Below are positions 1-64,000 of a DNA stretch of 64,000 nt, one piece after another; the stretch's first letter is position 1, and each line of letters opens with the position of its first letter. The stretch is taken from contig JAPOVP010000035.1 of the NCBI GenBank assembly GCA_026708085.1, forward strand, positions 1-64,000. The letters are read 5' to 3'. The translations under genes and the position numbers were made by a program. The DNA is from Caldilineaceae bacterium. Its GTDB lineage: Bacteria; Chloroflexota; Anaerolineae; Caldilineales; Caldilineaceae. A model generated the notes under the pieces. The model did not search any database. It was not told the origin of the DNA and saw only the letters and a program-made list of their open reading frames with translations.

Positions 1-46
1 GTAGTGCGGGGGCGACCCCGTGTGAGAGTAGACCGCTGCCAACCTC
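1..46 (+). rRNA. rrf: 5S ribosomal RNA, 3' end only
   Basis: The window opens inside a 5S rRNA. The stretch GTAGTGCGGGGGCGACCCCG followed by GTGTGAGAGTAGACCGCTGCC matches the conserved 3' third of bacterial 5S rRNA (loop E and helix IV region). The 5' part lies outside the window. A hairpin with a T-run follows about 25 bases later, as expected at the end of an rRNA operon. Confidence 0.85.
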
Positions 47-72
47 CTCTTTCTTATATATCAGTAGCTCGG

Positions 73-98
73 AAACTCCCTTAGCGGGAGTTTTTCGT
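73..98 (+). terminator. Rho-independent terminator of the rRNA operon
   Basis: AAACTCCC, a five-base loop TTAGC, then GGGAGTTT running into TTTTTCGTTTT. The perfect 8-bp stem plus U-tract directly after the 5S end supports intrinsic termination of rRNA transcription. Confidence 0.85.
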
Positions 99-252
99 TT
101 TCTCAGGGGCACGCCCAGGAAAGACTGAGGGAACGCGGGAGTCGTGCCTAATGGAAGTGATTCGGTAACCGTTTTCCTCATCTGCTACCGAAAACCGCCA
201 GCAAGTGGTATGATTCGGTTTCCGAAGGGAAGCCTTAGAAGGGATTGAAGAG

Positions 253-525
253 GTGGCAATGCCAGTTCAACGGTCTGCTGAGGAGGTGGGCCGCCTCGGC
301 GATGAGATATACGAAAGAGATATCCGGACACAGGTCGAAGCGACCTGCCAAGGAAAGATAGTCGCCATAGACATCGATAGTGGCGACTTCGCCATTGGAG
401 ACACAGTCCTGATCGCATCGGAGCGGCTGAGGGAGCAACGTCCGGGCGCCGATGTCTGGAGTGTCAGGGTCGGATTCCGGACGCTACGCAACTTCGGGGG
501 CCGACCTTTGCGGAAAACCGATTGA
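253..525 (+). CDS. Small conserved protein paired with an aspartic protease
   Basis: A 90-residue soluble protein without a signal peptide. It contains a block GKIVAIDIDSGDFAIGDT and a C-terminal segment ending VWSVRVGFRTLRNFGG. From memory, such proteins commonly sit directly upstream of retroviral-type aspartic proteases in cyanobacteria and Chloroflexi, in toxin-antitoxin-like pairs. The biochemical role is not known to me. The track start is GTG; an ATG two codons later (259) is an equally possible start. Its stop overlaps the TTG start of the next gene (TTGA), so the two are translationally coupled. Confidence 0.7.
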   Translation: MAMPVQRSAEEVGRLGDEIYERDIRTQVEATCQGKIVAIDIDSGDFAIGDTVLIASERLREQRPGADVWSVRVGFRTLRNFGGRPLRKTD

Positions 526-893
526 TCCAGGGAGCCGTGAACGCTGCTTACGAAGCAGTCATAAGGCTTTCACTACGCGGCCCGTCGGAGCAGGCGCGGG
601 AAATTGACGCCGTGATTGACACCGGCTACAACGGTTTTCTGACCCTGCCGCCAGCGATAGTTGAAGAACTGGATTTGCCCTTTCAAAGTCATGGCCGGGC
701 GACCTTGGCCGATGGCAGCGAGGTCGCCTTTGCTGTTTGGGGCGTCACGGTGCTCTGGGACGGCCAGGCGAGGTTTGTCGAGGCAGACGAGGCGGATGCC
801 ACGCCACTGGCAAGTATGCTCCTGCTCGATAGCCATAGCCTGTACGTGGAGAGCACCGAAGGCGGTCGTGTTGTTATACAGGTGATGGAGTAA
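522..893 (+). CDS. Clan AA retropepsin-like aspartic protease
   Basis: A 123-residue single-domain protein. The motif AVIDTGYNGFLTLP carries the catalytic Asp-Thr-Gly triplet of clan AA aspartic proteases, in the usual hydrophobic-DTG-Ala/Tyr-Asn context. The later LLLDSHSLYVE segment resembles the hydrophobic-hydrophobic-Gly/Asp element that closes the fold. One domain of this size would act as a homodimer, as in retropepsins. It starts at TTG overlapping the upstream stop, and no other plausible start exists. Cytoplasmic, with no membrane segment. The pair is isolated between the rRNA operon and a minus-strand transporter operon. The substrate is unknown; the small partner may be a regulator or target (inference). 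Confidence 0.75.
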   Translation: MIQGAVNAAYEAVIRLSLRGPSEQAREIDAVIDTGYNGFLTLPPAIVEELDLPFQSHGRATLADGSEVAFAVWGVTVLWDGQARFVEADEADATPLASMLLLDSHSLYVESTEGGRVVIQVME

Positions 894-1045
894 TTCCATC
901 CAGCAACCCGGAGTCGCCCATCATCCAGGCGCAGAGAGCAGAGTGCCGCTGAGATGGAAAGAACGGCTGGATTTTACCATTCGGGTGTGATGTTCATGTC
1001 CTTTGTGAACAGGCCATAGCGAACTGCTCTGGGTTCGGAAAAGAT

Positions 1046-1097
1046 GTCACAGACAGGACTGTCTGTGACGGAGGTCCAAATCCTCTTCCTCCGACCA
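1046..1097 (+). pseudogene. Possible 3' fragment of a degenerate tRNA-Ser
   Basis: A perfect inverted repeat GTCACAGACAG-GA-CTGTCTGTGAC is followed immediately by GGAGG-TCCAAAT-CCTCT, which looks like a T-arm, and then TCCTCCGACCA, which looks like an acceptor strand with CCA. This order (long variable arm, T-arm, acceptor) matches the 3' half of a class II tRNA such as tRNA-Ser. The T-loop is altered (TCC instead of TTC) and no 5' half is recognisable upstream, so it would be a remnant, perhaps left by an integration event. A chance hairpin plus similar bases remains possible. Confidence 0.35.
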
Positions 1098-1114
1098 GAT
1101 TCGTGCATCGACCT

Positions 1115-2086
1115 CTACCCTTGCCCATCCTCAAACAGCCAGCATCTCGCAATTTGACCCTCCGCCGGTTCAAAGGCCGGCGGGCTTTCCTGTGCGCACG
1201 GCTCAAAAACCAAAGGGCAGCGCGGGTGGAAACGGCAACCCGCAGGCGGCTCGCGCAGGTCCGGCGGGGCACCGGGGATGAACTGCGGCAGCGTGTCACC
1301 GTGAAGCCGGGGAATGCTGGCCAGAAGCCGTTGCGTATAGGGGTGGGTGGGGTGCAGCAGCACCTGATCCGCGCTGCCAATCTCGACGATCTCTCCAGCG
1401 TAGACCACAGCCAGATCGTCGCACACATCGCTCGCCAGGGCGATGTCGTGGGTGATAAAGATGATGGCCAGGTTCATATCCTGCTTCAGCCTTTTGAGCA
1501 GGTTGGTGATCTGGGTCTGAACGCTGGCGTCCAGGGCCGAAGTGGGTTCATCCATGATGACCACGGGCGGCTCCAGGATCAGGGCGGCCGCGATCATGGC
1601 GCGCTGCTTCATGCCGCCGCTGAGTTCATGCGGATAGCGGTCATATACATCTGCGGGCAGCCCTACATAGGCCAGCAGTTCCAGGGCGCGGGCGATCGCC
1701 TCCTGTTTGGCGACGGTTCCGCCCACCATCAGCGGTTCGATGATCTGCTCCCCTACGCGCAGGACTGGGTTAAGGCCGTTCTGCGCGCCCTGGGGAACCA
1801 GGGACAGCTTCTGCCAGCGAATCTCCTGCCGAAACCGGTCGTCGGTCATGCCGAGAAGCTCCTGCCCGTTCAACCAGATTTCGCCGTCATAGCGGGCCAC
1901 GTTTGTGGGCAGCATGCGCATGATGGCGAGGGCGAGCGAGGATTTGCCGCTGCCCGATTCACCCACCAGACCTAGGGCAGAGCCGCCGCGCGCGAGGGAA
2001 AAGGAGACGTTGTCCACCGCGCGCACGGCGCCGGCCCGGTCGGCATAGTGGAAGGTGAGATCGCGGACGTCAAGGAGCGATGTCAT
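1115..2086 (-). CDS. Peptide ABC transporter ATP-binding protein (DppD/OppD type)
   Basis: 323 residues, normal length for the DppD/OppD family. Visible elements: Walker A GESGSGKSS near residue 42, ABC signature LSGGMKQRAMIAAAL, Walker B VVIMDEPTSALD, and the H-loop ITHDIALASDVC. The C-terminal oligopeptide-transporter extension has the Cys-containing segment PAGCRFHPRCPL, an iron-sulfur-like Cys set typical of this subfamily. It energises uptake of peptides or related solutes together with the DppF-like ATPase at 10.3-11.3 kb. Its start overlaps the stop of the upstream permease (ATGA), so it is the last gene of the operon. The substrate cannot be read from the ATPase. Confidence 0.93.
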   Translation of the reverse strand: MTSLLDVRDLTFHYADRAGAVRAVDNVSFSLARGGSALGLVGESGSGKSSLALAIMRMLPTNVARYDGEIWLNGQELLGMTDDRFRQEIRWQKLSLVPQGAQNGLNPVLRVGEQIIEPLMVGGTVAKQEAIARALELLAYVGLPADVYDRYPHELSGGMKQRAMIAAALILEPPVVIMDEPTSALDASVQTQITNLLKRLKQDMNLAIIFITHDIALASDVCDDLAVVYAGEIVEIGSADQVLLHPTHPYTQRLLASIPRLHGDTLPQFIPGAPPDLREPPAGCRFHPRCPLVFEPCAQESPPAFEPAEGQIARCWLFEDGQG

Positions 2087-3519
2087 GGCGGCGACCGCCT
2101 CAGCCGCGGGTTCACCACCGGTTCAATTCCCAATCCAAGCAGCATGAAGGTGAGGGCGGTAATGACGATGCAGAGACCGGGAGGCACGATCCACCACCAG
2201 TAGCCAAGATAGATGCCGCCGGTGCGGAAGCCGGCCTCGAGTATCTGTCCCCAGGTGGGGATGGAGGGATCGCCGAGGCCGAGAAAGCTGAGGCCTGCTT
2301 CGGACAAGATCGCGGCGGGGGCGCCGAAGATGAGTTGAGCGAAGACGTAAGGGGTGATCTGGGGCAGGATGTGGCGGAACATCACCCGCCGCCGCGACGC
2401 GCCCAAGCTCTGAATGGCTTCGACCAACTGGTTGGTGCGCACGTGGAGGACCATACTGCGAATCTGGATGGTCAGGCCCGGCCAACCGAAGATGACGAGG
2501 ATGAAGATGATCATCCACAGGCTTGGGCCGACGATGAAAAGCATGAAGATGAGCAGCGGCAGCACAGGCACGTTGGCGACGATATCGGAGATGCGCTGGA
2601 TCGTGATGTCGGCCCGTCCGCCCAGATATCCGCTGGCAATGCCCAGCGACGTGCCGATCGCAGTGGACATCAGGGCCGAGATGATGCCGATAAAGAGCGC
2701 TACGGGTACCCCGAACAGCAGACCCCGGGCCAGGTCTCTGCCCAGACTGTCGGTACCCATCAGGCCGTACACCGCGCCGCCCACGACGAAGCGCACTTTC
2801 CCCACACTGTCGCCCTCATCCCGCATTGCAGCTTGGACGATGATCTCGTAGTCGCCGGTCAGGGGCGCGAAAGCTTCCTCAGAGTCGCCGGTGGGGACGC
2901 CAAAGAGGAAACGGTCTACGCGTCCGCCGATCTGCGCGCCGTCCAGCCGCAGATCAAACTCGTCGGCAAGGAAATTCTGCACCGCGGTCACGGTTGCTTC
3001 GTCGGTACTCAGCTGCACCCGCAGCGGCGTTTGCCCATAGCGCAGGAACGGTCCGCTCTCACCTTCACGGGGCCCTCGCACCGTGTGGCGGTATATGCGC
3101 AGCTGTTTGCCGTCCGGCCGTTTGAGCGAGATCAGCACCAGGGGCGGCCGTTCTGCGTATTTGACGTCGGCGAGGGTGACGGCCAGGAAGGTCGGAGGAT
3201 GGGAAGCGGCATAGGTCAGGGGGAAACGCCAGCTATGGACCGGCCCGCTGCGAGCCATCTGCTCAGTGTGCGGCTCCGTACCCTCGAAGACGCGGTGGGG
3301 TGGCCGGGCCTCCCGGCGAAATGAGTTAGTCCAGGCCGGCGGCACCGCTTTAGGGTTGTCCACCCAGACAATGGGGCTGCTCCACTGGCTCTCGCCGAAA
3401 TCCAGTGGAAATACGAGCAACACATAGAGAGCCACCACGATCAGCAGGCCCAACAGGCTGACGCCGCCGAAGCCCGGCCCGCTGCGCAGAAGCTCACGCA
3501 AGGCGTTGGCCCTGTTCAC
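2083..3519 (-). CDS. Peptide ABC transporter permease (DppC type) with large external domain
   Basis: 478 residues against about 300 for ordinary DppC. One N-terminal membrane segment is followed by a roughly 200-residue non-membrane insert. Then comes the canonical core starting at LMGTDSLGRDLARGL, with about five more helices. The EAA-type cytoplasmic loop reads VEAIQSLGASRRRVMFRHILP, the contact site for the ATPases. The insert lies after the first helix and so should face outside, where it could dock the tethered binding protein (inference). It overlaps the downstream dppD-like gene by four bases and follows the dppB-like gene by 73 bases. Confidence 0.9.
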   Translation of the reverse strand: MNRANALRELLRSGPGFGGVSLLGLLIVVALYVLLVFPLDFGESQWSSPIVWVDNPKAVPPAWTNSFRREARPPHRVFEGTEPHTEQMARSGPVHSWRFPLTYAASHPPTFLAVTLADVKYAERPPLVLISLKRPDGKQLRIYRHTVRGPREGESGPFLRYGQTPLRVQLSTDEATVTAVQNFLADEFDLRLDGAQIGGRVDRFLFGVPTGDSEEAFAPLTGDYEIIVQAAMRDEGDSVGKVRFVVGGAVYGLMGTDSLGRDLARGLLFGVPVALFIGIISALMSTAIGTSLGIASGYLGGRADITIQRISDIVANVPVLPLLIFMLFIVGPSLWMIIFILVIFGWPGLTIQIRSMVLHVRTNQLVEAIQSLGASRRRVMFRHILPQITPYVFAQLIFGAPAAILSEAGLSFLGLGDPSIPTWGQILEAGFRTGGIYLGYWWWIVPPGLCIVITALTFMLLGLGIEPVVNPRLRRSPP

Positions 3520-3592
3520 GGCGTTTTCCTCCGCGCGCCGGTCTTCGTTCGGGTCCCGGAGGACGGTCCAGCCGCAAAGCTGCCGATCGGCA

Positions 3593-4648
3593 TCAGTCTG
3601 TGTACCTCACACGAGGATCGAGAAAGACGTAGAGCACTTCCAGTACGATGCGGATGAGGACATACATCAGAGTAAAGATGAAGGTGAGGGCAACGATGAC
3701 GTTTTCATCGGGCGTGCCAGCGAGGGCATCGTAGTAGAGCCGGCCCATGCCCTGCCAGTTAAAGACAGTCTCCACCAGAATCGAGCCTGACAGCGATCCT
3801 GCCAGGCCGAACAGGAGGCCGGTGACGATCGGCGGGGCGGCCACGCGCAGAATGTGGCGGAGGCGAACCCGGCTTTCGGGCAGACCCTTGGCGCGGGCGA
3901 TCTTGACGTGGTCCTCCTGGGCTATGTTGAGTGTGATGGTGCGAATCGAGTAGATCGCCGGCCCAAAGCTGACGAGAACCAGGGTAATCACCGGCAGCAG
4001 AGCATGTGAGACAAGGTCGAAGAAGCGGGGAAGAGGCTCTGTAGGCGGCGGCGTGCTGTACATGCCGCCGGAAGGAAGGATTCGCAGCTGGATGGAGAGA
4101 ATGAGTATGAACAGGATGCCGATCCACCAGGTGGGAATGGCATAGGAAACGGCCGCAAACCCGGAGACAAAACGGTCCAGCCAGGAGCCCTGGCGGGTGG
4201 CAAGATAGGAGCCGCCGGTGATGCCGATGATGGCGGTGATGAGAAACGATGTGGTGAGCAGGAGCATGGAGTTGGGCACGCGCTCGGTCACGATATCGAA
4301 GACACGATTGCTGCCGTCGAAGCTGCGCAGCGAGCGAGCTTCGCCCAGGTCGAGGGTCAACACCCGCAACGCGGTGCGCGGGAGGCGGTAGTACCAGGGC
4401 GTGCGCAACCCATAGAAGATCTCCAGCTCCTCGCGGCGCTTCTCCAGCACCTTTTCCATCTCGTCGGGGTCGCGGATGGTCTCGGCCAGCGCGGTGCGCT
4501 CGGCGCGCAGCTGCTCTCCTATGGTTGCAGCAAGAATGCGGTCGGAAAAGCCGGTCAGGCCCAGCGTCAACACCAGCATGAGCAGAACGACGAAGAAAAC
4601 CCCGACCATGGTGAGGGAACGGACGAGGAGGGGACGAAAAAGTGACAT
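3593..4648 (-). CDS. Peptide ABC transporter permease (DppB type)
   Basis: 351 residues. The first helix (LLVRSLTMVGVFFVVLLMLV) is followed by a longer than usual polar segment with RAERTALAETIRDPDEMEKV, then five further helices. The EAA loop reads HVKIARAKGLPESRVRLRHI, typical of DppB/OppB. With the DppC-like protein it forms the membrane channel of the peptide transporter. Both permeases in this operon carry enlarged external regions, which suggests an unusual docking surface (inference). The gene follows the binding-protein gene after a 100-base spacer holding heptamer-like repeats and an inverted repeat. Confidence 0.92.
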   Translation of the reverse strand: MSLFRPLLVRSLTMVGVFFVVLLMLVLTLGLTGFSDRILAATIGEQLRAERTALAETIRDPDEMEKVLEKRREELEIFYGLRTPWYYRLPRTALRVLTLDLGEARSLRSFDGSNRVFDIVTERVPNSMLLLTTSFLITAIIGITGGSYLATRQGSWLDRFVSGFAAVSYAIPTWWIGILFILILSIQLRILPSGGMYSTPPPTEPLPRFFDLVSHALLPVITLVLVSFGPAIYSIRTITLNIAQEDHVKIARAKGLPESRVRLRHILRVAAPPIVTGLLFGLAGSLSGSILVETVFNWQGMGRLYYDALAGTPDENVIVALTFIFTLMYVLIRIVLEVLYVFLDPRVRYTD

Positions 4649-4748
4649 TACAGCAGTGGTCAGTGGCTAGTGATTGGTGGCCAGTAGTCAGAGGGCAAGT
4701 GAAGTTGCCATTCACTATACACTGTCCACGTTTCACCAGCCACTGCTG
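4649..4748 (-). repeat. Repeat-bearing spacer between binding-protein and permease genes
   Basis: The spacer holds degenerate heptamers of the AGTGGTC/AGTAGTC type found throughout this window. It also has long-range complementary arms (ACAGCAGTGG at its left edge, CCACTGCTGT at the right) and a small internal hairpin AGTGAA-GTTGCCA-TTCACT. Structure here could protect the upstream binding-protein message from decay (inference). Confidence 0.6.
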
Positions 4749-7538
4749 TTAACGCCTGCGGCGCACGAAAAGAATGCCGCCAAAGATGATAATAGCGACC
4801 ACGACGCCGACAACTACGTTGACGGGCAGACCGGCGGCCGGCTCGGATTCAGCTTCTGCAGACTCGGCCTCTTCAGATTCAGACGCAGTGCTCTCCGATT
4901 CGGCTTCCGTATCCGATTCTGAGGCGGTCTCTGTATCGGATTCCGTATCGGACTCTGCTGTGTCGGACTCCGCTTCAGTTTCCGCCGCCGTCTCGGATTC
5001 ACTCTCTTCCTCGTCGGCTGCGGCCTCGGACGACTCTTCATCCGAGTCGGAAGATGAAGCTTCCTCTGTTTCGGAGGATTCTGATTCCTCCGCTGCCGGT
5101 TCCTCTTCGATGATGGCGATATCGGCTTCCAGCTCGATGCGCCGCTCCGCCATGCGGGCCAGCTCATCGCTGTAGGCAACCAGCACCAGTTCGTAGATCC
5201 CCAGATCCAGCTCGTCCGTGGTCTCAGCAGTCAACCTGATCGCAAACCAGTTGGGGTCCAGCGTATCGGCGTCGCCCTGCTGGATGATCTCCCCGGTGGC
5301 GGTGTCGATCAGCAGATAGCGGAGGGAGAGATTGCCAGGCCCATCCAGCGTCAAGGTAACTTCATAGTCGGCGCCCAACTCGATCGGCGGCGCCTCGATC
5401 TCGGTATATTCGATCAGGTCCGGCAGCCCGCGGTAGAGATCGCTGGCCGTGAAGGGGTAGTTCTCGTCACGGAAGGCGGCCAGCTCGGCGAATTGGGCCG
5501 GTGGATCATAACGCTCCAACGTAAAGGGGCCGTTGCTGATAACCATGTGGCCTTTCTCGTCGAACCAGTCGAGCACCGCCGTGTAACGTTCCACACCCTC
5601 CTCGCTGTTGGTGAGAACCGTTTCACCGTCCGCTGTGGGCAGGGTGAACACGTCTATGGGGATGGCCTCTGCACGGCGCAGATCCAGCATGGCCTTGCGC
5701 ACGAGGCGGGCATCCCGGTCCAGCACAAGGCTGATCCATGGCACGTTGTAGCGGGCGGCAGCCGTGTCGCTAAACGCAGCCCGCCGCTGGCCGAATACCA
5801 GCTCATCCATCGCGTACAGCATCTCCCAGGGGGTACTCAACCCTGAGGGGACACCGTAGGAGGCGATGTAGTTCTGTTCAAAATGCCAGAAGTCCACATA
5901 GGCTTCGATGCGATTTTCGTCCAGCACGCGGTAGCCCTTGATCGTTTCCAGGAAGGGGCGCGCGGTTGTGGCGATGACCGTTTCGATCTTGGCTTTATCG
6001 GGATTGTAGGACAGGTCGAAGCCCTGATAGATAGAATAGAGCACATCGGCCATGCTGATCGGCTGGCCATGATGCCACGGGGCCTGGAAGAATTTGCTGT
6101 AATCGTAGACGACCTTGCTGGTGGCGGTCACCTCTTCCCCCACGTTCGACCACCGGCCCCGTTGCGCGTTCCACATGATGGCGTCCGCCGGTACATCCAA
6201 CGTGCCGTCCGGTCCGGCCGTCTCAACCTCATAGTCGATACGGAAGGGCGCCGGGATCCCGGTGAACGGGTCATTCCAAATGGCCGGATCCTGCAGATGC
6301 CGCCAGATGTCGCTGCTGTAGACATCGCCGAATCCGCCGACCGGGTTCCAGGTCGTGCGTTCGGTCCACACCCATAGGTGGCCCACGGTCAGTTCGTCGC
6401 TGCCCGTCTTATAGGCCGAACGCAGGCTCCACAGGCCGCGCGGCCCCGCGGCCAGGTCTTGGGTTATGCCCTCGACACCGGCCTGCACTGGGAAAGCGTT
6501 CATGACGGTGGCGATCCAAATGCGGACCGACTCGTCAAGGCCGATGCGGGTCATTTCGCGATACATGTCGTCGCGCTCAGCCTGGTCGGCGAACTCACCC
6601 TTGAAGAGGCGCTCGCCCAGATCGTCCAGCTCATCATTTTCGTAGTGCCAGAAGCCGACCTCTTTCCAGCCGGGCATGTTCCCCAGCCAGGGGGCATAGA
6701 AGGAGTTGATGCCGCCGAAATCATAGCGGTTGGGCGAACCGCGGCCCCAGCCTTCGGTGTACAGATGCCATTCAAACTGGGCCGGGTCGGTGGCATAGAC
6801 GGTCTGGATGGCAGGCGCGAAGGTCTGACGATTGGAGGCGACCGCGAACCCGGCGTCCTGCAGGGCCGATCGAATCAGATCGCCTACGTCGCGCCGCTCG
6901 TCCTCCACGCGCATGATGAACTTCAGGCGGACCGGCTGCTCGTTGAAATGCCACACATCGTCAACCAACTCTGCGCCGGCCTTGGTCATGGCATCGGCGA
7001 TCAGTTGGCGTGCGTATTCGGGATCGTAGTCCAAATCCGCCTGTTGAATCACGTCGAAGACGGTCAGATAATCGTAATCGGTGGAGGCCACGTTGGTGTA
7101 CATCGGACTCGCCTGGCCCTGGTAGATCTCCCGGGTTACAAACTCGCGGTCGATCAGGCGCTGCATGGCCTGCCGCACTTCCTTGATCGAAAAGGGGTTC
7201 AACCTTCCTTCCGGCGCCGGCGCCGGATTGAGGATCAACGAAATCGTGCTGGCCGGCGCCTCAAAGAGTTGGATGCCCTCGTTGTCGCGCAGCTCACGGG
7301 CCGCGGCAATCTTCAGATTGAAGTAGTAGAGGTCCATCTCCCCAGCTTCCAGATCCAGCGGCGCGCGGTCAACGTTGAACGCTTTGAAATAGAGCCGCTC
7401 GACCGCCGGCCCGGGTTCCTCATGAGGAGGGCTGTATTGGGCCAGGGCCGAGGAGGAGAGACCGATTATGATCGCCAGGCTGATCGGGACGACTTTGAGC
7501 AGCCACGCTGGAACTTTTGTCGACCTAGTCGTATTCAT
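4749..7538 (-). CDS. Membrane-tethered family 5 (peptide) substrate-binding protein, permuted block order
   Basis: 929 residues from the ATG at 7538, chosen because AAAGGA lies just upstream and a signal peptide follows (PISLAIIIGLSSSALAQ). Family 5 hallmarks are present but rearranged. The alpha/beta lobe with LEAGEMDLYYF, NPFSIKEVRQAMQRLIDRE and DYDPEYARQLI comes first (about 45-370). The part that normally starts the protein, with WHHGQPISMADVLYSI and SNGPFTLERYDPP, comes second (about 383-715). A beta-rich domain (715-805), an acidic Glu/Ser/Thr stalk (about 809-903) and a C-terminal helix ending RRRR follow. The protein is thus tethered to the membrane on a flexible stalk. It sits between a BNR-domain gene and the DppB-like permease. 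Ligand unknown. Confidence 0.88.
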   Translation of the reverse strand: MNTTRSTKVPAWLLKVVPISLAIIIGLSSSALAQYSPPHEEPGPAVERLYFKAFNVDRAPLDLEAGEMDLYYFNLKIAAARELRDNEGIQLFEAPASTISLILNPAPAPEGRLNPFSIKEVRQAMQRLIDREFVTREIYQGQASPMYTNVASTDYDYLTVFDVIQQADLDYDPEYARQLIADAMTKAGAELVDDVWHFNEQPVRLKFIMRVEDERRDVGDLIRSALQDAGFAVASNRQTFAPAIQTVYATDPAQFEWHLYTEGWGRGSPNRYDFGGINSFYAPWLGNMPGWKEVGFWHYENDELDDLGERLFKGEFADQAERDDMYREMTRIGLDESVRIWIATVMNAFPVQAGVEGITQDLAAGPRGLWSLRSAYKTGSDELTVGHLWVWTERTTWNPVGGFGDVYSSDIWRHLQDPAIWNDPFTGIPAPFRIDYEVETAGPDGTLDVPADAIMWNAQRGRWSNVGEEVTATSKVVYDYSKFFQAPWHHGQPISMADVLYSIYQGFDLSYNPDKAKIETVIATTARPFLETIKGYRVLDENRIEAYVDFWHFEQNYIASYGVPSGLSTPWEMLYAMDELVFGQRRAAFSDTAAARYNVPWISLVLDRDARLVRKAMLDLRRAEAIPIDVFTLPTADGETVLTNSEEGVERYTAVLDWFDEKGHMVISNGPFTLERYDPPAQFAELAAFRDENYPFTASDLYRGLPDLIEYTEIEAPPIELGADYEVTLTLDGPGNLSLRYLLIDTATGEIIQQGDADTLDPNWFAIRLTAETTDELDLGIYELVLVAYSDELARMAERRIELEADIAIIEEEPAAEESESSETEEASSSDSDEESSEAAADEEESESETAAETEAESDTAESDTESDTETASESDTEAESESTASESEEAESAEAESEPAAGLPVNVVVGVVVAIIIFGGILFVRRRR

Positions 7539-7653
7539 AGTACAGATCCTTTCGCCAACGCCCGCGGCCAGCAGCCACCCGGTTACCGCCCGCCACCGAA
7601 CTCTTGGGGCGTTTGGCAACCAGGACGGCCGCGACCTATTTGCCGCTGACGGC

Positions 7654-10035
7654 TTATCCAGTTCGTCTACGGAACGAAACCCACAGCAGGCCGAGCGCGA
7701 TGCCGATACCGACGCCGCCGACCACCGGCCAAGTCGCGCTCCCGCCGGGTACGGCGGATGTGGAGAGTGCCGTCGTTGCGGGCACACTCTCCACCGCGAC
7801 CTGGTGCGAAGCAGGCGACAGACCGGCTTGCGATGCCGTTCCGTTCAACTGTTCCAACTTCTCATCCAGGGCATCCAGCTTCTTTTCCAGATCCTGGACA
7901 TTGTCGAAGCCGAACTCCATATAGAATGATGTGGAGGCGAAGTTGCCCGATTCGTCGACCAACACCACCCGGTGGGCGCCTTCACCGGAGATGGGAACGA
8001 AGATCTGTTGTGTATAACGCCCGAGCTTGTCGGTACGGCCGGATGCGGCGTTGGCGCCACCGACAAGCAGGTAGATATCCATATCCGGTTGGAAACCGTG
8101 CCCCTGAACGGTGATGGTCTCGCCGGCAGCCCCGGCGTCGGGGCTGATGAAGATTTCCGGGCGGGCGATGGCGCGCTGGCGGCTGAAACCGATCTTCTGG
8201 TTGGTGGGGCCAAACTCACCAAGCCGGGTATCGGCCCATACCAGATAGGCATCGTTCTCACTGGCAGCGATGGCGAAATAGTCGCCCAGGAACAGCCCTC
8301 TGGGAAAACCTTTATTGGGATTGGAAGGGAAGTCGGTCACGCGCGTGTCGCCTACTTTGAGGTCGAGTTCTTCCAGTTCGAATCCCCAGGTCTCGCCCTG
8401 ATCTTCGGAACGGGTGTAGTAGATATGGTAACGGGTCCGGACGGGGTCGTCGCGCATATCCCCCCACATGAGATGGATGACGCCATCCGGCCCGACGTCC
8501 ATGGCCGGGAAGAACTGAACGGCGTCGGTCTCATCGGTGTTGATGCGTACGGGCCGCGACCAGCGGTCCCCGCCGTTGAGTGAGCGGATGAAGTAAACGT
8601 CGCCCTCGTCGAGCGGATTTTCCGCGGGCAGCGCGACATAGGTTACATAGAGTTCATCTTCAGGCCCTACCGATACTTTGGGGAAGGCGGACGCCCAATA
8701 GCGGAAGTAGGCGTTACGGGGTCGGAACCCCGGCTCAAGGAACCGGGCGATACGTTTCGGTTCACCGAAGGTTTCGCCGCCATCATCAGACTTGGACATA
8801 TAGAATTCGGCGAGGCCTTTCATGCTCTCGTCGTCGGTGCTGTCAATCCAGGTTACATAGAGAGTGCCTTTGGAATCAACGACGGGGAAGGGTCCCTGCA
8901 CGACCCGCTTGGTGCCGATGGCGTTCGATTGACCTTCGGTGTCGTCGATCTCGCCATAAGTGCGCTTTACGGTCGGGCCGACCGGGACAGGATCGGACCA
9001 GGTCAGACCCTGGTCGAGCGAGTAGGCCAGCATGGGCGTGGTCTGTACTTCAGGCGCGCCCAGGGTTGGGAGCTCGCCGATGTAAAGGATGTCGTAGATG
9101 GTGTTAAATTCGACAAAAGTGACATAGACCACCGTCTGGTCTTCGATCGTGGGATGGGGGCCTGTGGTCATCCATGGTTTGTCGAGAAAGCTGAGGCTTA
9201 CTGTGCCGCGTATGCGGCCGGTTGGGTCAAGCACGGCGTCGCTTTCGACATCGCTGCGGGCGCTGTCGACGGGTTCCTCCCAGACGAAGCCGCCGTCTTT
9301 CGATGTCGAAACGGCGATCGAGGAGACGAGGGCAAAGCCGGTGGCGTTACCTACAGAGTACTCTTTGATGCCGATCGAGATCGAAGCCATGTAGACATTG
9401 CCGTCGCTATCGAACTCGACCACCGGGTCACCGCCGGAGATCCGGTCTTTGCGCAGGTATTTGATCTGCTGCGGCCCCTCCCAATTCACGCCGCCATCGA
9501 TGCTGACGTAGGCCGAATTGTTGGGGAAGTTGTAATCGATCAAACCCAAAACAAGGTGGTCGGGATCGTGCGGGTTGACGGCGATATCCGGCTCGGTCTG
9601 TAAGGGGACGTTGCTGAAATCTCGGGTCACCAGCAGGTCGCGGCTGAACGCGGGCGCCGGATCGCGGTAGGGCACGAGGATGCCCGGCCCCGCCGACTGC
9701 AGCAGCGGTGTATCTCCTTCACTGCCTGGCAGGCTGCTGAGATTCTGGCGGTCGAGCGTGTTCCAGCCCGGCCGGTCGAGGAAAATCCGATTGTCCACAC
9801 CCTGGGCGATGAGCCATGCAGGCCCGGAGAGCACGTCCTGGATTGGATTCATGGCATCCAGGATATCGGCCGGGTTCTTGCTGATTTTGCCGCGTGTCGG
9901 CAGTTGCGGCACCGGCATCTGCGCCGCTGCCGGCAGCGGCATTGCCAGCAGGCCTACGACCAGGAGCAGTAAAGGAATTCGCAGGCCCAACCGGAGGCCG
10001 TTGCCAGGCCGTTTGAATTTGTGCAAACTATCCAT
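7654..10035 (-). CDS. Secreted BNR/sialidase-like propeller protein with C-terminal anchor
   Basis: 793 residues. A signal peptide (LLLLVVGLLAMPLPAAAQ) is followed by a long beta-propeller region with repeated Asp-box-like turns (SIDGGVNWEGP, SKDGGFVWEEP, SLDQGLTWSDP, SDDGGETFGEP, SLNGGDRWSRP, SEDQGETWGF). An IPT/TIG-like beta-sandwich (around AAGETITVQGHGFQPD) comes next, then a short coiled coil (NVQDLEKKLDALDEKLEQL) and a C-terminal helix with RRRTG. No catalytic sialidase residues could be assigned with confidence. It lies inside the transporter operon, 115 bases before the binding protein, and shares that protein's anchor design. It may be a surface scaffold or glycan-binding partner of the transporter (inference). 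Confidence 0.8.
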   Translation of the reverse strand: MDSLHKFKRPGNGLRLGLRIPLLLLVVGLLAMPLPAAAQMPVPQLPTRGKISKNPADILDAMNPIQDVLSGPAWLIAQGVDNRIFLDRPGWNTLDRQNLSSLPGSEGDTPLLQSAGPGILVPYRDPAPAFSRDLLVTRDFSNVPLQTEPDIAVNPHDPDHLVLGLIDYNFPNNSAYVSIDGGVNWEGPQQIKYLRKDRISGGDPVVEFDSDGNVYMASISIGIKEYSVGNATGFALVSSIAVSTSKDGGFVWEEPVDSARSDVESDAVLDPTGRIRGTVSLSFLDKPWMTTGPHPTIEDQTVVYVTFVEFNTIYDILYIGELPTLGAPEVQTTPMLAYSLDQGLTWSDPVPVGPTVKRTYGEIDDTEGQSNAIGTKRVVQGPFPVVDSKGTLYVTWIDSTDDESMKGLAEFYMSKSDDGGETFGEPKRIARFLEPGFRPRNAYFRYWASAFPKVSVGPEDELYVTYVALPAENPLDEGDVYFIRSLNGGDRWSRPVRINTDETDAVQFFPAMDVGPDGVIHLMWGDMRDDPVRTRYHIYYTRSEDQGETWGFELEELDLKVGDTRVTDFPSNPNKGFPRGLFLGDYFAIAASENDAYLVWADTRLGEFGPTNQKIGFSRQRAIARPEIFISPDAGAAGETITVQGHGFQPDMDIYLLVGGANAASGRTDKLGRYTQQIFVPISGEGAHRVVLVDESGNFASTSFYMEFGFDNVQDLEKKLDALDEKLEQLNGTASQAGLSPASHQVAVESVPATTALSTSAVPGGSATWPVVGGVGIGIALGLLWVSFRRRTG

Positions 10036-10239
10036 GGGATACAGATCTCCTTATGTATTACGTTAAACGCCAGCGGCGGCTGAACCGCCAGCCAGCGACC
10101 CTTTCTCATGAGTGCCATTCCGCCGTCGCCGATCCCATCTTCGGGCACCTGGCGGCGGCGGGACAGAGGGACGAACGATAGTCCGTTTTGGTATCGGTCA
10201 GCCTGAATTTGGATTTCAAGGGTACGGGCATCAAATGAT

Positions 10240-10266
10240 ATTATAATAGCAAAAATGCGTTCTCAA
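10240..10266 (-). promoter_or_regulatory. Possible internal promoter ahead of the BNR gene
   Basis: On the minus strand TTGAGA (10261-10266) and TATAAT (10240-10245) are separated by 15 bases. They lie at the end of the dppF-like gene, about 200 bases upstream of the BNR gene. The spacing is shorter than ideal. This would let BNR and downstream genes be transcribed apart from dppF. Confidence 0.35.
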
Positions 10267-11288
10267 TTTTGGTAAGCGTCAATCCCTTCATGCAGGAAAC
10301 AGGCCACAAAGTGATTCGGCTCGACTTCACGGAGTCGCGGCGTAGTCAATTCACAGCGGCCGGCCATGAAGGAAGCGCAGCGGGGGTGAAAGGAACATCC
10401 GCTTGGCGCATCGACGGGGCTGGGCGGTTCGCCAGGAAGGCTGGGCCGCTGGTGCAGCCGGTTGGCCGGGTCCGGTTCCGGCACGGCGGCGATGAGAGCC
10501 TGAGTATAAGGGTGCATAGGATTGCGCACCACATCTGCCGCCTCTCCCATCTCGACGACGCAGCCCAAATACATGACGACGATCCGCTGGGCAAAATGGC
10601 GGGCCGTGGCGATATCGTGGGTGATGTACAGGAAAGCGATGTTGAACCGCTTCTGCAACTCGCGCAGCAGCGCCAGTAACTCTGCCCGGCTGGAGGCGTC
10701 AACCATTGAGACCGGTTCGTCGGCGACGATGAACTGGGGCTGCAGGACGAGCGCGCGTGCGATGCTCAGCCGCTGTCGTTGACCACCGGACAGCAGGTCG
10801 GGGTACTTGCCTGCGATCTCCTGGGCCGGGCGCAGCCGTACATCGTGCAGGGCTTGAAACACTCGCTCTCGTCGCTCGCTGTCGCTGCCGATGCCGTGAA
10901 TCACCAGGGGTTCGGCCACGCTCTCATAAGCCGTCATATACGGATCTATACTTGCGAACGGATCCTGAAAGATGGCGGCAGCCCGGCGGCGGAACGCTTT
11001 TTGTTCCTTCTGCGATAAGGCGCTTATTGCCGTATTGTCAAAGCTGACATGGCCTTCCGTAACCCTGATCAGGCCCAACGCCGCCCGTCCCAAGGTGGTC
11101 TTGCCGCTGCCGGACTCGCCTACGACAGCGACGACCTCGCCTGCCCCGATGTCCAGCGTCACGCCGTCCACAGCATGGACCGACTCGCTGCCAAAGAGAC
11201 CTTTGCGAACACTGAAATGCACTTTGACATCGTGGAGTTGGACAAGCGGCTGGGACGAAGGCCTTTGGGGAAAGGATTCCATTGCCAT
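10263..11288 (-). CDS. Peptide ABC transporter ATP-binding protein (DppF/OppF type)
   Basis: 341 residues from the ATG at 11288; an ATG two codons later is an alternative. The track ORF extends a further 117 codons upstream through Arg/Cys-rich non-homologous sequence and is rejected. Visible: Walker A GESGSGKTT, Q-loop IFQDPFASIDPYMT typical of OppF/DppF, signature LSGGQRQRLSIARAL, Walker B FIVADEPVSMVDAS, and the C-terminal CSFHPRCASF Cys segment. It is the second ATPase of the peptide transporter and the likely first gene of the minus-strand operon. It is divergent from the TPR lipoprotein gene. The shared intergenic region contains the palindrome TGAGTATACTCA, a candidate operator only. 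Confidence 0.93.
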   Translation of the reverse strand: MAMESFPQRPSSQPLVQLHDVKVHFSVRKGLFGSESVHAVDGVTLDIGAGEVVAVVGESGSGKTTLGRAALGLIRVTEGHVSFDNTAISALSQKEQKAFRRRAAAIFQDPFASIDPYMTAYESVAEPLVIHGIGSDSERRERVFQALHDVRLRPAQEIAGKYPDLLSGGQRQRLSIARALVLQPQFIVADEPVSMVDASSRAELLALLRELQKRFNIAFLYITHDIATARHFAQRIVVMYLGCVVEMGEAADVVRNPMHPYTQALIAAVPEPDPANRLHQRPSLPGEPPSPVDAPSGCSFHPRCASFMAGRCELTTPRLREVEPNHFVACFLHEGIDAYQN

Positions 11289-11492
11289 ATTCAACAGAAA
11301 TATTCGCCATGATGCGACATGTCCTTGAGTATACTCATCCGCTGTCAAGTGCGCAAAGATACGGGCAGCATCCGGCCTGCAAGACGCCTTGTCCTGTCGA
11401 AAGTCGATGAGTGAGTGAAGAGGAGTAGGGAGCGAGAACAGGTTCTCATTGCTCACGTTTTCGTATCCCCTCCTCAGATGGGAGGATCCCCG

Positions 11493-13733
11493 ATGAATGA
11501 CCATGATCGAATGCCGCGATACACGATGGTTCTCTTGCTGTTGGCCGTGCTTGCCCTCATTCTGGCAGCCTGCCAAGCGCCGGCCAGTCAACCCAGGACA
11601 GCAACGCGAACAGCGCCTGCGGCTTCGACGCCCACACATACGCCGACGCCAATCGTCATTCCCTCGCCATCGCCGGGGCCGACGCCTACTGCTACGCCCG
11701 AGCCGCTGGCCGAGCCTGATAGAGACCTGGCGGAATCACTGAGCGCCAAGGGGAAGTCGCTGTTTGGCACCAGCGACCTGAGCGGCGCCGAAGCGGCCTA
11801 TATCGATGCGATTGCCGCCGACCCCAGTTATCTCCCCGCGCATCTGGGCCTGACCGATGTCTACCTCTACCAGTCGCAGTACTGGCAGCAGGCGCTGCAA
11901 TCGGCCGAGAACGCGACGTCACTGGCGCCGGAGGACAGCACCGCCATCGCATACCTGGCGTGGGCAAAACAGGGGGCCCACCATTTTGACGAGGCGAAGG
12001 AGTTGGGTCTGCGAGCGGTGGAGTTGGACGACGAAAACCCGACCGCACACACGGCTCTGGCCGACATCCTTGTCAGCATGTATGAGGTCGACAGAGCCTA
12101 TGAACACGCCCAGACCGCGGTGCGTCTGAATCCGGATTCGGCGGCAGGATGGGCGACGCTGGGATCGATCGCGTTCCAGATGCACGATTGGGACAGAGCG
12201 GGAGAGGCGTACGAACGCGCACTGAAACTGGAGCCGGATTTCTTTGCCTGGCATATAATCAACGCCCGCCATGAGTTTAATGTGTATGGCGATATCTATG
12301 CGGCGCGGTCGATTGCGAAACGCGCGATTGAGCTTGTGGCGAACCATGCCTCGACTCTCTTCTTTGAGGCCGACATGGCGGCAGAGGAAGGCGACTGGGA
12401 GACGAGTGAGGCGAAGTGTATGCAGACGATCGCGCTGGACCAGCCGCATACGCCGTTCCCGGATGCGTACAGCTGCATGGCGCTGATGTTGCTGCAGCAG
12501 GAACGGAATGCGGAGACGGCGGCGTATCAGACGCTGGCTGAGGAGCGGGCTACGGTGCACCGGCGGGACGTGACTCTGATCCGGATGCGGCTGCTCAACG
12601 ATAAGGAACTTTGCTCCGATTCGCGGGCACTGGCCGAGGACTGGCTGGAAGCGCGGCCCTACAGCATTTCGGCGATGCGGATGGTGGGCGTGAGCTATCT
12701 CTGTGAGAGAGATTTCACCACGGCCGCTACTTATTTCCGAAAGACGCTTGACGCGCTGCCGCAATCGGTGAGCGATGCGCGGCTGCTGGCAATCGCCTAT
12801 GCCCGCGATGGAAAGGCGCTGGAGGCGCGGGCGGCGTTAAATGAAGTCCGCGCCATCTCAATCGATGATCCACTCTATTACCAGGCCCTGTATGAGACAC
12901 ATCTGATGCTGGGCGAGGTGGAAGAGGCGGTGCTCGCGGCCCAGCGGTGGGATGTGCTGCGGCCGGAGAGCCTGGATGCGCGCGAGAGTCTGGCCTTTGT
13001 GCAGCTGTACGAGGGCAATGTAGAGGCGGCGCAGAGTATTGCCCTGGACGCGTTGGAACGCGGCGCACGCACGTCGACGGTGCTAGCCGTTCTGGGCGAG
13101 ACCTACACGCGCATGGGTGAATTCGATAAAGCGCAGCCGCTGTTGGAAGAGGCAATTGAACTGAACAGCGACCACATCGTGGCGCGTCAGGCGCTGGCGC
13201 TGCTGTTCCTGGCGCAGGTGCGATGTCAGGAGGCGGAACCACACCTGAACTGGCTGATCGGCGAGGCCGACGATGAGGAAGAGAAGGAAGACCTGGCGGG
13301 CGTGCTGGAGCGTTGCCGGGATAGAGCGGCGCAACCTACGCCGGACCCATCGATGCAGCTTGAAAACGATGAGGCCATTTCCACCGCTGTGGCGATACTG
13401 CAGGAGGCGGACGTAGAGATCCGCTATCTCGACGTGGAGGAGAATGAAGAGGGGCAGCGGACGCTGGTCGTGGCCTACGCCGTCGATTTAGCGGTTGACG
13501 GGGAGGAGTACGCCGACCTGGAGCGTCAACTGATCTTTGAACTGTCCCGTATCCTGCCCCGCATGACCTCCGAACCGGACGGCCTTGTGGTCGTCGCCGG
13601 CACCTTCAACAGGACAACTTCCGCAACCCTGGTGGCAACGAGGGCGGCGGAGGTGTGGCTCCAGGGACAGTTGACCGACGAGGAATTTGAAAACACCTGG
13701 CGACGCCAGGTGGTAGAAGCCTCTGACGAGTAG
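11493..13733 (+). CDS. TPR-repeat lipoprotein
   Basis: 747 residues from the ATG at 11493, chosen for the strong GGGAGGA six bases upstream. The lipoprotein signal LLLAVLALILAAC gives acylation at the Cys, then a Pro/Thr-rich linker (THTPTPIVIPSPSPGPTPTA). At least nine to ten tetratricopeptide units follow, for example AYIDAIAADPSYLPAHLGLTD, ALQSAENATSLAPEDSTAI and AYERALKLEPDFFAWHI. A C-terminal alpha/beta domain of about 120 residues has no TPRs. It should be tethered outside the membrane as a protein-protein scaffold. It is divergent from the peptide transporter operon and may assist it (inference). The partner is unknown. Confidence 0.85.
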   Translation: MNDHDRMPRYTMVLLLLAVLALILAACQAPASQPRTATRTAPAASTPTHTPTPIVIPSPSPGPTPTATPEPLAEPDRDLAESLSAKGKSLFGTSDLSGAEAAYIDAIAADPSYLPAHLGLTDVYLYQSQYWQQALQSAENATSLAPEDSTAIAYLAWAKQGAHHFDEAKELGLRAVELDDENPTAHTALADILVSMYEVDRAYEHAQTAVRLNPDSAAGWATLGSIAFQMHDWDRAGEAYERALKLEPDFFAWHIINARHEFNVYGDIYAARSIAKRAIELVANHASTLFFEADMAAEEGDWETSEAKCMQTIALDQPHTPFPDAYSCMALMLLQQERNAETAAYQTLAEERATVHRRDVTLIRMRLLNDKELCSDSRALAEDWLEARPYSISAMRMVGVSYLCERDFTTAATYFRKTLDALPQSVSDARLLAIAYARDGKALEARAALNEVRAISIDDPLYYQALYETHLMLGEVEEAVLAAQRWDVLRPESLDARESLAFVQLYEGNVEAAQSIALDALERGARTSTVLAVLGETYTRMGEFDKAQPLLEEAIELNSDHIVARQALALLFLAQVRCQEAEPHLNWLIGEADDEEEKEDLAGVLERCRDRAAQPTPDPSMQLENDEAISTAVAILQEADVEIRYLDVEENEEGQRTLVVAYAVDLAVDGEEYADLERQLIFELSRILPRMTSEPDGLVVVAGTFNRTTSATLVATRAAEVWLQGQLTDEEFENTWRRQVVEASDE

Positions 13734-13738
13734 TTTCA

Positions 13739-13780
13739 ATGGCTGGTTGCCGGCGGGCGTAGCCGCGGGCGACCAGCCAT
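13739..13780. terminator. Bidirectional hairpin between convergent genes
   Basis: ATGGCTGGTTGC and GCGACCAGCCAT pair almost perfectly around an 18-base GC-rich loop. It lies between the convergent TPR lipoprotein and DapA-like genes and is well placed to terminate both. The flanking T/A tract is weak. Confidence 0.6.
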
Positions 13781-13816
13781 CAATCACTCCTTCAAAGCAG
13801 TTACTGACTACCCCAG

Positions 13817-14710
13817 TTATTGACCACAGCAATCGAGACCGAGGGCTACGACCTTGTCGGCCAGTTTGGCGTGCTCCTCGGCGGTGAGGGACTCGCCGGG
13901 CGGGCGCGGGTCGCCGCAGTCGATGCCGAGGCGTTGACCGAGTACGGCCTTGATGGCGCCGTGGAACTTGAAGGGCACGCTCAGCGCTTCGGCGGCGGAG
14001 GATGCCTTCTCCTGGGCCTTGCTGGCTGCCGGGATGTCGCCGGCCTCGTAGGCGCGCCAGATGGCGACCCAGAGTTCGGGGGCCATGTTGGGCGGGCCGT
14101 CAACGCAGCCGGTGGCGCCGATCAGTAGCGCGGGCAGGAAGAGGCGAGAGTTCCCGATCAGACAGGAGAGACCCATTTCGGCAAAGGTCTTGACGTAGGG
14201 GATGTAGGGCGCGGAATGTTTGAGCCCGGCCAGTTGGGGGACGCGCTCCTGGATCTTGGCCATGAGATCCGGCGTGATTTCGACTCCGGTGGCCCCGGGG
14301 AGGTTATAGACAAAGAACGGGAGGTCGGCGGCGGCCGCGACGATGCGATAGTGTTCGACGATGCCCCTGTCACTCTGGCCATAGAAGAAGGGCGGGACAC
14401 AGCAGATGGCTTCGCAACCGGCCTTGGCCGCGTGTTCGGCGAGGCGGGCGGAGCGGGCGGTGGTGGGGGCGCCGACGTGCATGATGTTGGCAATGCGCCC
14501 CTGATTCTGGTCGGAGGCAATCTCGGCGATGCGGCAGTTTTCGGCGTCGTCCAGGAGGACGCTTTCCCCCGTGCCGCCGGCCACCCAGAAACCGTGTACG
14601 CCGGCCTGGATGTTGAACTCCATTACTTGGCGAAAGGCGTCCTCGTTGAGGCGACCCTCAGCGGTCATAGGCGTGATGATAGCCGGGAAAATCCCATTGA
14701 AGCTTTTCAT
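13817..14710 (-). CDS. DapA/NanA-superfamily aldolase or lyase
   Basis: 297 residues, full family length. Family landmarks: FPAIITPMTAEGRLNEDAF at the N terminus, the carboxylate-binding GGTGES motif, the Tyr of FFVYNLPGATG, and the Schiff-base Lys in LAGLKHSA. These place it in the dihydrodipicolinate synthase/N-acetylneuraminate lyase superfamily, which makes or cleaves pyruvate-derived aldol products. Beside an MR/MLE enzyme and a P-loop protein, a catabolic aldolase (for example of 2-keto-3-deoxy sugar acids) is more likely than lysine synthesis; this is inference. It lies 156 bases downstream of the MR/MLE gene on the same strand. Confidence 0.88.
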   Translation of the reverse strand: MKSFNGIFPAIITPMTAEGRLNEDAFRQVMEFNIQAGVHGFWVAGGTGESVLLDDAENCRIAEIASDQNQGRIANIMHVGAPTTARSARLAEHAAKAGCEAICCVPPFFYGQSDRGIVEHYRIVAAAADLPFFVYNLPGATGVEITPDLMAKIQERVPQLAGLKHSAPYIPYVKTFAEMGLSCLIGNSRLFLPALLIGATGCVDGPPNMAPELWVAIWRAYEAGDIPAASKAQEKASSAAEALSVPFKFHGAIKAVLGQRLGIDCGDPRPPGESLTAEEHAKLADKVVALGLDCCGQ

Positions 14711-14865
14711 GTGACACTCTCTTGTGGCTGTGACGGAGTCTTTGAGCCGTCATTATCGCACGGATGGGTGCAGGTGTCGACAGCGCAGAAATGTGCCCGG
14801 GGGTGATTGACGGCGGGGCGGAGGATGGGGGAGCTGCGGCGGGGAGAACGTTGACCTGCTGGCGC

Positions 14866-15993
14866 TTATGGCTTTTCCTTCAACCGCACGTCCCGCAGCC
14901 GGTCGGCGTCAATCTCTACCTGGGCCAGCCCACTCACGTCCAGGTAGCCGTCGCGAAGCGTGAGCGGCCGGGTCAGCAGGTCCTCCTGCAGCTTGAGGAA
15001 AAAGCTCAACTCGCACGGAAGGTCGATCCCGGGCCTGGCGGCAAAGTACGCGGCGAGCACCGTCCCCCAACCGGTGCTGGCCTGGGAACCGACCATCACC
15101 GCCTTGCCGCCAACCAGGGCCTGATTCAGCATCTGCGCCGATTCGGTAAATCCCGTGCGCGCCGTCTTGATGTTGAGGATGTGAAAGGTGTCCATGCTCA
15201 ACTCCCGGCGCAGGTCGCGGGCGCTGAACACGCTGTCGTCGGCGATGAGTTGGGGGAGGGCAGAGTCGCCGGCGCGCGCGCAGGCTTTGCGCATCGCGGC
15301 GCGGGCCAGAATCAGCTCCACCGGCAACGGTTCCTCGCAGTAAAGTACGTTGAACTCGGCCATCTTTTCCAGACGCTGGCGCACGTTTTGCGGCTGGAAG
15401 CACTCATTGGCGTCAACGTACAGATCGACCTGCTCCCCGAACTGCTCCCGCAGGAGGCGCAGTCGTTGTAGATCCGTGCTCCAATCCTGGCCGACCTTTA
15501 CCTTCAGTACGCGCACGCCCTGCGCCACTATCCGCTTGGCCTCAGCCAGGCTGTCATCGATTTCGCCCAAGCCCAGAATATAACTCACCCGCACCTGAGC
15601 GCTGCTGGCGCCCAGGTGGTCGTAGAGAGTACGGTTGCGGCTGCTGGCAAGAGCATGGTGGAGGGCCATATCGAGGGCGCCGCGGGCGGTCTGGTTGTTC
15701 TTGACGGTCTGCAGGCTTGCGTAGAGCTTCGACAGTGTGGAGTCGTCAAGCATCTCGCCCTCGAGGCGGGGCGCCAGCTCCTGGCGAACGACGCTGCAGA
15801 TGCTGGACACGGTCTCCCCGTAGATCGTGGGACGGGGCGGCGCTTCGCCCCAGCCAACGGCCCCGTCGCTCAGCCGTACCTGGATCAGGACGTGATAGGC
15901 CTCCTGCATTTCGCTGGCCGCGCCCCAGCGCAGCGGTTCCCGCAGCGGAAGGCAGAATGGGATCGGTTCGATGGCTTCGATGGTGGTAGGCAT
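14866..15993 (-). CDS. Mandelate racemase/muconate lactonizing enzyme family protein
   Basis: 375 residues with the enolase-superfamily layout: N-terminal capping domain and C-terminal barrel. The catalytic KxK is seen in RVLKVKVGQDW. Metal ligands are suggested by VDANECF, CEEPLPV and IADDSVFS, and the second Lys by HILNIKTARTGFT. A Lys on both sides is typical of the MLE subgroup (muconate cycloisomerase, o-succinylbenzoate synthase, dipeptide epimerase). It abstracts a proton alpha to a carboxylate using Mg2+. The neighbouring peptide transporter fits a dipeptide epimerase and the neighbouring aldolase fits sugar-acid chemistry; the sequence does not decide. It starts 15 bases after the P-loop gene, with no clear ribosome-binding site. 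Confidence 0.88.
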   Translation of the reverse strand: MPTTIEAIEPIPFCLPLREPLRWGAASEMQEAYHVLIQVRLSDGAVGWGEAPPRPTIYGETVSSICSVVRQELAPRLEGEMLDDSTLSKLYASLQTVKNNQTARGALDMALHHALASSRNRTLYDHLGASSAQVRVSYILGLGEIDDSLAEAKRIVAQGVRVLKVKVGQDWSTDLQRLRLLREQFGEQVDLYVDANECFQPQNVRQRLEKMAEFNVLYCEEPLPVELILARAAMRKACARAGDSALPQLIADDSVFSARDLRRELSMDTFHILNIKTARTGFTESAQMLNQALVGGKAVMVGSQASTGWGTVLAAYFAARPGIDLPCELSFFLKLQEDLLTRPLTLRDGYLDVSGLAQVEIDADRLRDVRLKEKP

Positions 15994-16007
15994 GGATAGT
16001 CCGGCGG

Positions 16008-16817
16008 TCAGCTGGCCGCGAGCCGCTCCAGTTTGGCGGCCACCTCGGCGGGGGCGTGGGCGGTCGTATCGACGACGACGATGCGCTCGGGGGCGGCGGC
16101 GCGTAGGATTTCAACGGCGGCGTGTGGATCGTAGTTGCGGCGCTCAGCCGCGACGATGGCGACCTTGGCCGCGAGTTCGGCGCCGTCCACTTCGCCCCGA
16201 CTTACCAGCGCAGACAGGTGGTGCTGCTCCTCGCGTGTAAAGAGGTCGCGCCCCTCGGCCATCTCCTCCCAGCAGAAACGGCCGGCGGTGTCTCCGCCCA
16301 CCTGATCGAAGGCATCCTGCCGCTGCACCAGCCTCTCCACCCGCACTACATCCGGCGCGTTGAGGACGGCAAAGCGGGCCAGAGGGAGGCTCTGCGCGGC
16401 AAAGGTGACTTCGTCCGCGCCCCGCAATCCGTCGAAAACGTTCAGGGCGCCGCTGCCGGACGCTGTCGCCTGCTTTTGCAGCACCAGCCTGCTGAACGCG
16501 TGCGCCAGCCCACCGGGATGCCGCTTGCGGTAGCGCCCCGTGTAGTCGAAGCGCCGCCGCCGGTCCGTCACAGCGGTGGCTAGATCCCCGTCCCAACCCT
16601 GAACCGTGGGGATGACCAGCAGGTCGGCCAGCTTGCGTCTGTTGGGCAGGAGCGAGATTCCGCTGATGCGTGTACGGAGGGCATCGACAGTTGTGCTTTT
16701 GCCGACACCGGTCACGCCGACGAGAATCAGCACCGGTATGTCGACGATGGCGACCCAGCCGGCTGGCGGGCGGCCAACGCCGAGACCATCTGCCAGCAGT
16801 TCAAATTCAGCGTTCAT
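16008..16817 (-). CDS. P-loop ATPase/kinase-like protein
   Basis: 269 residues from the ATG at 16817; the track start (16880) adds 21 residues of uncertain value. Walker A is GVTGVGKSTT in the N-terminal third, within LILVGVTGVGKST. A basic segment TDRRRRFDYTGRYRKRH follows, then a nucleoside-kinase-like patch with RVERLVQRQDAFD. The Walker B Asp cannot be assigned firmly. Small P-loop proteins of this type phosphorylate small molecules or nucleotides. It is first in a tight operon with the MR/MLE enzyme, so a substrate-activating kinase is conceivable (inference). No signal peptide. Specific function unknown. Confidence 0.7.
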   Translation of the reverse strand: MNAEFELLADGLGVGRPPAGWVAIVDIPVLILVGVTGVGKSTTVDALRTRISGISLLPNRRKLADLLVIPTVQGWDGDLATAVTDRRRRFDYTGRYRKRHPGGLAHAFSRLVLQKQATASGSGALNVFDGLRGADEVTFAAQSLPLARFAVLNAPDVVRVERLVQRQDAFDQVGGDTAGRFCWEEMAEGRDLFTREEQHHLSALVSRGEVDGAELAAKVAIVAAERRNYDPHAAVEILRAAAPERIVVVDTTAHAPAEVAAKLERLAAS

Positions 16818-17076
16818 CCGGGTCTCGCGTTCTGGACATACTTTTGGTCGGTCACCGCGATTCGCGCAGCGGTGGCACATAAGGCACCATTATACGCCTC
16901 CTGTAAAGCAGCTGGCAACTGATAGCCGCATTGGGTGCATCGCAGAGTTGGGGTGGGAACAGTCTGGCAGGGAATCCAAGCCAGCTGTGGCTGGAGTCGT
17001 TTACCGGCTCTTGGAGAGACGGAAGGCAAGCGCCAGGCTGGGACTCATCGCGGGGCCCGTAGATTGGATGGTGTGC

Positions 17077-17306
17077 GAGGGCAGGCACAAGGCCTGCCCC
17101 TACAGGAATCCGACGGGACTGGAGGGACCTGGTGCGAAGAAACTCGCTCGATTGGGCACTTGTCGCGAATGAAGACACCAGGTCGACGAGGCATGTTGTA
17201 GGAGGGGGGGCGTTGCGGGGGCGGAGCCCCCGCACAAGGGAGGCCGCTTGCGGCCGACCGCCCGGAACTGCAGTGGTTAGTGGTCAGAGACGGGGCTACC
17301 TCTGAC
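17077..17306. repeat. Dispersed intergenic repeat, copy A
   Basis: Starts GAGGGCAGGCACAAGGCCTG, continues through GACACCAGGTCG-CGAGGCATG and a GC-rich palindrome GCGGGGGCGGAGCCCCCGC, and ends in ACTGCAGTGGTTAGTGGTC. The same succession of blocks recurs at 47441-47711. It lies in the 708-base non-coding gap between the P-loop gene (minus) and the nuclease gene (plus), in which I see no gene. Confidence 0.75.
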
Positions 17307-17350
17307 TCATAGTTGAGCGCGAGATGGGTATGGCGCCGGTGCTAGCGGAG

Positions 17351-17392
17351 GCATGGGAAAATTCGCCCCCATTTTGGAAGGCACCCGCCGCA
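17351..17392. repeat. Short box AAATTCGCCCCCATTTTGG...GGCACCCGCC
   Basis: This box lies about 80 bases after the heptamer end of the dispersed repeat. A diverged copy in the same arrangement (heptamers, then box) occurs at 26428-26462. It is part of a composite intergenic module of unknown role. Confidence 0.55.
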
Positions 17393-17525
17393 TTGGACAG
17401 TGGCGAATGGCCTTTACCGAACATCCAATCCGACGCCCTGTATCCCGGCTGTGTGCTATAATATGTGTTCAGTATTCAGCGAAAGGTTCCTCCGGCGATT
17501 CGACTTGCCCCACAAAAGAAATGGT

Positions 17526-19709
17526 ATGAAATCTCAATTGTCTTCGCGGTGGCCGCTGATCATCCGAATACTGCTGGTGAGCGCGCTGTGCCTGGCTGCC
17601 AGTCCGGCGGCGGCTGCGCCCGCGCCCTCTGAATTGCCGGAGGAATTAACACCGATCTACCTCATACAGGGCGACGGGACGAGTACGCCCTTGTCGCAGA
17701 AACGCGTCTCAACATACGGCCTGGTGAGCGGTGTGCAGTCGAACGGATTTTACCTGCAGGACCCGACCGGGGACGGTATCCCGCAGACCAGCGACGGCAT
17801 CTTCGTCTACACCTCCTCTGCTCCCAAGGTAAATGCAGGCGACTGCATCCTCGTGGGCGGCGCCGAAGCGACCGAATACTACGAAAAGACAGAGCTGACC
17901 ACGCCGCGCTCGCTGAAGACGCTATCCATGGATTTATGCGGCGATGGCTCTTTGCCGGCGGCGTGGGCGCCCCTGCCCACACCCAATGTCGAGCCGGAGT
18001 CATTGCTGGAGCGGTTCGAAGGCATGCTCGTCGCATTCGAAGAGCTGCAGGGCATTGTCCAGGGGCCGACCAAGCGGTTCAGCAACGGCAACGTTGAGAT
18101 TGCGCTCATCGCCGAACAGGCCCTGCCTTTCGTGCAAGGTGGGCGGGTCTTCCAATCCAACCTCGCCGATGCCGCCGGGCTGATCTTTCTGGGCAACGGG
18201 CTGGGCGCGGAGCTGCCGGCGGCAGCCTGGGGGGACCGCGTGCGGGTACGCGCGGCCGAGCCGGGGACGCCGGTGCTGGCGGTTATCGATTACAGTTTCG
18301 GGAAATATCTGCTGTTACTGCTGCCAGGACAGGAGATCGAGGTTCTCTCCCGGCATGGTTCGAATGACGAGACGGCCCAGCCTGACGCCGGCGCCTTCCG
18401 GGTCTGCTCTTTCAACGTACTGGGGCTGGGTCGGGGTCTGGACCAGTTGCGAAACGAGGCCGATTACGAGGCTGCGCTGCGGCAGCGGGCGGAAGCTATC
18501 GACAGCGGCCTGCACAACTGTGAAATCGTCGGCCTGCAGGAGACCGGCAAGCCGGAGGACGCCGAAAACCTGGCGAGAGTTCTGACCGAAATCAGCGGGC
18601 TGGACTACAGCGCGATCGCATATGCCGGCCCCGGAACCGCCAGTCGCGATTTCCCGCTGACGAACAGCCTGCTTGTACGCGACGACCGGGTGACGGTTCT
18701 CAACGCCCTGAACGAGCAGGCGTGCACACGCTTCAGTTTCAGTGTGCGGCTGGTCCCCGGGCAGTGCCCGGCGCGGCTGCTGCCGCTCTTCAGCCGGCCG
18801 CCGCTGGTCGCGGATCTGCTTGTGAGCGGCCCCTGGGGAGAGGACTACCCGCTGACGGTCGTGGTCAACCACTGGCGCAGCAAGCGCGGCGATGAGTCGG
18901 TGAACGTCGTACACCGGACATTGCAGGCGGAGCACGTGGCCTCAATCGTGCAGGCCCGTCTGGATACAGACCCCGACGCACACGTCGTCGTGCTGGGCGA
19001 CCTGAATGATTTCGAGATGAGCAAGCCGGTGGAGACCCTGCGACATGGCCCAGAGGACGCTGACGGCGCCGCTCGCGAACCGGGGCACGTTCTGCTCTGG
19101 CATGCCTTTGACGCGCTGCCGCCTCAGGACCGTTACACCTATATCTTCAACGGGGGCAGTCAGACGCTGGATCATCTGCTGCTGACCCCAGGCATGATGC
19201 CCGATTTCGGTGGGATGGATATCGCGCATATCAACGCCGACTTTCCCATTGCGCAGCCCGGCGGCACGGAGGGCATTCCCGGCCTCTCCCCCGAATACGG
19301 CTCCAGCGACCACGACCCCCTGGTGTTGACGGTGCGGCCCGGAGGCGGCGCCTGGATCGCCGGCAACGCGCAGATTCCCAACACGCCGGTTGAACTCGCA
19401 GACAGCGGCGGCACAGTGATCGCCCGGACACAGAGCGATGCCCTCGGCGAGTTCCGCTTTTTTGACCTGCGCCCCGGCGCGTACAGTCTTCTTTTTGCCC
19501 TGCCGGAGCAGGTCACGCTGCTGTCGCCGGCCGATGTTTCCGATGGTTCTTCGGTGGCGATCATCCGGGTAGAAGTCGAGCCGGGCCGGGCGACGGTCGT
19601 CGAACTTTCGGCGCGCGATCGGCGCGCCGAAGCCGGCGCCGCCAGCGCGCTTTTCAGCATATACTATGGATCTGAAGCCGCAGGACAGTCAGGCGCTTCG
19701 GATCCCTGA
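17526..19709 (+). CDS. Secreted ExeM/NucH-like endonuclease/exonuclease/phosphatase-fold nuclease
   Basis: 727 residues from the ATG at 17526, chosen because a signal peptide follows (LLVSALCLAASPAAAAPAP). The N-terminal 35-280 region has an OB-fold as in YhcR/ExeM nucleases (VSTYGLVSGVQSNGFYLQDP). The EEP catalytic domain follows: FRVCSFNVLGLGRGL (Asn), EIVGLQETG (metal-binding Glu), VVLGDLNDFEMS (Asp/Asn) and YGSSDHDPLVLT (catalytic His). A C-terminal beta-sandwich resembles carboxypeptidase-regulatory/CNA-B domains (LGEFRFFDLRPGAYSL). It most likely degrades extracellular DNA for nutrient recovery or biofilm turnover. A TATAAT at 17456-17461 may be its -10 element. It is followed 120 bases later by a phosphoribosyltransferase gene. 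Confidence 0.87.
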   Translation: MKSQLSSRWPLIIRILLVSALCLAASPAAAAPAPSELPEELTPIYLIQGDGTSTPLSQKRVSTYGLVSGVQSNGFYLQDPTGDGIPQTSDGIFVYTSSAPKVNAGDCILVGGAEATEYYEKTELTTPRSLKTLSMDLCGDGSLPAAWAPLPTPNVEPESLLERFEGMLVAFEELQGIVQGPTKRFSNGNVEIALIAEQALPFVQGGRVFQSNLADAAGLIFLGNGLGAELPAAAWGDRVRVRAAEPGTPVLAVIDYSFGKYLLLLLPGQEIEVLSRHGSNDETAQPDAGAFRVCSFNVLGLGRGLDQLRNEADYEAALRQRAEAIDSGLHNCEIVGLQETGKPEDAENLARVLTEISGLDYSAIAYAGPGTASRDFPLTNSLLVRDDRVTVLNALNEQACTRFSFSVRLVPGQCPARLLPLFSRPPLVADLLVSGPWGEDYPLTVVVNHWRSKRGDESVNVVHRTLQAEHVASIVQARLDTDPDAHVVVLGDLNDFEMSKPVETLRHGPEDADGAAREPGHVLLWHAFDALPPQDRYTYIFNGGSQTLDHLLLTPGMMPDFGGMDIAHINADFPIAQPGGTEGIPGLSPEYGSSDHDPLVLTVRPGGGAWIAGNAQIPNTPVELADSGGTVIARTQSDALGEFRFFDLRPGAYSLLFALPEQVTLLSPADVSDGSSVAIIRVEVEPGRATVVELSARDRRAEAGAASALFSIYYGSEAAGQSGASDP

Positions 19710-19829
19710 TGGAAAACTGTTGCGGGCGTACCCGCCTGCAAGCAGTGCGGAGGCTGCCGCCGCCTCCAGCATTCCAGCCCGTTGGCGGCAACCTGATCAC
19801 TTGGCAGCGGGCGAACGGTGGAGGCACAG

Positions 19830-20339
19830 ATGGAAAGAGTTTACTTGAATTGGCACGACGTGGAGGAGTTGATCACCAGAGTCGTGATGCAGCTGAATAC
19901 CCCGTATGATGCGCTCCTCCTGATCACGCGCGGGGGAATCGTGCCGGGCGGCATGATTGCCGAGGCGTTGAAGATGAAGGATGTGCTGACCGCGGCGGTC
20001 GTGTTCCAGAGCGGGCCCGGTGTGCGCGCGGAGATGAGCTGGCCCCGCTTCCAGCAGTTTCCCGCAGATGCGCTGCTGCAAGGCAAAAAGATCCTGATTG
20101 TCGATAACATCTGGGACCGGGGGCGCACGATCGTGACCGTAAAGAGCCGTGTGGAGGGAAGCGGCGCCACCGCCGAGACCGCGGTGCTGCATTGGAAGCA
20201 GCGGCAGAATCTCTTCGAGAAAGAGAAGCCGGACTACTACGCAGAACTGACCGAGGACTGGATCTACTATCCCTGGCAGCGCATTGACGATTCGGACGAC
20301 CTGGTATCTCTACGCCGACCCGCGCCGGAGCTTTCCTGA
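19830..20339 (+). CDS. Type I phosphoribosyltransferase domain protein
   Basis: 169 residues from the ATG at 19830, preceded by GGTGGAGG at good spacing; the track's GTG start four codons earlier is less likely. The PRPP-binding motif ILIVDNIWDRGRT has the acidic pair replaced by Asp-Asn. The N-terminal ALLLITRGGIVPGGMIAEAL is the usual pyrophosphate-binding loop. This places it among small xanthine/hypoxanthine-type phosphoribosyltransferases used in nucleobase salvage. Salvage would fit the secreted DNase-like gene upstream (inference). The base specificity cannot be read. Its stop overlaps the start of nth by one base (TGATG), so the two are coupled. Confidence 0.83.
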   Translation: MERVYLNWHDVEELITRVVMQLNTPYDALLLITRGGIVPGGMIAEALKMKDVLTAAVVFQSGPGVRAEMSWPRFQQFPADALLQGKKILIVDNIWDRGRTIVTVKSRVEGSGATAETAVLHWKQRQNLFEKEKPDYYAELTEDWIYYPWQRIDDSDDLVSLRRPAPELS

Positions 20340-20953
20340 TGTCGGAGCTGATACGCCGCCTGCGGGCCGCGCATCCGGATGCACACTGCGCGCTGGACCA
20401 CCAGAACCCGTTTCAGCTGCTGGTGGCGACGATCCTCTCGGCCCAGTGCACCGACGAGCGGGTCAACCAGGTGACGCCGGCGCTGTTCGAACGTTACCCG
20501 ACGCCTGAGGCGATGGCCGCGGCCGACCGCGAAGAGCTGGAGGAGATGATCCGCTCCACCGGTTTCTTTCGCAACAAGGCCAAGAGCCTCCAGGGCGCAA
20601 GCGCTCTGATCTGCCAGGAGTTCGGCGGGGAAGTGCCGCGGGAGATGGATGAACTGATCAGGCTGCCCGGCGTGGCCCGCAAGACCGCTAACGTTGTGCG
20701 CGGCGTCAGTTACGGTCTGGCCGACGGCGTCGTGGTGGACACCCACGTCAAGCGGCTCTCCCAGCGGCTGGGCCTGACCGAGCAGAAGACCCCGGAGAAG
20801 ATCGAAAAGGACCTGATGGCGCTCATACCGGCCGAAGACTGGATCGACATCGCTCATCTGCTGATCTTCCACGGGCGGCGGGTGTGCGACGCCCGCAAGC
20901 CGGACTGCGCCAACTGCACGCTGGCCGACCTGTGCCCGTCGGCAGAGGTTTAG
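20339..20953 (+). CDS. nth: Endonuclease III (DNA glycosylase/AP lyase)
   Basis: 204 residues, full family length. Helix-hairpin-helix LPGVARKTANVV contains the catalytic Lys (Lys-Thr), and VVVDTHVKRLSQRLG contains the catalytic Asp. The C-terminal 4Fe-4S loop CDARKPDCANCTLADLC has the C-x6-C-x2-C-x5-C spacing. It removes oxidised pyrimidines and cleaves the resulting abasic site during base excision repair in the cytoplasm. It overlaps the upstream phosphoribosyltransferase by one base. No oddities; identification is firm. Confidence 0.96.
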   Translation: MSELIRRLRAAHPDAHCALDHQNPFQLLVATILSAQCTDERVNQVTPALFERYPTPEAMAAADREELEEMIRSTGFFRNKAKSLQGASALICQEFGGEVPREMDELIRLPGVARKTANVVRGVSYGLADGVVVDTHVKRLSQRLGLTEQKTPEKIEKDLMALIPAEDWIDIAHLLIFHGRRVCDARKPDCANCTLADLCPSAEV

Positions 20954-21109
20954 CGAGCACGCCTCACCGCGCCACCGCTCCCGCTAATGTGGTTGTCAGA
21001 AAATTCGGAATGCGTTCAAGAAGTTGGCCTGTGCCGACCGAGATAGACGCGCATTGGGAAGAATGATCCGCGGTAGAGGAGTCCGATCGCCCGTTTGATC
21101 CGCCGCGGT

Positions 21110-22561
21110 TCAGTTCTCGCCATTTTCCTCGCGGGGGCTGACGACCAGTATGTAGCCCTCTCTGGCCTCGACCTTGACCTGATCGCCGACTTCGGCCGGC
21201 GCGGCTTCATCGGAGGATACGCCGCGCAGCTTGGCGTTCCATAGCTCGCCGGCGAGCAGGACCTTGCCGCGGCCGTTCTCAGCAAAGGGAACGCGTACGG
21301 TCGCCAGCGAGCCGATCACGCCTTCGCTGCCGGTGACCGTGCCCCGCCGCTGGGCCTCCACTACCTTACCGCCCACAAAGAGGGCGAAGGCGCCCATGGC
21401 GACGCCCAGCGAGATAATCGTCACCCAGGGCACAGCCAGGCCTGGCGCGTCGAAAAGCAGCGCGCTGCCAAAGATGAACGCGATCGTACCCCCCAATGCG
21501 AGCGCGCCGAAGGCCGGCGTGAAGGCTTCAGCCACCAGCAGAATCAGCGCCAGCCCGATCAGGGCCAGCCCAGTAAAATTTGCCTCCAACTGGCCCAGCG
21601 AATACAGCCCCAGCAGCAGGCTGATCAGACCGATCATACCCGGAATGAATGTGCCGGGATTGTAGATTTCGGCGATGAGCCCGATGGAGCCGAGGGTCAG
21701 CAGAATCGTGGCGACGGTGGGGTTGCTGATGAAGTTGAGAAACTCCTGCAGCGGCGACAGGGCCTGCGGCATAATCCGGGCATTGGCGGTGCGCAGCGTC
21801 CGTTCCTGACCCTGCACCGTGACGACGAACCCGTCCATCTGATCGAGCAGATCTGTCACGTCGGTCGCGATAAAGTCGATGACGCCCAGCTCAAGCGCAC
21901 GTGCGTCCGTCGCCGCGGCCGCCTCCTGCACCGCCGCGACGGCCCACTCCACCGCTTCCTCGCCGCGACGAGAGGCCAGATTCTCGATGTCGGCGCTGAG
22001 GATGTTAACGACCTTGGCCTCCATGGTGTCGCCGATGTCTTCCCCCTGGCCGCCGACGGGGCTGGCCGCGCCGATGCTGCTGCCGGGCGCCATTGCCGCT
22101 ACGTGTCCGGCCAGCGTGATAAAGGTGCCGGCGCTGCCGGCCTGCGCCGCGGATGGCGCGACATATACCACCACCGGCACAGGCGAAGCCAGCATATCCT
22201 GCACGATCTGCTTGGTCACATCGACGCTGCCGCCGGGCGTGTCCAGGCGCAGGATTACCGCCTCGGCCCCCTCCAGCTGCGCGTCTTCGATCGCCCCGCT
22301 GAGATACTGACGCAGAACGGGCGTCACCGCCCCGCGGAACGTCAAAACGAGAACGAGTTGGGAGTCCGTCTGCGCAGAGATCCCCTGCTCCGGGGCAGAC
22401 AAGCCGGCGCGGGACGGCCCGGGACGGCTGGCCGCCTGCACACCGTCTATCACGGTCAGGAGCATCCCCAACAACAGACAGGAAAGATAGAAGGTGCGAT
22501 AGAGCGTTGTCAGCACTGTTCCGTTTCGCTGATGCTTGTTGTTCCCGCGGCGTCTAAACAT
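21110..22561 (-). CDS. NfeD-family membrane protease (ClpP-like serine protease plus NfeD domain)
   Basis: 483 residues from the ATG at 22561, which has AGGAAGG upstream; the track ORF begins 11 codons earlier. A signal anchor (YLSCLLLGMLLTVIDGVQA) is followed by a ClpP-class domain. Its Ser lies in AGSAGTFITLAG, followed by MAPGSSIGAASPVGG, and its Lys in DTMEAKVVN. Four to five membrane helices and a C-terminal NfeD OB-fold (KVLLAGELWNAKLRG) follow. Such proteases usually work with a stomatin/slipin and cleave its C terminus; no slipin gene is in this window. The gene lies 48 bases downstream of recN. Confidence 0.9.
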   Translation of the reverse strand: MFRRRGNNKHQRNGTVLTTLYRTFYLSCLLLGMLLTVIDGVQAASRPGPSRAGLSAPEQGISAQTDSQLVLVLTFRGAVTPVLRQYLSGAIEDAQLEGAEAVILRLDTPGGSVDVTKQIVQDMLASPVPVVVYVAPSAAQAGSAGTFITLAGHVAAMAPGSSIGAASPVGGQGEDIGDTMEAKVVNILSADIENLASRRGEEAVEWAVAAVQEAAAATDARALELGVIDFIATDVTDLLDQMDGFVVTVQGQERTLRTANARIMPQALSPLQEFLNFISNPTVATILLTLGSIGLIAEIYNPGTFIPGMIGLISLLLGLYSLGQLEANFTGLALIGLALILLVAEAFTPAFGALALGGTIAFIFGSALLFDAPGLAVPWVTIISLGVAMGAFALFVGGKVVEAQRRGTVTGSEGVIGSLATVRVPFAENGRGKVLLAGELWNAKLRGVSSDEAAPAEVGDQVKVEAREGYILVVSPREENGEN

Positions 22562-22609
22562 CTGTAGCCTTCCTGTCAACCGCCCGCGGCCCATTCCTGA
22601 GGCCGCCGG

Positions 22610-24568
22610 TCACGGGCCGGCGCCGTGCAATCGATCGACGGCCGCCAGCATTTCCACAACCGACTGTCGCCCGGCGTCACTGACGGCACCCAGCATATGC
22701 GTCAACTCCTCGATGCGGGCCGGCCCCTCGACCGGAAGCACGTCGGTGCCGGTGCGCAGGTCACCGTCAGTCTCGAAGGTCCGTTTGCGCACGGTCAGGT
22801 GGAGATCGGCAAATGCAGCCAGCTGGGGCAGATGGGTGATACACAGCACCTGATGGCGCAGCGGGCTACCGTTGGGCTCGTCCGCGGCCGGGTGGATGGA
22901 GGCGGTGTCGGGCGGCTGCTGGCCGGTCAGGTTCCATAGCTTCTCGCCGACGACACCGCCCACCCGGCCGCCGATACCCTGGTCGATCTCATCGAAAATC
23001 AGAATCGGTGTCCGGTCGGCCTGGGTAAGCGCGCCCTTCAGCGCCAGCATCAGGCGCGCGGTCTCGCCACCGGAGGCCACACTGGCCAGCGGCTTGACAG
23101 GCTCGCCGGGGTTTGCGCTGATCAGGAATTCAACCCGGTCGACGCCGTAGCTGCCGAAGGCGACGCGCCGCCCGTCGGGAAGGTATGCGCCATCATCCTG
23201 CTCCTCCGGCTCCACGGCAACGGCGAAACGGGCGCGGTGCATACTCAACTGCTCCAACTCCGCTTCCACCTGCCGGGCCATCTGCTCGCCGGCCGCGACC
23301 CGCGCCTGACCCAACTCAGCGCCCAAGGCGCCGATCTCATGCAGGAGCTTCTCTTCTTCCTCCTCGAGCGCGGCCGTCTGCGCCTCCCAGTTGCTCAACT
23401 CGTCCAACTCCGCCTGCGCTGCAGTAGCAAAGGCCAGGATCTCTGCGGTCGTGTCGCCGTACTTGCGCTTGAGATTCTCGATCAGCGCCAGCCGCTCTTC
23501 GACCTCGACCAGCCGCTGCGGATTGAACTCCAGCCCGTCGGCGTAGCCCTGCAGATCCCGCGCCAGATCGGACAGCTCTTCCAACAGCCCCTGACCGGTC
23601 GCGGCCGCGGCGGCCATGCCTTCATCGATGCGGGCTAGCCGCTCGACACGGCCGACGGCTTCGCTGAGGCCATCGGTGACTCCTGGTATCATGCCTTCGC
23701 CCTCGTTCAACAGGGTTGCCGCTCCGTTTGCCAGTTGCAGGAGCGTTTCGGCGTTGCTCAGCCGCTTGCGCTCCACTTCGAGTTCGCTCTCTTCACCGCC
23801 TTCCAGGGCCGCCTGCGCTATCTCTTCTACCTGAAAGCTGAGCAGGTCGAGCCGTTGTGCAATGGTGCGCGCGTCGCTGCGCATCCGCTCCAACTCTCTG
23901 CGGGCCTGTTGGACCTGGTGCGCCATAGCGGCCACCTGGCGGCGCAAGGGCAGCAGGCCGCCGTACCGGTCGAGAATATCCACGTGTGTGCGAGGACGGA
24001 GCAGATTCAGATGTTCCCCCTGTCCGTGGATATCGACCAGCAGGGCGGCCAGTTCACTCAGTAGTTTCCGGGAGACCGTGCGTCCGTTGATGCGGCAGAA
24101 ATTACGCCCATTGCGGCGCACCTCCCGACTGAGGATAAGAGTTTCCGGTGCATCGGGATCGTCCAAACCTTCGGCATCCAACAGGCGGTGGACATCGTCT
24201 GTTTCGGACGGGCCGTTGGGAGCGCTCTGCGGCCTATCGGATGCGGCCGGCGGCGTTCCTGCATCCAGTTGGAAGACCGCTTCGACCTCCGCCCGGTCTG
24301 CGCCCGCCCGCACCATCTCCGCGGTTGCCCGGTCGCCCAATAGCAGTCCGATGGCGTCGATAATGATCGACTTGCCCGCGCCGGTTTCTCCGGTAAGAAT
24401 GTTCAATCCGGAGTGGAAACGCAGATGCAACCGGTCGATGATCGCGAAGTCGCGGATCTGAAGTTCCGTCAGTGCGGCGGCCGGTTCAGCTTGTTCGCCG
24501 TCTGCGGCCAGGAGAGTTGGTTGCATGTGCCCCTGTTCAAAAGAGGCGCCGCGCGTTGGCGCAGTCAT
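22610..24568 (-). CDS. recN: DNA repair protein RecN
   Basis: 652 residues, an SMC-like ATPase. N-terminal ELQIRDFAIIDRLHLRF and Walker A LTGETGAGKSIIIDAI are followed by two coiled-coil arms rich in Glu/Gln/Leu. The C-terminal half has signature SVASGGETARLMLALK, Walker B PILIFDEIDQGIGG, and the D/H-loop LCITHLPQLAAFAD. RecN holds broken chromosome ends during double-strand break repair. The N terminus carries about 35 residues before the conserved core, so a start at the Met of residue 15 (24526) is also possible. It is the first gene of a two-gene unit with the NfeD protease, a common but functionally unexplained context. Confidence 0.95.
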   Translation of the reverse strand: MTAPTRGASFEQGHMQPTLLAADGEQAEPAAALTELQIRDFAIIDRLHLRFHSGLNILTGETGAGKSIIIDAIGLLLGDRATAEMVRAGADRAEVEAVFQLDAGTPPAASDRPQSAPNGPSETDDVHRLLDAEGLDDPDAPETLILSREVRRNGRNFCRINGRTVSRKLLSELAALLVDIHGQGEHLNLLRPRTHVDILDRYGGLLPLRRQVAAMAHQVQQARRELERMRSDARTIAQRLDLLSFQVEEIAQAALEGGEESELEVERKRLSNAETLLQLANGAATLLNEGEGMIPGVTDGLSEAVGRVERLARIDEGMAAAAATGQGLLEELSDLARDLQGYADGLEFNPQRLVEVEERLALIENLKRKYGDTTAEILAFATAAQAELDELSNWEAQTAALEEEEEKLLHEIGALGAELGQARVAAGEQMARQVEAELEQLSMHRARFAVAVEPEEQDDGAYLPDGRRVAFGSYGVDRVEFLISANPGEPVKPLASVASGGETARLMLALKGALTQADRTPILIFDEIDQGIGGRVGGVVGEKLWNLTGQQPPDTASIHPAADEPNGSPLRHQVLCITHLPQLAAFADLHLTVRKRTFETDGDLRTGTDVLPVEGPARIEELTHMLGAVSDAGRQSVVEMLAAVDRLHGAGP

Positions 24569-25368
24569 GGGAGCGAGGCGCGTCCTAATCGTGTCGGTCC
24601 TTAAGGTTTAGCGCTTTCATTCTAGCACATTTGGACGGGCGGATGGAAGAGGTGCACCCAGGGTGGCCAGGGCAATCGCATCTTATTTCGTAGATAGGAG
24701 TAACCTTCAAAGTGCATCCACATGGATGGTTCCTTTTGTAAACGAGGAACCAACCGAGGCTCAGGTTCCTTTGACATATTGGGAAGGCCGATCAGAGTTC
24801 TGCAGAAACGGTAAGCCGGCAGCCCTGTCGGGGCTTTTCGCGCTTGCGTGTTGTGTCGGACAAAACCAGTCGATCCGCGAAGTCACGCGAATTGCCGCGA
24901 AGAACGCCAGAGGCGCAGCGGTCTTTCTGTGCGCAGATGCACGGCCCTGCGCGGAAGAGCAGTTTTCTCCTGCAATTCGTTTTTGTGACAAACGTCAGCT
25001 AACCTTTGCAATTGCTCAGTCCATTGGCATGGACTTGGGTCGCGCTATGTCAAAAAAAAGTCGCGAAAAGTCTACCAATGTCTACCAATGTCGCGCCAAA
25101 ATGGAGTTTTTTGCGCGACATTCCGAATCGTTCATCGCCGTGTCTGATGGATACCTTGAGGACGGATTTCGGGCAGTAAACAGCGTTTGCGCTGACCTCC
25201 GTCACTGACAGGTCTTCTTTGGACGAGAGTAACGGCTCTTCGATTCAAACACCTCGATTTTCCAGGGATCGGGCCCCTGAGGAGGCACTTGTCGGTTCCG
25301 GGGTCTGCTGCAGGCTCCTTCCTCATTCGATGCGATTGCCTTGGGTGCGCATTGTAGGCTGGCGTGGT

Positions 25369-25838
25369 TGTCTGAATCAGGATTTGCTGGATTTTCATGG
25401 ATTTTCAAGATGGCGGGTGTCTTCCGGCGGGGGCCTGGTTGGGCGGGCGTTTGCGGGTGTTGTACGAGAGTTCACTAGAGATTGCGTGCGTTTGCAGGCT
25501 GTCTGAACTGTTGTTCATGGGATTCAATGGATGGGCTGTGATTGCTGATGGCACAGGTGTAGTCGGACGAGTGTTTACGAGTATTTACGAGAGTTCACGA
25601 GAGTTTGCTTGTTGTCTGAACTGTTGTTCATCGAATTCAAGGGATGGGCTGTGATTGCTGCTGACACAGGCGTAGTCGAACGAGCATTTACGAGAGTTTA
25701 CGAGAGTTTGCGTGCGTTTGCTTTTTGTCTGAACTGCAGTTCATCGAATTCAAGGGATGGGCTGTGATTGCTGCTGACATAGGCGTAGTCGAACGAGTGT
25801 TTACGAGAGTTCACGAGAAATACATGAGAAGTTACGAG
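25369..25838. repeat. Tandem ~113-bp repeat cluster, array 1
   Basis: Units start TGTCTGAACTG at 25500, 25613 and 25726, an exact 113-base period, with a diverged unit starting at 25369. Each has TTCAT, GGGATGGGCTGTGATTGCTG, then a run of ACGAGAGTTTACGAGAGTTT-type decamers. Related units with the same landmarks form array 2 at 46331-46785. Not CRISPR: there is no invariant repeat/unique spacer pattern. No coding function seen. Confidence 0.8.
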
Positions 25839-26335
25839 CGTTTTCCGTTTGTACTTTCAAGGTCGGATCAAGTCGGGCTATGTCAGATGGATTTTTATTT
25901 GGCCTCTGTTGCGGGAGCGCATTTTGCGTTTGTCGGCCCGTATCCGGGGTCGATTCCTGGTTGCGGCATCCTCCAGAAGGAATTCACGGACGGAAGATTC
26001 ACGCCGACTGCCTGATCAGATTTCAGACTGGCTTGTGTGGACGAACGGCGGGGCGCTGCAGTCGTGGTTGCGGCGGCGCGTACGTGTCTTCTCTTGTCAC
26101 TTTCCTCTTTTGCAAGGAGTCTGTTGCCGGTCGGATCATTCAGTCACATTTTAACACAGAATGGGTGCCATTTTGGCGACATTTTCGCACGAGTTTTGGG
26201 TCGAGCTTCGAGAGTTTGGGGGCTGAGGTTTCGATCACCTGGGCTTTGCATATAACCAACGGGGTACCCACAAGGGGTGTCCCCAGGGGTCGGGCGGGTG
26301 GGACGATCTTTGCCAGGCATGATCGGCGCTTCATT

Positions 26336-26462
26336 GGACTGCAGTGGTCAGTGGTCAGTTGCGGCGCTTCGTCTGCCGGAAATTGGGACCGGACCTGACC
26401 CTGGGTGGGTTACTCCCAGTGGTACACGAAAGCTCGCCCCCTCTTTGGGATGCACCCGCCAG
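26336..26462. repeat. Heptamer plus GGCACCCGCC-type box module
   Basis: CTGCAGTGGTCAGTGGTCAG is followed about 75 bases later by AAGCTCGCCCCCTCTTTGGG and GCACCCGCC. This is the same order as at 17270-17392. It lies just upstream of the tatA promoter. Confidence 0.55.
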
Positions 26463-26503
26463 GATGACCCAAATCCGGACTTCATCCCGTTCGATTACCG
26501 TAT

Positions 26504-26531
26504 TTGTCTCTTAACGCGATCATGGTATAAT
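26504..26531 (+). promoter_or_regulatory. Sigma-70-type promoter for tatA
   Basis: TTGTCT (26504-26509), 16-base spacer, TATAAT (26526-26531). Transcription would begin near 26538, leaving a leader of about 64 bases with AAGGAG before the tatA start. Confidence 0.6.
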
Positions 26532-26601
26532 GCAGCGATTCTAGAAATATGAAGAAGATTGTCAATGCGCTCCGCATACTGTGAGCTAAGGAGCTTAGCA
26601 A

Positions 26602-26871
26602 ATGATAGGAATTACACCGCCATTCTTTCTGCTGGGTCCGACCTTGGGTCCGACCGAGTTGATTCTAATTCTGGTGATTGTCATTATCTTCTTTGGCGTC
26701 GGCCGGCTGCCGGAAGTGTTTGGTGGACTGGGCCGCGGTATCCGCGAATTTCGCAAGGCTGCCAAGGACGAGGGTGAAGAGGACGATTCAGAGACAACGG
26801 ATGCCGCCCCCGATGTGGAGAGCGCTGAGCCTGCGGTGAGTTCTGAGACGAATCCACCTGAGAAGGTCTAA
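26602..26871 (+). CDS. tatA: Twin-arginine translocase subunit TatA/TatE family
   Basis: 89 residues. A short N-terminal segment precedes one membrane helix ([20 protein letters not shown]). The amphipathic helix [17 protein letters not shown] with the conserved Phe-Gly hinge region follows, then an acidic unstructured tail. This is the classic TatA layout, a pore-forming subunit for export of folded proteins. The start has AAGGAG at good spacing. The window encodes several clients: the binding proteins at 39.4, 45.9 and 55.3 kb carry SRRxFxR-type Tat signals. No tatC is present here. The TatA versus TatB assignment rests on length and is not absolute. Confidence 0.88.
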
Positions 26872-26937
26872 CGTTCGCTTCAGTTGCCGCTTACGCTAGG
26901 GCTTCGACAAGCAGCAACGGACAGTTTGGCGATCGAC

Positions 26938-26964
26938 GAGAAGGCCGAATCGGCCTTCTCGTTT
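26938..26964 (+). terminator. Intrinsic terminator after tatA
   Basis: GAGAAGGCCGA and TCGGCCTTCTC form a nearly loop-less perfect inverted repeat (effective loop GAATC) followed by GTTTCT. It lies between tatA and secG. Confidence 0.7.
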
Positions 26965-27123
26965 CTGTCAGCACCTTGTATTCGAATCTTCGCGCGTAGT
27001 TGCCCAGCACGTGTCAGATTGTCGCTGACCACAGTTGTACAGAGGGACGATCAGGCAGCACAGTGTTTGGGTATTTTGTTGCACGCGTGGTCAGCAGAAC
27101 AGGCAAAACTTCCGAGGTGAAAG

Positions 27124-27342
27124 ATGGATGTTTTCTTTATGATCGCAACAGTTATCATTGCCCTCACACTGATCGGCATCGTCCTGTTGCAGGGTCAGGG
27201 TAGTGGCTTGGGCACCGCCTTTGGGGGCGATGCCGGCATCCAGCGTACGCGCCGCGGCGTGGAAAAAACCATGTTCAATCTGACGCTTACATTGGCGTCG
27301 TTGTTTCTCCTGCTCAGTCTCGTGACAGTCGCCCTTCGCTAG
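27124..27342 (+). CDS. secG: Preprotein translocase subunit SecG
   Basis: 72 residues with two membrane helices (VFFMIATVIIALTLIGIVLLQ and LTLTLASLFLLLSLVTVAL). They flank the conserved cytoplasmic loop GQGSGLGTAFGGDAGIQRTRRG, and length and layout are exactly as expected. SecG assists SecYE in protein translocation. The start is preceded by GAGGTGAAAG. Having secG next to tatA groups two export systems, though the terminator between them suggests separate transcription. Confidence 0.93.
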   Translation: MDVFFMIATVIIALTLIGIVLLQGQGSGLGTAFGGDAGIQRTRRGVEKTMFNLTLTLASLFLLLSLVTVALR

Positions 27343-27346
27343 AACA

Positions 27347-27378
27347 GCAGTGGCCGCTGTTCACAGGCCACTGCGATT
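27347..27378 (+). terminator. Hairpin after secG
   Basis: GCAGTGGCC and GGCCACTGC form a 9-bp stem around GCTGTTCACA, followed by GATTTTCCC. The stem halves are again of the AGTGGCC heptamer type. It ends only a few bases before the ATG of the next gene, so it may act as terminator, as structured leader, or both. Confidence 0.55.
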
Positions 27379-27383
27379 TTCCC

Positions 27384-29174
27384 ATGTCGGAACAACAGCC
27401 ATTCGGGAGGTCGGCCAATCCTGAGGCCCATGGAGCGTCCCAGACGCCTCGATTGCCCACGACCCCGCGTTCCGGTTATCTGCCGGGGCCGGTTGCACCT
27501 CCGGCGACGCCGGCGCCCCTGGGGCGGTATATTCGCTGGCAGATGTTGCTGGCCGTCATGGGAATCATCCTCCTGACGCTTCTGATGGGCGTCACCGCTT
27601 ACAACGTCTCCACGGTTCTGGTTCCGGAGCGGGGCGGCGTCTTTCGTGAAGGCGTTGCCGGCAATCCCCAGTACATCAATCCACTGTTGTGCCACACACA
27701 CGATATCGACCGCGATCTGTGCAGCCTCCTCTTCCGCGGCCTGACCCGACTCGACCAGCAGGGAAGGGTGGTGCCGGACCTGGCCGAGCGCTGGACTGCC
27801 CCGGATGGGCTGGCATACACCTTTACCTTGCGTGAAAACCAGTACTGGCACGACGGCAAACCGGTGACCATCGATGATGTACTGTTTACGATCGAGATGT
27901 TGCAGAGCCCGGATTCACCGATCCTGCCCGACCTGGCGGAGTTGTGGCGTTCGGTCACGGTAGAGCCGGTCGACGAATACACAGTACGCCTTCTGCTGGA
28001 CGAACCCTTTGCCCCGTTCCTCGACTTCACGACGGTGGGACTGCTGCCCAAACATATCTGGCAGGACGTGTCCCCGTCTGAGCTGCTCACGAGCCCGCTC
28101 AATGCGCGCCCGGTCGGCAACGGCCCGATGCAGGCGACGTTGACATCGGCGCAGTTCATACGCCTGGAGCGCAGTCCATTTTCCAATGATGACATTCCCA
28201 TGGTCTCGGCTCTTGAGTTCCATTTCTATCCCGACTATCCTTCAATATACGCCGCCTACGCTGAAGGTGAATTGGATGGTGTGAGCCAGGTATTGCCGGC
28301 GGACATTTCACTGGCACAGGAACGTACCGATTTGCAGCTCTTTTCCGCGCCGCTATCGACCTATGTCGGTGTGATCTTTAACCTGCAGAATCCGGATGTC
28401 CCCTTTTTGCAGGATGCAAACGTACGCCGTGGGCTCTATCACGCCCTGGACCGCGAGCGGCTTCTCGATGATGTGGTCGGCGGGCATGGTGTACTCGCAT
28501 CTTCTCCCATTCCGTCGAACAACTGGGGGCACGCGGCGGATACACCCTCATATGATTATGACCCGGGTGAAGCGCAACGTCTTCTGAATGAGAGCGGTTG
28601 GGTCGACACGGACGGCGACGGCACGCGCGACAAAGACGGGCTGCCCATGCAGCTCGTCCTGCTCACGAACGACGGGCCAACCCGCATCGCGCTAATCGAA
28701 CAGATCGCGGCGGACTGGCAGGCCGTGGGTGTCAAAGTCGTCGTGGAGAGCGTCAGCTTCACCGGATTCGTAACCGATTTCCTGACGCCGCGGCGCTTTG
28801 AAGCCGCGCTTCTCAGTTGGGATATCTCAGGCGACCCCGATCCCTTTCCCCTCTATCACAGCAGCCAGGTCGGTACGGGCCAAAACTACGGCGGATGGTC
28901 CAATGAGGACGCGGATGCCTTGATGATCGAGGCCAGAAGCACGGTGGACCCGGAGAAACGCAAGTCACTCTATGCCGTGTTTCAGCATGTCTTTGCCGAC
29001 GACGTACCGGCGATCCCTCTGTATTACCCTGTTTATACCTACGGCGTCAGCGAGCGCGTCAAAGCGGTCCAGATTGGGCCGTTGAACACGCCGGCCGACC
29101 GATTCGCTACGTTCCCCGACTGGTATATCCTCACCCGCCGCGTCCCCGCGAATCAACAGTTGAGTGGAAACTAA
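27384..29174 (+). CDS. Membrane-anchored family 5 peptide-binding protein
   Basis: 596 residues with a Pro-rich cytoplasmic N terminus of about 50 residues and one uncleaved helix (MLLAVMGIILLTLLMGVTAY). The family 5 blocks then follow in canonical order: NPQYINPLL, YWHDGKPVTIDDVLFTIEML, VGNGPMQAT, YAEGELDGVSQ, ANVRRGLYHALDRERLLDD and YDYDPGEAQRLL. It should bind peptides or similar solutes outside while tethered through its N terminus. No permease or ATPase is adjacent, so it may feed a transporter elsewhere or act as a sensor. The start ATG has no clear ribosome-binding site and directly follows a hairpin. It is a useful in-window control for the permuted protein at 4.7-7.5 kb. Confidence 0.88.
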   Translation: MSEQQPFGRSANPEAHGASQTPRLPTTPRSGYLPGPVAPPATPAPLGRYIRWQMLLAVMGIILLTLLMGVTAYNVSTVLVPERGGVFREGVAGNPQYINPLLCHTHDIDRDLCSLLFRGLTRLDQQGRVVPDLAERWTAPDGLAYTFTLRENQYWHDGKPVTIDDVLFTIEMLQSPDSPILPDLAELWRSVTVEPVDEYTVRLLLDEPFAPFLDFTTVGLLPKHIWQDVSPSELLTSPLNARPVGNGPMQATLTSAQFIRLERSPFSNDDIPMVSALEFHFYPDYPSIYAAYAEGELDGVSQVLPADISLAQERTDLQLFSAPLSTYVGVIFNLQNPDVPFLQDANVRRGLYHALDRERLLDDVVGGHGVLASSPIPSNNWGHAADTPSYDYDPGEAQRLLNESGWVDTDGDGTRDKDGLPMQLVLLTNDGPTRIALIEQIAADWQAVGVKVVVESVSFTGFVTDFLTPRRFEAALLSWDISGDPDPFPLYHSSQVGTGQNYGGWSNEDADALMIEARSTVDPEKRKSLYAVFQHVFADDVPAIPLYYPVYTYGVSERVKAVQIGPLNTPADRFATFPDWYILTRRVPANQQLSGN

Positions 29175-29273
29175 GCCGCTCTCCTGTCACCTGAACACGT
29201 ACATTTATCCAACTTTCGCCCGTCGGAGAGACGCCAAAACGGCAACGCAGGCAGTACATTCTCGCATATCGAT

Positions 29274-29303
29274 TTGACAGGTGACACACGCACATGATAT
29301 AAA
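29274..29303 (+). promoter_or_regulatory. Promoter of tRNA-Leu
   Basis: TTGACA (29274-29279), 18-base spacer, TATAAA (29298-29303). The tRNA 5' end lies 14 bases downstream, consistent with a very short leader. Confidence 0.75.
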
Positions 29304-29316
29304 TACGGCTTACTGA

Positions 29317-29400
29317 GCCGCAGTGGCGGAATAGGAAGACGCGCTACGTTCAGGGCGTAGTGGGCATTAGCTCGTGGGGGTTCAAATCCCTCCTGCGGCA
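29317..29400 (+). tRNA. tRNA-Leu (anticodon CAG)
   Basis: 84 bases. The acceptor strands GCCGCAG and CTGCGGC pair perfectly, with discriminator A. The anticodon arm CTAC-GTTCAGG-GTAG gives CAG. A long variable arm (around TGGGCATTAGCTCG) and T-arm GGGGGTTCAAATCCCTC identify a class II leucine tRNA. CCA is not encoded. Own promoter upstream. Confidence 0.95.
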
Positions 29401-29533
29401 TCTAAGGGACCCAGATGATCCGTCCGGGTTCCTTTTGTTCTTATCCTGTCGTGTTCAGAGTTCCCTCGGGCCGCGTCCTTTCCGGCAAGGGCGCAGCCAA
29501 TCTTTACGCGACGTTGTCTGCCGAGAATAGTCG

Positions 29534-29974
29534 ATGGGTCTTGTCAGAGTCCCGATCAATCCAGGTCCGCAAGATGTACGAAGACAGCGCCACCCGGCCT
29601 ATCCGGCCCTGCTGTTGCTTGCGGTCGTCGTTGGGCTGTATTTTCTGTTTCAGCATGTGGAGCAGCTGCGCGAGTTGAGCGCCGTGCAGGCGCAGGTTGC
29701 CGAAATGCGGCAGAACATTGCGCTTGGCGAGCAGAATACGCTGGACCTGGAAGCACAGTTGCGCTACGCGACAAGCGACGAGTATGTGGTGCAGATGGCG
29801 CGCGGTGAATTGGGCTACATTCAGGAGGGAGATGAGGTCTACATTCTGTTGGACGAGCCCGCCGCGCGGTTGGGGAGCCCGCCTGCGGAACCACCCTCGG
29901 TGGTAGAGGAGGAATCATTCCGGCCCTTGGATTGGGCGTGGTGGCAGTCGTTAATCCAACAGATCCGGGGGTAG
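29534..29974 (+). CDS. FtsB/DivIC-type septum formation initiator
   Basis: 146 residues with a basic N terminus, one membrane helix (ALLLLAVVVGLYFLFQHVEQL), then a coiled coil (LSAVQAQVAEMRQNIALGEQN) and the family's conserved end block YVVQMARGELGYIQEGDEVYI. Such bitopic proteins join FtsL and FtsQ/DivIB at the division site. The Pro/Glu-rich C-terminal tail is an extension. It is located alone between two tRNA genes, with no other division genes in the window. ATG versus nearby starts is not decided by a clear ribosome-binding site. Confidence 0.82.
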   Translation: MGLVRVPINPGPQDVRRQRHPAYPALLLLAVVVGLYFLFQHVEQLRELSAVQAQVAEMRQNIALGEQNTLDLEAQLRYATSDEYVVQMARGELGYIQEGDEVYILLDEPAARLGSPPAEPPSVVEEESFRPLDWAWWQSLIQQIRG

Positions 29975-30039
29975 GATGAATGCACCGCTGGCCGAGGGCG
30001 CTCTGTCGAAAGGTTGTCAGAACTGCGAAACGCTGAGAT

Positions 30040-30068
30040 TTGACGCTGTGCGGTGGGTGTGTTAAACT
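30040..30068 (+). promoter_or_regulatory. Promoter of initiator tRNA
   Basis: TTGACG (30040-30045), 17-base spacer, TAAACT (30063-30068). The tRNA begins 13 bases downstream. Confidence 0.7.
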
Positions 30069-30080
30069 ATTTTTTACTGT

Positions 30081-30152
30081 TGCGGGGTGGAGCAGTGGCA
30101 GCTCGTCGGGCTCATAACCCGAAGGTCGCAGGTTCGAATCCTGCCCCCGCTA
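30081..30152 (+). tRNA. Initiator tRNA-fMet (anticodon CAT)
   Basis: The anticodon arm GGG-CTCATAA-CCC has the three consecutive G-C pairs diagnostic of initiator tRNA. The acceptor pairs GCGGGG with CCCCGC while the terminal 1-72 pair is mismatched (T opposite T), the other initiator hallmark. T-arm GCAGGTTCGAATCCTGC. The D-loop is short, giving only 72 bases. CCA is not encoded. Confidence 0.92.
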
Positions 30153-30166
30153 CCTCAGTTTCATAA

Positions 30167-30202
30167 AGCCGCCGAACCGAAATCGGTCGGCGGCTCATTT
30201 TT
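30167..30202 (+). terminator. Intrinsic terminator after initiator tRNA
   Basis: AGCCGCCGAACCGA and TCGGTCGGCGGCT form a strong stem with one bulged base and a two-base loop, followed by CATTTTTG. Confidence 0.75.
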
Positions 30203-30239
30203 GACATTGGATTGTACGGTTCGCAGTTTGGTTTGGCCC

Positions 30240-30313
<74 letters not shown>

Positions 30314-30344
30314 CTCTCCATCGTGCGCTAAAATGCGACAGACA

Positions 30345-30378
30345 GTGGGCATGGCCGTTAGCGCGGCTGTGCCCATTT
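30345..30378 (+). terminator. Hairpin after tRNA-Met
   Basis: GTGGGCA..GCCG and CGGC..TGCCCAT pair with a small internal loop and run into TTTGTAT. It lies between the tRNA and the convergent sialidase-like gene. Confidence 0.5.
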
Positions 30379-30424
30379 GTATATTGCTCCCCAGAGGCGC
30401 GCCTGTCCGATTCTATCCCCGCAT

Positions 30425-31501
30425 TCAGTCCGGAATCCGGTATGAACTGGCCTGGATGCAGGTAACGCCCTCGCTATCCTGACCATAGTAAGCGGTACAT
30501 ATCGAGCCGTCAGGCCGCTGGACCGAGGTCGGATAGCCAAGGTCTCCGTTAGAGAAGTCGTCCCGGAGGATCAGCTCGTTATCGATATCCCAACTCGCGC
30601 CCTCGTCGTTGCTCAGACAGGCGCGAATCCCGAAAGGCGCCCAGCGACAGCCGTAGGTGCACAGCAGGCGGCCGTCCTGCAGGCGCAGCATATGGGGCGG
30701 CAGGCCGCGCATCGGCGTCGATTGCGCACGGCTCCAGGTGCGCCCGCCGTCGTCCGAGTGACACTGGTAGAGATGATAGTTGCCCTCTTCATGCGTGCGC
30801 AGCATCGCCAGCACACGTCCGCCCGGCAGCGCAAGCAGGGCGGGTTCGAAGAAGCCGATCCTGTCATCGACCGCGATCAGGCGGGCGCCGCGCCAGGTGC
30901 GGCCCTGGTCGTAGGAGGGCACGACAAATGAGGGGCACGGGACCTGGCTCTCGTCGTAACATGGCAGCAGCAGGCTTCCGTCTTCCAGTTCGGCGATCGA
31001 TCGCAGCGTGTACCCAGAAACAAAGGGAGAGACATTGACGCGGGCGCTTCCGTCCCACGTGCGCCCGCCATCTTCGGAGCGATGGACATAGGTACCTTCC
31101 GCCACCGGAAAAGAGCCGGCCCAGGCAAACGCCTCGTCCCGTCTATATCGTGCGCAAGCCGGGTCAGCGTCGGCTGCGTCCAGCGAGACAAAGCTGTTAC
31201 GCGCTGTGTTGACCAGCAGCACACCGCTGGAGAGCTGCACCATGCCGGGGTCGTCCATGCCGGCGAAGTCGTAACCGGCGATCACCTGCGGCCCGTGCCA
31301 GCTCTGGCCGCCGTCCCTGGAGCGCAGCAGCATGTTGAGCAGACTCGGGTCGAGATGCGTGATGACGGGGCGGCGCATCGCCTCGCAGAAGGCCAGCACC
31401 CACTCCCCGTCCTGCAGGATCTTGATATCCGGCCAGGCGCAGTAGGCGTGGGGGTTCTTGTAGATGAGTTGGTGCGTCAGGTCCGGTGGGCGCAAGGGCA
31501 T
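30425..31501 (-). CDS. Sialidase/BNR-repeat family protein
   Basis: 358 residues without a signal peptide. Five Asp-box turns (S-x-D-x-G-x-x-W) mark a six-bladed propeller: SRDGGQSW, SEDGGRTW, SYDQGRTW, SDDGGRTW and SNDEGASW. An Arg of FCEAMRRPVITH could belong to the substrate carboxylate-binding triad, but I cannot assign all catalytic residues. Such cytoplasmic family members in sugar-degrading bacteria hydrolyse or bind glycosides; sialic acid specificity is not shown. It stands alone on the minus strand, convergent with the tRNA genes and 36 bases downstream of the radical SAM gene. Confidence 0.8.
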   Translation of the reverse strand: MPLRPPDLTHQLIYKNPHAYCAWPDIKILQDGEWVLAFCEAMRRPVITHLDPSLLNMLLRSRDGGQSWHGPQVIAGYDFAGMDDPGMVQLSSGVLLVNTARNSFVSLDAADADPACARYRRDEAFAWAGSFPVAEGTYVHRSEDGGRTWDGSARVNVSPFVSGYTLRSIAELEDGSLLLPCYDESQVPCPSFVVPSYDQGRTWRGARLIAVDDRIGFFEPALLALPGGRVLAMLRTHEEGNYHLYQCHSDDGGRTWSRAQSTPMRGLPPHMLRLQDGRLLCTYGCRWAPFGIRACLSNDEGASWDIDNELILRDDFSNGDLGYPTSVQRPDGSICTAYYGQDSEGVTCIQASSYRIPD

Positions 31502-31537
31502 CGAGTCCGTTCATCTTTCGAGTTCGCGCACAGGCTG

Positions 31538-32500
31538 CTAAAAGGGAGGCCTGAATCCTTCTTTGCCCTCTCCTAACTCAGGCAAGCCGCGATCTTGCAG
31601 TTCTTTTTTCAGGTGCAGAAAGAACTCCCGATAGCGTTTCTCGTACTCGTGGACGAAATCTTTCCGACCGCAACCCAGTTTTTCTGCCATCAAATCAAGC
31701 GCCTGTTCTCGGGTTCCGGCTAGGAAGCGCCCGCGGCGGAAGTGGAAGGGTTGGGCTATGAAATCCTTGACTCCGGTGGCTACCAGATTTTCAGTGAACT
31801 GATGCTTGTCATTGACCAGCAAGACCGGTGTCATTGTGATGCAGGTATCAAGCCCGGCAGCCTGAATTTCCCCGATTGCCTCAAGCCGTACCGGATTCGA
31901 GGGGCAGAACGGTTCAAAGGTGCTTCGGATACTCTCATCGTCCGTGGTAACGGTCATATTAATCTGTACGCGCCCGCCACTCTCTTCAATCTTGCGATAC
32001 AGGTTGATGTCACGCACCACAGTAGGGCTTCGCGTTTGCACTACCAGCTTGGGCTTATGATGTTCGGCCATGACCTTGAGGAGTTGGCGGGTCAATTCCA
32101 AATGCTTCTCTACCGGCTGATAAGGATCTGTCACGCTGCTTATATATATGCGCTTGCCATCCAGAGAGCCCGGCTTGCGTTTCTTCAGCAACGCAACGGC
32201 ATTCTCCTTGACGGTGACCCAATAGCCCCACGACTCCTGCTTTGTGATATCCCGGCTAAAAAAAGCCGCGTAGCAATAGGTGCAGCCGAAAGAGCAGCCG
32301 CTATAGGGATTGAGCGTGTAATCATATGCGTCCATAAACCCGGTAGCACGGGTCAATATATCGCGGAAAGGGGCGTAGGTGACAGCAGTGGGGCCGATAT
32401 GATCTGGCTGGGATGTGAGGCTAGGTGGCTTGTCCTCAGGAAGAAAGCCAACCTCGTCACCAAACAAACTGCCTTGCACCGGCATCTTGACATTTGGCAT
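31538..32500 (-). CDS. Radical SAM protein, SPL-like
   Basis: 320 residues from the ATG at 32500, selected because GGAG lies upstream; the track ORF adds 23 residues. The iron-sulfur motif is CSFGCTYC (C-x3-C-x2-C) within LNPYSGCSFGCTYCYAAFF, and the body has RIYISSVTDPYQPVEK and VVQTRSPTVVRDI. These features are shared with the spore photoproduct lyase-like group of unknown function (Rv2578c-type). It generates a 5'-deoxyadenosyl radical, but the substrate is not known. It lies 88 bases downstream of the methyltransferase-like gene on the same strand, so the two may form a unit. Confidence 0.85.
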   Translation of the reverse strand: MPNVKMPVQGSLFGDEVGFLPEDKPPSLTSQPDHIGPTAVTYAPFRDILTRATGFMDAYDYTLNPYSGCSFGCTYCYAAFFSRDITKQESWGYWVTVKENAVALLKKRKPGSLDGKRIYISSVTDPYQPVEKHLELTRQLLKVMAEHHKPKLVVQTRSPTVVRDINLYRKIEESGGRVQINMTVTTDDESIRSTFEPFCPSNPVRLEAIGEIQAAGLDTCITMTPVLLVNDKHQFTENLVATGVKDFIAQPFHFRRGRFLAGTREQALDLMAEKLGCGRKDFVHEYEKRYREFFLHLKKELQDRGLPELGEGKEGFRPPF

Positions 32501-32588
32501 TGTTGACTCCCAAGAGTTAGAAGGCGCCCTCGTCTCTCGGATCGAAAGTGTGTCGAGGCGATTGCCCAAAATAGCATAGATGGTCGGG

Positions 32589-33521
32589 TCAAAAAGGAAT
32601 GTCCGGCCCGATCAGTAAGCCACAGGCCTTTACCTGCAGATATGGCCGGTAATTCCACCCTTGCCAAAAGCCATTTCTTTTGGCCCAATCACCAATATAT
32701 GCAGTCGAACATTTGATACAACCATCGGGTTTTCCCTCATGGAGAGGATAGTATCCCGATTTCCCCTCATGAATAGGATAGTATCTCGGTGACGAGTTAT
32801 AGACTGGGGTAAAAGGAAAGACGTCTCGCATCTTTTCAAAGTTCCCTTCATGACAACTGAACGCCCCTCCAGAAGGATCTATAGTCTGATAAAGATGGTT
32901 GATGACCTCCTTCAGGTCATTATTGTTCGTGTAAGTGACATGGAACGCTGTCAGCCATGTTTCACAATCAACTTTTCTTACATTTTCCCAATTCGTGTCT
33001 TGTCCTCGACCATGGTGGATAACACTAACGGCACGAGCCAACTCTGTTCCGGCAAGACTGCGTTTTGCTTCCTTGCAAAAGGCAGTCCAGACCAAGTTGC
33101 CCATTCCCAACATGAGCCGACTAGTGTCAAATTCCTCAATAGTAATGCGGTCAATACTACGGTTGTCTTCAATGGCTTCGGACGCCATTAGCGCAGCAGC
33201 TATACGTCCAACGGAGGTTCCAGCACCAAAGTCGACGACTCTGAGAGTGTTCCGGCCTCCGGTTCCAAAATTCATCGCATCTTTTAGTCTAGATAAGGCT
33301 TCCCATGCCATGTAGACGTGGCCGAGCTGGTAGCGGATCACATAGGCCGGTGGAATATACTCCCTGTCGTAATCTATTCTCTTATATCCTCTCAATCCTT
33401 CCCGCAGATCCTTCATGGCCTTCTGGGCCTCTTGTCGGTCAATTGTCCTTCCTTGAGCCCAGGCAACCAACGCATCAGCGCAGGATTTGTCCAGCAACTC
33501 TTCAATTTTCTTCCTATCCAT
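32589..33521 (-). CDS. Putative SAM-dependent methyltransferase
   Basis: 310 residues, soluble. Motif I of a Rossmann methyltransferase is visible as LRVVDFGAGTSVGRIAAALM. The acidic end of strand 2 could be RITIEEFDTSRLM. No clear motif IV; the C-terminal third has two near-repeats (YYPIHEGKSG, YYPLHEGKPDG) and CIKCSTAYIGDW. It is distantly reminiscent of Rsm22-type proteins, but I would not name it. Base composition is visibly lower in GC than the flanking sugar operon, suggesting that this gene and the radical SAM gene arrived together by transfer (inference). Confidence 0.6.
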   Translation of the reverse strand: MDRKKIEELLDKSCADALVAWAQGRTIDRQEAQKAMKDLREGLRGYKRIDYDREYIPPAYVIRYQLGHVYMAWEALSRLKDAMNFGTGGRNTLRVVDFGAGTSVGRIAAALMASEAIEDNRSIDRITIEEFDTSRLMLGMGNLVWTAFCKEAKRSLAGTELARAVSVIHHGRGQDTNWENVRKVDCETWLTAFHVTYTNNNDLKEVINHLYQTIDPSGGAFSCHEGNFEKMRDVFPFTPVYNSSPRYYPIHEGKSGYYPLHEGKPDGCIKCSTAYIGDWAKRNGFWQGWNYRPYLQVKACGLLIGPDIPF

Positions 33522-33632
33522 TACCAGCGATCTCGTCTTTGGCGGTAGAATCCAACAATTGAGCAGAGGAGTACCCTACTCAACTCTAGGCCAGTATAAT
33601 TTCCTAGTCGTCCCTAAACCAAACGAAACGGG

Positions 33633-34727
33633 TCATATCTGACCTTTTTCGAGCATATCTATGAACGGATTGTCCCGAATCTCCAGCGGGAAGTCGACGC
33701 GCGCCAACCCCTGCCGCTGCGACTCATAGATGGCCATGATCATCTCCAGCGCGGCGCGGCCCTGTTTTCCGCTCGAGACGCTCTCGCGGTTATTCTCGAT
33801 GCAGTCAACCAGGTCGCTCACGGCGTTGATCCAGGCGTGTTGACGCTGCGTCGCCACCGGCTCCCATGCGACCGGCTCGGTCTGCATGCGCCAGCGGTGA
33901 AGATAGGGTTCCCAGCCGTAGCCGCCGGACCGCTCCAGGCTGTTGCCGGCGCCGTGCTGGATCGCCAGCCGCCCTTCATCCCCTTCGATCAGGATTTCGA
34001 ACGTGCCATAGCGCCGCCGTCCGCCCGACTCAAAGAAGAAGAGGCAGCCGCTGTCCATGCGGAACAACCCGGCGCCAACGTCCTCGATAGTGACCGTCTT
34101 GTTGCCCCGCTCCACCGTGGCGAAAACCCACTCGGGATCACCGGCGTAGAAGCGGATCAGATCGAAAAGATGCGTACAGTCGTGCATCAAATTACCGCCG
34201 CCCGCCGTCTGGTAATGCGCATGCCAGCTGGCGGGATCGCGCCGTTCGGGCGTGAGCAGGTGGCCCCGGATCGTGCGTAGATTGCCGATCTCCCCCTGCT
34301 CAATCATCTTCTTTATACCAATGTAATTCGCCTCAAAGCGCATCGAATGGTTGACGATCAGTTTGGCGCCGGCGCGGTCGCAGGCGGCGATCATCCGGTC
34401 CGCCTCTTCGAGGTGGAAGGCCATTGGCTTCTCGCAAAGGACGCCGCGTGCGCCGGCTTCGGCTGCGGCAATCGTCACCGGCCCTTTCAGATTGTCCATT
34501 GTACAGACGCTGACGATATCGACGTTGGCCTGCGCCAGCATCTCCTCATAGCTGTCGTAACGCTGCGGGATCGACCAGCGTTCGCAGAAGAGATCCAGCT
34601 TGTCGGCGTCAATGTCAGCCGCGGCCACCAGTTGCGTGCCGGGGACGTGCGTGTACGCAGCCGCGTGCAGTGCGGCCACCCTGCCGCAGCCAACGATGCC
34701 CACCGTGTAACGCTTGTCATCGCTCAT
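33633..34727 (-). CDS. Gfo/Idh/MocA-family oxidoreductase, copy 1
   Basis: 364 residues. The N-terminal NAD(P)-binding Rossmann fold has YTVGIVGCGRVAALHAAAY, and the conserved GVLCEKPMAF contains the EKP Lys. The C-terminal alpha/beta domain has NLMHDCTHLFDLIRFYAGDP, including the His of the catalytic block. It oxidises or reduces a sugar or inositol-like substrate. It is almost the same length as the next gene upstream and very similar to it, so it arose by tandem duplication. A degraded piece of the permease gene lies between them. It starts with an ATGA overlap to that fossil reading frame. Last gene of the sugar-transport operon. Confidence 0.92.
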   Translation of the reverse strand: MSDDKRYTVGIVGCGRVAALHAAAYTHVPGTQLVAAADIDADKLDLFCERWSIPQRYDSYEEMLAQANVDIVSVCTMDNLKGPVTIAAAEAGARGVLCEKPMAFHLEEADRMIAACDRAGAKLIVNHSMRFEANYIGIKKMIEQGEIGNLRTIRGHLLTPERRDPASWHAHYQTAGGGNLMHDCTHLFDLIRFYAGDPEWVFATVERGNKTVTIEDVGAGLFRMDSGCLFFFESGGRRRYGTFEILIEGDEGRLAIQHGAGNSLERSGGYGWEPYLHRWRMQTEPVAWEPVATQRQHAWINAVSDLVDCIENNRESVSSGKQGRAALEMIMAIYESQRQGLARVDFPLEIRDNPFIDMLEKGQI

Positions 34728-34801
34728 TTGGGTGCTCCTGCCAAGGCGGCGCCCGCGTAGGATGGCGTCATCGGGACGATGATGATCGCCGGCGGGCGCA
34801 T
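34724..34801 (-). pseudogene. Fossil 3' end of the permease gene between duplicated oxidoreductases
   Basis: Read on the minus strand, the spacer translates to a peptide containing PPAIIIVPMTPSYAGAALAG and ending APK-stop. It aligns with the end of the intact permease gene at 35906 (PTAIIIILMMRTFAGAALVG, ending AFK-stop). Both copies end in the same ATGA overlap with an oxidoreductase start. The duplicated unit therefore included the tail of the permease gene plus the oxidoreductase. No function is expected except carrying the ribosome-binding site. Confidence 0.85.
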
Positions 34802-34814
34802 GGGGATTCCCGTG

Positions 34815-35909
34815 CTAAATCTGTCCTCTATCCAGCATATCTCCGAACGGGTTGTCCCGAATCTCCAGCGGGAAATCTACGCGCGCCAGCCCCCGCCGCT
34901 GCGATTCGTAGACGGCCATGATCATCTCCAGCGCGGCGCGGCCCTGCCTCCCGCTCGAGATGCTCTCGCGGTCATTCTCGATGCAGTCGACCAGGTCGGT
35001 GACCGCGTTGATGGTGGCGTTGTCCCGCTGCGTGGGGACAGGCTCCCACTCGACCGGCTCGGTGCGCCCGCGCCAGCGGTGCAGATAGGGTTCCCAGGCC
35101 CACCCGCCCATAGCCCCCATGCTGTTGCGCGCGCCGTGCTGGATCGCGAGGCGGCCTTCGTCCCCTTCGATCAGAATTTCGAACGTGCCATAGCGGCGCC
35201 GTCCGCCCGACTCGAAGAAGAAGAGGCAGTCGCTGTCCATGCGGAACAGCCCGGCGCCGAGGTCCTCGATTGTGATGGCCTTGTTGCCCCGCTCCACCGT
35301 AGCGAAGACCCACTCCGGATCGCCGGCGTAGAAGCGGATCAGATCGGTCAGGTGCGTGCCGTTGTGCATCAGCTCGCCGCCGCCCGCGGTCACGTACTGC
35401 GAATGCCAGCTGCTGGGATCGCGCTGGTCGGTGGAGAGCATGTTGGCGCGGATCGTGCGCAGATTGCCGATGTCGCCGCGCTCGATCATCACCTTCACTT
35501 CGATGAAATTCTTCTCGAAACGCATTGAGTGATCGACAACAAGCTTGGCGCCGGCGCGGTCGCAGGCCGCGATCATCCGGTCCGCCTCTTCGAGGTCGAA
35601 GGCCATCGGCTTTTCGCAAAAGACGCCGCGCGCGCCGGCCTCGGCTGCGGCAATCGTCGCCGGGCCGTGCAGATTGTCCAAGGTGACGACGCTGACGATA
35701 TCGAGATCGGCCTGCGCCAGCATCTCCTCATAGCTGCCGTAGCGCTGCGGGACCGACCAGCGCTCGCAGAAGAGATCGAGCTTGTCGGGGTCGATATCGG
35801 CGGCGGCCACCACCTGGGTATCGGGCACAAGCGTATACGCCTCTGCGTGCAGATTCGCCATCCTGCCGCAGCCGATGATCCCCGCCGTGTATTTCTTGCC
35901 GTCGCTCAT
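34815..35909 (-). CDS. Gfo/Idh/MocA-family oxidoreductase, copy 2
   Basis: 364 residues from the ATG at 35909, which has GGAG upstream and overlaps the permease stop by four bases. The track ORF to 36476 is read-through of the permease in another frame. Motifs: YTAGIIGCGRMANLHAEAY (nucleotide-binding), GVFCEKPMAF (EKP), and ELMHNGTHLTDLIRFYAGDP. It is parent or sister of copy 1, differing at scattered positions throughout, for example HNGTH versus HDCTH at the active site. That may give different substrates or stereochemistry (inference). It acts in the cytoplasm on the solute imported by the adjacent transporter. Confidence 0.93.
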   Translation of the reverse strand: MSDGKKYTAGIIGCGRMANLHAEAYTLVPDTQVVAAADIDPDKLDLFCERWSVPQRYGSYEEMLAQADLDIVSVVTLDNLHGPATIAAAEAGARGVFCEKPMAFDLEEADRMIAACDRAGAKLVVDHSMRFEKNFIEVKVMIERGDIGNLRTIRANMLSTDQRDPSSWHSQYVTAGGGELMHNGTHLTDLIRFYAGDPEWVFATVERGNKAITIEDLGAGLFRMDSDCLFFFESGGRRRYGTFEILIEGDEGRLAIQHGARNSMGAMGGWAWEPYLHRWRGRTEPVEWEPVPTQRDNATINAVTDLVDCIENDRESISSGRQGRAALEMIMAVYESQRRGLARVDFPLEIRDNPFGDMLDRGQI

Positions 35910-36781
35910 TTGAATGCTCCTACCAGGGCGGCGCCCGCGAAGGTGCGCATCATCAGGATAATGATAATCGCGGTCGGTATAAACGCGATCACATAACCGG
36001 CCATCAGCGGCCCGATCATCACCTGGGTGTTGCCGGTGAACTTCGCCAGCCCCAACATCAGTGTAAACTTCTCTGGCGAGCGCAGCACCAACAGCGGCCA
36101 CACGTAGTCCCCCCACGTCGACAGGAAGGTCAGCAGGCCCACGATCGCCATGATCGGCCGCGAAAGCGGCAGCGCGATCAGCCGGTACATCTGCAGCTCG
36201 GTGCCGCCGTCCATGCGCGCTGCCTCGAACAGCTCCTCGGGCAGATCGGAGAAGAAACCGGTGAGCAGAAAGACGGCAAAGGCGAGCCCGCCGGCGATAT
36301 AGGGCAGGATCAGCCCCCACAGCGAGTTCATCAGCCCAAACTCGACGATCAGCAGGTAGCGGCCGATCAGGGTGAGGACGCTGGGGATCATCAGCAGCGA
36401 CAGCACCAGGTAGTAGGCCGCGTCCCGCCAGGCGAAGTCGATGCGCGCAAACGCGTACGCGGCCAGCGACGCGCACAGCAGCACGCCCGTAACCGCCCCG
36501 AGGCTGACGAGGCTGCTATTGATGATGGAGCGATAGATCTCGTTCCACGCCATCACATAGTTGTGCAGTTGCAGCGGAAAGGCCGGCAGCCAGAAATTTA
36601 CCAGCAGCTGCTGAAAACTCTTGAGCGAGGTGAGGATGGTAATGAAGAAGGGGAAAAAGGTCAGAAAGAGGAGAAATATCAGCAACGCATGATGCAGAGC
36701 GCCTTTGAAACGGCCGCCAAGCTCCGCTTGCGCGGCATCCGGCGTCGATGTGAAGGGCCGGTCGACTGTCTGCCCGGTCAT
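35906..36781 (-). CDS. Carbohydrate ABC transporter permease (MalG/UgpE type)
   Basis: 291 residues with six predicted helices beginning HALLIFLLFLTFFPFFITIL. The EAA loop is ELFEAARMDGGTELQMYRLIALPLS, the ATPase docking site. Length and layout are standard for the inner-membrane MalG-like subunit. It overlaps the MalF-like gene by one base and the oxidoreductase by four, so the operon is tightly coupled. The ATPase subunit is not encoded in the operon and must be supplied in trans. Confidence 0.93.
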   Translation of the reverse strand: MTGQTVDRPFTSTPDAAQAELGGRFKGALHHALLIFLLFLTFFPFFITILTSLKSFQQLLVNFWLPAFPLQLHNYVMAWNEIYRSIINSSLVSLGAVTGVLLCASLAAYAFARIDFAWRDAAYYLVLSLLMIPSVLTLIGRYLLIVEFGLMNSLWGLILPYIAGGLAFAVFLLTGFFSDLPEELFEAARMDGGTELQMYRLIALPLSRPIMAIVGLLTFLSTWGDYVWPLLVLRSPEKFTLMLGLAKFTGNTQVMIGPLMAGYVIAFIPTAIIIILMMRTFAGAALVGAFK

Positions 36782-37740
36782 CAGGTCTCCCGTGTGCGTC
36801 GCGTGCGGGCGAACGGCGACGTTGTGTAGCGGAAGCTCAGCAGCGTCAGAATGAAGATGGCGATGAACATCGTCACACCGATCGTTGCGCCGTAGCCCAT
36901 CTGGTCCCCGCGGAACGCGGCCATAAAGAGCAGCAGACCGGGCACCAGCGACGCCTTGGCCGGCCCGCCCGCGGTCATGATCAGCACAAAGGCGAAGTCC
37001 TGGATGATGCCGATCATCGTCTGGATCGCCACCAGCTGAATCGAAGTGATCATCAGCGGAATGTCGATCCGCACCATCCGCTGCCAGACATTGCAGCCGT
37101 CCATCACCGACGCATCCAGCACCTCATTGGGGATCTGCTGCAAGCCGGCGTAGAAGATCATGAACGGCCAGCCCGAGATCCAGGGAAAGCCGACGAACAG
37201 CAGCGCCAGAATCACAAGGCTCGGCTCCGACAGCCACGCCGTCTGCCATTCCTCGAGGCCGAAACTCCCCAGCATGCGATTGAGCACCCCAATCGTGGGC
37301 AGCGGGTTGTAGATGAACCTCCAGATCATGATCGTGACCAAGAATGGCACCACCATCGGCAACACGAAAAGCGTGCGGTACCAGTATTTGGTGCGTTCCC
37401 GTTTCAGGTTGAAAACCAGCTCCGCCACCAGGAAAGGGGAGATGCGCTGCAACATCCAGCCGAGGAAGAACCAGCCGAGATTGCGCGTGGCGATGTGCAT
37501 GTTGGGGTCGTTCACCATCGTTATGAAGTTCTTGAACCCAACGTACCGCTCCACCGTAAAGCCGTCCCAGCGAAAGAGGGTATGATAAATGACATTGATT
37601 GTCGGCTGGTACATGAAGATAGCCAGAAAGAGGAAGGTGGGCAGCAGAAAGAGGAACGCGGTCAGATTACGCCGCAGCACACGGCGGCGCCCGCTCCACA
37701 GTTTACTGTCGAGACCCGCGTCGGCAGTCTGTACTGACAT
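36781..37740 (-). CDS. Carbohydrate ABC transporter permease (MalF/UgpA type)
   Basis: About 319 residues from the ATG at 37740; the track's GTG three codons upstream is an alternative. Six helices start with LTAFLFLLPTFLFLAIFMYQ. The EAA loop reads VLDASVMDGCNVWQRMVRIDIP, where the usual Glu-Ala-Ala is changed to Asp-Ala-Ser. It forms the sugar channel with the MalG-like subunit. Its start is preceded by a heptamer-type hairpin rather than a good ribosome-binding site. Confidence 0.9.
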   Translation of the reverse strand: MSVQTADAGLDSKLWSGRRRVLRRNLTAFLFLLPTFLFLAIFMYQPTINVIYHTLFRWDGFTVERYVGFKNFITMVNDPNMHIATRNLGWFFLGWMLQRISPFLVAELVFNLKRERTKYWYRTLFVLPMVVPFLVTIMIWRFIYNPLPTIGVLNRMLGSFGLEEWQTAWLSEPSLVILALLFVGFPWISGWPFMIFYAGLQQIPNEVLDASVMDGCNVWQRMVRIDIPLMITSIQLVAIQTMIGIIQDFAFVLIMTAGGPAKASLVPGLLLFMAAFRGDQMGYGATIGVTMFIAIFILTLLSFRYTTSPFARTRRTRET

Positions 37741-37751
37741 GGGGTTCACAA

Positions 37752-37798
37752 AGGCCAGTGATCAGTGGTCAGTGATCGGCAGATCACTGACCACTGGC
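37752..37798 (-). repeat. Heptamer-derived hairpin between binding-protein and permease genes
   Basis: CAGTGGTCAGTGATC and GATCACTGACCACTG form a perfect 15-bp stem with loop GGCA, extended by GGCC arms. The stem consists of the AGTGGTC/AGTGATC heptamers. It separates the binding-protein gene from the permease genes and may stall decay or transcription there. Confidence 0.8.
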
Positions 37799-37813
37799 CG
37801 TTATCGACTGCTC

Positions 37814-39406
37814 TCAGGCGTTGAACGGCATCACGAACGGTTCGCTGGGGACGGAGTAATCGCCCCACGGCGGCGGGGTGTAGTCGGCCTGCATCTTCTC
37901 CCACTCGGCGGCCTCTGCGTGCAGCTCCTTATCGACGAGGAAATTCTCGATGAAGGTCGGCAGCACGTCGATCTGAATCTGGATCATCTCTTCGAGTGTC
38001 ATATCGTCGGCGAAGTAGGCCTGAATCGCCGAGAACCACTCGTACCAGAAGTGCCAGTCGCCGATGCGGTCGGAGGAGAATCCGGGCTTGGCGGTATCTG
38101 CTTCATAGTCGCTGACCAACCCCTTGACATCGTCGTCGACCTCGAGATCTTCGAGGCCCTTGATCGTGGGCAGCACCAGGTTCGTGCCAAGCCGCTCGTG
38201 GATCAGCCGCGCGGTGTTCGCCGGCGTCGTCATGAATTTGAGGAAATCGACGGCCAAGTCGACGTGGCCCCGTTCGCGCGCGGTCTTGGTCACCGTCTTG
38301 CTCTCGGTCCCGCGCGCGATCAGCCAGGTCGGGTCCTCTTCACCCCACGGCGTCAGCTTATTGGTCAGGCGCGGCAGATTGAAGACACCGAACTTGTCGG
38401 TTCCTCCCAGCTCCATCAACTGCGGCCAGATGCGGTTCGCGTTCCATACCATCGACGTCTGCCCGGTCATGAAGACCTCGCCATAGCCGATCGCGGAGGT
38501 GGTCTGCGCCATCTGCAGGTAGCCCGGCTGGTAGTAGTTCGTCGCTTCCTTCCAGATGCGGGTCGGCTCGACCCAGTAAGGTGAGTCCAACCGCACGATG
38601 CCGGCGACGGCGGCGCGGGTCTGTTCCACGTCGTCGCAGAAGCCGTCGCCGTTGATGTCGATCAGCTCGAACAGCCCCATCGCCCGAACCAGATAGTCGA
38701 CCATGCGATCCCATTCCCAGCTGAGCAGCGTACTCTCCACGGGAATCGTGCCCGTATCGAGGATCTGCTGGCAGGCCTGGTAGTAGTCGTAATAGGTCTT
38801 TTCGGGAGGACCGGAGAGGCCGGCCTCAGCGAAAATCTCCTTGTTGTAGGCGATCACCAGTCCCGGGCCGCCCCAACCGACGGGAATGTCGTAGTTGTTG
38901 CCGTCGGCCAGCACGATCGGATGTACATCCTCGAACCACTGGTCGAGCCAGCGACTGCTGCCCGGCTGGCCCGCGGGAATATAGTGGTTCGGCTGATTGA
39001 GGTACTCGGTCGTCGGGACAATCGTGTCCTTGTCGTAGATGAAGGTGAGGCCGTAGGTGAAGGTGATGTCCGGCAGCGTTCCTGCGGCCGCGCCGGACTT
39101 GAAGTAGGTCGGCTGGGTCATGGCCTCGGTTGCCTTGAAGGGTTCCTCAAAGACGACCTCGACGCCGGGGTGCATCTCCTCGTACTCCGACGCGATGTGC
39201 AGGATCTCGTGGAGCGCCACCGGCGTATCCGCGGTTACCTTGCCGGGAACGTACTGCATGTCGATGGTCAGTTCACCGGTCATCCCTGAGCCCTCGGCTG
39301 CATCGTCTTCCATGGGCGCCGTGGGCATCGCACAAGCGGCGATAAGCCCGGCAGCGAGGCCACCAGTCCCGATCAGGAATTGGCGGCGAGACAGTGCTCT
39401 GTTCAT
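37814..39406 (-). CDS. Family 1 sugar-binding lipoprotein, Tat-type signal
   Basis: 530 residues. The signal is ALSRRQFLIGTGGLAAGLIAACA: twin arginines followed by a hydrophobic stretch and a lipobox Cys, so export by Tat and lipid anchoring are expected. The mature part has the two-lobe layout of extracellular binding proteins (YVPGKVTADTPVALHEI, VGWGGPGLVIAYNKEIFAEA, GEVFMTGQTSMVWNANR). At 530 residues it is larger than the common 420-450, pointing to an oligosaccharide or bulky ligand (inference). First gene of the operon with two permeases and two oxidoreductases. Confidence 0.92.
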   Translation of the reverse strand: MNRALSRRQFLIGTGGLAAGLIAACAMPTAPMEDDAAEGSGMTGELTIDMQYVPGKVTADTPVALHEILHIASEYEEMHPGVEVVFEEPFKATEAMTQPTYFKSGAAAGTLPDITFTYGLTFIYDKDTIVPTTEYLNQPNHYIPAGQPGSSRWLDQWFEDVHPIVLADGNNYDIPVGWGGPGLVIAYNKEIFAEAGLSGPPEKTYYDYYQACQQILDTGTIPVESTLLSWEWDRMVDYLVRAMGLFELIDINGDGFCDDVEQTRAAVAGIVRLDSPYWVEPTRIWKEATNYYQPGYLQMAQTTSAIGYGEVFMTGQTSMVWNANRIWPQLMELGGTDKFGVFNLPRLTNKLTPWGEEDPTWLIARGTESKTVTKTARERGHVDLAVDFLKFMTTPANTARLIHERLGTNLVLPTIKGLEDLEVDDDVKGLVSDYEADTAKPGFSSDRIGDWHFWYEWFSAIQAYFADDMTLEEMIQIQIDVLPTFIENFLVDKELHAEAAEWEKMQADYTPPPWGDYSVPSEPFVMPFNA

Positions 39407-39984
39407 TTCAGCCTCCTATTGATAAGGTTCTGCCGATGGCGATGGTTGCAAGAGGTATGAAGAAGGGACGGTTGAGAGAGGACTTTGCGCCCGAATGTAA
39501 CATCTCTTGCGGATGCGGTCAAACCAGTTTTTCGGATCAGTGAGCTTGGCCCCAAAAACTGGACCACATGCTAAGGTGTATCATGGAGCACGACACCAAT
39601 AAGCCATATGAACTCGCGTACGATCCCAGCCACAACGCGAATTACAGCATGTGTCAGAAGAGAAAGGGCCCCGGATTTCACAATCCAGGGCTCTGGCGAG
39701 GTTGAAGGTGTGTTCAGGTCATTTGAGGCCAAAAACTGCTAAACCAAGTGGGATCCCGAATCAGCAGACGGAGTTTCAGTGTCTCCGGGAATGTCGGGGG
39801 GTTGAGAGGGCGGCTGTGTGGGTCCTACTCTGATTCCTCCTGTCCCCCAGGATGGGCCTAGCTCTTCTGTCGTGGCGTTCCTGAGTTCGATCCCCTGCCC
39901 TTCAACTATGTTCGGGGACTCTCTCAAACCGGCATGAAGAGATCAGCCGGATGCGGTTGCGGCGGAACTACACAGGTGTCAGTC
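39407..39984. other. Intergenic region with an IS3-type end
   Basis: About 580 bases without a credible gene. The only recognised element is an IS-end-like fragment at 39547-39592. A 60-codon ORF at 39651 has no features of a gene. Confidence 0.5.
39547..39592 (+). mobile_element. IS3-family left-end relic
   Basis: TGGCCCCAAAAACTGGACCAC is followed by a GCTAAGGTGTATCATGGAGC stretch. Nearly the same succession occurs at 53405 in front of a residual IS3 orfA start. No transposase follows here, so only the terminal sequence survives. Confidence 0.6.
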
Positions 39985-41181
39985 CTATTCGGATTCCGGA
40001 GTCGGATAGTAGCCCGAATTGACGATGAACTCGTAGGGGAAGGCGCCTCCGTCCGGCAACGGAATGTGGCCGGTGAACACGCGGGCGTAACCCACCTTGG
40101 GGACTTCGGCGCTGTCGGAATCGTCGGCGGGGTTGTCGAAGTAGTACTCCCAGAAGCCGCCTTCCGGACCGCTTTCCGCCGCGGCGATGAGCTGATCGAC
40201 GATCAGTTCTCCGGTCGCGATGTCGCGGGAAATCCCTCCCTGTCGCAGCTCGAACCGGTCTGGAAACCCGCCGTGAAACTGGATCAGCTTGCTGGCGCGA
40301 TCCATGACGGAGAGGTAGACGGAACCGTCTCTCCAAGGTCCGTTCGGATCCCGCAAGGTGACCCGGGCTTTCGCGAGGACGTTCGAGCGGGCGACCGGAT
40401 CGTCGGACTCGAGAAGCTCGACGATGTACTCGCCCGCGGCCGTGACGAAGGCCTTCAAGGTTGCCCGGTCCACCACTTCGCCGGCCGTAATCGCGGGGTC
40501 GCCGTAATCGAGGGCCTCGTCGCTGATGGGAATCAGGTGAGACGCGTCGAGCTCGAATCCGGCGAGCAGAACGGTGGGGCGCTGTACGGAGCCCGTGAAA
40601 AAAATGGTGGCGTAGCCGGAGGCGTCCGCGATATTGGGTACGTTGAATGGACCGCCATCTCCCTGTACGGCGGCAGCGAAGGCGGCCATGGCCGCGGCCG
40701 GGTCGGTTAGAGCGGCCGGGTCGATCCCCAAAGCGTGAAGGATCGCTGCATAGATCACGGGGTTGAGTTGTCTGCCGGACAACGACATTTGCTGCGCGTG
40801 AACGTACACCCTGCCGTCGGGCGTCAGCTGCACCAGGTAGGTGGAACCTGAACGCCACGGACTCCCCTCCTGCCTGAAGAGACATCTAAGGTATAACGTC
40901 TGCTCTACGGCCCTTTCTCCTTGTAGCACGCTTACATGATTGTCTCTCGCGGCCAGCGCGAAGTCGGTCAGGCTGGCGTTGCCGTCTTCCACCTGTTGCG
41001 CCGTCACCTGCGCATCGGCGGGCGGAGCAACGCCGGTAGGCAGGGGACATTCGGGCTGCGCCTGCCTCGATTCGGGCTGCACCTGCTCCGGTTCGAGCAG
41101 AACGAAGGTACAGGCGGCGGAAACGAGCATACCAATCGCAAGAGAGAGACAAATGACGGCCTTCCGGATTACACTTTTCAT
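39985..41181 (-). CDS. Cache-domain-like lipoprotein
   Basis: 398 residues from the ATG at 41181 (GGAG upstream, lipoprotein signal SLAIGMLVSAAC following). The track ORF start is upstream and unsupported. Two related halves are seen. The second half (VYLSVMDRASKLIQFHGGFP ... GGFWEYYFDNPADDSDSAEV ... KVGYARVFTGHIPLP ... IVNSGYY) follows the pattern of a small-molecule-binding single Cache domain. The first half (TYLVQLTPDGRVYVHAQQMS) looks like a diverged copy. Such domains sense extracellular ligands. Here there is no membrane-linked output domain, so it may be a free-standing binding lipoprotein. Isolated gene on the minus strand. Confidence 0.65.
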   Translation of the reverse strand: MKSVIRKAVICLSLAIGMLVSAACTFVLLEPEQVQPESRQAQPECPLPTGVAPPADAQVTAQQVEDGNASLTDFALAARDNHVSVLQGERAVEQTLYLRCLFRQEGSPWRSGSTYLVQLTPDGRVYVHAQQMSLSGRQLNPVIYAAILHALGIDPAALTDPAAAMAAFAAAVQGDGGPFNVPNIADASGYATIFFTGSVQRPTVLLAGFELDASHLIPISDEALDYGDPAITAGEVVDRATLKAFVTAAGEYIVELLESDDPVARSNVLAKARVTLRDPNGPWRDGSVYLSVMDRASKLIQFHGGFPDRFELRQGGISRDIATGELIVDQLIAAAESGPEGGFWEYYFDNPADDSDSAEVPKVGYARVFTGHIPLPDGGAFPYEFIVNSGYYPTPESE

Positions 41182-41936
41182 GGTGCGTTTCTCCTGTTGG
41201 AAACAAGCATTGGAGTCAAGCCTTCGCCATAGGCTGCCCGCGGCGCAAACATTACTGTCTACGCTGAACGAGCGGTATTGACTGCGAGCACAACATAGTA
41301 GCGGGTTCCGAGTGCAAGGCCGGTGTTGGTATAGGATGTTGCGGAATGCGAGTAAAAAGGTGGCGTAGCCCACGACGGGATCGAGTAGGTGATCTTCTAT
41401 TATATACCTGTCGTATGTTATTGGTGCGTCAAAACGATTTATTTCTGTATCAATATTGTACCAATGCCTATTTGAGCGGTGAGGCAGGTGAAGTGAAGAG
41501 CGTTCTGATGCTGGGGGATGCGATCACGGTTGCGAAGCGTTGACGGCCGCGCCGCATTACAGCGTTGCAGGGGAGACATCTTCGGCAACGCCATTACGTC
41601 GACAGGGGATGCGGAGAGGGAGTCCTTTTGTGGCCGCGAGGAGCCTATGCCGTTCTGACAGTAGTGGTGGTGCGGTCTTGAGAGGCGGCGAAATGACAGG
41701 CTTGGCCGAGGGGGTGGCCGCGGCCGGTCGTACTGACCGCCGTTATGGAAATGGTACGTCTTCCCAGACAGAACAGAGAGACCAGGATTGGCGGGCACCA
41801 GAACGGCACCGGCGCGCGCGGCGCCCATGCCCATCTCCTTCCACGCCCGACCACGTTTCCATCGGTACCTCGATAGCAGTCCACGAAGGGCACTGATTGG
41901 GGGTTTCCCTACAGGTATAGCCTCTTTTGCAACAGG
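41182..41936. other. Non-coding region upstream of the Cache-like gene
   Basis: 755 bases. The part near 41390-41470 is notably AT-rich (for example TTCTATTATATACC) and may hold promoter sequence for the minus-strand lipoprotein gene. No credible gene; the ORF at 41540-41896 is arginine-rich noise. Confidence 0.45.
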
Positions 41937-42488
41937 CTAGAATTCGGAAACGGACTGATCCGTTTCCGTCAGCAACCGCACTTCTGTGCCGTCATGGAGC
42001 CTCAGGCACACGAAGTCGTAGGCCCATGCATGGTCCTTCCACGCAGGCTGCAGACGCACACACGCGCCGTCATCGGGCCACAGACGCCCTCTCTTCGGCT
42101 GCTTCGCCGGCACCTTCAGCCCTTCATATCGCCGTATCCTCTCCACACGCTTGTGGTTCACATGCCTGCCACGTTGCCGCAGAAAGGCGGTGATCCTACA
42201 GTAGCCGTACCTGCCGAACTGGCTGGCCAGCTCCACGATCTCCGCGGTCAGTGCCTTCTCATCTTCCGCGGGGATCGGCTTGTATCGCTGTGTGGAGCGA
42301 GGATGACCCAGCACCCTGCAGGCGCGTCGCTCCGAGACCCCATACTCGTTGCGCCACCGATAGAAAGTCTGCTCGGCCACGCCGATCCGGCGGGCAGCCT
42401 CAGCGACTGTGCCGCCCTCGGCCATCGCCACCTCAGCCTCTCCGAGCTTTTTGATTACCTGCTCCGGCGTATGTCTCCTCTTGGCCAT
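41937..42488 (-). pseudogene. Internally deleted, truncated IS3-family transposase
   Basis: 183 codons. The N-terminal OrfA-like helix-turn-helix (HTPEQVIKKLGEAEVAMAEG, AARRIGVAEQTFYRWRNEYG) runs straight into the OrfB segment VSERRACRVLGHPRSTQRY. The leucine-zipper part of OrfA and the frameshift zone are therefore missing. The integrase core begins (AWAYDFVCLRLHDGTEVRLL, holding the first Asp) but ends before the second Asp and the Glu of the DDE triad. It cannot be an active transposase. Confidence 0.85.
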
Positions 42489-42547
42489 CTTTCCCCCTTT
42501 CTACGGCCCAATTCCAACGTACTATCTGGACCAGCTTTTTTGGGGCA
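41937..42547 (-). mobile_element. Decayed IS3-family element
   Basis: On the minus strand the element begins TGCCCCAAAAAAGCTGGTCC (42527-42546), about 50 bases before the transposase start. This end resembles the relic ends at 39547 and 53405. The other terminus is not recognisable past 41937. A 23-base sequence containing TCAGAGCCGGCC just outside the end (42558-42580) recurs near the relic at 53405 (53599-53621). Confidence 0.75.
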
Positions 42548-42612
42548 GGTCAGCACCTCGTGCTCTGATCAGAGCCGGCCCAACCTTTGTTTCCGGAGCC
42601 ACACGGCGCGCC

Positions 42613-43497
42613 CTATCCCTTCAGGCCGGAGAGGCTGATGCCGCCGATGATGTACTCCTGGGCGAGGACGAAGAGGATGACGATGGGGAAGGAGACGATG
42701 GTGGAGCCGGCGAATACGGCCGGCCAGTTGATCTGGTTGACGTCGCGGAAGAGAGCGATGCCGACGGTGACCGGGTACTTTTTCCAGTCGGAGAGGATGA
42801 TGAGGGGCCAGACGAAGGAGCTCCACTCGTTGAGGAAGATAAAGACGCCGAGCGTGACCATGGCCGGTTTGGCGAGGGGCAGCATAATGCGCCAATAGGT
42901 GCCGAAAAAGCCGGAGCCGTCGATGCGGGCGGCGTCCTCCAGCTCGCGCGGGATATTGAGGAAAAACTGGCGCAAGAGGAATATACCGAAGGCGCCGGCA
43001 AAGCCCGGCAGCACCACCCCCGTAAATGTATTTGTGAGACCCAACCCATGCGCGATGAGGAAGGTCGGTATCAGCGTAACCGAACCCGGCAGCATCAGCG
43101 TCGCCAGCACCGCCAGGAAGAGGGCCTCGCGGCCGGGAAAATCGACGCGCGCGAACGAATAGGCCGCCAGCGAGTCGATGAAAAGCTGGACAACAAGGAC
43201 TGCGGCCGCGTACAGAATGCTGTTACCCAGGTATACTCCCATCCGCCCGATCGTCAGAGCATCATAGTATGTGCTCAGCGTTGGCGGCATCGGAATGACC
43301 GAATAGGGATTGGTGAAAAAGTCGGTCCGGCTTTTGAAGGAGTTGGCCAGCATCCACAGGTAGGGAAAGATCATGCTGAAGGCGAGGGCAATCAGAAGCG
43401 CATAGACGATGATGGTGAAGCTGCGCTTGGTTGCAACCAGAAGCAGCCTGTTCTGTTCTTTGGCCCCGCCGCCGGGGTCGGACAGTGTGCGCGCCAT
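42613..43497 (-). CDS. Carbohydrate ABC transporter permease (MalG type)
   Basis: 294 residues, six helices. The first is IIVYALLIALAFSMIFPYLW, followed by the conserved MLANSFKSRTDFF. The EAA loop is ELEDAARIDGSGFFGTYWRIMLP. It is the inner-membrane partner of the gene starting at 44433, spaced three bases from it. No ATPase gene is present in this operon. An IS3 relic lies immediately downstream. Confidence 0.93.
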   Translation of the reverse strand: MARTLSDPGGGAKEQNRLLLVATKRSFTIIVYALLIALAFSMIFPYLWMLANSFKSRTDFFTNPYSVIPMPPTLSTYYDALTIGRMGVYLGNSILYAAAVLVVQLFIDSLAAYSFARVDFPGREALFLAVLATLMLPGSVTLIPTFLIAHGLGLTNTFTGVVLPGFAGAFGIFLLRQFFLNIPRELEDAARIDGSGFFGTYWRIMLPLAKPAMVTLGVFIFLNEWSSFVWPLIILSDWKKYPVTVGIALFRDVNQINWPAVFAGSTIVSFPIVILFVLAQEYIIGGISLSGLKG

Positions 43498-43500
43498 GAC

Positions 43501-44433
43501 TCAGTACAGCTCCCGCGAGATGAACAACTTCAGCTGCAGCGCGGAGAAGAAGAAGATCACACCGAACAGCAACCAGGAGATGGCCGACGCATAGCCCATT
43601 TCAAATCGTTGAAATGCGTAGTGGTAGACGACCATTTGAACCGTCTGTGTCGAGTTCATGGGGCCGCCCTGCGTCATGATGAAGACCTGGGTGAAGACCT
43701 GGAAGGCGGCGATCGTCAAGGTAACGAAGGCGAAGATGAGCGAATTGCGCAACAGGGGAATGGTGATGTTCCAAAAGGTGTGCCAGCGGCCGGCGCCGTC
43801 GACCTTGGCCGCTTCGTAGAAGACCTCCGGGATCTCGGCCAGGCCGGCGAGGAAGATGATCATGTAGTAGCCGACCGCGCCCCAAATGGTCATAATCATG
43901 ATTGCCGGCAGCGCGGTCTTTGGATTGAAGAGCCAGTTGGGACCCTCAACGTTCATCATTTGCAGCAATCTATTGATCCCGCCGGTGGGTTCGTAGAGCC
44001 ACACCCACAGCATCGAAGTCACCACGATAGGTGTAATTGTGGGGATGAAGAAGACGGTGCGGAAGAGCGCCCGTCCGCGACGGACCTGGTTGCCAAGGAC
44101 CGCCAGCATCAGAGAGATGATCGTAATTGAGGGAACAATTACGATTACGTAGATGAAGGTGTTGCGAAAACCAATCCGGACCAGCTTATCACTCAATGCG
44201 CGCGTATAGTTCTCCAGCCCCTCGAAAGGCCGCGCTTCTGAGATGATGTCATATTGGTGGAAGCTGATGTAGAGAGAGAAGATGATCGCGATGTAGGAAA
44301 AAACCGTGATCAGCAGGCCCGCCGGGCTGATGAACAGATAGCCCGGCCAGGTCTTCCTGACGCGCTTCCACAACTCTCTCTGTCTGCTCGCACGCGATTG
44401 AACCGGCTGCGAAGGTTGTGCCAGAGTCGTCAT
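43501..44433 (-). CDS. Carbohydrate ABC transporter permease (MalF type)
   Basis: 310 residues. A basic N terminus is followed by GYLFISPAGLLITVFSYIAI and five more helices. The EAA loop is VFYEAAKVDGAGRWHTFWNITIPLL. TVFFIPTITPIVVTSMLWVW is the usual conserved third helix. Typical MalF/UgpA-like subunit. It is separated from the upstream binding-protein gene by a 70-base spacer with a strong hairpin. Confidence 0.93.
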   Translation of the reverse strand: MTTLAQPSQPVQSRASRQRELWKRVRKTWPGYLFISPAGLLITVFSYIAIIFSLYISFHQYDIISEARPFEGLENYTRALSDKLVRIGFRNTFIYVIVIVPSITIISLMLAVLGNQVRRGRALFRTVFFIPTITPIVVTSMLWVWLYEPTGGINRLLQMMNVEGPNWLFNPKTALPAIMIMTIWGAVGYYMIIFLAGLAEIPEVFYEAAKVDGAGRWHTFWNITIPLLRNSLIFAFVTLTIAAFQVFTQVFIMTQGGPMNSTQTVQMVVYHYAFQRFEMGYASAISWLLFGVIFFFSALQLKLFISRELY

Positions 44434-44458
44434 CTATCACCAAGCTCTGAAATGCACT

Positions 44459-44494
44459 GGCTCGCGGCCGGTTAGCAACCACCGACCGCGAGCC
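44459..44494 (-). promoter_or_regulatory. Hairpin between binding-protein and permease genes
   Basis: GGCTCGCGG and CCGCGAGCC form a 9-bp GC-rich stem around a loop of about 18 bases. It sits nine bases after the binding-protein stop on the minus strand. No T-run, so it may be a message-stabilising or partial-termination structure. Confidence 0.65.
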
Positions 44495-44503
44495 ATATGT
44501 GGA

Positions 44504-45901
44504 TCAAGAGTAACCGGCGTCTGCCATAATCTGGTTGCACTCATCGACCAACTGATCGATCGCTGCCTCCGGCTCCATCTCCTGCAGAATCGCTGCCTCG
44601 AGGATCGGTTTCATGGCCGCATTCAGCGCGCTCTGCTGAATGTAAACCAGCGGTGTACCTGCCGCTGAAGCCAGCGGCACCATGTTCAGAACCGGAAGCT
44701 CCTGGAGCGCGGCCTGGTATTCCGGTGTCTCGTAGAAGTCCTTACGCGGCGCCAACCAGCTGCCGATCGCGAACCGCTCCAGCATCCAGCCCAGCCCGCA
44801 CCAGAACTCCAGGAAGGCCCAGCCGGCATCTTTGTTGGGTGACTTGGTCGGCACAACCAGCATGTTGTTCCAGTGGGCGGTGCCCTGCTTTCCGCCCTCC
44901 ACCGGCGCCGCGGGCCACAACATCGTGAACCAGTTCAGATCCGGCAGGTCATTCGTCAGGGGCCCATATTGCCAGGGACCGGATTGCGCCATCGCAGCCT
45001 TCCCCTGCTGGAACTGTGCCCAGTCCTGCCGTTCTGGCGCGATCGGCTGGGAGACTTGATGCACATGCAGCAAGTCCAGGAACCAGTTCAACCCGTTCAC
45101 CGCCGCGTTCTTTTCGTTGAAGCCGATGCCATTTTCAATGCCGGCATCGTTCTTGGAATAGAAGCCGACGTTGTGAGTGCTGGCCCAGATGCTCAACGTT
45201 TGGGCGGTCGGCGTGCCGACGAGGAAGCCCGACTGAACCACCTCGTCGCCGTCCCGCTTGGTCAGCTCCTTGGCCGCATCGGTGAAATCCGCCCAGCCCC
45301 ACTGCGCGATGTCGTCGGGATCGGTTGTAACGCCGGCCTCTTCAAACAGGTCGGTGTTGAAGAAGATCTGATTGCTGTCCGGCCCTTCGCCCAGTACGCC
45401 GTACTGCGCAGGGCCCTTTGTCGCCTGCAGTAACGCGCCGTCAAGGAAGTTCTCCGGCGCCAGGTCCGGCGTTATTTCGATCGAGGGTGTCAGGTCCAGC
45501 AGCGCACCCCTGTCGAAGAAGTCACGGGCCCAGTATACCGAGCTGTGCATGACGTCGGGCGTATCGTCGGCCGCATGCGCCGCCAGGAATTTAACGAAAT
45601 ACTCACCGAAGGGAACGTTCTGATAGTTCAACTCCAGTTCTGGGTTTGACTCTCCCAGGGCAACCGGCAACCGGTCGAACAGCGCTTTGCTGGTCGCATT
45701 GGCGGCGGGGCCCCACCAGTCCCAGTAGGTGATCGTCTGTTGGGCCATGGCGGGCTCATCCGCTGCCATGTCGCCGGATGCCTCTTGCGCGGGCGCGGGT
45801 GCACACGCCACCAGCGCGGTTGCGCCGATTCCCGAGAGGGCTGTAACCGCAGACAGCCTCAGAAAATCGCGACGACTTACTCTTTCCTTCGAGACTTTCA
45901 T
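44504..45901 (-). CDS. Family 1 sugar-binding lipoprotein, Tat-type signal
   Basis: 465 residues from the ATG at 45901, which has a near-perfect AAGGAGGAAAG upstream; the track ORF extends 64 codons further without support. The signal VSRRDFLRLSAVTALSGIGA continues to a lipobox Cys (LVACAP), giving Tat export and lipid anchoring. Mature-domain features include QTITYWDWWGPAANATSKAL, NQIFFNTDLFEEAGVTTDPD and FQQGKAAMAQSGPWQYGPL. It delivers a sugar to the two permeases downstream. First gene of the operon; upstream is the long non-coding repeat region, so its promoter lies there. Confidence 0.93.
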   Translation of the reverse strand: MKVSKERVSRRDFLRLSAVTALSGIGATALVACAPAPAQEASGDMAADEPAMAQQTITYWDWWGPAANATSKALFDRLPVALGESNPELELNYQNVPFGEYFVKFLAAHAADDTPDVMHSSVYWARDFFDRGALLDLTPSIEITPDLAPENFLDGALLQATKGPAQYGVLGEGPDSNQIFFNTDLFEEAGVTTDPDDIAQWGWADFTDAAKELTKRDGDEVVQSGFLVGTPTAQTLSIWASTHNVGFYSKNDAGIENGIGFNEKNAAVNGLNWFLDLLHVHQVSQPIAPERQDWAQFQQGKAAMAQSGPWQYGPLTNDLPDLNWFTMLWPAAPVEGGKQGTAHWNNMLVVPTKSPNKDAGWAFLEFWCGLGWMLERFAIGSWLAPRKDFYETPEYQAALQELPVLNMVPLASAAGTPLVYIQQSALNAAMKPILEAAILQEMEPEAAIDQLVDECNQIMADAGYS

Positions 45902-46330
45902 ACTTTCCTCCTTGTGATAGGAAAACCAGGAATTTCCCGATGCAGGCGAACAAATACCGAATTTCGCTGCGTTATGGGCGAAAGAAAAGATCAAACTGAC
46001 AAAGTTTCTACTTGTAGAATCGTCGGGCCTGCCCGGTCGTGTGGGTGAAATAGTTCGCTGATTCGGAGGCAACTGTGCTGAAGTTGGGCGCACTGTATCA
46101 GAATTTCTTTACGCTGTCAACGAAAAAAGGCTCTATGATCTTAGGACGTCCGCATCTTATTGGGAGAGCACTATCAGGAGATAGTCGGTTTCCCAACCGG
46201 CCTGGTCACGTTTGGCAGCAATACCGGTTTTGGCGCTTTTCTCCCGGCGCAGGGTGTTGAAAGCCAAGCGGCGCAAGACGGCCAGGTTGTCCTGCGCATG
46301 GCCGTTACCCGTGCGACTGTCGTCCTCATT

Positions 46331-46785
46331 CATTGTGGGTTGTTGGAGTCAGAATCATCTTGATGTTGGCGCAGGCTTTCTCATCTGTGTGTTGGACGAG
46401 AGTTTATGAGCGTCTACGAGTGTTTACGAGCGTTTACGTGTTGTCTGAGTGCAATTCATGCGGTCTATGTGATGGGCTGCAGTTAGGGCCTTGCCGGCGC
46501 AGGTTTTCTCGTACGAGCGCTGGACGAGAGTTTATGAGCGTTTACGAGTGTTTGCGTGTTGCTTGAGTGCGATTCATGCAGTTTGTGTGATGGGCTGCGA
46601 TTAGGGTCTTGCCGGTGCGGTTGTCTCGTATGAGCGTTGGACGAGAGTTTATGAGAGTTTACGAGCGTTTGCGTGTTGTCTGAGTGCGATTCATACAGTT
46701 TGTGCGATGGGCTGCAGTTAGGGCCTCGCCGGCGCTGGCGGGGCCGGACGAGTGTTTTTGTGCGTTGTAAGAGAGTTGTACAAGA
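46331..46785. repeat. Tandem ~118-bp repeat cluster, array 2
   Basis: Units start at 46442, 46560 and 46677 (periods 118 and 117), with a partial unit before. Each has TGTCTGAGTGC, ATTCATGC, GATGGGCTGCAGTTAGGGCC, CTCGTACGAGCG and TGGACGAGAGTTTATGAGCG. The landmarks TGTCTGA...TTCAT...GATGGGCTG and the ACGAGAGTTT decamers are shared in the same order with array 1 at 25369-25838. Confidence 0.8.
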
Positions 46786-47440
46786 ATTGAAATGACGGGG
46801 CGTAGTTGGGCGGCAACATGGCGGGAATGGCGGGAAAAGCGGAAAAGTCGGGTAAAAGCGGGCGAATTTTTTTGGCTCTTGTTGTTGTTACGCTGTTGCA
46901 TCAGTTTTTTCGTTCATAGAGTCGATTCCCGGTACTGGCAACCGCAACGCGATTCTCGCACACGCCAGACACGCGCCGGTCAGCCGGCGGTTGGGATCAG
47001 GGCGGGCAGTATTCCTATTTTTGGACTTTTGCGCTTGGCTTTGCAAACGTTTCCTCGCTGTCATTGTTGGGTGCCGGGCAGCCTACTGTAATCCAAGGGC
47101 CCTGCTTCGCCTTCAGATTCCCTACCAGCGAGAGTCGCGGCTTGATGACAGTACGCCCTCAGCAATGCCCATTCACAATTTGGCTCAGGGATATTATATC
47201 ACTGATTTTGATGCAAATGCCCTGCTTCGCAACCCAGTTCAGACGCAATTCCCCTGTCTATATACTTTGAAACCTGTGAGACCTTTGCATATCACGCGCG
47301 TGAATTCTACCGCCCCTCGCTCGCTTTGAATGCCCTGTTGCCGCTGAAAGATTCCGGGATGCTTCCCAGATATAGCGTGGACTTGGGCAGGCACAAGGCC
47401 GGCATCTACAGGATCGGTGTGGGGATGCCGGTGGCGGCGG

Positions 47441-47634
47441 GAGGGCAGGCACAAGGCCGGCATCTACAGGAATTTGATGGGAATGGTGGGCGTGGTCTGG
47501 CTAAGCCCTTTCGATTGGGGACCTGTTGGAATATCGACACCAGGTCGGCGAGGCATGTTGTAGGAGAGGGGGCGTTGCGGGGGCGGAGCCCCCGCACAAG
47601 GGAGGGCCGAATAGGCCCGACCGCCCGGAACTGC
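47441..47634. repeat. Dispersed intergenic repeat, copy B
   Basis: Blocks GAGGGCAGGCACAAGGCCGG, GACACCAGGTCGGCGAGGCA, GCGGGGGCGGAGCCCCCGCA and GACCGCCCGGAACTGCAGTA occur in the same order as copy A at 17077-17306. It ends in the same way, with a heptamer run. Confidence 0.75.
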
Positions 47635-47711
47635 AGTAGTCAGTAGTCAGTAGTCAGTAGTCAGTAGTCAGTGGTCAGTAGTCAGTGGTCAGTGGTCAGT
47701 GGTCAGTGGTC
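47635..47711. repeat. Heptanucleotide tandem array (AGTAGTC/AGTGGTC) x 11
   Basis: Eleven uninterrupted 7-base units: five AGTAGTC, one AGTGGTC, one AGTAGTC and four AGTGGTC. Shorter forms of the same heptamers occur at about 4651, 17270, 26338, 27347, 37763, 56697 and 58637. It resembles the short tandemly repeated repetitive sequences of cyanobacteria. About 140 bases upstream of the epimerase gene. Confidence 0.92.
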
Positions 47712-47851
47712 AGAGACGCCAGAATATCCCGTAGAACATTGACACCCAATAGGTTCTATATTACATTCACAGAACCCTGTCAGCAGGGACTGGCCGGTTA
47801 CGGACCAAGGCAATCACGGTACAGACGGCTTGTCAGCGAAAGAGAGGAACG

Positions 47852-48922
47852 ATGAGCGCAGCAACATTGGCAGGCAGTATCGAAGAGCAGGCCACGGCCG
47901 GCGGGCCCCGCAACGAAGAGGAGCTCGACCTGCTGCTCTCAGAACCCTCCGCCGACGCTCTGGCTGCACTCGACAAGCTGGACTCGAACCTGGTCGTCCT
48001 CGGCGTCAGCGGCAAGATGGGTCCCTCGCTGGCGCGGATGGCGGTGCGCGCGCTGGATGAACTGAACTCGCCCCACCGGGTTTACGGTGTGGCCCGCTTC
48101 AGCCAGCCGGGCACGCGCGAGCGGTTGGAGGAGTGGGGCGTGCGGACGATCACCTGCGACCTGCTGGACCGGACTCAGCTGGCTTCGCTGCCCGACAGCA
48201 ACAGCGTGATCTACATGGCCGGTCAGAAGTTCGGCACGACCGGCAACCAGCACATGACCTGGGGCATCAACACCTATCTGCCGGCGCTGGTCTGTGAGCG
48301 TTATCTGAACGCCCGCATCGTTGCCTTCTCCACCGGCAACGTCTATCCGCTTGTGCCGGTGGTCGCGGGCGGCCCCCTGGAGAGCGACCCCCTGGACCCG
48401 GTCGGCGAGTACGCGATGTCCTGCCTGGGGCGTGAGCGCATCTTCGACTATTTTTCGCGGCGGCACGGTCTGCGCTGCGCCATCGTCCGCCTCAACTATG
48501 CGGTGGAGATGCGCTACGGCGTCCTGGTGGACATCGCCCGCCAGGTGCACGCGGAGCAGCCGGTTACGCTGGACATGGGCGCGGCCAATGTGATCTGGCA
48601 GGGGGACGCCAACGCCCAGGCCATCGCCCTCCTCGATCACTGCGCTGCGCCGCCTTTCGTGCTCAACGTCACCGGGCCGGAGACGGTCTCGGTGCGGCGC
48701 GTGGCCCAAGCACTGGGCGGCATGCTCGGCAAGGAGGTCCGTTTCAGCGGCGAGGAGGCGCCGACCGCGCTGCTCAACAACGCGGCCAAGGCCGCGCAGC
48801 TTTTCGGCTACCCGCGCGTCTCGCTGCACCAGATGCTGCAGTGGATCGCCGACTGGGTGCAGAACGACGGCGCATCGCTGGATAAACCGACCCACTTTGA
48901 GACGCGCGACGGGAGCTTCTGA
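47852..48922 (+). CDS. NAD-dependent epimerase/dehydratase (extended SDR) with altered active site
   Basis: 356 residues; the start has GAGAGGA upstream. The Rossmann start is NLVVLGVSGKMGPSLARMAV (G-x2-G-x2-G variant VSGKMG). The SDR core has VIYMAGQKFG, RIVAFSTGNVYPLV (Ser) and then GEYAMSCLGRERIFDYF. The catalytic Tyr is present, but the Lys expected four residues later is a Cys. The C-terminal part has VSVRRVAQALGGMLGKEVRF, a typical sugar-nucleotide-epimerase tail. Either it is a specialised subgroup or it does not catalyse the classic reaction. Overlaps the next gene by one base (TGATG). Confidence 0.85.
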   Translation: MSAATLAGSIEEQATAGGPRNEEELDLLLSEPSADALAALDKLDSNLVVLGVSGKMGPSLARMAVRALDELNSPHRVYGVARFSQPGTRERLEEWGVRTITCDLLDRTQLASLPDSNSVIYMAGQKFGTTGNQHMTWGINTYLPALVCERYLNARIVAFSTGNVYPLVPVVAGGPLESDPLDPVGEYAMSCLGRERIFDYFSRRHGLRCAIVRLNYAVEMRYGVLVDIARQVHAEQPVTLDMGAANVIWQGDANAQAIALLDHCAAPPFVLNVTGPETVSVRRVAQALGGMLGKEVRFSGEEAPTALLNNAAKAAQLFGYPRVSLHQMLQWIADWVQNDGASLDKPTHFETRDGSF

Positions 48923-49992
48923 TGGCCCAAACTCTGCCTGAACTGAGACAACATCTGGCCAACGGGCAGGTGATCCCGGCCCACCCGCTCGCCCTCACCG
49001 CCGACCTCAGTCTGGACGAGCGGCGCCAGCGCGCCCTGACCCGCTACTACTGCGCGGCCGGCGCCGGCGGTGTGGCCGTGGGTGTGCATACGACCCAGTT
49101 CGAGCTGCACCAGCCGGCATACGGTCTGCTGGAGCCGGTGCTGGCGCTGGCGTCGGAGACGGTAGACGAGCATATGCGGCAAAACCCCCGCCCCTTCGTC
49201 AAGGTGGCGGGCATCCTGGGCGATACGCGGCAGGCGGTGCGTGAAGCCGGGACTGCGTTAGAACACGGTTACGATGCGGGGCTGCTGAGCCTGCGCGCGC
49301 TAACAGAGGCATCGCCAGCGGAGCTTATCGAACACTGCCGCCGCGTGGCGGAGGTGATCCCGGTATTCGGCTTCTATCTGCAGACCGCGGTGGGCGGACA
49401 GGTGCTGCCCTACCGCTTCTGGCGCGAGTTCGTGGAGATTGAGAACGTCGTCGCCATCAAGGTCGCGCCGTTCGACCGCTACAAGACGCTGGACGTGGTG
49501 CGTGCGGTGGCCGAGTCATGCCGGAGCGAAGAGATCGCGCTCTACACGGGCAACGACGACAATATTGTCGCGGACCTGCTCACCGAGTTCAGTTTTGGCG
49601 GGCAAGAGACGGATGCGCCGCGGCTGCGCATCGTCGGCGGGCTTCTCGGACAGTGGGCTGTGTGGACGAAAGAAGCGGTTGCCATGCTGCGCGCCATCCA
49701 CGACCAGAGCGCGGCCGGCACGCTCGACTACCGGCACTGGCTCACCTACAACGCGCAGATGACGGACGCGAACGCGGCGGTGTTCGACAGCGCCCACGAC
49801 TTCCACGGCTGTATCTCCGGCGTCCATGAGGTGCTGCGCCGGCAGGGGCTGATGCAGGGGATCTGGTGCTTCAACCCGGTGGAGAGCCTTTCCCCCGGCC
49901 AGTGCGAGGAGTTGGACCGCGTCTGTCGCGCGTATCCCCATCTGACCGACGACGACTTCGTGGCCGAACACCTCGACGAATGGCTTCGTTGA
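48922..49992 (+). CDS. DapA-superfamily lyase, divergent
   Basis: 356 residues. The (beta/alpha)8 pattern is recognisable: RALTRYYCAAGAGGVAVGVH at the start, FGFYLQTAVGG with the conserved Tyr, and VVAIKVAPFDRYKTLDVVRA with the Schiff-base Lys. The GGTGE carboxylate loop of dihydrodipicolinate synthase is not conserved (VGVHTTQFEL). The substrate is therefore unlikely to be the lysine-pathway aldehyde and may lack a simple pyruvate carboxylate. Translationally coupled to the epimerase and followed by an oxidoreductase, so a three-step catabolic module is likely. Substrate not identifiable. Confidence 0.82.
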   Translation: MAQTLPELRQHLANGQVIPAHPLALTADLSLDERRQRALTRYYCAAGAGGVAVGVHTTQFELHQPAYGLLEPVLALASETVDEHMRQNPRPFVKVAGILGDTRQAVREAGTALEHGYDAGLLSLRALTEASPAELIEHCRRVAEVIPVFGFYLQTAVGGQVLPYRFWREFVEIENVVAIKVAPFDRYKTLDVVRAVAESCRSEEIALYTGNDDNIVADLLTEFSFGGQETDAPRLRIVGGLLGQWAVWTKEAVAMLRAIHDQSAAGTLDYRHWLTYNAQMTDANAAVFDSAHDFHGCISGVHEVLRRQGLMQGIWCFNPVESLSPGQCEELDRVCRAYPHLTDDDFVAEHLDEWLR

Positions 49993-50068
49993 CCGCACCA
50001 ACGCTCGGCCTTCAGTCGCTCCAACTCAATCCGAAACCGGCCCGCCACCGATAACTGGAAACTGACCG

Positions 50069-50983
50069 ATGCTGAAAATCGGAATCGCTGATCTCGATAC
50101 CTCGCACCCGGGGCGCTGGGTGCCGATTCTGCAGGGGTGGGACAGTGTTGCGGTGGCGGCCTGCTGGGACGGCGGCAGCGTGCGGCCGCCGGGCTATGCG
50201 CGGCAGTTCGCGGCCGAGCACAACATCCCGGAGGTCGTGCCCGCGCTGGCGGACATGATCGCGCTGGTCGATGTGGTCTTTGTCCAGGGCTGTAACTGGG
50301 ACCTGCACGTGGAACGGGTCAGGCCGTTCGTCGAGGCCGGCAAGGGCGTCTATATCGACAAACCGCTGGCCGGGAACGTCGCCGATCTGTTGCAACTGAA
50401 GGCGTGGGCGGCGGAGGGCGCGGACATCATCGGCGGCTCCTCGCTGCGCTGCTGTGAGGAGGTCAAGCGGATGCATGCGCAGAGCCAGGGGAGCGATCTC
50501 CACACCATCTTTGCCAGCGGGCCGAACGATTTCTTCAACTACGGCATCCACGTAATCGAGATGGTGCAGGGCGTTATTGGCAGGGAACGCAGCAGCCCCG
50601 CGGTCGCGGTGACACATCTCGGCAGCCATGGATCGGAGCGGCTGCTCGTCGACTATGCGAATGGGCTGCAGGTGGTGCTCGAATTAGGAGCGGCCGGCGG
50701 TTTCTTTCTCTCCGTAAGCGGCGGCAACGGTCGCTGGTCGGCGACCGTCGACAGCGATTTCTACCGTGCGCTTCTGCAGGACGTTGTCGCCCACTTCCGC
50801 GACGAGAGGCCGTTCCCGGCCGACATCGATTTGCTGTGCGAGGCGGTGATGGTGCTGCTGGCCGGTCGTGAGAGTATGCGCCGCGGGCGGCTTACGCCCG
50901 TCCGCGTTGATGAGCTTCGTGCGGACGGGCCGGGCTTTGACGGTCACAGCTTTACTGAGGATTATCGCGCCAGCGTGGGATGA
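50069..50983 (+). CDS. Gfo/Idh/MocA-family oxidoreductase
   Basis: 304 residues, shorter than the usual 340-380. N-terminal LKIGIADLDTSHPGRWVPIL is an unusual nucleotide-binding start without the GxGxxG glycine pattern. The EKP motif is seen as GVYIDKPLAG. C-terminal domain elements are FFNYGIHVIEMVQGVIG and FTEDYRASVG. NAD(P) binding may be weaker or different. It is third in the epimerase/lyase module, 76 bases after the lyase. The next 145 bases contain an open frame with a plausible peptide (50868-51128), but no start site supports a gene. Confidence 0.8.
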   Translation: MLKIGIADLDTSHPGRWVPILQGWDSVAVAACWDGGSVRPPGYARQFAAEHNIPEVVPALADMIALVDVVFVQGCNWDLHVERVRPFVEAGKGVYIDKPLAGNVADLLQLKAWAAEGADIIGGSSLRCCEEVKRMHAQSQGSDLHTIFASGPNDFFNYGIHVIEMVQGVIGRERSSPAVAVTHLGSHGSERLLVDYANGLQVVLELGAAGGFFLSVSGGNGRWSATVDSDFYRALLQDVVAHFRDERPFPADIDLLCEAVMVLLAGRESMRRGRLTPVRVDELRADGPGFDGHSFTEDYRASVG

Positions 50984-51324
50984 AACCACCGCGCCGACGG
51001 GTCCGGAGTACTTTCTGCGCCTTATCGGCGAGGTCATCAGCGTAAGCCTGGAAACGGTGGAGATTGTGGCGGGGCTGCCAGAGTTGGGGATTGATGAACG
51101 TGTCTCCGATGGGGAAGACGAATCATGATGGGAGAGCACATAAGAACTCTTGGCATCAAATTGAACTTACATTAGATGAAGGATGAAGGCTCGTAGGGGA
51201 ATCTGGTTTCGAGGTCCTATACCAGTCTTCAGAGAACTGGCTATCCAAGTGGTTCCCCTTGCTTTCGCAGTGCTCAATCAGACAATTTGAAATACCCCAA
51301 TCAACCTCCTTACGGGATCCTCAT

Positions 51325-52680
51325 ATGAACTTCCAAATTCGCCGTACTAGTAGCTCCGTCTCTATTGCGCTGACATTGGCTCTTTGCTTTGCCCTGCTCT
51401 TAAACACTGGCGCCGTTGCAAATGCGCAAGACGACAGCGTCGGAGAGACGAACAATGAGTGCCCCGAGTCTCTCTTACTGAGAGGTAAGGAATTACTTGA
51501 GAAGGCTCCGGATATTTACACCCAGTTCCCAGGCAGGGGCAGTGCCGAGAACGATGTTTCTGAGGATGGCTGGTTTTCGCCGAGACTTCCTGATTGGTTG
51601 GAACTGCAGAATTGGAGCTGGCCTACTCTTGGTTCCAAGTCCTCGGAAGACGAAGGCGAACCTGCACACGATCCTAACGCAAAGGTACCATCTCTGGAAG
51701 TGTCAAGTGAAAGCATACTGAATCCGCAGGAATGGTCAAGCGATTGGATAGAAAAAGCGGAGACTCTCTTAAAGTCGCACGGATTTGAAGACACGGATGG
51801 AGACGGGGCTCTCAACTGGCCTGACGACAGTCCTCTAGTCGGTGGCCAGAATCTGGACATAGTTGTAGTGGCCACTGAGACTTCAGGAGTCGTCATTGGT
51901 TTTGTCCCAGTTGCCGGCGATGCAGTAGATGTAATCGCCATCGTCATAGCAAAGGACCCCATAACTGGTGAGTGCCTTTCCAAGACAGACCAACTCCTGT
52001 TCGCTCTCAGTCTATTGCTGGTTATTCCTGTCTCTGCGGGCACTTTGAAGATGATTGGCAAGCAAATTGGCAGGTCTGAAGTGGATTTGCCCAAAGTATG
52101 GGGAGCCCTTCAGGGCACGTTGGATGAACTGGAATTCGAAACCCACACTTGGTTCAATAGGCTGGACAACAGTTTCTCTTGGACATTTAGAAATGCCAAA
52201 AATCTCAAGAAATTCAATCGGGTCGCCCCAAAGTACAGGAAATATCGCGTAATCTTGGGGAGTGGAGCAACCTCATCTTCCAAGTTAGCTATGGAGCTCG
52301 GCTACCGAACAAAGACGTTTTCCAAGTCCAACTATCGCGACTCCTTGATTACATTCACCGGCCGAAATAAAGATGAAGTCTCAGGGCTTGAAGCGCACCA
52401 CATATTGCCGCAGGGTTTGGAGCAGAAGTTCACAGAAAGCGGCTTTGAAACTATTCACGATCCGCGGTTTCTTGTGTGGGTAGACCCCGCAGAACATCAC
52501 GGTTGGGGTAAGAAGTATAACAAAGCGTGGGAATCGTTTTTCGAAGAGAATCCACGGCCGACCAAATTGGAGATTCTGGAAGAGGCGCAAACGTTGGCGG
52601 AGGATTATGGATATGACGTGCTCTTCAAAACTTCCAGCTGGAATCCCTTCTGGCAGGTTCGTTGGCCGTTTGGACTCTAA
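51325..52680 (+). CDS. Secreted polymorphic toxin with C-terminal HNH-type nuclease
   Basis: 451 residues from the ATG at 51325, which puts a clean signal peptide first (SIALTLALCFALLLNTGAVANAQ). Then come a low-complexity acidic region, a calcium-loop-like DTDGDGALNWPDD (156-168), and a pre-toxin-like block (GFVPVAGDAVDVIAIVIAKD, ITGECLSKTDQLLFALSLLL; about 187-245) as in PT-TG modules. The C-terminal nuclease (353-435) has GLEAHHILPQGLEQKF, a downstream His pair in DPAEHHGWGKKYN, and an ending typical of DUF2380/AHH-like HNH toxins. It is followed 16 bases later by a candidate immunity gene. Lower GC and flanking IS3 relics indicate acquisition. The nuclease substrate is untested. Confidence 0.75.
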   Translation: MNFQIRRTSSSVSIALTLALCFALLLNTGAVANAQDDSVGETNNECPESLLLRGKELLEKAPDIYTQFPGRGSAENDVSEDGWFSPRLPDWLELQNWSWPTLGSKSSEDEGEPAHDPNAKVPSLEVSSESILNPQEWSSDWIEKAETLLKSHGFEDTDGDGALNWPDDSPLVGGQNLDIVVVATETSGVVIGFVPVAGDAVDVIAIVIAKDPITGECLSKTDQLLFALSLLLVIPVSAGTLKMIGKQIGRSEVDLPKVWGALQGTLDELEFETHTWFNRLDNSFSWTFRNAKNLKKFNRVAPKYRKYRVILGSGATSSSKLAMELGYRTKTFSKSNYRDSLITFTGRNKDEVSGLEAHHILPQGLEQKFTESGFETIHDPRFLVWVDPAEHHGWGKKYNKAWESFFEENPRPTKLEILEEAQTLAEDYGYDVLFKTSSWNPFWQVRWPFGL

Positions 52681-52696
52681 TTGAGTGGACAGAGCC

Positions 52697-53317
52697 ATGT
52701 CTCTAACGAAAAAACTTGACTACAGTGCACTCTTTGAATTGTCCGATCCAATGGCAATAGAGCCCTATCGACTGAGAAGCCGGCTTCCCAGCGATTCCAG
52801 CAAAGGCGGAGTCAATCTGGACCGTTTGTCACAGGGAGACTATCAAGCGAGAGACCCAATTCAATTTGACGTCGCGCAAGGGTCAGAGACTTGTGACATT
52901 TTGTGGACACAACTCGTAACACCAGTTTGCATTTCCGAGCGTGTAGTTCGACTTCTACAGCAGAACGATGTAAGTGGTTGGTCAACGTATCCTGTAGAGG
53001 TCCTGGACAATAATGGCAGATTGCTCGCCGGCTACCATGGGCTTTCTGTTACGGGTGCGATCTGTTTTGCTGATTACAGCCGCAGCACTGTCATCACGAA
53101 GCCTCCCCCTGCACCGCGCGGGCGAAGCTATGACGTCTACAGAGGACTCTATTTCGACGCAGAGGAATGGGATGGTAGTGACATGTTCTGGGTGGGAAGA
53201 GTCCGAGTCGTTGTCGAAAAAGTAAAGAAAGTATTCGAGCAGTACAAAGTCAGCAACGTGTGCTTTACGCCACTTACTGAACGGGAAATTCGAGTCAGGC
53301 ATGTACGGGGCAATTGA
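52697..53317 (+). CDS. Candidate immunity protein of the adjacent toxin
   Basis: 206 residues from ATG 52697 (a GTG at 52685 is an alternative). Soluble, with no signal peptide. The central part VTPVCISERVVRLLQQNDVS, followed by STYPVEVLDNNGRLLAGYHG, resembles the organisation of Imm11/Imm43-type (DUF1629-like) immunity proteins that accompany HNH toxins. This is a pattern recognition, not a verified match. Position directly downstream of the toxin, same strand, 16-base gap and similar low GC all support a toxin/immunity pair. It should neutralise the nuclease in the cytoplasm. Confidence 0.65.
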   Translation: MSLTKKLDYSALFELSDPMAIEPYRLRSRLPSDSSKGGVNLDRLSQGDYQARDPIQFDVAQGSETCDILWTQLVTPVCISERVVRLLQQNDVSGWSTYPVEVLDNNGRLLAGYHGLSVTGAICFADYSRSTVITKPPPAPRGRSYDVYRGLYFDAEEWDGSDMFWVGRVRVVVEKVKKVFEQYKVSNVCFTPLTEREIRVRHVRGN

Positions 53318-53404
53318 TAACTCAGGTCCGTATGGTTGGCCACAATGACTAGATCACGAAACGGCAAATATAAGATGCTGCCAGACAGACGCGTTGCGTG
53401 AAGT

Positions 53405-53558
53405 AGGCCCCAAAAGCTGGACCACGAGCTAAGTTGCATAATGGAGCAAATCAACCAGCCTGAGGAGGGTCAACACGATGGCCAAGAGGAAGGAGCGACA
53501 CACGGCAGCCCAAAACTTGTGGGCTGCGTCGGAAGCATTTGAAGGCAGCAAAACTTAA
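53405..53558 (+). mobile_element. IS3-family left-end relic with residual orfA start
   Basis: AGGCCCCAAAAGCTGGACCAC is the terminal sequence, also seen at 39547. It is followed by GAGGAGGGT and an ATG (53478) starting MAKRKERHTAAQ, the typical IS3 OrfA beginning. The frame ends after 26 codons. The remainder is deleted, leaving only the end and leader. Confidence 0.75.
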
Positions 53559-53769
53559 AGACACCGCCTTAGCGGTCGCACACCTGCTGAAGAGCGCTTC
53601 GTGCTCTGTTCAGAGCCGGCCGCATTCGTCTAAATGCACCTTATTTTTCCCATTTCGTGGTCTAGCGATTGGGGCCAACCATAAAGAACGTTGACGACGA
53701 GCAAGGCGAAGGGAGAAATAAACACGCCTATCAATATTCAATCACTGATGAGCACTGCAGATGGTGGCA

Positions 53770-54615
53770 TTAAGCCCTTGCCTTTGGCAACGTCTTGCGC
53801 AGGCGGAAGATCAGCAAGAAGGGCAACGACACGATAAGGAAAGAACCGACGACTTGGATAGGTCTGGAAAAAGGCGAATGCTCCAAGAGTTCTGGCGTAA
53901 GAGAGTATAAGGTGTAGTATGCAACCGCTACTAGGAAGAACGTAACACTCTTTCGTTGAATACTGAAGAAAAGAGCCAAACTTGAACCTGTATTGAATAT
54001 CAAGGAGGTTACACCAAAACCCAGCGTTACGTTTAGTATCGCCCACCAGGGGAGCAAGTCGTTCATGGGCCGCACCGCTGCCTCGCCCAATCCAGGTTGA
54101 AACAGACTGAAAACTGCAGGCATGTTCGGGCCTGTAGAACTTAACACGCCCGCATCCCAGGCGAGGAAGAAAAAATGATTGCCTGCACTAGTCAGCATCC
54201 CTATACTACCGTATCCTAACCCGAACAGCATTCCTTCCTGCCACGACAGTTCTTCGCCCTGCTTGAAGAGTTTTACTTCGGTGGCAACAAAAAGGAGGAT
54301 AAGCCACTGGATGCCTTCTGTGAACAGGCCCTTAATAGCCAGACTTGCGGTCCAGTAGGGAAAATTTCCCCAGTCGGGATTAGAGTATGAAAACCTGAGA
54401 AGGTACGGAAGAAGCTGGCCCACAGGTATTATCACAATGTGAACCAAAATATAAGCACCGAGTGCAAAGGGTAATACTTTCCAAGACGAGCGAGTGAGAC
54501 TTTGCCAGACGATTGTAACGACAACGGGGAACGCGAGCGTCAGTAAGAGCTTCGCTGCGAGAGTATCCATGTAACTTGTCTCGATTTCAAGCCTGCCAAA
54601 ATCTGGTAGCCTCAT
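53770..54615 (-). CDS. YhfC-like multi-spanning membrane protein, probable non-catalytic
   Basis: 281 residues with about seven to eight helices (for example LLLTLAFPVVVTIVWQSLTR and SFLIVSLPFLLIFRLRK). Segments GLFTEGIQWLILLF and GMLFGLGYGSIGML resemble the two core helices of YhfC-type intramembrane proteases. The usual Glu-Glu and His/Glu catalytic positions appear as Thr-Glu, Tyr and Gly. It may be a non-catalytic relative or a different family. Start 54615 or the internal ATG at 54570. It lies 14 bases downstream of a truncated membrane-protein frame, with which it probably once formed an operon. Confidence 0.5.
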   Translation of the reverse strand: MRLPDFGRLEIETSYMDTLAAKLLLTLAFPVVVTIVWQSLTRSSWKVLPFALGAYILVHIVIIPVGQLLPYLLRFSYSNPDWGNFPYWTASLAIKGLFTEGIQWLILLFVATEVKLFKQGEELSWQEGMLFGLGYGSIGMLTSAGNHFFFLAWDAGVLSSTGPNMPAVFSLFQPGLGEAAVRPMNDLLPWWAILNVTLGFGVTSLIFNTGSSLALFFSIQRKSVTFFLVAVAYYTLYSLTPELLEHSPFSRPIQVVGSFLIVSLPFLLIFRLRKTLPKARA

Positions 54616-54629
54616 CTAATTGAGGGGGA

Positions 54630-54860
54630 CTACTTCGACTCTGTGCCTATCATGTCGAAAAATGGCGTTACCCACACTGACGTTGCCATGTAAGCCAGGA
54701 AGCAGGCTATGGTCACGGTCCCGAAGAGGAGAGCAGAGAGCGCGAACGTGAGGGCTGATGTTAAGTTGATCGTGAACCTTCTCGACTTGGGCTTTATCAA
54801 GTCTACCTTATCCAGCCATTTGGGAAGAAGGTACTTGAAGAAGAAGGCTGTCCAAATGAC
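54630..54860 (-). pseudogene. 5'-truncated membrane protein gene, beheaded at an IS3 relic
   Basis: On the minus strand 76 codons read FFFKYLLPKWLDKVDLIKPK, then a helix-like stretch TSALTFALSALLFGTVTIAC, and end FDMIGTESK-stop. Hydrophobicity and codon choice look like a genuine C terminus with one membrane helix. No ORF of this frame is in the track because it has no start. Upstream, the frame meets a stop and IS3-like sequence at about 54861-54890. The 5' part was apparently lost by insertion or deletion. The family is not recognisable. Confidence 0.65.
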
Positions 54861-54885
54861 TTGCCCCCGCTGTTTGTATCACCCG

Positions 54886-54990
54886 TTATGTTAGTCCGAC
54901 AGGGACGGGAACAGGGTCGGCAGGCAAGAGGGCCTCAGGCGCCGGCGGCCGGTAGCCCAGAGTGCTGTGCGGTCTGACCCGGTTTGCGCG
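54886..54990 (-). mobile_element. IS3-family transposase C-terminal relic
   Basis: The last 34 codons of a minus-strand frame read RANRVRPHSTLGYRPPAPEA and then a Pro-rich tail and stop. NxxRPHSxLGYRPPAPEA is the characteristic OrfB end of IS3-family transposases. The rest of the transposase is absent. Sequence between it and 55275 is GC-rich and shows no gene. Confidence 0.8.
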
Positions 54991-55275
54991 TTCCAGGCCG
55001 CAATGCGATAATGCTCCCGATTCAGCTTTCGGCCACCGCTGTCCGCCCGCCTCACCGGTCACCACGCCAACGACCAAGGGGCATCGCACAACCTTCATCT
55101 CCCTGCACACGCGCCTACTCCGCCGCCATCCCCTGCGCAGGCTCCTGCGCCCGTGTTGACGCCAACCGCAACATCTTTGCCCAGGCAACCGTTCGCCCGG
55201 CACACCTTCAATCTGTGTAGAGTTCTCTTCGCCATATCCTGATTCCCTTTCCATTCAACGAAGGAGACAGACACA

Positions 55276-56604
55276 ATGACCAAGCGACTCAGTCGACGCG
55301 AGTTTATGCGCAACGCCGGCCTGGCCGGCACGGGGTTGGCACTTGCCGCCTGCGCGCCCGTCGCCCAGGACGGCGCCATGGACGATGGCTCCATGATGGC
55401 GGAGAAGCAAACCGCCTACATCTTCGACTACGACCCCACCGGCACCGATGCCTGGGTCGAAGCCGACCAGCTGTTCATCGAATATTTCACCGAGAAGTAT
55501 CCGGACTATGAGATCATTCGCGAACAGGCGCCGTGGGCCGGCTTCACCGAAAAACTTCTCACCTCGATTGCCGGCGGCTCCGAGTACGATGTGATTTACG
55601 GCTACTGGCAGTGGCTGCCGCTCTTCATCGAGAACAACGTCATCGGCCCGCTGGACGACCTGATCGACGCCGATACCGAGATCTCCGCCGACGACTTCTT
55701 CGACTACGCCAAAGAGACGATCGAAGGCGAGACCTTCGGCCTCGCCTGGTTCATCAGCGGCTGGCTGCACTGGTACAACCTCTCGGCGGTCAACGAGGCC
55801 GGCGCCACCACGCCCAAGGAGATGAACGAGAACGGAGACTGGGACTACGACGCCTGGTACCAGTTCGCCAAAGAGTACACCAGCGAACAGGACGGCGTTC
55901 CCATCTACGGCTACGAAATGGGCAGCGGCCGCAGCGTCTCCGTCTACGTTATGCTCGCCTGGGCGTGGGGCACAGAACAGTGGAACGACGACTTCTCCGC
56001 CAGCCTCATGGACAACGAGGAAAACGTTGCCCTGTGGAAGTGGATCCAGCAGTTCTACCTTGAGGGGTTGACCCCCCTGCCCGGCTCCAGCACCACAGAG
56101 CAGCCGATCAGCTATACCAACGGTCGCTCCATGGCCACCATGGCCGGCCAGTGGTACACGCGCACCATCGTCCAGGACGGCGCGCCCGATCTCTTCGATA
56201 TCGGCATGGTCCCCTTCCCCACGGGGCCGAGCGGACAGTACTCCGTCGCCGCGCTCAACTCCTTCTACTTCTCCAGCAGCCCCGGCAACGTCGATCCCGC
56301 CTGGGCCTGGTACAAGGAGCGCTCCTTCTCCGAAGCCGCGGCCAGCATCTATGCGAAGATCGGCGGCGGCCGCTTCCCGTCGATCAAGCGCGTCGCGCCG
56401 GCCACCGTCTACGAATGGGAGGATACCGAGGTCTACGAGGCCATCCGCCCGATTCTGCGCACCTATCGCACCAGCCCCAAAGAGTCCGAATGGATCAACA
56501 CCTACTGGAACGTGGCCTGGGATGAGATGGTCCTGGCAACACGCCCCGTCGAGGAGATCCTCGGCCAGTTGGCCGAAGAATCGACCGCCCTCGTCAACTC
56601 GTAA
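55276..56604 (+). CDS. Family 1 sugar-binding lipoprotein, Tat-type signal
   Basis: 442 residues with a strong GAAGGAG ribosome-binding site. The signal RLSRREFMRNAGLAGTGLAL leads to a lipobox Cys (AACAPV), giving Tat export and lipid anchoring. The mature part is a standard binding protein with YIFDYDPTGTDAWVEADQLF, YDVIYGYWQWLPLFIENNVI and TNGRSMATMAGQWYTRTI. Many aromatic residues suggest a carbohydrate ligand stacked on Trp/Tyr. First gene of a plus-strand operon followed by two permeases, two PLP enzymes and two hydrolases. A strong hairpin follows its stop. Confidence 0.93.
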   Translation: MTKRLSRREFMRNAGLAGTGLALAACAPVAQDGAMDDGSMMAEKQTAYIFDYDPTGTDAWVEADQLFIEYFTEKYPDYEIIREQAPWAGFTEKLLTSIAGGSEYDVIYGYWQWLPLFIENNVIGPLDDLIDADTEISADDFFDYAKETIEGETFGLAWFISGWLHWYNLSAVNEAGATTPKEMNENGDWDYDAWYQFAKEYTSEQDGVPIYGYEMGSGRSVSVYVMLAWAWGTEQWNDDFSASLMDNEENVALWKWIQQFYLEGLTPLPGSSTTEQPISYTNGRSMATMAGQWYTRTIVQDGAPDLFDIGMVPFPTGPSGQYSVAALNSFYFSSSPGNVDPAWAWYKERSFSEAAASIYAKIGGGRFPSIKRVAPATVYEWEDTEVYEAIRPILRTYRTSPKESEWINTYWNVAWDEMVLATRPVEEILGQLAEESTALVNS

Positions 56605-56616
56605 CCGCAAGAATCA

Positions 56617-56647
56617 GCGGCCAGCCGTCGGTGTAACGGCTGGCCGC
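56617..56647 (+). promoter_or_regulatory. Hairpin between binding-protein and permease genes
   Basis: GCGGCCAGCCGT and ACGGCTGGCCGC form a perfect 12-bp stem with loop CGGTGTA, 12 bases after the binding-protein stop. It is followed by complementary heptamers (CTGGCCACTGGCCACTAACC) running up to the permease ATG. Confidence 0.75.
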
Positions 56648-56724
56648 CGACTGTCATTCATCGACCGCTCACCAGTTGCTGCCGGCCACCGATTGCTGGC
56701 CACTGGCCACTAACCACTGCAGTA

Positions 56725-57636
56725 ATGGCTCTCCAAACCAAGCACAGGCCGGGTCCACTCGCCCGCAAAGAAGCGTGGGAAGGCCGGCTCTATATTCTGC
56801 CCTGGCTCGCCGGCTTTCTGATCTTTACCATTGGGCCGATGGTGGCCTCCATCTACTTCTCGTTCACCAAATATTCAGTGCTTTCCGGCGCGGACTGGCT
56901 GGGGCTGGACAACTACACTAAACTCTTCGGCGCGGACCGCCTTTTCGGGCTCACTCTCTATAACACCTTTTACTTCGTCATCCTCTCGGTTCCGCTGAAC
57001 CTGTTCGCGGCCTTCCTGGTCGCCCTGCTGCTGAGCGTGCAGGTGCGCGGCATCAATCTCTATCGTACGCTATATTACCTGCCGGTGATAACGCCGGCGG
57101 TCGCCAGCGCCCTGACCTGGGGGATGCTCTTTTCCGGTGATTACGGCCTCGTCAACGCCGTCCTGCAAGCGCTGGGACTGCCCACCTTCAACTGGCTCTT
57201 CAATCCCAAGATCACCAAACTCGTATTTGTGATTATGGGGCTCTGGGGCATCGGCGGCAGCGCCATCATCTTTCTCGCCGGCCTGCAAAACGTGCCCCGC
57301 GTCCTCTATGAGGCCGCCGGCATTGACGGCGCCAATCTGTGGCATCTATTCCGCCACATCACCGTGCCGATGATGACGCCGCTGATCTTTTTCAACCTGG
57401 TGCTGGGTATCATCGGCACTTTTCAGGTATTCACCGGCGCCTACATCATAACTGCCGGCGGCCCCGCCAACTCGACCCTGTTCTACGTCCTTTACCTTTA
57501 TAACAATGCCTTCCGTTTTTTCAAGATGGGCTACGCATCGGCGCTGGCGTGGGTGCTCTTTGTTATCATTCTCGTCTTTACCGTCATCCAGTTACGCATG
57601 GCCCGGCTGTGGGTCTTTTACGAAGCGGAGCGTTGA
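56725..57636 (+). CDS. Carbohydrate ABC transporter permease (MalF type)
   Basis: 303 residues. LYILPWLAGFLIFTIGPMVA begins the first helix. The EAA loop is VLYEAAGIDGANLWHLFRHITVP. Six helices, standard length. The ATG directly follows the heptamer CACTGCAGTA with no ribosome-binding site, so initiation may depend on coupling or on mRNA structure. Works with the MalG-like protein encoded 97 bases downstream. The ATPase subunit is not encoded here. Confidence 0.93.
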   Translation: MALQTKHRPGPLARKEAWEGRLYILPWLAGFLIFTIGPMVASIYFSFTKYSVLSGADWLGLDNYTKLFGADRLFGLTLYNTFYFVILSVPLNLFAAFLVALLLSVQVRGINLYRTLYYLPVITPAVASALTWGMLFSGDYGLVNAVLQALGLPTFNWLFNPKITKLVFVIMGLWGIGGSAIIFLAGLQNVPRVLYEAAGIDGANLWHLFRHITVPMMTPLIFFNLVLGIIGTFQVFTGAYIITAGGPANSTLFYVLYLYNNAFRFFKMGYASALAWVLFVIILVFTVIQLRMARLWVFYEAER

Positions 57637-57733
57637 GAACGGCAGTTTTCAGTAGTCAGGTCTTAGTTTTTAGTGAATTGCGGTGTACGAGTGGAGTCAC
57701 TAAGAACCAGAAACTGAAAACTAGAATTTAGCA

Positions 57734-58633
57734 ATGACTCAGACAAGAGCAGAAGTTCCTATCACAATAACGGGCGGGCGCAAGAGAAGCGCCGCGGGGC
57801 TCTCGACGAGCGGGTTGGGGCGCCTTGCACTTTATCTTTTCCTCAGTTTCGTCTGCCTTGTGCTGCTGTTCCCCAACATCTGGATGATCAGCACCTCGCT
57901 CAAGGATTCGCCGCAGATCTTCGCCTACCCGCCGGAGCTGATACCGAACCCCTTCCTGTGGTCGAACTATCTGGTGGCCATTCAGAAGTTCCCCTTCTTT
58001 CTCTATCTGCGCAACACGCTCATCGTCACCGGCCTGGCAACTTTCGGGACCGTTCTTTCGGCCAGCCTGGTCGCCTTCGGCTTCGCCCGCCGTCGTTTTC
58101 CTGAGCGGGAGGCCCTTTTCACCGTGCTGCTCTCCACGATGATGCTGCCCAGCATCGTCACCCTGATCCCCACCTTCGTCCTCTTCACGCGCCTGGGCTG
58201 GGTCAATACTTTCCTGCCCCTGACCGTGCCCGCCTTTTTCGGCGGGGGCGCCTTCTATATTTTTCTCTTGCGCCAGTTCTACCTCACCTTGCCGTACGAC
58301 TACGATGAAGCGGCCTATATCGACGGTGCGTCCAGCCTGCGCGTTTGGTATGAGATCATCCTGCCCTTTTCCAAGGCGCCGCTAGCAGTCATCACCGTCT
58401 TTACCGTTCTCTCCAACTGGAACGATTTCATGGGGCCGCTCATCTACATGAACAAACCCCACATGCGCACGCTGGCCCTGGGCCTGCAGTTCTTCCGCGA
58501 TCAGCGCTACACCCAGTGGAACTACCTCATGGCGGCTTCCACGCTGACGCTGATCCCGGTGCTGATTCTCTTCTTCGCCGCGCAGCGCTATTTCATGGAG
58601 GGGATCCTGCTGACGGGGCTGTCAGGACGTTAG
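57734..58633 (+). CDS. Carbohydrate ABC transporter permease (MalG type)
   Basis: 299 residues. LYLFLSFVCLVLLFPNIWMI is followed by STSLKDSPQIF. The EAA loop is DYDEAAYIDGASSLRVWYEI. Six helices. The 97-base spacer before it contains long complementary arms (AGTTTTCAGT near its start, ACTGAAAACT near its end) that can fold into a hairpin. No strong ribosome-binding site precedes the ATG. It completes the channel of the third sugar transporter of the window. Confidence 0.93.
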   Translation: MTQTRAEVPITITGGRKRSAAGLSTSGLGRLALYLFLSFVCLVLLFPNIWMISTSLKDSPQIFAYPPELIPNPFLWSNYLVAIQKFPFFLYLRNTLIVTGLATFGTVLSASLVAFGFARRRFPEREALFTVLLSTMMLPSIVTLIPTFVLFTRLGWVNTFLPLTVPAFFGGGAFYIFLLRQFYLTLPYDYDEAAYIDGASSLRVWYEIILPFSKAPLAVITVFTVLSNWNDFMGPLIYMNKPHMRTLALGLQFFRDQRYTQWNYLMAASTLTLIPVLILFFAAQRYFMEGILLTGLSGR

Positions 58634-58729
58634 GAACAGCAGTGGTCAGTGATCAGTTGCTGGCCACGTCTTGTTGATAGGCTTGCCCGGCTGTCAAGGG
58701 CAGGGAACAGAGAACTGGAAGCTTCTACA

Positions 58730-59986
58730 ATGACGACTGCATCGAGAGTACGTGCCACCTACGGCGCGGCCAGCCTCAACGGGGAAGAGGCCGTGCTGCC
58801 ATCGCCCTTCCCGCGCACGATGGGGCCGAACTGCGCCGGCTATCTGCAGGAGGTCGTGGACAGCGGCCTCACGGTCGACATGATCGGACGGTTCGAGAAG
58901 AACTTTGCCGCCGAGCTGGGCGTCCGTCACTGCATCGCCACGCCAGGCTGCACACCGGCGCTCGGCGTTCTGGCCGCGGCCTTTCCCTTTGAACCGGGCG
59001 ACGAGATCATCGTCAGCCCTATCACCGATTTCGGGACCATCCAGGGCCTCTGCCTGGAAAACTACATCCCCGTCTTCGCCGACACCGAGCCGGGCAGCGT
59101 CAACGTGAGCGCCGACACGATCGAAGCCTGCATAAGCGAGCGCACGCGCGCCATCCTGGTTGTGCACAAGACGGGCATTATCTGCGACATGGACCCGATC
59201 AACGAGCTGGCCGCCAGACACGGGCTCTTCGTCTATGAAGATGTCTGTCAGGCGGTCTTCGGCCGCTACAAGGGGCGTTTCGCGGGCACGCTCGCGCAGG
59301 CGGCCGGCTTCTCCTTTGACTCGGAAAAGACGCTCGGCTCCGACGTCGGCGGCTGTGTGGTCACCGATGACGACGAGCTGGCCGAAGCCCTGCGCTTTAT
59401 CGGCCACAGCCGCGGCGGCGAGATGGCGCCGGCCGGTTTCGGCAGGATCCACTCCGCGCTCGGGTACGCGTACCGCATGCCCCAGGCTACAGCCGCCATT
59501 ACGCTCGGTCAGCTTGAGATCATCCAGCCGCAGGTGGCGCAGCGCGATCGCATGATCCGGCTGTTGAGCGAGTTGCTGGCCGAGATTCCCGGCATTACAC
59601 CCCTGGCCATTCCCGATTACATGGACGTCTACTCCTGCTGGATGGCCGGTTTCAGCATCGACCCGGCCGCCTTCGGCTGCACGCCGGCAGAGTTCGCCCA
59701 GCAGGTGGCGGACGCCGGCATTCCGGGCGCGGGGCAGGGCCGCTACTACCTGATGCCGCAGGCCTGCACTTTCCTGCATGAACGCGCCGGCAACCGGACC
59801 CATCAGTTTGCGATGCCGCCGGCGTCCCGCACGTATAGATACAGCGCGGAAAGCTGCCGCAACGCCCACGCTTTCCTGCGCAACTTTGTGCGCTGGTCCT
59901 CCTTCTGTGAGAAATACGAGGCGCAGGACTGCGAGCTGGCGGCGTCGATCGTGCGTACGGTGGCCGAGCGCAATCGCATCTCCTGA
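58730..59986 (+). CDS. DegT/DnrJ/EryC1-family PLP aminotransferase
   Basis: 418 residues from the ATG at 58730; the track start at 58649 lies in heptamer repeat sequence. PLP landmarks: GVRHCIATPGCTPALGVLAA, GDEIIVSPITDFGT, LFVYEDVCQAVFGRYKG, and the Schiff-base Lys in FSFDSEKTLGSDVGGCVVTD. The family aminates keto sugars or removes water from amino sugars; catabolic members also occur in inositol-type pathways. Its place directly after a sugar transporter suggests conversion of the imported compound. It is separated from the permease by a 96-base heptamer-bearing spacer. Confidence 0.88.
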   Translation: MTTASRVRATYGAASLNGEEAVLPSPFPRTMGPNCAGYLQEVVDSGLTVDMIGRFEKNFAAELGVRHCIATPGCTPALGVLAAAFPFEPGDEIIVSPITDFGTIQGLCLENYIPVFADTEPGSVNVSADTIEACISERTRAILVVHKTGIICDMDPINELAARHGLFVYEDVCQAVFGRYKGRFAGTLAQAAGFSFDSEKTLGSDVGGCVVTDDDELAEALRFIGHSRGGEMAPAGFGRIHSALGYAYRMPQATAAITLGQLEIIQPQVAQRDRMIRLLSELLAEIPGITPLAIPDYMDVYSCWMAGFSIDPAAFGCTPAEFAQQVADAGIPGAGQGRYYLMPQACTFLHERAGNRTHQFAMPPASRTYRYSAESCRNAHAFLRNFVRWSSFCEKYEAQDCELAASIVRTVAERNRIS

Positions 59987-60034
59987 CGGTCAGCGCTAGA
60001 CGGATACACCGATAAACAAGAGACAGGAACTGAC

Positions 60035-61036
60035 ATGAGCATCCCTATTGCCCCAACCACCTTTAAGCATGGCAAAGAGTGGGCCTACACGGTCACCTAC
60101 GACGAGGCGCTCACCGAGCTGTTTGACCATGTCGTTCCCCTGCACGAGGAGCTGGGCCTGCCCGGCCACGTGGAGGTCGTGGTCGGGCAGATGGGCGAAG
60201 TGCGCCGCGTGGGCAACTCCAGCTATAACGGCTACCATCACATGGGCGCGGACAAGCTGCGCGAGCTGATCGACATGGGCTGGGGCGTGGGCAACCACTC
60301 GTGGACGCACGGCATCGTCGAGGAGAACATCGACCTCGAGGTGCGCCAGGCCAAAGAGGTGCTGGAGGACGCGATCGGTCATCGCGTCACCGTTTACACT
60401 GCGCCGGGCAGCAACGCCAACATCACGCCGAAGATCACCGCGGCGCTGCAGGAGCACGGCTACCTGTGCGCGCTCTCGGTCACCGACGACATCAACCGGC
60501 CCGACGCCGACCTCTGGTTCCTCAACCGCGTCGCCAATTTGCACCAGGCCTGGACACCGCTCTTCGCCGCCTTTGATTCCCACCACCGGCTGACGCAGGC
60601 GCAGCGGGAGTCGGGCTGGGTGATCGACTACTGCCACTGTCCGGCGCCGACCATCCCCCACGAGAACAAGGACGTCTACATCGACGAGCACCGCGCGCGG
60701 CTGAACGCCGTGATCGAGAGCGGCGACAAGGTGTGGACCGCCACCGCCGAGGAGATCCTCGACTACATCGTCTGCCGGCGTCATCTGCAGGTCGAAACCG
60801 TCTCCGCCGCGGCGGGGGAGGAGAGCTACCGCCTGCAGCTGAAGGACCTGCCGGCCCCGGTTGCCAGCCGCCAGGTTACAGTTGACATCAAGGTGCCGCC
60901 CAACCTGCGGCGCAACCCCGTCGTCATCCTCGACGGCCAGCCCCAGCCCGGGCTGCTCGTCAAGCTCGACACGCTGCGCGTCACCCTGGACCTGTCGCAG
61001 CCCATCACCTTATCCGTCGGAGGTTCCAGCCAATGA
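60035..61036 (+). CDS. Polysaccharide deacetylase-family protein
   Basis: 333 residues, no signal peptide, so cytoplasmic. The NodB-type motifs are YTVTYDEALTELF (motif 1 with Asp) and GVGNHSWTHGIVEE (motif 2 H-x3-H, metal-binding). YTAPGSNANITPKI is the third motif. A C-terminal beta-rich extension of about 90 residues follows (SYRLQLKDLPAPVASRQVTV). It hydrolyses amide bonds such as N-acetyl or cyclic ureide. Being cytoplasmic and next to a nitrilase-type amidase, it may act on an imported N-acylated sugar or heterocycle (inference). AGGA ribosome-binding site; overlaps the next gene by four bases. Confidence 0.88.
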   Translation: MSIPIAPTTFKHGKEWAYTVTYDEALTELFDHVVPLHEELGLPGHVEVVVGQMGEVRRVGNSSYNGYHHMGADKLRELIDMGWGVGNHSWTHGIVEENIDLEVRQAKEVLEDAIGHRVTVYTAPGSNANITPKITAALQEHGYLCALSVTDDINRPDADLWFLNRVANLHQAWTPLFAAFDSHHRLTQAQRESGWVIDYCHCPAPTIPHENKDVYIDEHRARLNAVIESGDKVWTATAEEILDYIVCRRHLQVETVSAAAGEESYRLQLKDLPAPVASRQVTVDIKVPPNLRRNPVVILDGQPQPGLLVKLDTLRVTLDLSQPITLSVGGSSQ

Positions 61037-61899
61037 GACCCGCCCGTTTGGCCACCGCCAGCATCCTGCACGACGACCCGCCCAGCTATCCCAGCCGCTG
61101 CATCGAGCGCTGCCTGGAGATGATCGATCGCGCCGGCGATGCCCGCGCCGACATCGTCCTCCTGCCCGAAGAGCCGGACGTGGTCGGCTGCGATCCCGAA
61201 CACATCCCTGATTTGCCCGAACCGATACCCGGCGGCGACACGCTAGCCCAATTCGCCCAGCGCGCCAGTGACAACAATCTTTATGTCGCGTACAGCCAGC
61301 GCGAACGGGATGGCGAGAACGTCTTCAATACGGGCGTTCTGCTGGACCGCAAGGGCGACCTGATGGGCAAATACCGCAAGATGCACCTGGCCCCCGGCGA
61401 AGAAGACGATGTGCTGCCCGGCGACCTGGGCTACCCGGTCTTCGAGTGCGATTTCGGCCGCGTGGGCATGGGCATCTGCATGGATATTCACTACCCGGAG
61501 ATGTGGCGCATCCTGGCGCTGAAGGGCGCGCATCTGCTGCTCTTCCCCACAATGTGCATAGACTACACCGGCGACCACATCGAGTCGATCGTCAACGCCC
61601 GCGCCATCGACAACCAGGTCTACCTGGTCTCCTCCCATTTCGTGATGCAGCCCTTCCTGGCGGGCCGCTCGATGGGGCATTCGCGCATCGTCGACCCGTA
61701 TGGCCGGACCCTGGCGAACACGTCACACCGGCCCGGCCTCACCTTCGCCGACGTCGACCTCGATGCCGGCTACGAGACCTGGTACACGGGCGAGCAAAAA
61801 GAACGCTATCCCACGCTCAAGGACTGCTACCTGGGAATGCGGCGTCCGGACACCTATCACGAGCTGCTCGAACCGCAGACGACAGTGGCCAGTGGCTAA
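61033..61899 (+). CDS. Carbon-nitrogen hydrolase (nitrilase superfamily)
   Basis: 288 residues with the Glu-Lys-Cys triad: IVLLPEEPDVVG (Glu), GKYRKMHLAPGEED (Lys), and VGMGICMDIHYPEMWRIL (Cys). SMGHSRIVDPYGRTLANTSH closes the fold. Members hydrolyse amides or N-carbamoyl groups, rarely true nitriles. It is coupled by an ATGA overlap to the deacetylase and so probably acts on its product. Cytoplasmic. Amide specificity cannot be told from the sequence. Confidence 0.92.
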   Translation: MRPARLATASILHDDPPSYPSRCIERCLEMIDRAGDARADIVLLPEEPDVVGCDPEHIPDLPEPIPGGDTLAQFAQRASDNNLYVAYSQRERDGENVFNTGVLLDRKGDLMGKYRKMHLAPGEEDDVLPGDLGYPVFECDFGRVGMGICMDIHYPEMWRILALKGAHLLLFPTMCIDYTGDHIESIVNARAIDNQVYLVSSHFVMQPFLAGRSMGHSRIVDPYGRTLANTSHRPGLTFADVDLDAGYETWYTGEQKERYPTLKDCYLGMRRPDTYHELLEPQTTVASG

Positions 61900-61934
61900 G
61901 ACGGTTGACGGCGGCCGGCCTCCGGGCTTTCCCC

Positions 61935-63119
61935 ATGCAACGCGCGACAGTTGAGAAGATCCGCGCCGATATCCCGGCGCTGGCGCGGTATGTCTGGTTT
62001 CAGAACGGGGGCGTGAGCGTAACCCCGCGCGCCATTGCCGCCGAACATGCCCGCCTGATGGAAGAGCTTGTGGTGCGGGGGCCGATGCACATCGTCTACC
62101 CGGACGAGGAGTACCCGCGGCGCGAACGGTCCAAGGCTGCGCTGGCGCGCTTTTTCGGTGTTGCGCCGGAGACGCTGGCGCTCATGCGCGGTGTGAGTGA
62201 AGCCTATCAGACCGTCCTGCGGGGCCTCAGTTGGCGGCGCGGGGACCAGTTGCTGATCACGGACGAGGAGGAGGCCGCTCTTTACCTGCCCTCGTTGCAC
62301 CTGCGGGACCGGCACGGCGTCGAGGTGGTCAAGGTGCCGCTGCTGGCCGACCCCGAGGAGCAGCTGGACGCCTTCGCGGCGCACATCAGCGACCGCACCC
62401 GCCTGCTCGCGGTCAGCCACGTCACCACCGAGACCGGTTTCCGGCTCCCTGTCGAGCAGCTGTGCGGGCTGGCCAGGGAACGCGGCGTCCTCACCTTCAT
62501 CGACATCGCCCACTCGGCCGGCCTCTTTCCCATAGACCTGGCGGCACTGGGCTGCGACTTTGCCGGCATCCTCTCCTACAAGTGGATGTACGCACCCTAT
62601 GCCGCCGGCGCGCTCTACGTGCATCCCGATCGACTGGAAGCCTTACAGGTCACCTATGCCGGCGGGCGCGCCGAAGCCTGGTTGCGCTACGATACCGACG
62701 ACTATGCGCTGAAGGAGGGGGCGGAGCGGTTCGAATACGGTCCCTGGTCATGGCCGCTGGTGCATACGTGGGCCTTTGCCGCCGGCTACCTGACGGAGAT
62801 CGGGCTGGAGAGCATCTGGGCCCGCACCGCGCAGCTCACCGACCGCCTCAAGCTGGCACTGGCCGACATCCGCGGCGTCACCCTCTACACACCACTTGAA
62901 GCCGAACGTTCGGCAGCCCTCGCCGCCTTTTCCGTAGCCGGGTGGGACGGCGAGGAGTTGACCCGCGCCCTGCGGGAGCGCCGGCCGAAGCCGGTCATCG
63001 TCCGTCCTCTGACCATCGCCCACAGCGGCGTACGCGCCAGCATGCCATTCTTTTTGCTGGAGGAGGAGATCGATCTGCTGGTGGAGGCTGTGGGGAGCCT
63101 GGCCGCGAGCCGGAGGTAG
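61935..63119 (+). CDS. Class V PLP-dependent aminotransferase
   Basis: 394 residues from the ATG at 61935; the track ORF from 61446 is an out-of-frame extension across the nitrilase gene. Landmarks: YVWFQNGGVSVTPRAI near the start, LLAVSHVTTETGFRLPVEQL, TFIDIAHSAGLFPIDLAAL, and the PLP Lys in GILSYKWMYAPYAAGALYVH. The fold is that of isopenicillin-N-epimerase/cysteine-desulfurase-like enzymes. No Cys persulfide loop, so amino transfer, epimerisation or lyase chemistry is more likely. Last gene of the plus-strand operon, with no clear ribosome-binding site. Confidence 0.9.
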   Translation: MQRATVEKIRADIPALARYVWFQNGGVSVTPRAIAAEHARLMEELVVRGPMHIVYPDEEYPRRERSKAALARFFGVAPETLALMRGVSEAYQTVLRGLSWRRGDQLLITDEEEAALYLPSLHLRDRHGVEVVKVPLLADPEEQLDAFAAHISDRTRLLAVSHVTTETGFRLPVEQLCGLARERGVLTFIDIAHSAGLFPIDLAALGCDFAGILSYKWMYAPYAAGALYVHPDRLEALQVTYAGGRAEAWLRYDTDDYALKEGAERFEYGPWSWPLVHTWAFAAGYLTEIGLESIWARTAQLTDRLKLALADIRGVTLYTPLEAERSAALAAFSVAGWDGEELTRALRERRPKPVIVRPLTIAHSGVRASMPFFLLEEEIDLLVEAVGSLAASRR

Positions 63120-63405
63120 GGAGTCGCGTCGCGTTTTGCCTACGCCATGGACCTATTTCGGTCCTGTGTGGGATTCATTCCCTGTTTTGGGTCCGTTTTC
63201 TTCTGATTAATGTGTTTGTACGTTGATGCTGTATTGAGCCTTTCCAAGGCAGCGCGTGTATAGTATACTTCTTGCAGTTGTTGAACATGGGTATACGCTG
63301 GCTCTGTAAAGGGACGCCAGCAGAACCCTTGGCACGGGACACGCTACACAGTGACCGGGCCGCAAAGCCCCCGAATCCGAAGCATGTAGCTGAATTGAGA
63401 CGGCA

Positions 63406-63951
63406 ATGACAATGGCAACCGAGAGTGAACGGATCGCCCGCATCGAGGGCGCCTACGAGCATCTGGCAACAAAAGCCGATGTAGAAACCGTAAAGACCGC
63501 TGTACATGACGTCAGAGCGGAGGTGCAGACGGTCAAAACAGACGTTCAGGTAGTCAAAACGGAACTGCAGGCAGTCAAGACAGACCTTCAGACAGTCAAT
63601 ACAGAGGTGCAGGCAGTCAAGACAGACCTTCAGACAGTCAATACAGAGGTGCAGGCAGTCAAAACGGAACTGCAGGCAGTCAAGACAGACGTTCAGGCAG
63701 TCAAAACAGAGGTGCAGACGGTCAAAACGGAACTGCAGACAGAGATACAGACGTTCAAGTCTGACCTGCGGGGGGAGATGCAGACCCTCAAGTCCGAACT
63801 GCAGACGGATATACATTCCGTCAGATCCGAAATGCACGGCGAGATGGCTGGAATCAAGAACGATCTCCGGTGGATGAAATGGACCCTCGGCATTGTCGTG
63901 CTTGGCGTCCTGATGCCGTTCCTGCAATCGTTACTTGAACGCTTGCCCTGA
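63406..63951 (+). CDS. Heptad-repeat coiled-coil membrane protein
   Basis: 181 residues. The N-terminal RIARIEGAYEHLATKADVET resembles the start of DUF1640/Bdr-like proteins. About 14 near-identical heptads follow (VKTELQA, VKTDLQT, VNTEVQA, VKTDVQA), predicting one long parallel coiled coil. A C-terminal helix WTLGIVVLGVLMPFLQSLLE anchors it, leaving the rod in the cytoplasm or outside depending on orientation. The heptads come from 21-base DNA units, with an exact 42-base tandem duplication, so length variation between strains is expected. Function unknown. It stands alone with 286 bases upstream. Confidence 0.8.
   Translation: MTMATESERIARIEGAYEHLATKADVETVKTAVHDVRAEVQTVKTDVQVVKTELQAVKTDLQTVNTEVQAVKTDLQTVNTEVQAVKTELQAVKTDVQAVKTEVQTVKTELQTEIQTFKSDLRGEMQTLKSELQTDIHSVRSEMHGEMAGIKNDLRWMKWTLGIVVLGVLMPFLQSLLERLP
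63520..63740 (+). repeat. 21/42-bp in-frame tandem repeats
   Basis: Units such as CAGGCAGTCAAGACAGACCT and CAGACAGTCAATACAGAGGT alternate. The 42-base block at 63568-63609 is repeated exactly at 63610-63651. All are in frame and encode the coiled-coil heptads. Confidence 0.9.
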
Positions 63952-64000
63952 CACACAGCTATTGCTGGTCGGCGACACGCCCCTTCGCACCGCTAGCCAG

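Follow-up and report, generated by a model that had tools for sequence, protein, structure and literature searches.

Engineered permutants and permuted halves of solute-binding proteins (SBPs) are well known. In nature, circular permutation is rare, and it tends to be viewed as a single frozen event. Among the described systems closest to the protein reported here (P0001), DppA/OppA and the Pfam model SBP_bac_5 (PF00496) represent a homologous domain with the same types of permease and ATPase, but one that is smaller and has the canonical order of parts. The closest solved relative is 7fi3, a dipeptide/oligopeptide ABC SBP of 732 aa, an archaeal OppA of Thermococcus. It shares an enlarged cluster C domain and inserted regions with the P0001 family and is collinear with it over 575 profile positions once the family is rotated, but it keeps the canonical order, whereas in the permuted family the parts are swapped and a C-terminal beta domain is usually added. 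A circularly permuted ABC-importer SBP has been described in Treponema, where TpMglB-2 (Tp0684), a tethered glucose-binding lipoprotein conserved in a family, was shown to bind its ligand and close, and where the authors suggested the permutation to be an adaptation to tethering (PMC4990184). The P0001 family resembles TpMglB-2 as a conserved family of tethered, predicted natural circular permutants of an ABC-importer SBP. However, TpMglB-2 is a Type I/cluster B protein in which the last ~100 residues have moved and the ligand is a sugar, whereas the P0001 family belongs to cluster C (family 5), is cut elsewhere, comes from another lineage and has more than one cut point. P0001 showed no homology to Type I/cluster B proteins or MglB; the SBP models and structures that it matched were all of family 5/cluster C. 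Permuted SBPs are thus already known from another fold class, and for cluster C no precedent was found in the open-licence literature.

The window analyzed here is a stretch of 64,000 nucleotides, in which P0001 is encoded by an intact ORF of 929 aa on the minus strand, from an ATG at 7538 to a stop at 4749. Its features, with the basis of each assignment in parentheses, are as follows.

4749..7538, minus strand: predicted circularly permuted cluster C solute-binding protein, type A, CP1 register (PDB, Pfam and rotation alignments)
7437..7538, minus strand: export signal, residues 1-34, without lipobox (sequence)
6399..7412, minus strand: residues 43-380, the canonical second part (profile 241-537), now first (native profile alignment, Pfam)
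6348..6458, minus strand: residues 361-397, former C terminus joined to former N terminus (best rotation at residues 355-455)
5424..6401, minus strand: residues 380-705, the canonical first part (profile 1-248), now second (native profile alignment, 7fi3 match)
5121..5426, minus strand: residues 705-806, a small all-beta (Ig-like) domain that extends the new C terminus (predicted structure)
4842..5105, minus strand: residues 812-899, low-complexity linker rich in Ser, Glu, Asp and Thr (sequence)
4764..4832, minus strand: residues 903-925, C-terminal transmembrane anchor with RRRR after it (sequence)

The initial annotation had claimed that family motifs are swapped in this protein relative to the canonical member at 27384-29174 (P0002), and every motif was located where it had placed it. 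In P0002 the motifs start at residues 156 (HDGKPVTIDDV), 246 (NGPMQAT), 293 (AEGELDG), 346 (NVRRGLYHALDRE) and 392 (YDPGEAQRLL). The first half of P0001 carries LEAGEMDLYYF at 63, EVRQAMQRLIDRE at 120 and DYDPEYARQLI at 170, followed in the second half by WNPVGGFGDVYSSDIW at 397, HHGQPISMADV at 489 and NGPFTLERYDP at 669; this swapped order is well beyond chance.

The homology of P0001 to SBP_bac_5 lies above the curated cut-off (90.1 bits versus 32.4), residues 44-274 matching profile positions 146-356 (E 2e-25) and the other half giving a weak match to positions 28-77. A phmmer search of PDB sequences returned 7fi3_A as the best match by far (E 2.6e-43) with its blocks swapped, query 396-703 aligning to chain 22-317 and query 110-301 to chain 399-601, and a profile of seven relatives gave the same swap against 7fi3 (194 bits). 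When the sequences were rotated to residues 380-705 followed by 43-380, the rotated profile yielded one alignment with 7fi3 (profile 17-591 to chain 22-615, 258.8 bits, E 7.9e-76). When a profile of 55 diverse permuted members was compared with one of 31 canonical SBPs from the window genome, the native order produced separate pieces (1-342 to canonical 241-537 and 271-680 to canonical 1-248), and the rotated order a single global alignment over 473 columns (E 1.6e-41). The rotation point was also scanned without a preset cut using the profile-profile local score, which reached a plateau of 233 only for cuts at residues 355-455, the expected place of the canonical termini, against 167 for the native order and 118 for the worst cut. 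Since the scan peaks at the expected termini and the rotated alignments are collinear, the two halves of P0001 appear to be one domain, rotated. P0001 has no complete cluster C domain in canonical order; every part is present but rotated, and we assign it to cluster C/SBP_bac_5 as a predicted member by homology, not by topology. Residues 45-370 would not make up a complete independent domain, as they cover only SBP_bac_5 146-356 and positions 241-537 of the 537 in our own canonical profile, and no profile alignment was collinear over the full length without rotating the sequence. Thus both halves are homologous to one protein in swapped order, and rotation gives one collinear alignment with the cut at the former termini, so that the cluster C domain of P0001 is, as predicted from sequence, a natural circular permutant; the permutation proposed in the initial annotation is borne out at this level. 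The AlphaFold2 model of the core was poor (pLDDT 38) because its alignment contained only near-identical sequences (15 homologs, 88% identical), and it was excluded from the fold search. The Ig-like domain was predicted as beta strands (pLDDT 75.6), and a fold search with it against the PDB gave nothing below E 0.001.

The window genome encodes a second permuted paralog that is 32% identical to P0001. Orthologs of P0001 with 83-98% identity are present in 15 further genomes from the genus, among them three single-contig chromosomes, with gene, order and neighbors kept throughout. A profile search of 396 genomes sampled from the class gave matches in 114, most of them full-length in CP1 order, and ten genomes from other classes of the phylum matched as well, so that a diverged, collinear permuted family is spread over many genera. 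The scan covered the phylum, the PDB, plasmids and viral contigs: no close relatives in canonical order were found in the 400-genome sample of the phylum, viral contigs held no relatives of the permuted SBP, and plasmids gave only partial matches to SBPs, none spanning the permuted protein. Pfam picks up only part of the permuted proteins, and NCBIfam has no match for the paralog or for the CP2 (see below) and fusion members; the importer family that the permutation defines spans the phylum and escapes standard annotation. The family tree shows two subfamilies, type A, which includes the window gene, and type B. Because both have the CP1 order, the permutation, an old one, predates their split. 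In type B proteins a lipobox and linker are found at the N terminus, and several type A proteins including P0001 have instead a C-terminal helix that follows the Ig-like domain and a linker that is acidic or of low complexity; both subfamilies share one cut site, and the added C-terminal beta domain occurs in most permuted relatives. One type B protein (L147, 5512-8406, minus strand) has an insertion of ~90 residues in mid-domain, and split matches resembling it were seen in G364, G095 and G245.

A second cut point (CP2) was found in five genes of one branch in four genomes, all drafts. The 755-aa CP2 protein of G737:C19 (L138) has its own lipobox signal, followed by family positions 242-752, then 76-229 and the stop, and its collinear relatives in G753 (two), G767 and G768 are 36-46% identical. 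Family positions 80-224 correspond to DppA 208-338 in the numbering of solved structures, which puts the cut of CP1 at about residue 200-205 and that of CP2 at about 343-350. If lobe I of DppA is taken to be 1-260 and 479-507, CP1 would open lobe I and CP2 lobe II, a placement that depends on these boundaries. A single CP2 origin was ruled out, since one clade for all five genes was rejected in the AU test (p = 9e-44); L160 and L162 as one clade gave p 9e-78, and L158, L159 and L166, with p 0.62, may share one CP2 origin. Gene conversion of one segment was ruled out as the source of the CP2 scatter by the agreement of three segment trees. CP2 is not monophyletic, and there must therefore have been at least three changes between registers, whatever the direction of each. 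CP1 relatives in the clade containing CP2 lack the C-terminal beta domain, which would leave their termini free for re-joining. In addition, a protein of G957:C191 that is cut by the contig start, and that came from a separate search and not from the 400-genome sample, has family positions 683-744 followed by 77-421, with its stop exactly at the former termini and nothing further matching downstream. It groups with CP2 proteins (support 95/99) and has probably gone back to the canonical register, its N terminus lying beyond the contig start.

The operons of the G957:C191 gene and of two CP2 genes read SBP - B - C - ATPase - ATPase or its start, and the enlarged OppC-type permease is common to the operons of CP1, CP2 and the one canonical-register gene. 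Given that the partner permeases of CP2 are ~63% identical to those of CP1, versus ~24-33% when compared with the window genome's canonical Opp permeases, the partner appears unchanged by the change of register. We lean towards the reading that one SBP family exists in three cyclic orders (canonical Y-Z-X, CP1 Z-X-Y and CP2 X-Y-Z) and has switched repeatedly within one clade of small-genome relatives with operon and permeases constant, as a recurrent natural re-permutation series. Such a clade would be an evolutionary series showing the same domain opened at two or three places while the operon type stays constant, which makes testable whether the position of termini and anchor matters for SBP docking and transport.

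These comparisons also bear on the role of the anchor. From the first reading of the locus, the C-terminal tether had been proposed to alter the orientation of the lobes towards the permease, and this part finds no support in that form: the sister subfamily has the same permutation with an N-terminal lipoprotein anchor, the permease partners are of one kind in every register, and by profile coordinates the cut lies within the lobe of the canonical N terminus, given the lobe boundaries above. Since both anchor subfamilies have the permutation beside Opp-type permeases, it is not tied to a C-terminal tether. More generally, the permutation could be an adaptation to tethering, with moved termini taking anchor strain off the binding site, an idea put forward for TpMglB-2 (PMC4990184). 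We consider this unlikely, even though most family members appear anchored or exported, by a C-terminal transmembrane helix or an N-terminal lipobox, and share one cut site, because canonical SBPs encoded by the same genome likewise have anchors, the CP1 cut stays in the lobe of the canonical N terminus, and re-cutting elsewhere left the partner permeases unchanged. With constant permeases and a cut in the same lobe, the pattern looks closer to neutral drift of termini.

Much less probable still is a bipartite protein, in which two partial binding domains of different genes were fused end to end and act separately. Tandem SBP fusions do exist in bacteria, and the halves of P0001 differ in the strength of their match to canonical profiles. 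However, the halves are complementary and sum to one domain (canonical 241-537 plus 1-248, with almost no overlap), align collinearly with the single protein 7fi3 once rotated, stay together and collinear throughout the family, and recur as the same parts in other registers. An assembly chimera, a misjoined contig or a decaying pseudogene can be dismissed, for although the window genome is a draft of 193 contigs with 7.5% contamination and the gene in G020 looks split (at a run of N, hence an assembly gap and not biology), the arrangement is the same in the 15 further genus genomes, single-contig chromosomes included, dN/dS of 0.04-0.09 indicates purifying selection in both halves, and the diverged family is collinear in many genera.

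P0001 is thus very probably a membrane-tethered SBP that serves an ABC importer of the Opp/Dpp type and has a single, naturally permuted cluster C domain. The former N and C termini would be linked at residues ~361-397, where the join is a short linker without remnant signal peptide, and the chain would be newly opened in the loop after the NGPF motif, ahead of the LEAGEMDLYYF unit. Judging from tandem copies and clean junctions, a canonical gene was most likely duplicated in tandem, the copies fused in frame and the outer parts lost; adjacent tandem permuted SBP copies in two relatives (G622 and G653) fit this route. Tandem permuted SBP genes within one operon, mutually diverged, were observed at L141 (4404-9235, plus strand) and L140 (136-5700, plus strand). 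By homology and operon, the fold is most likely one two-lobed flytrap. At the cell surface it would capture a peptide-like ligand and dock on the adjoining OppB/OppC permeases, held in P0001 by the beta domain, acidic linker and C-terminal transmembrane helix and in the sister subfamily by an N-terminal lipid anchor. In the branch without the Ig-like domain, the chain would have been re-opened at other points to give CP2 and probably the canonical register.

P0001 is encoded with a BCDF transporter of the Opp/Dpp type, whose genes and upstream neighbor are listed below.

3593..4648, minus strand: partner permease, OppB/DppB type
2083..3519, minus strand: partner permease, OppC/DppC type, its permease domain preceded by a ~210-aa insert
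1115..2086, minus strand: OppD-type ATPase
10263..11639, minus strand: OppF-type ATPase of the same cluster, start codon uncertain and likely downstream of the listed one
7654..10035, minus strand: BNR-repeat (sialidase-like) exported protein with a TIG-like domain and a C-terminal hydrophobic helix

Type A operons keep the order BNR protein - SBP - permease B - permease C with insert - ATPases in other classes as well, with the BNR gene directly upstream of type A permuted SBPs; the type B operons examined lack a BNR gene. The ~210-aa OppC insert had no match in the PDB. Peptide ligands are favored because a G737 relative (L139, 3978-7205, minus strand) has a ZU5-like region and a matrixin-like metalloprotease (HEIGHTLGLDD) fused upstream of a permuted SBP, a possible candidate for a cut-and-catch peptide protein, and the Opp-type partner permeases likewise count towards a peptide. 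Sugars and nickel are also among the ligands of cluster C proteins, the peptide-contacting region of P0001 (YTEGWGRG...) differs from that of DppA, and the BNR neighbor hints at a glycan or glycopeptide. Near the transporter, DapA/N-acetylneuraminate-lyase-like, enolase-superfamily and second sialidase-like genes (window positions 13817-15993 and 30425-31501, both minus strand), named from inspection of their sequences, suggest a putative sugar-acid or sialic-acid catabolic neighborhood.
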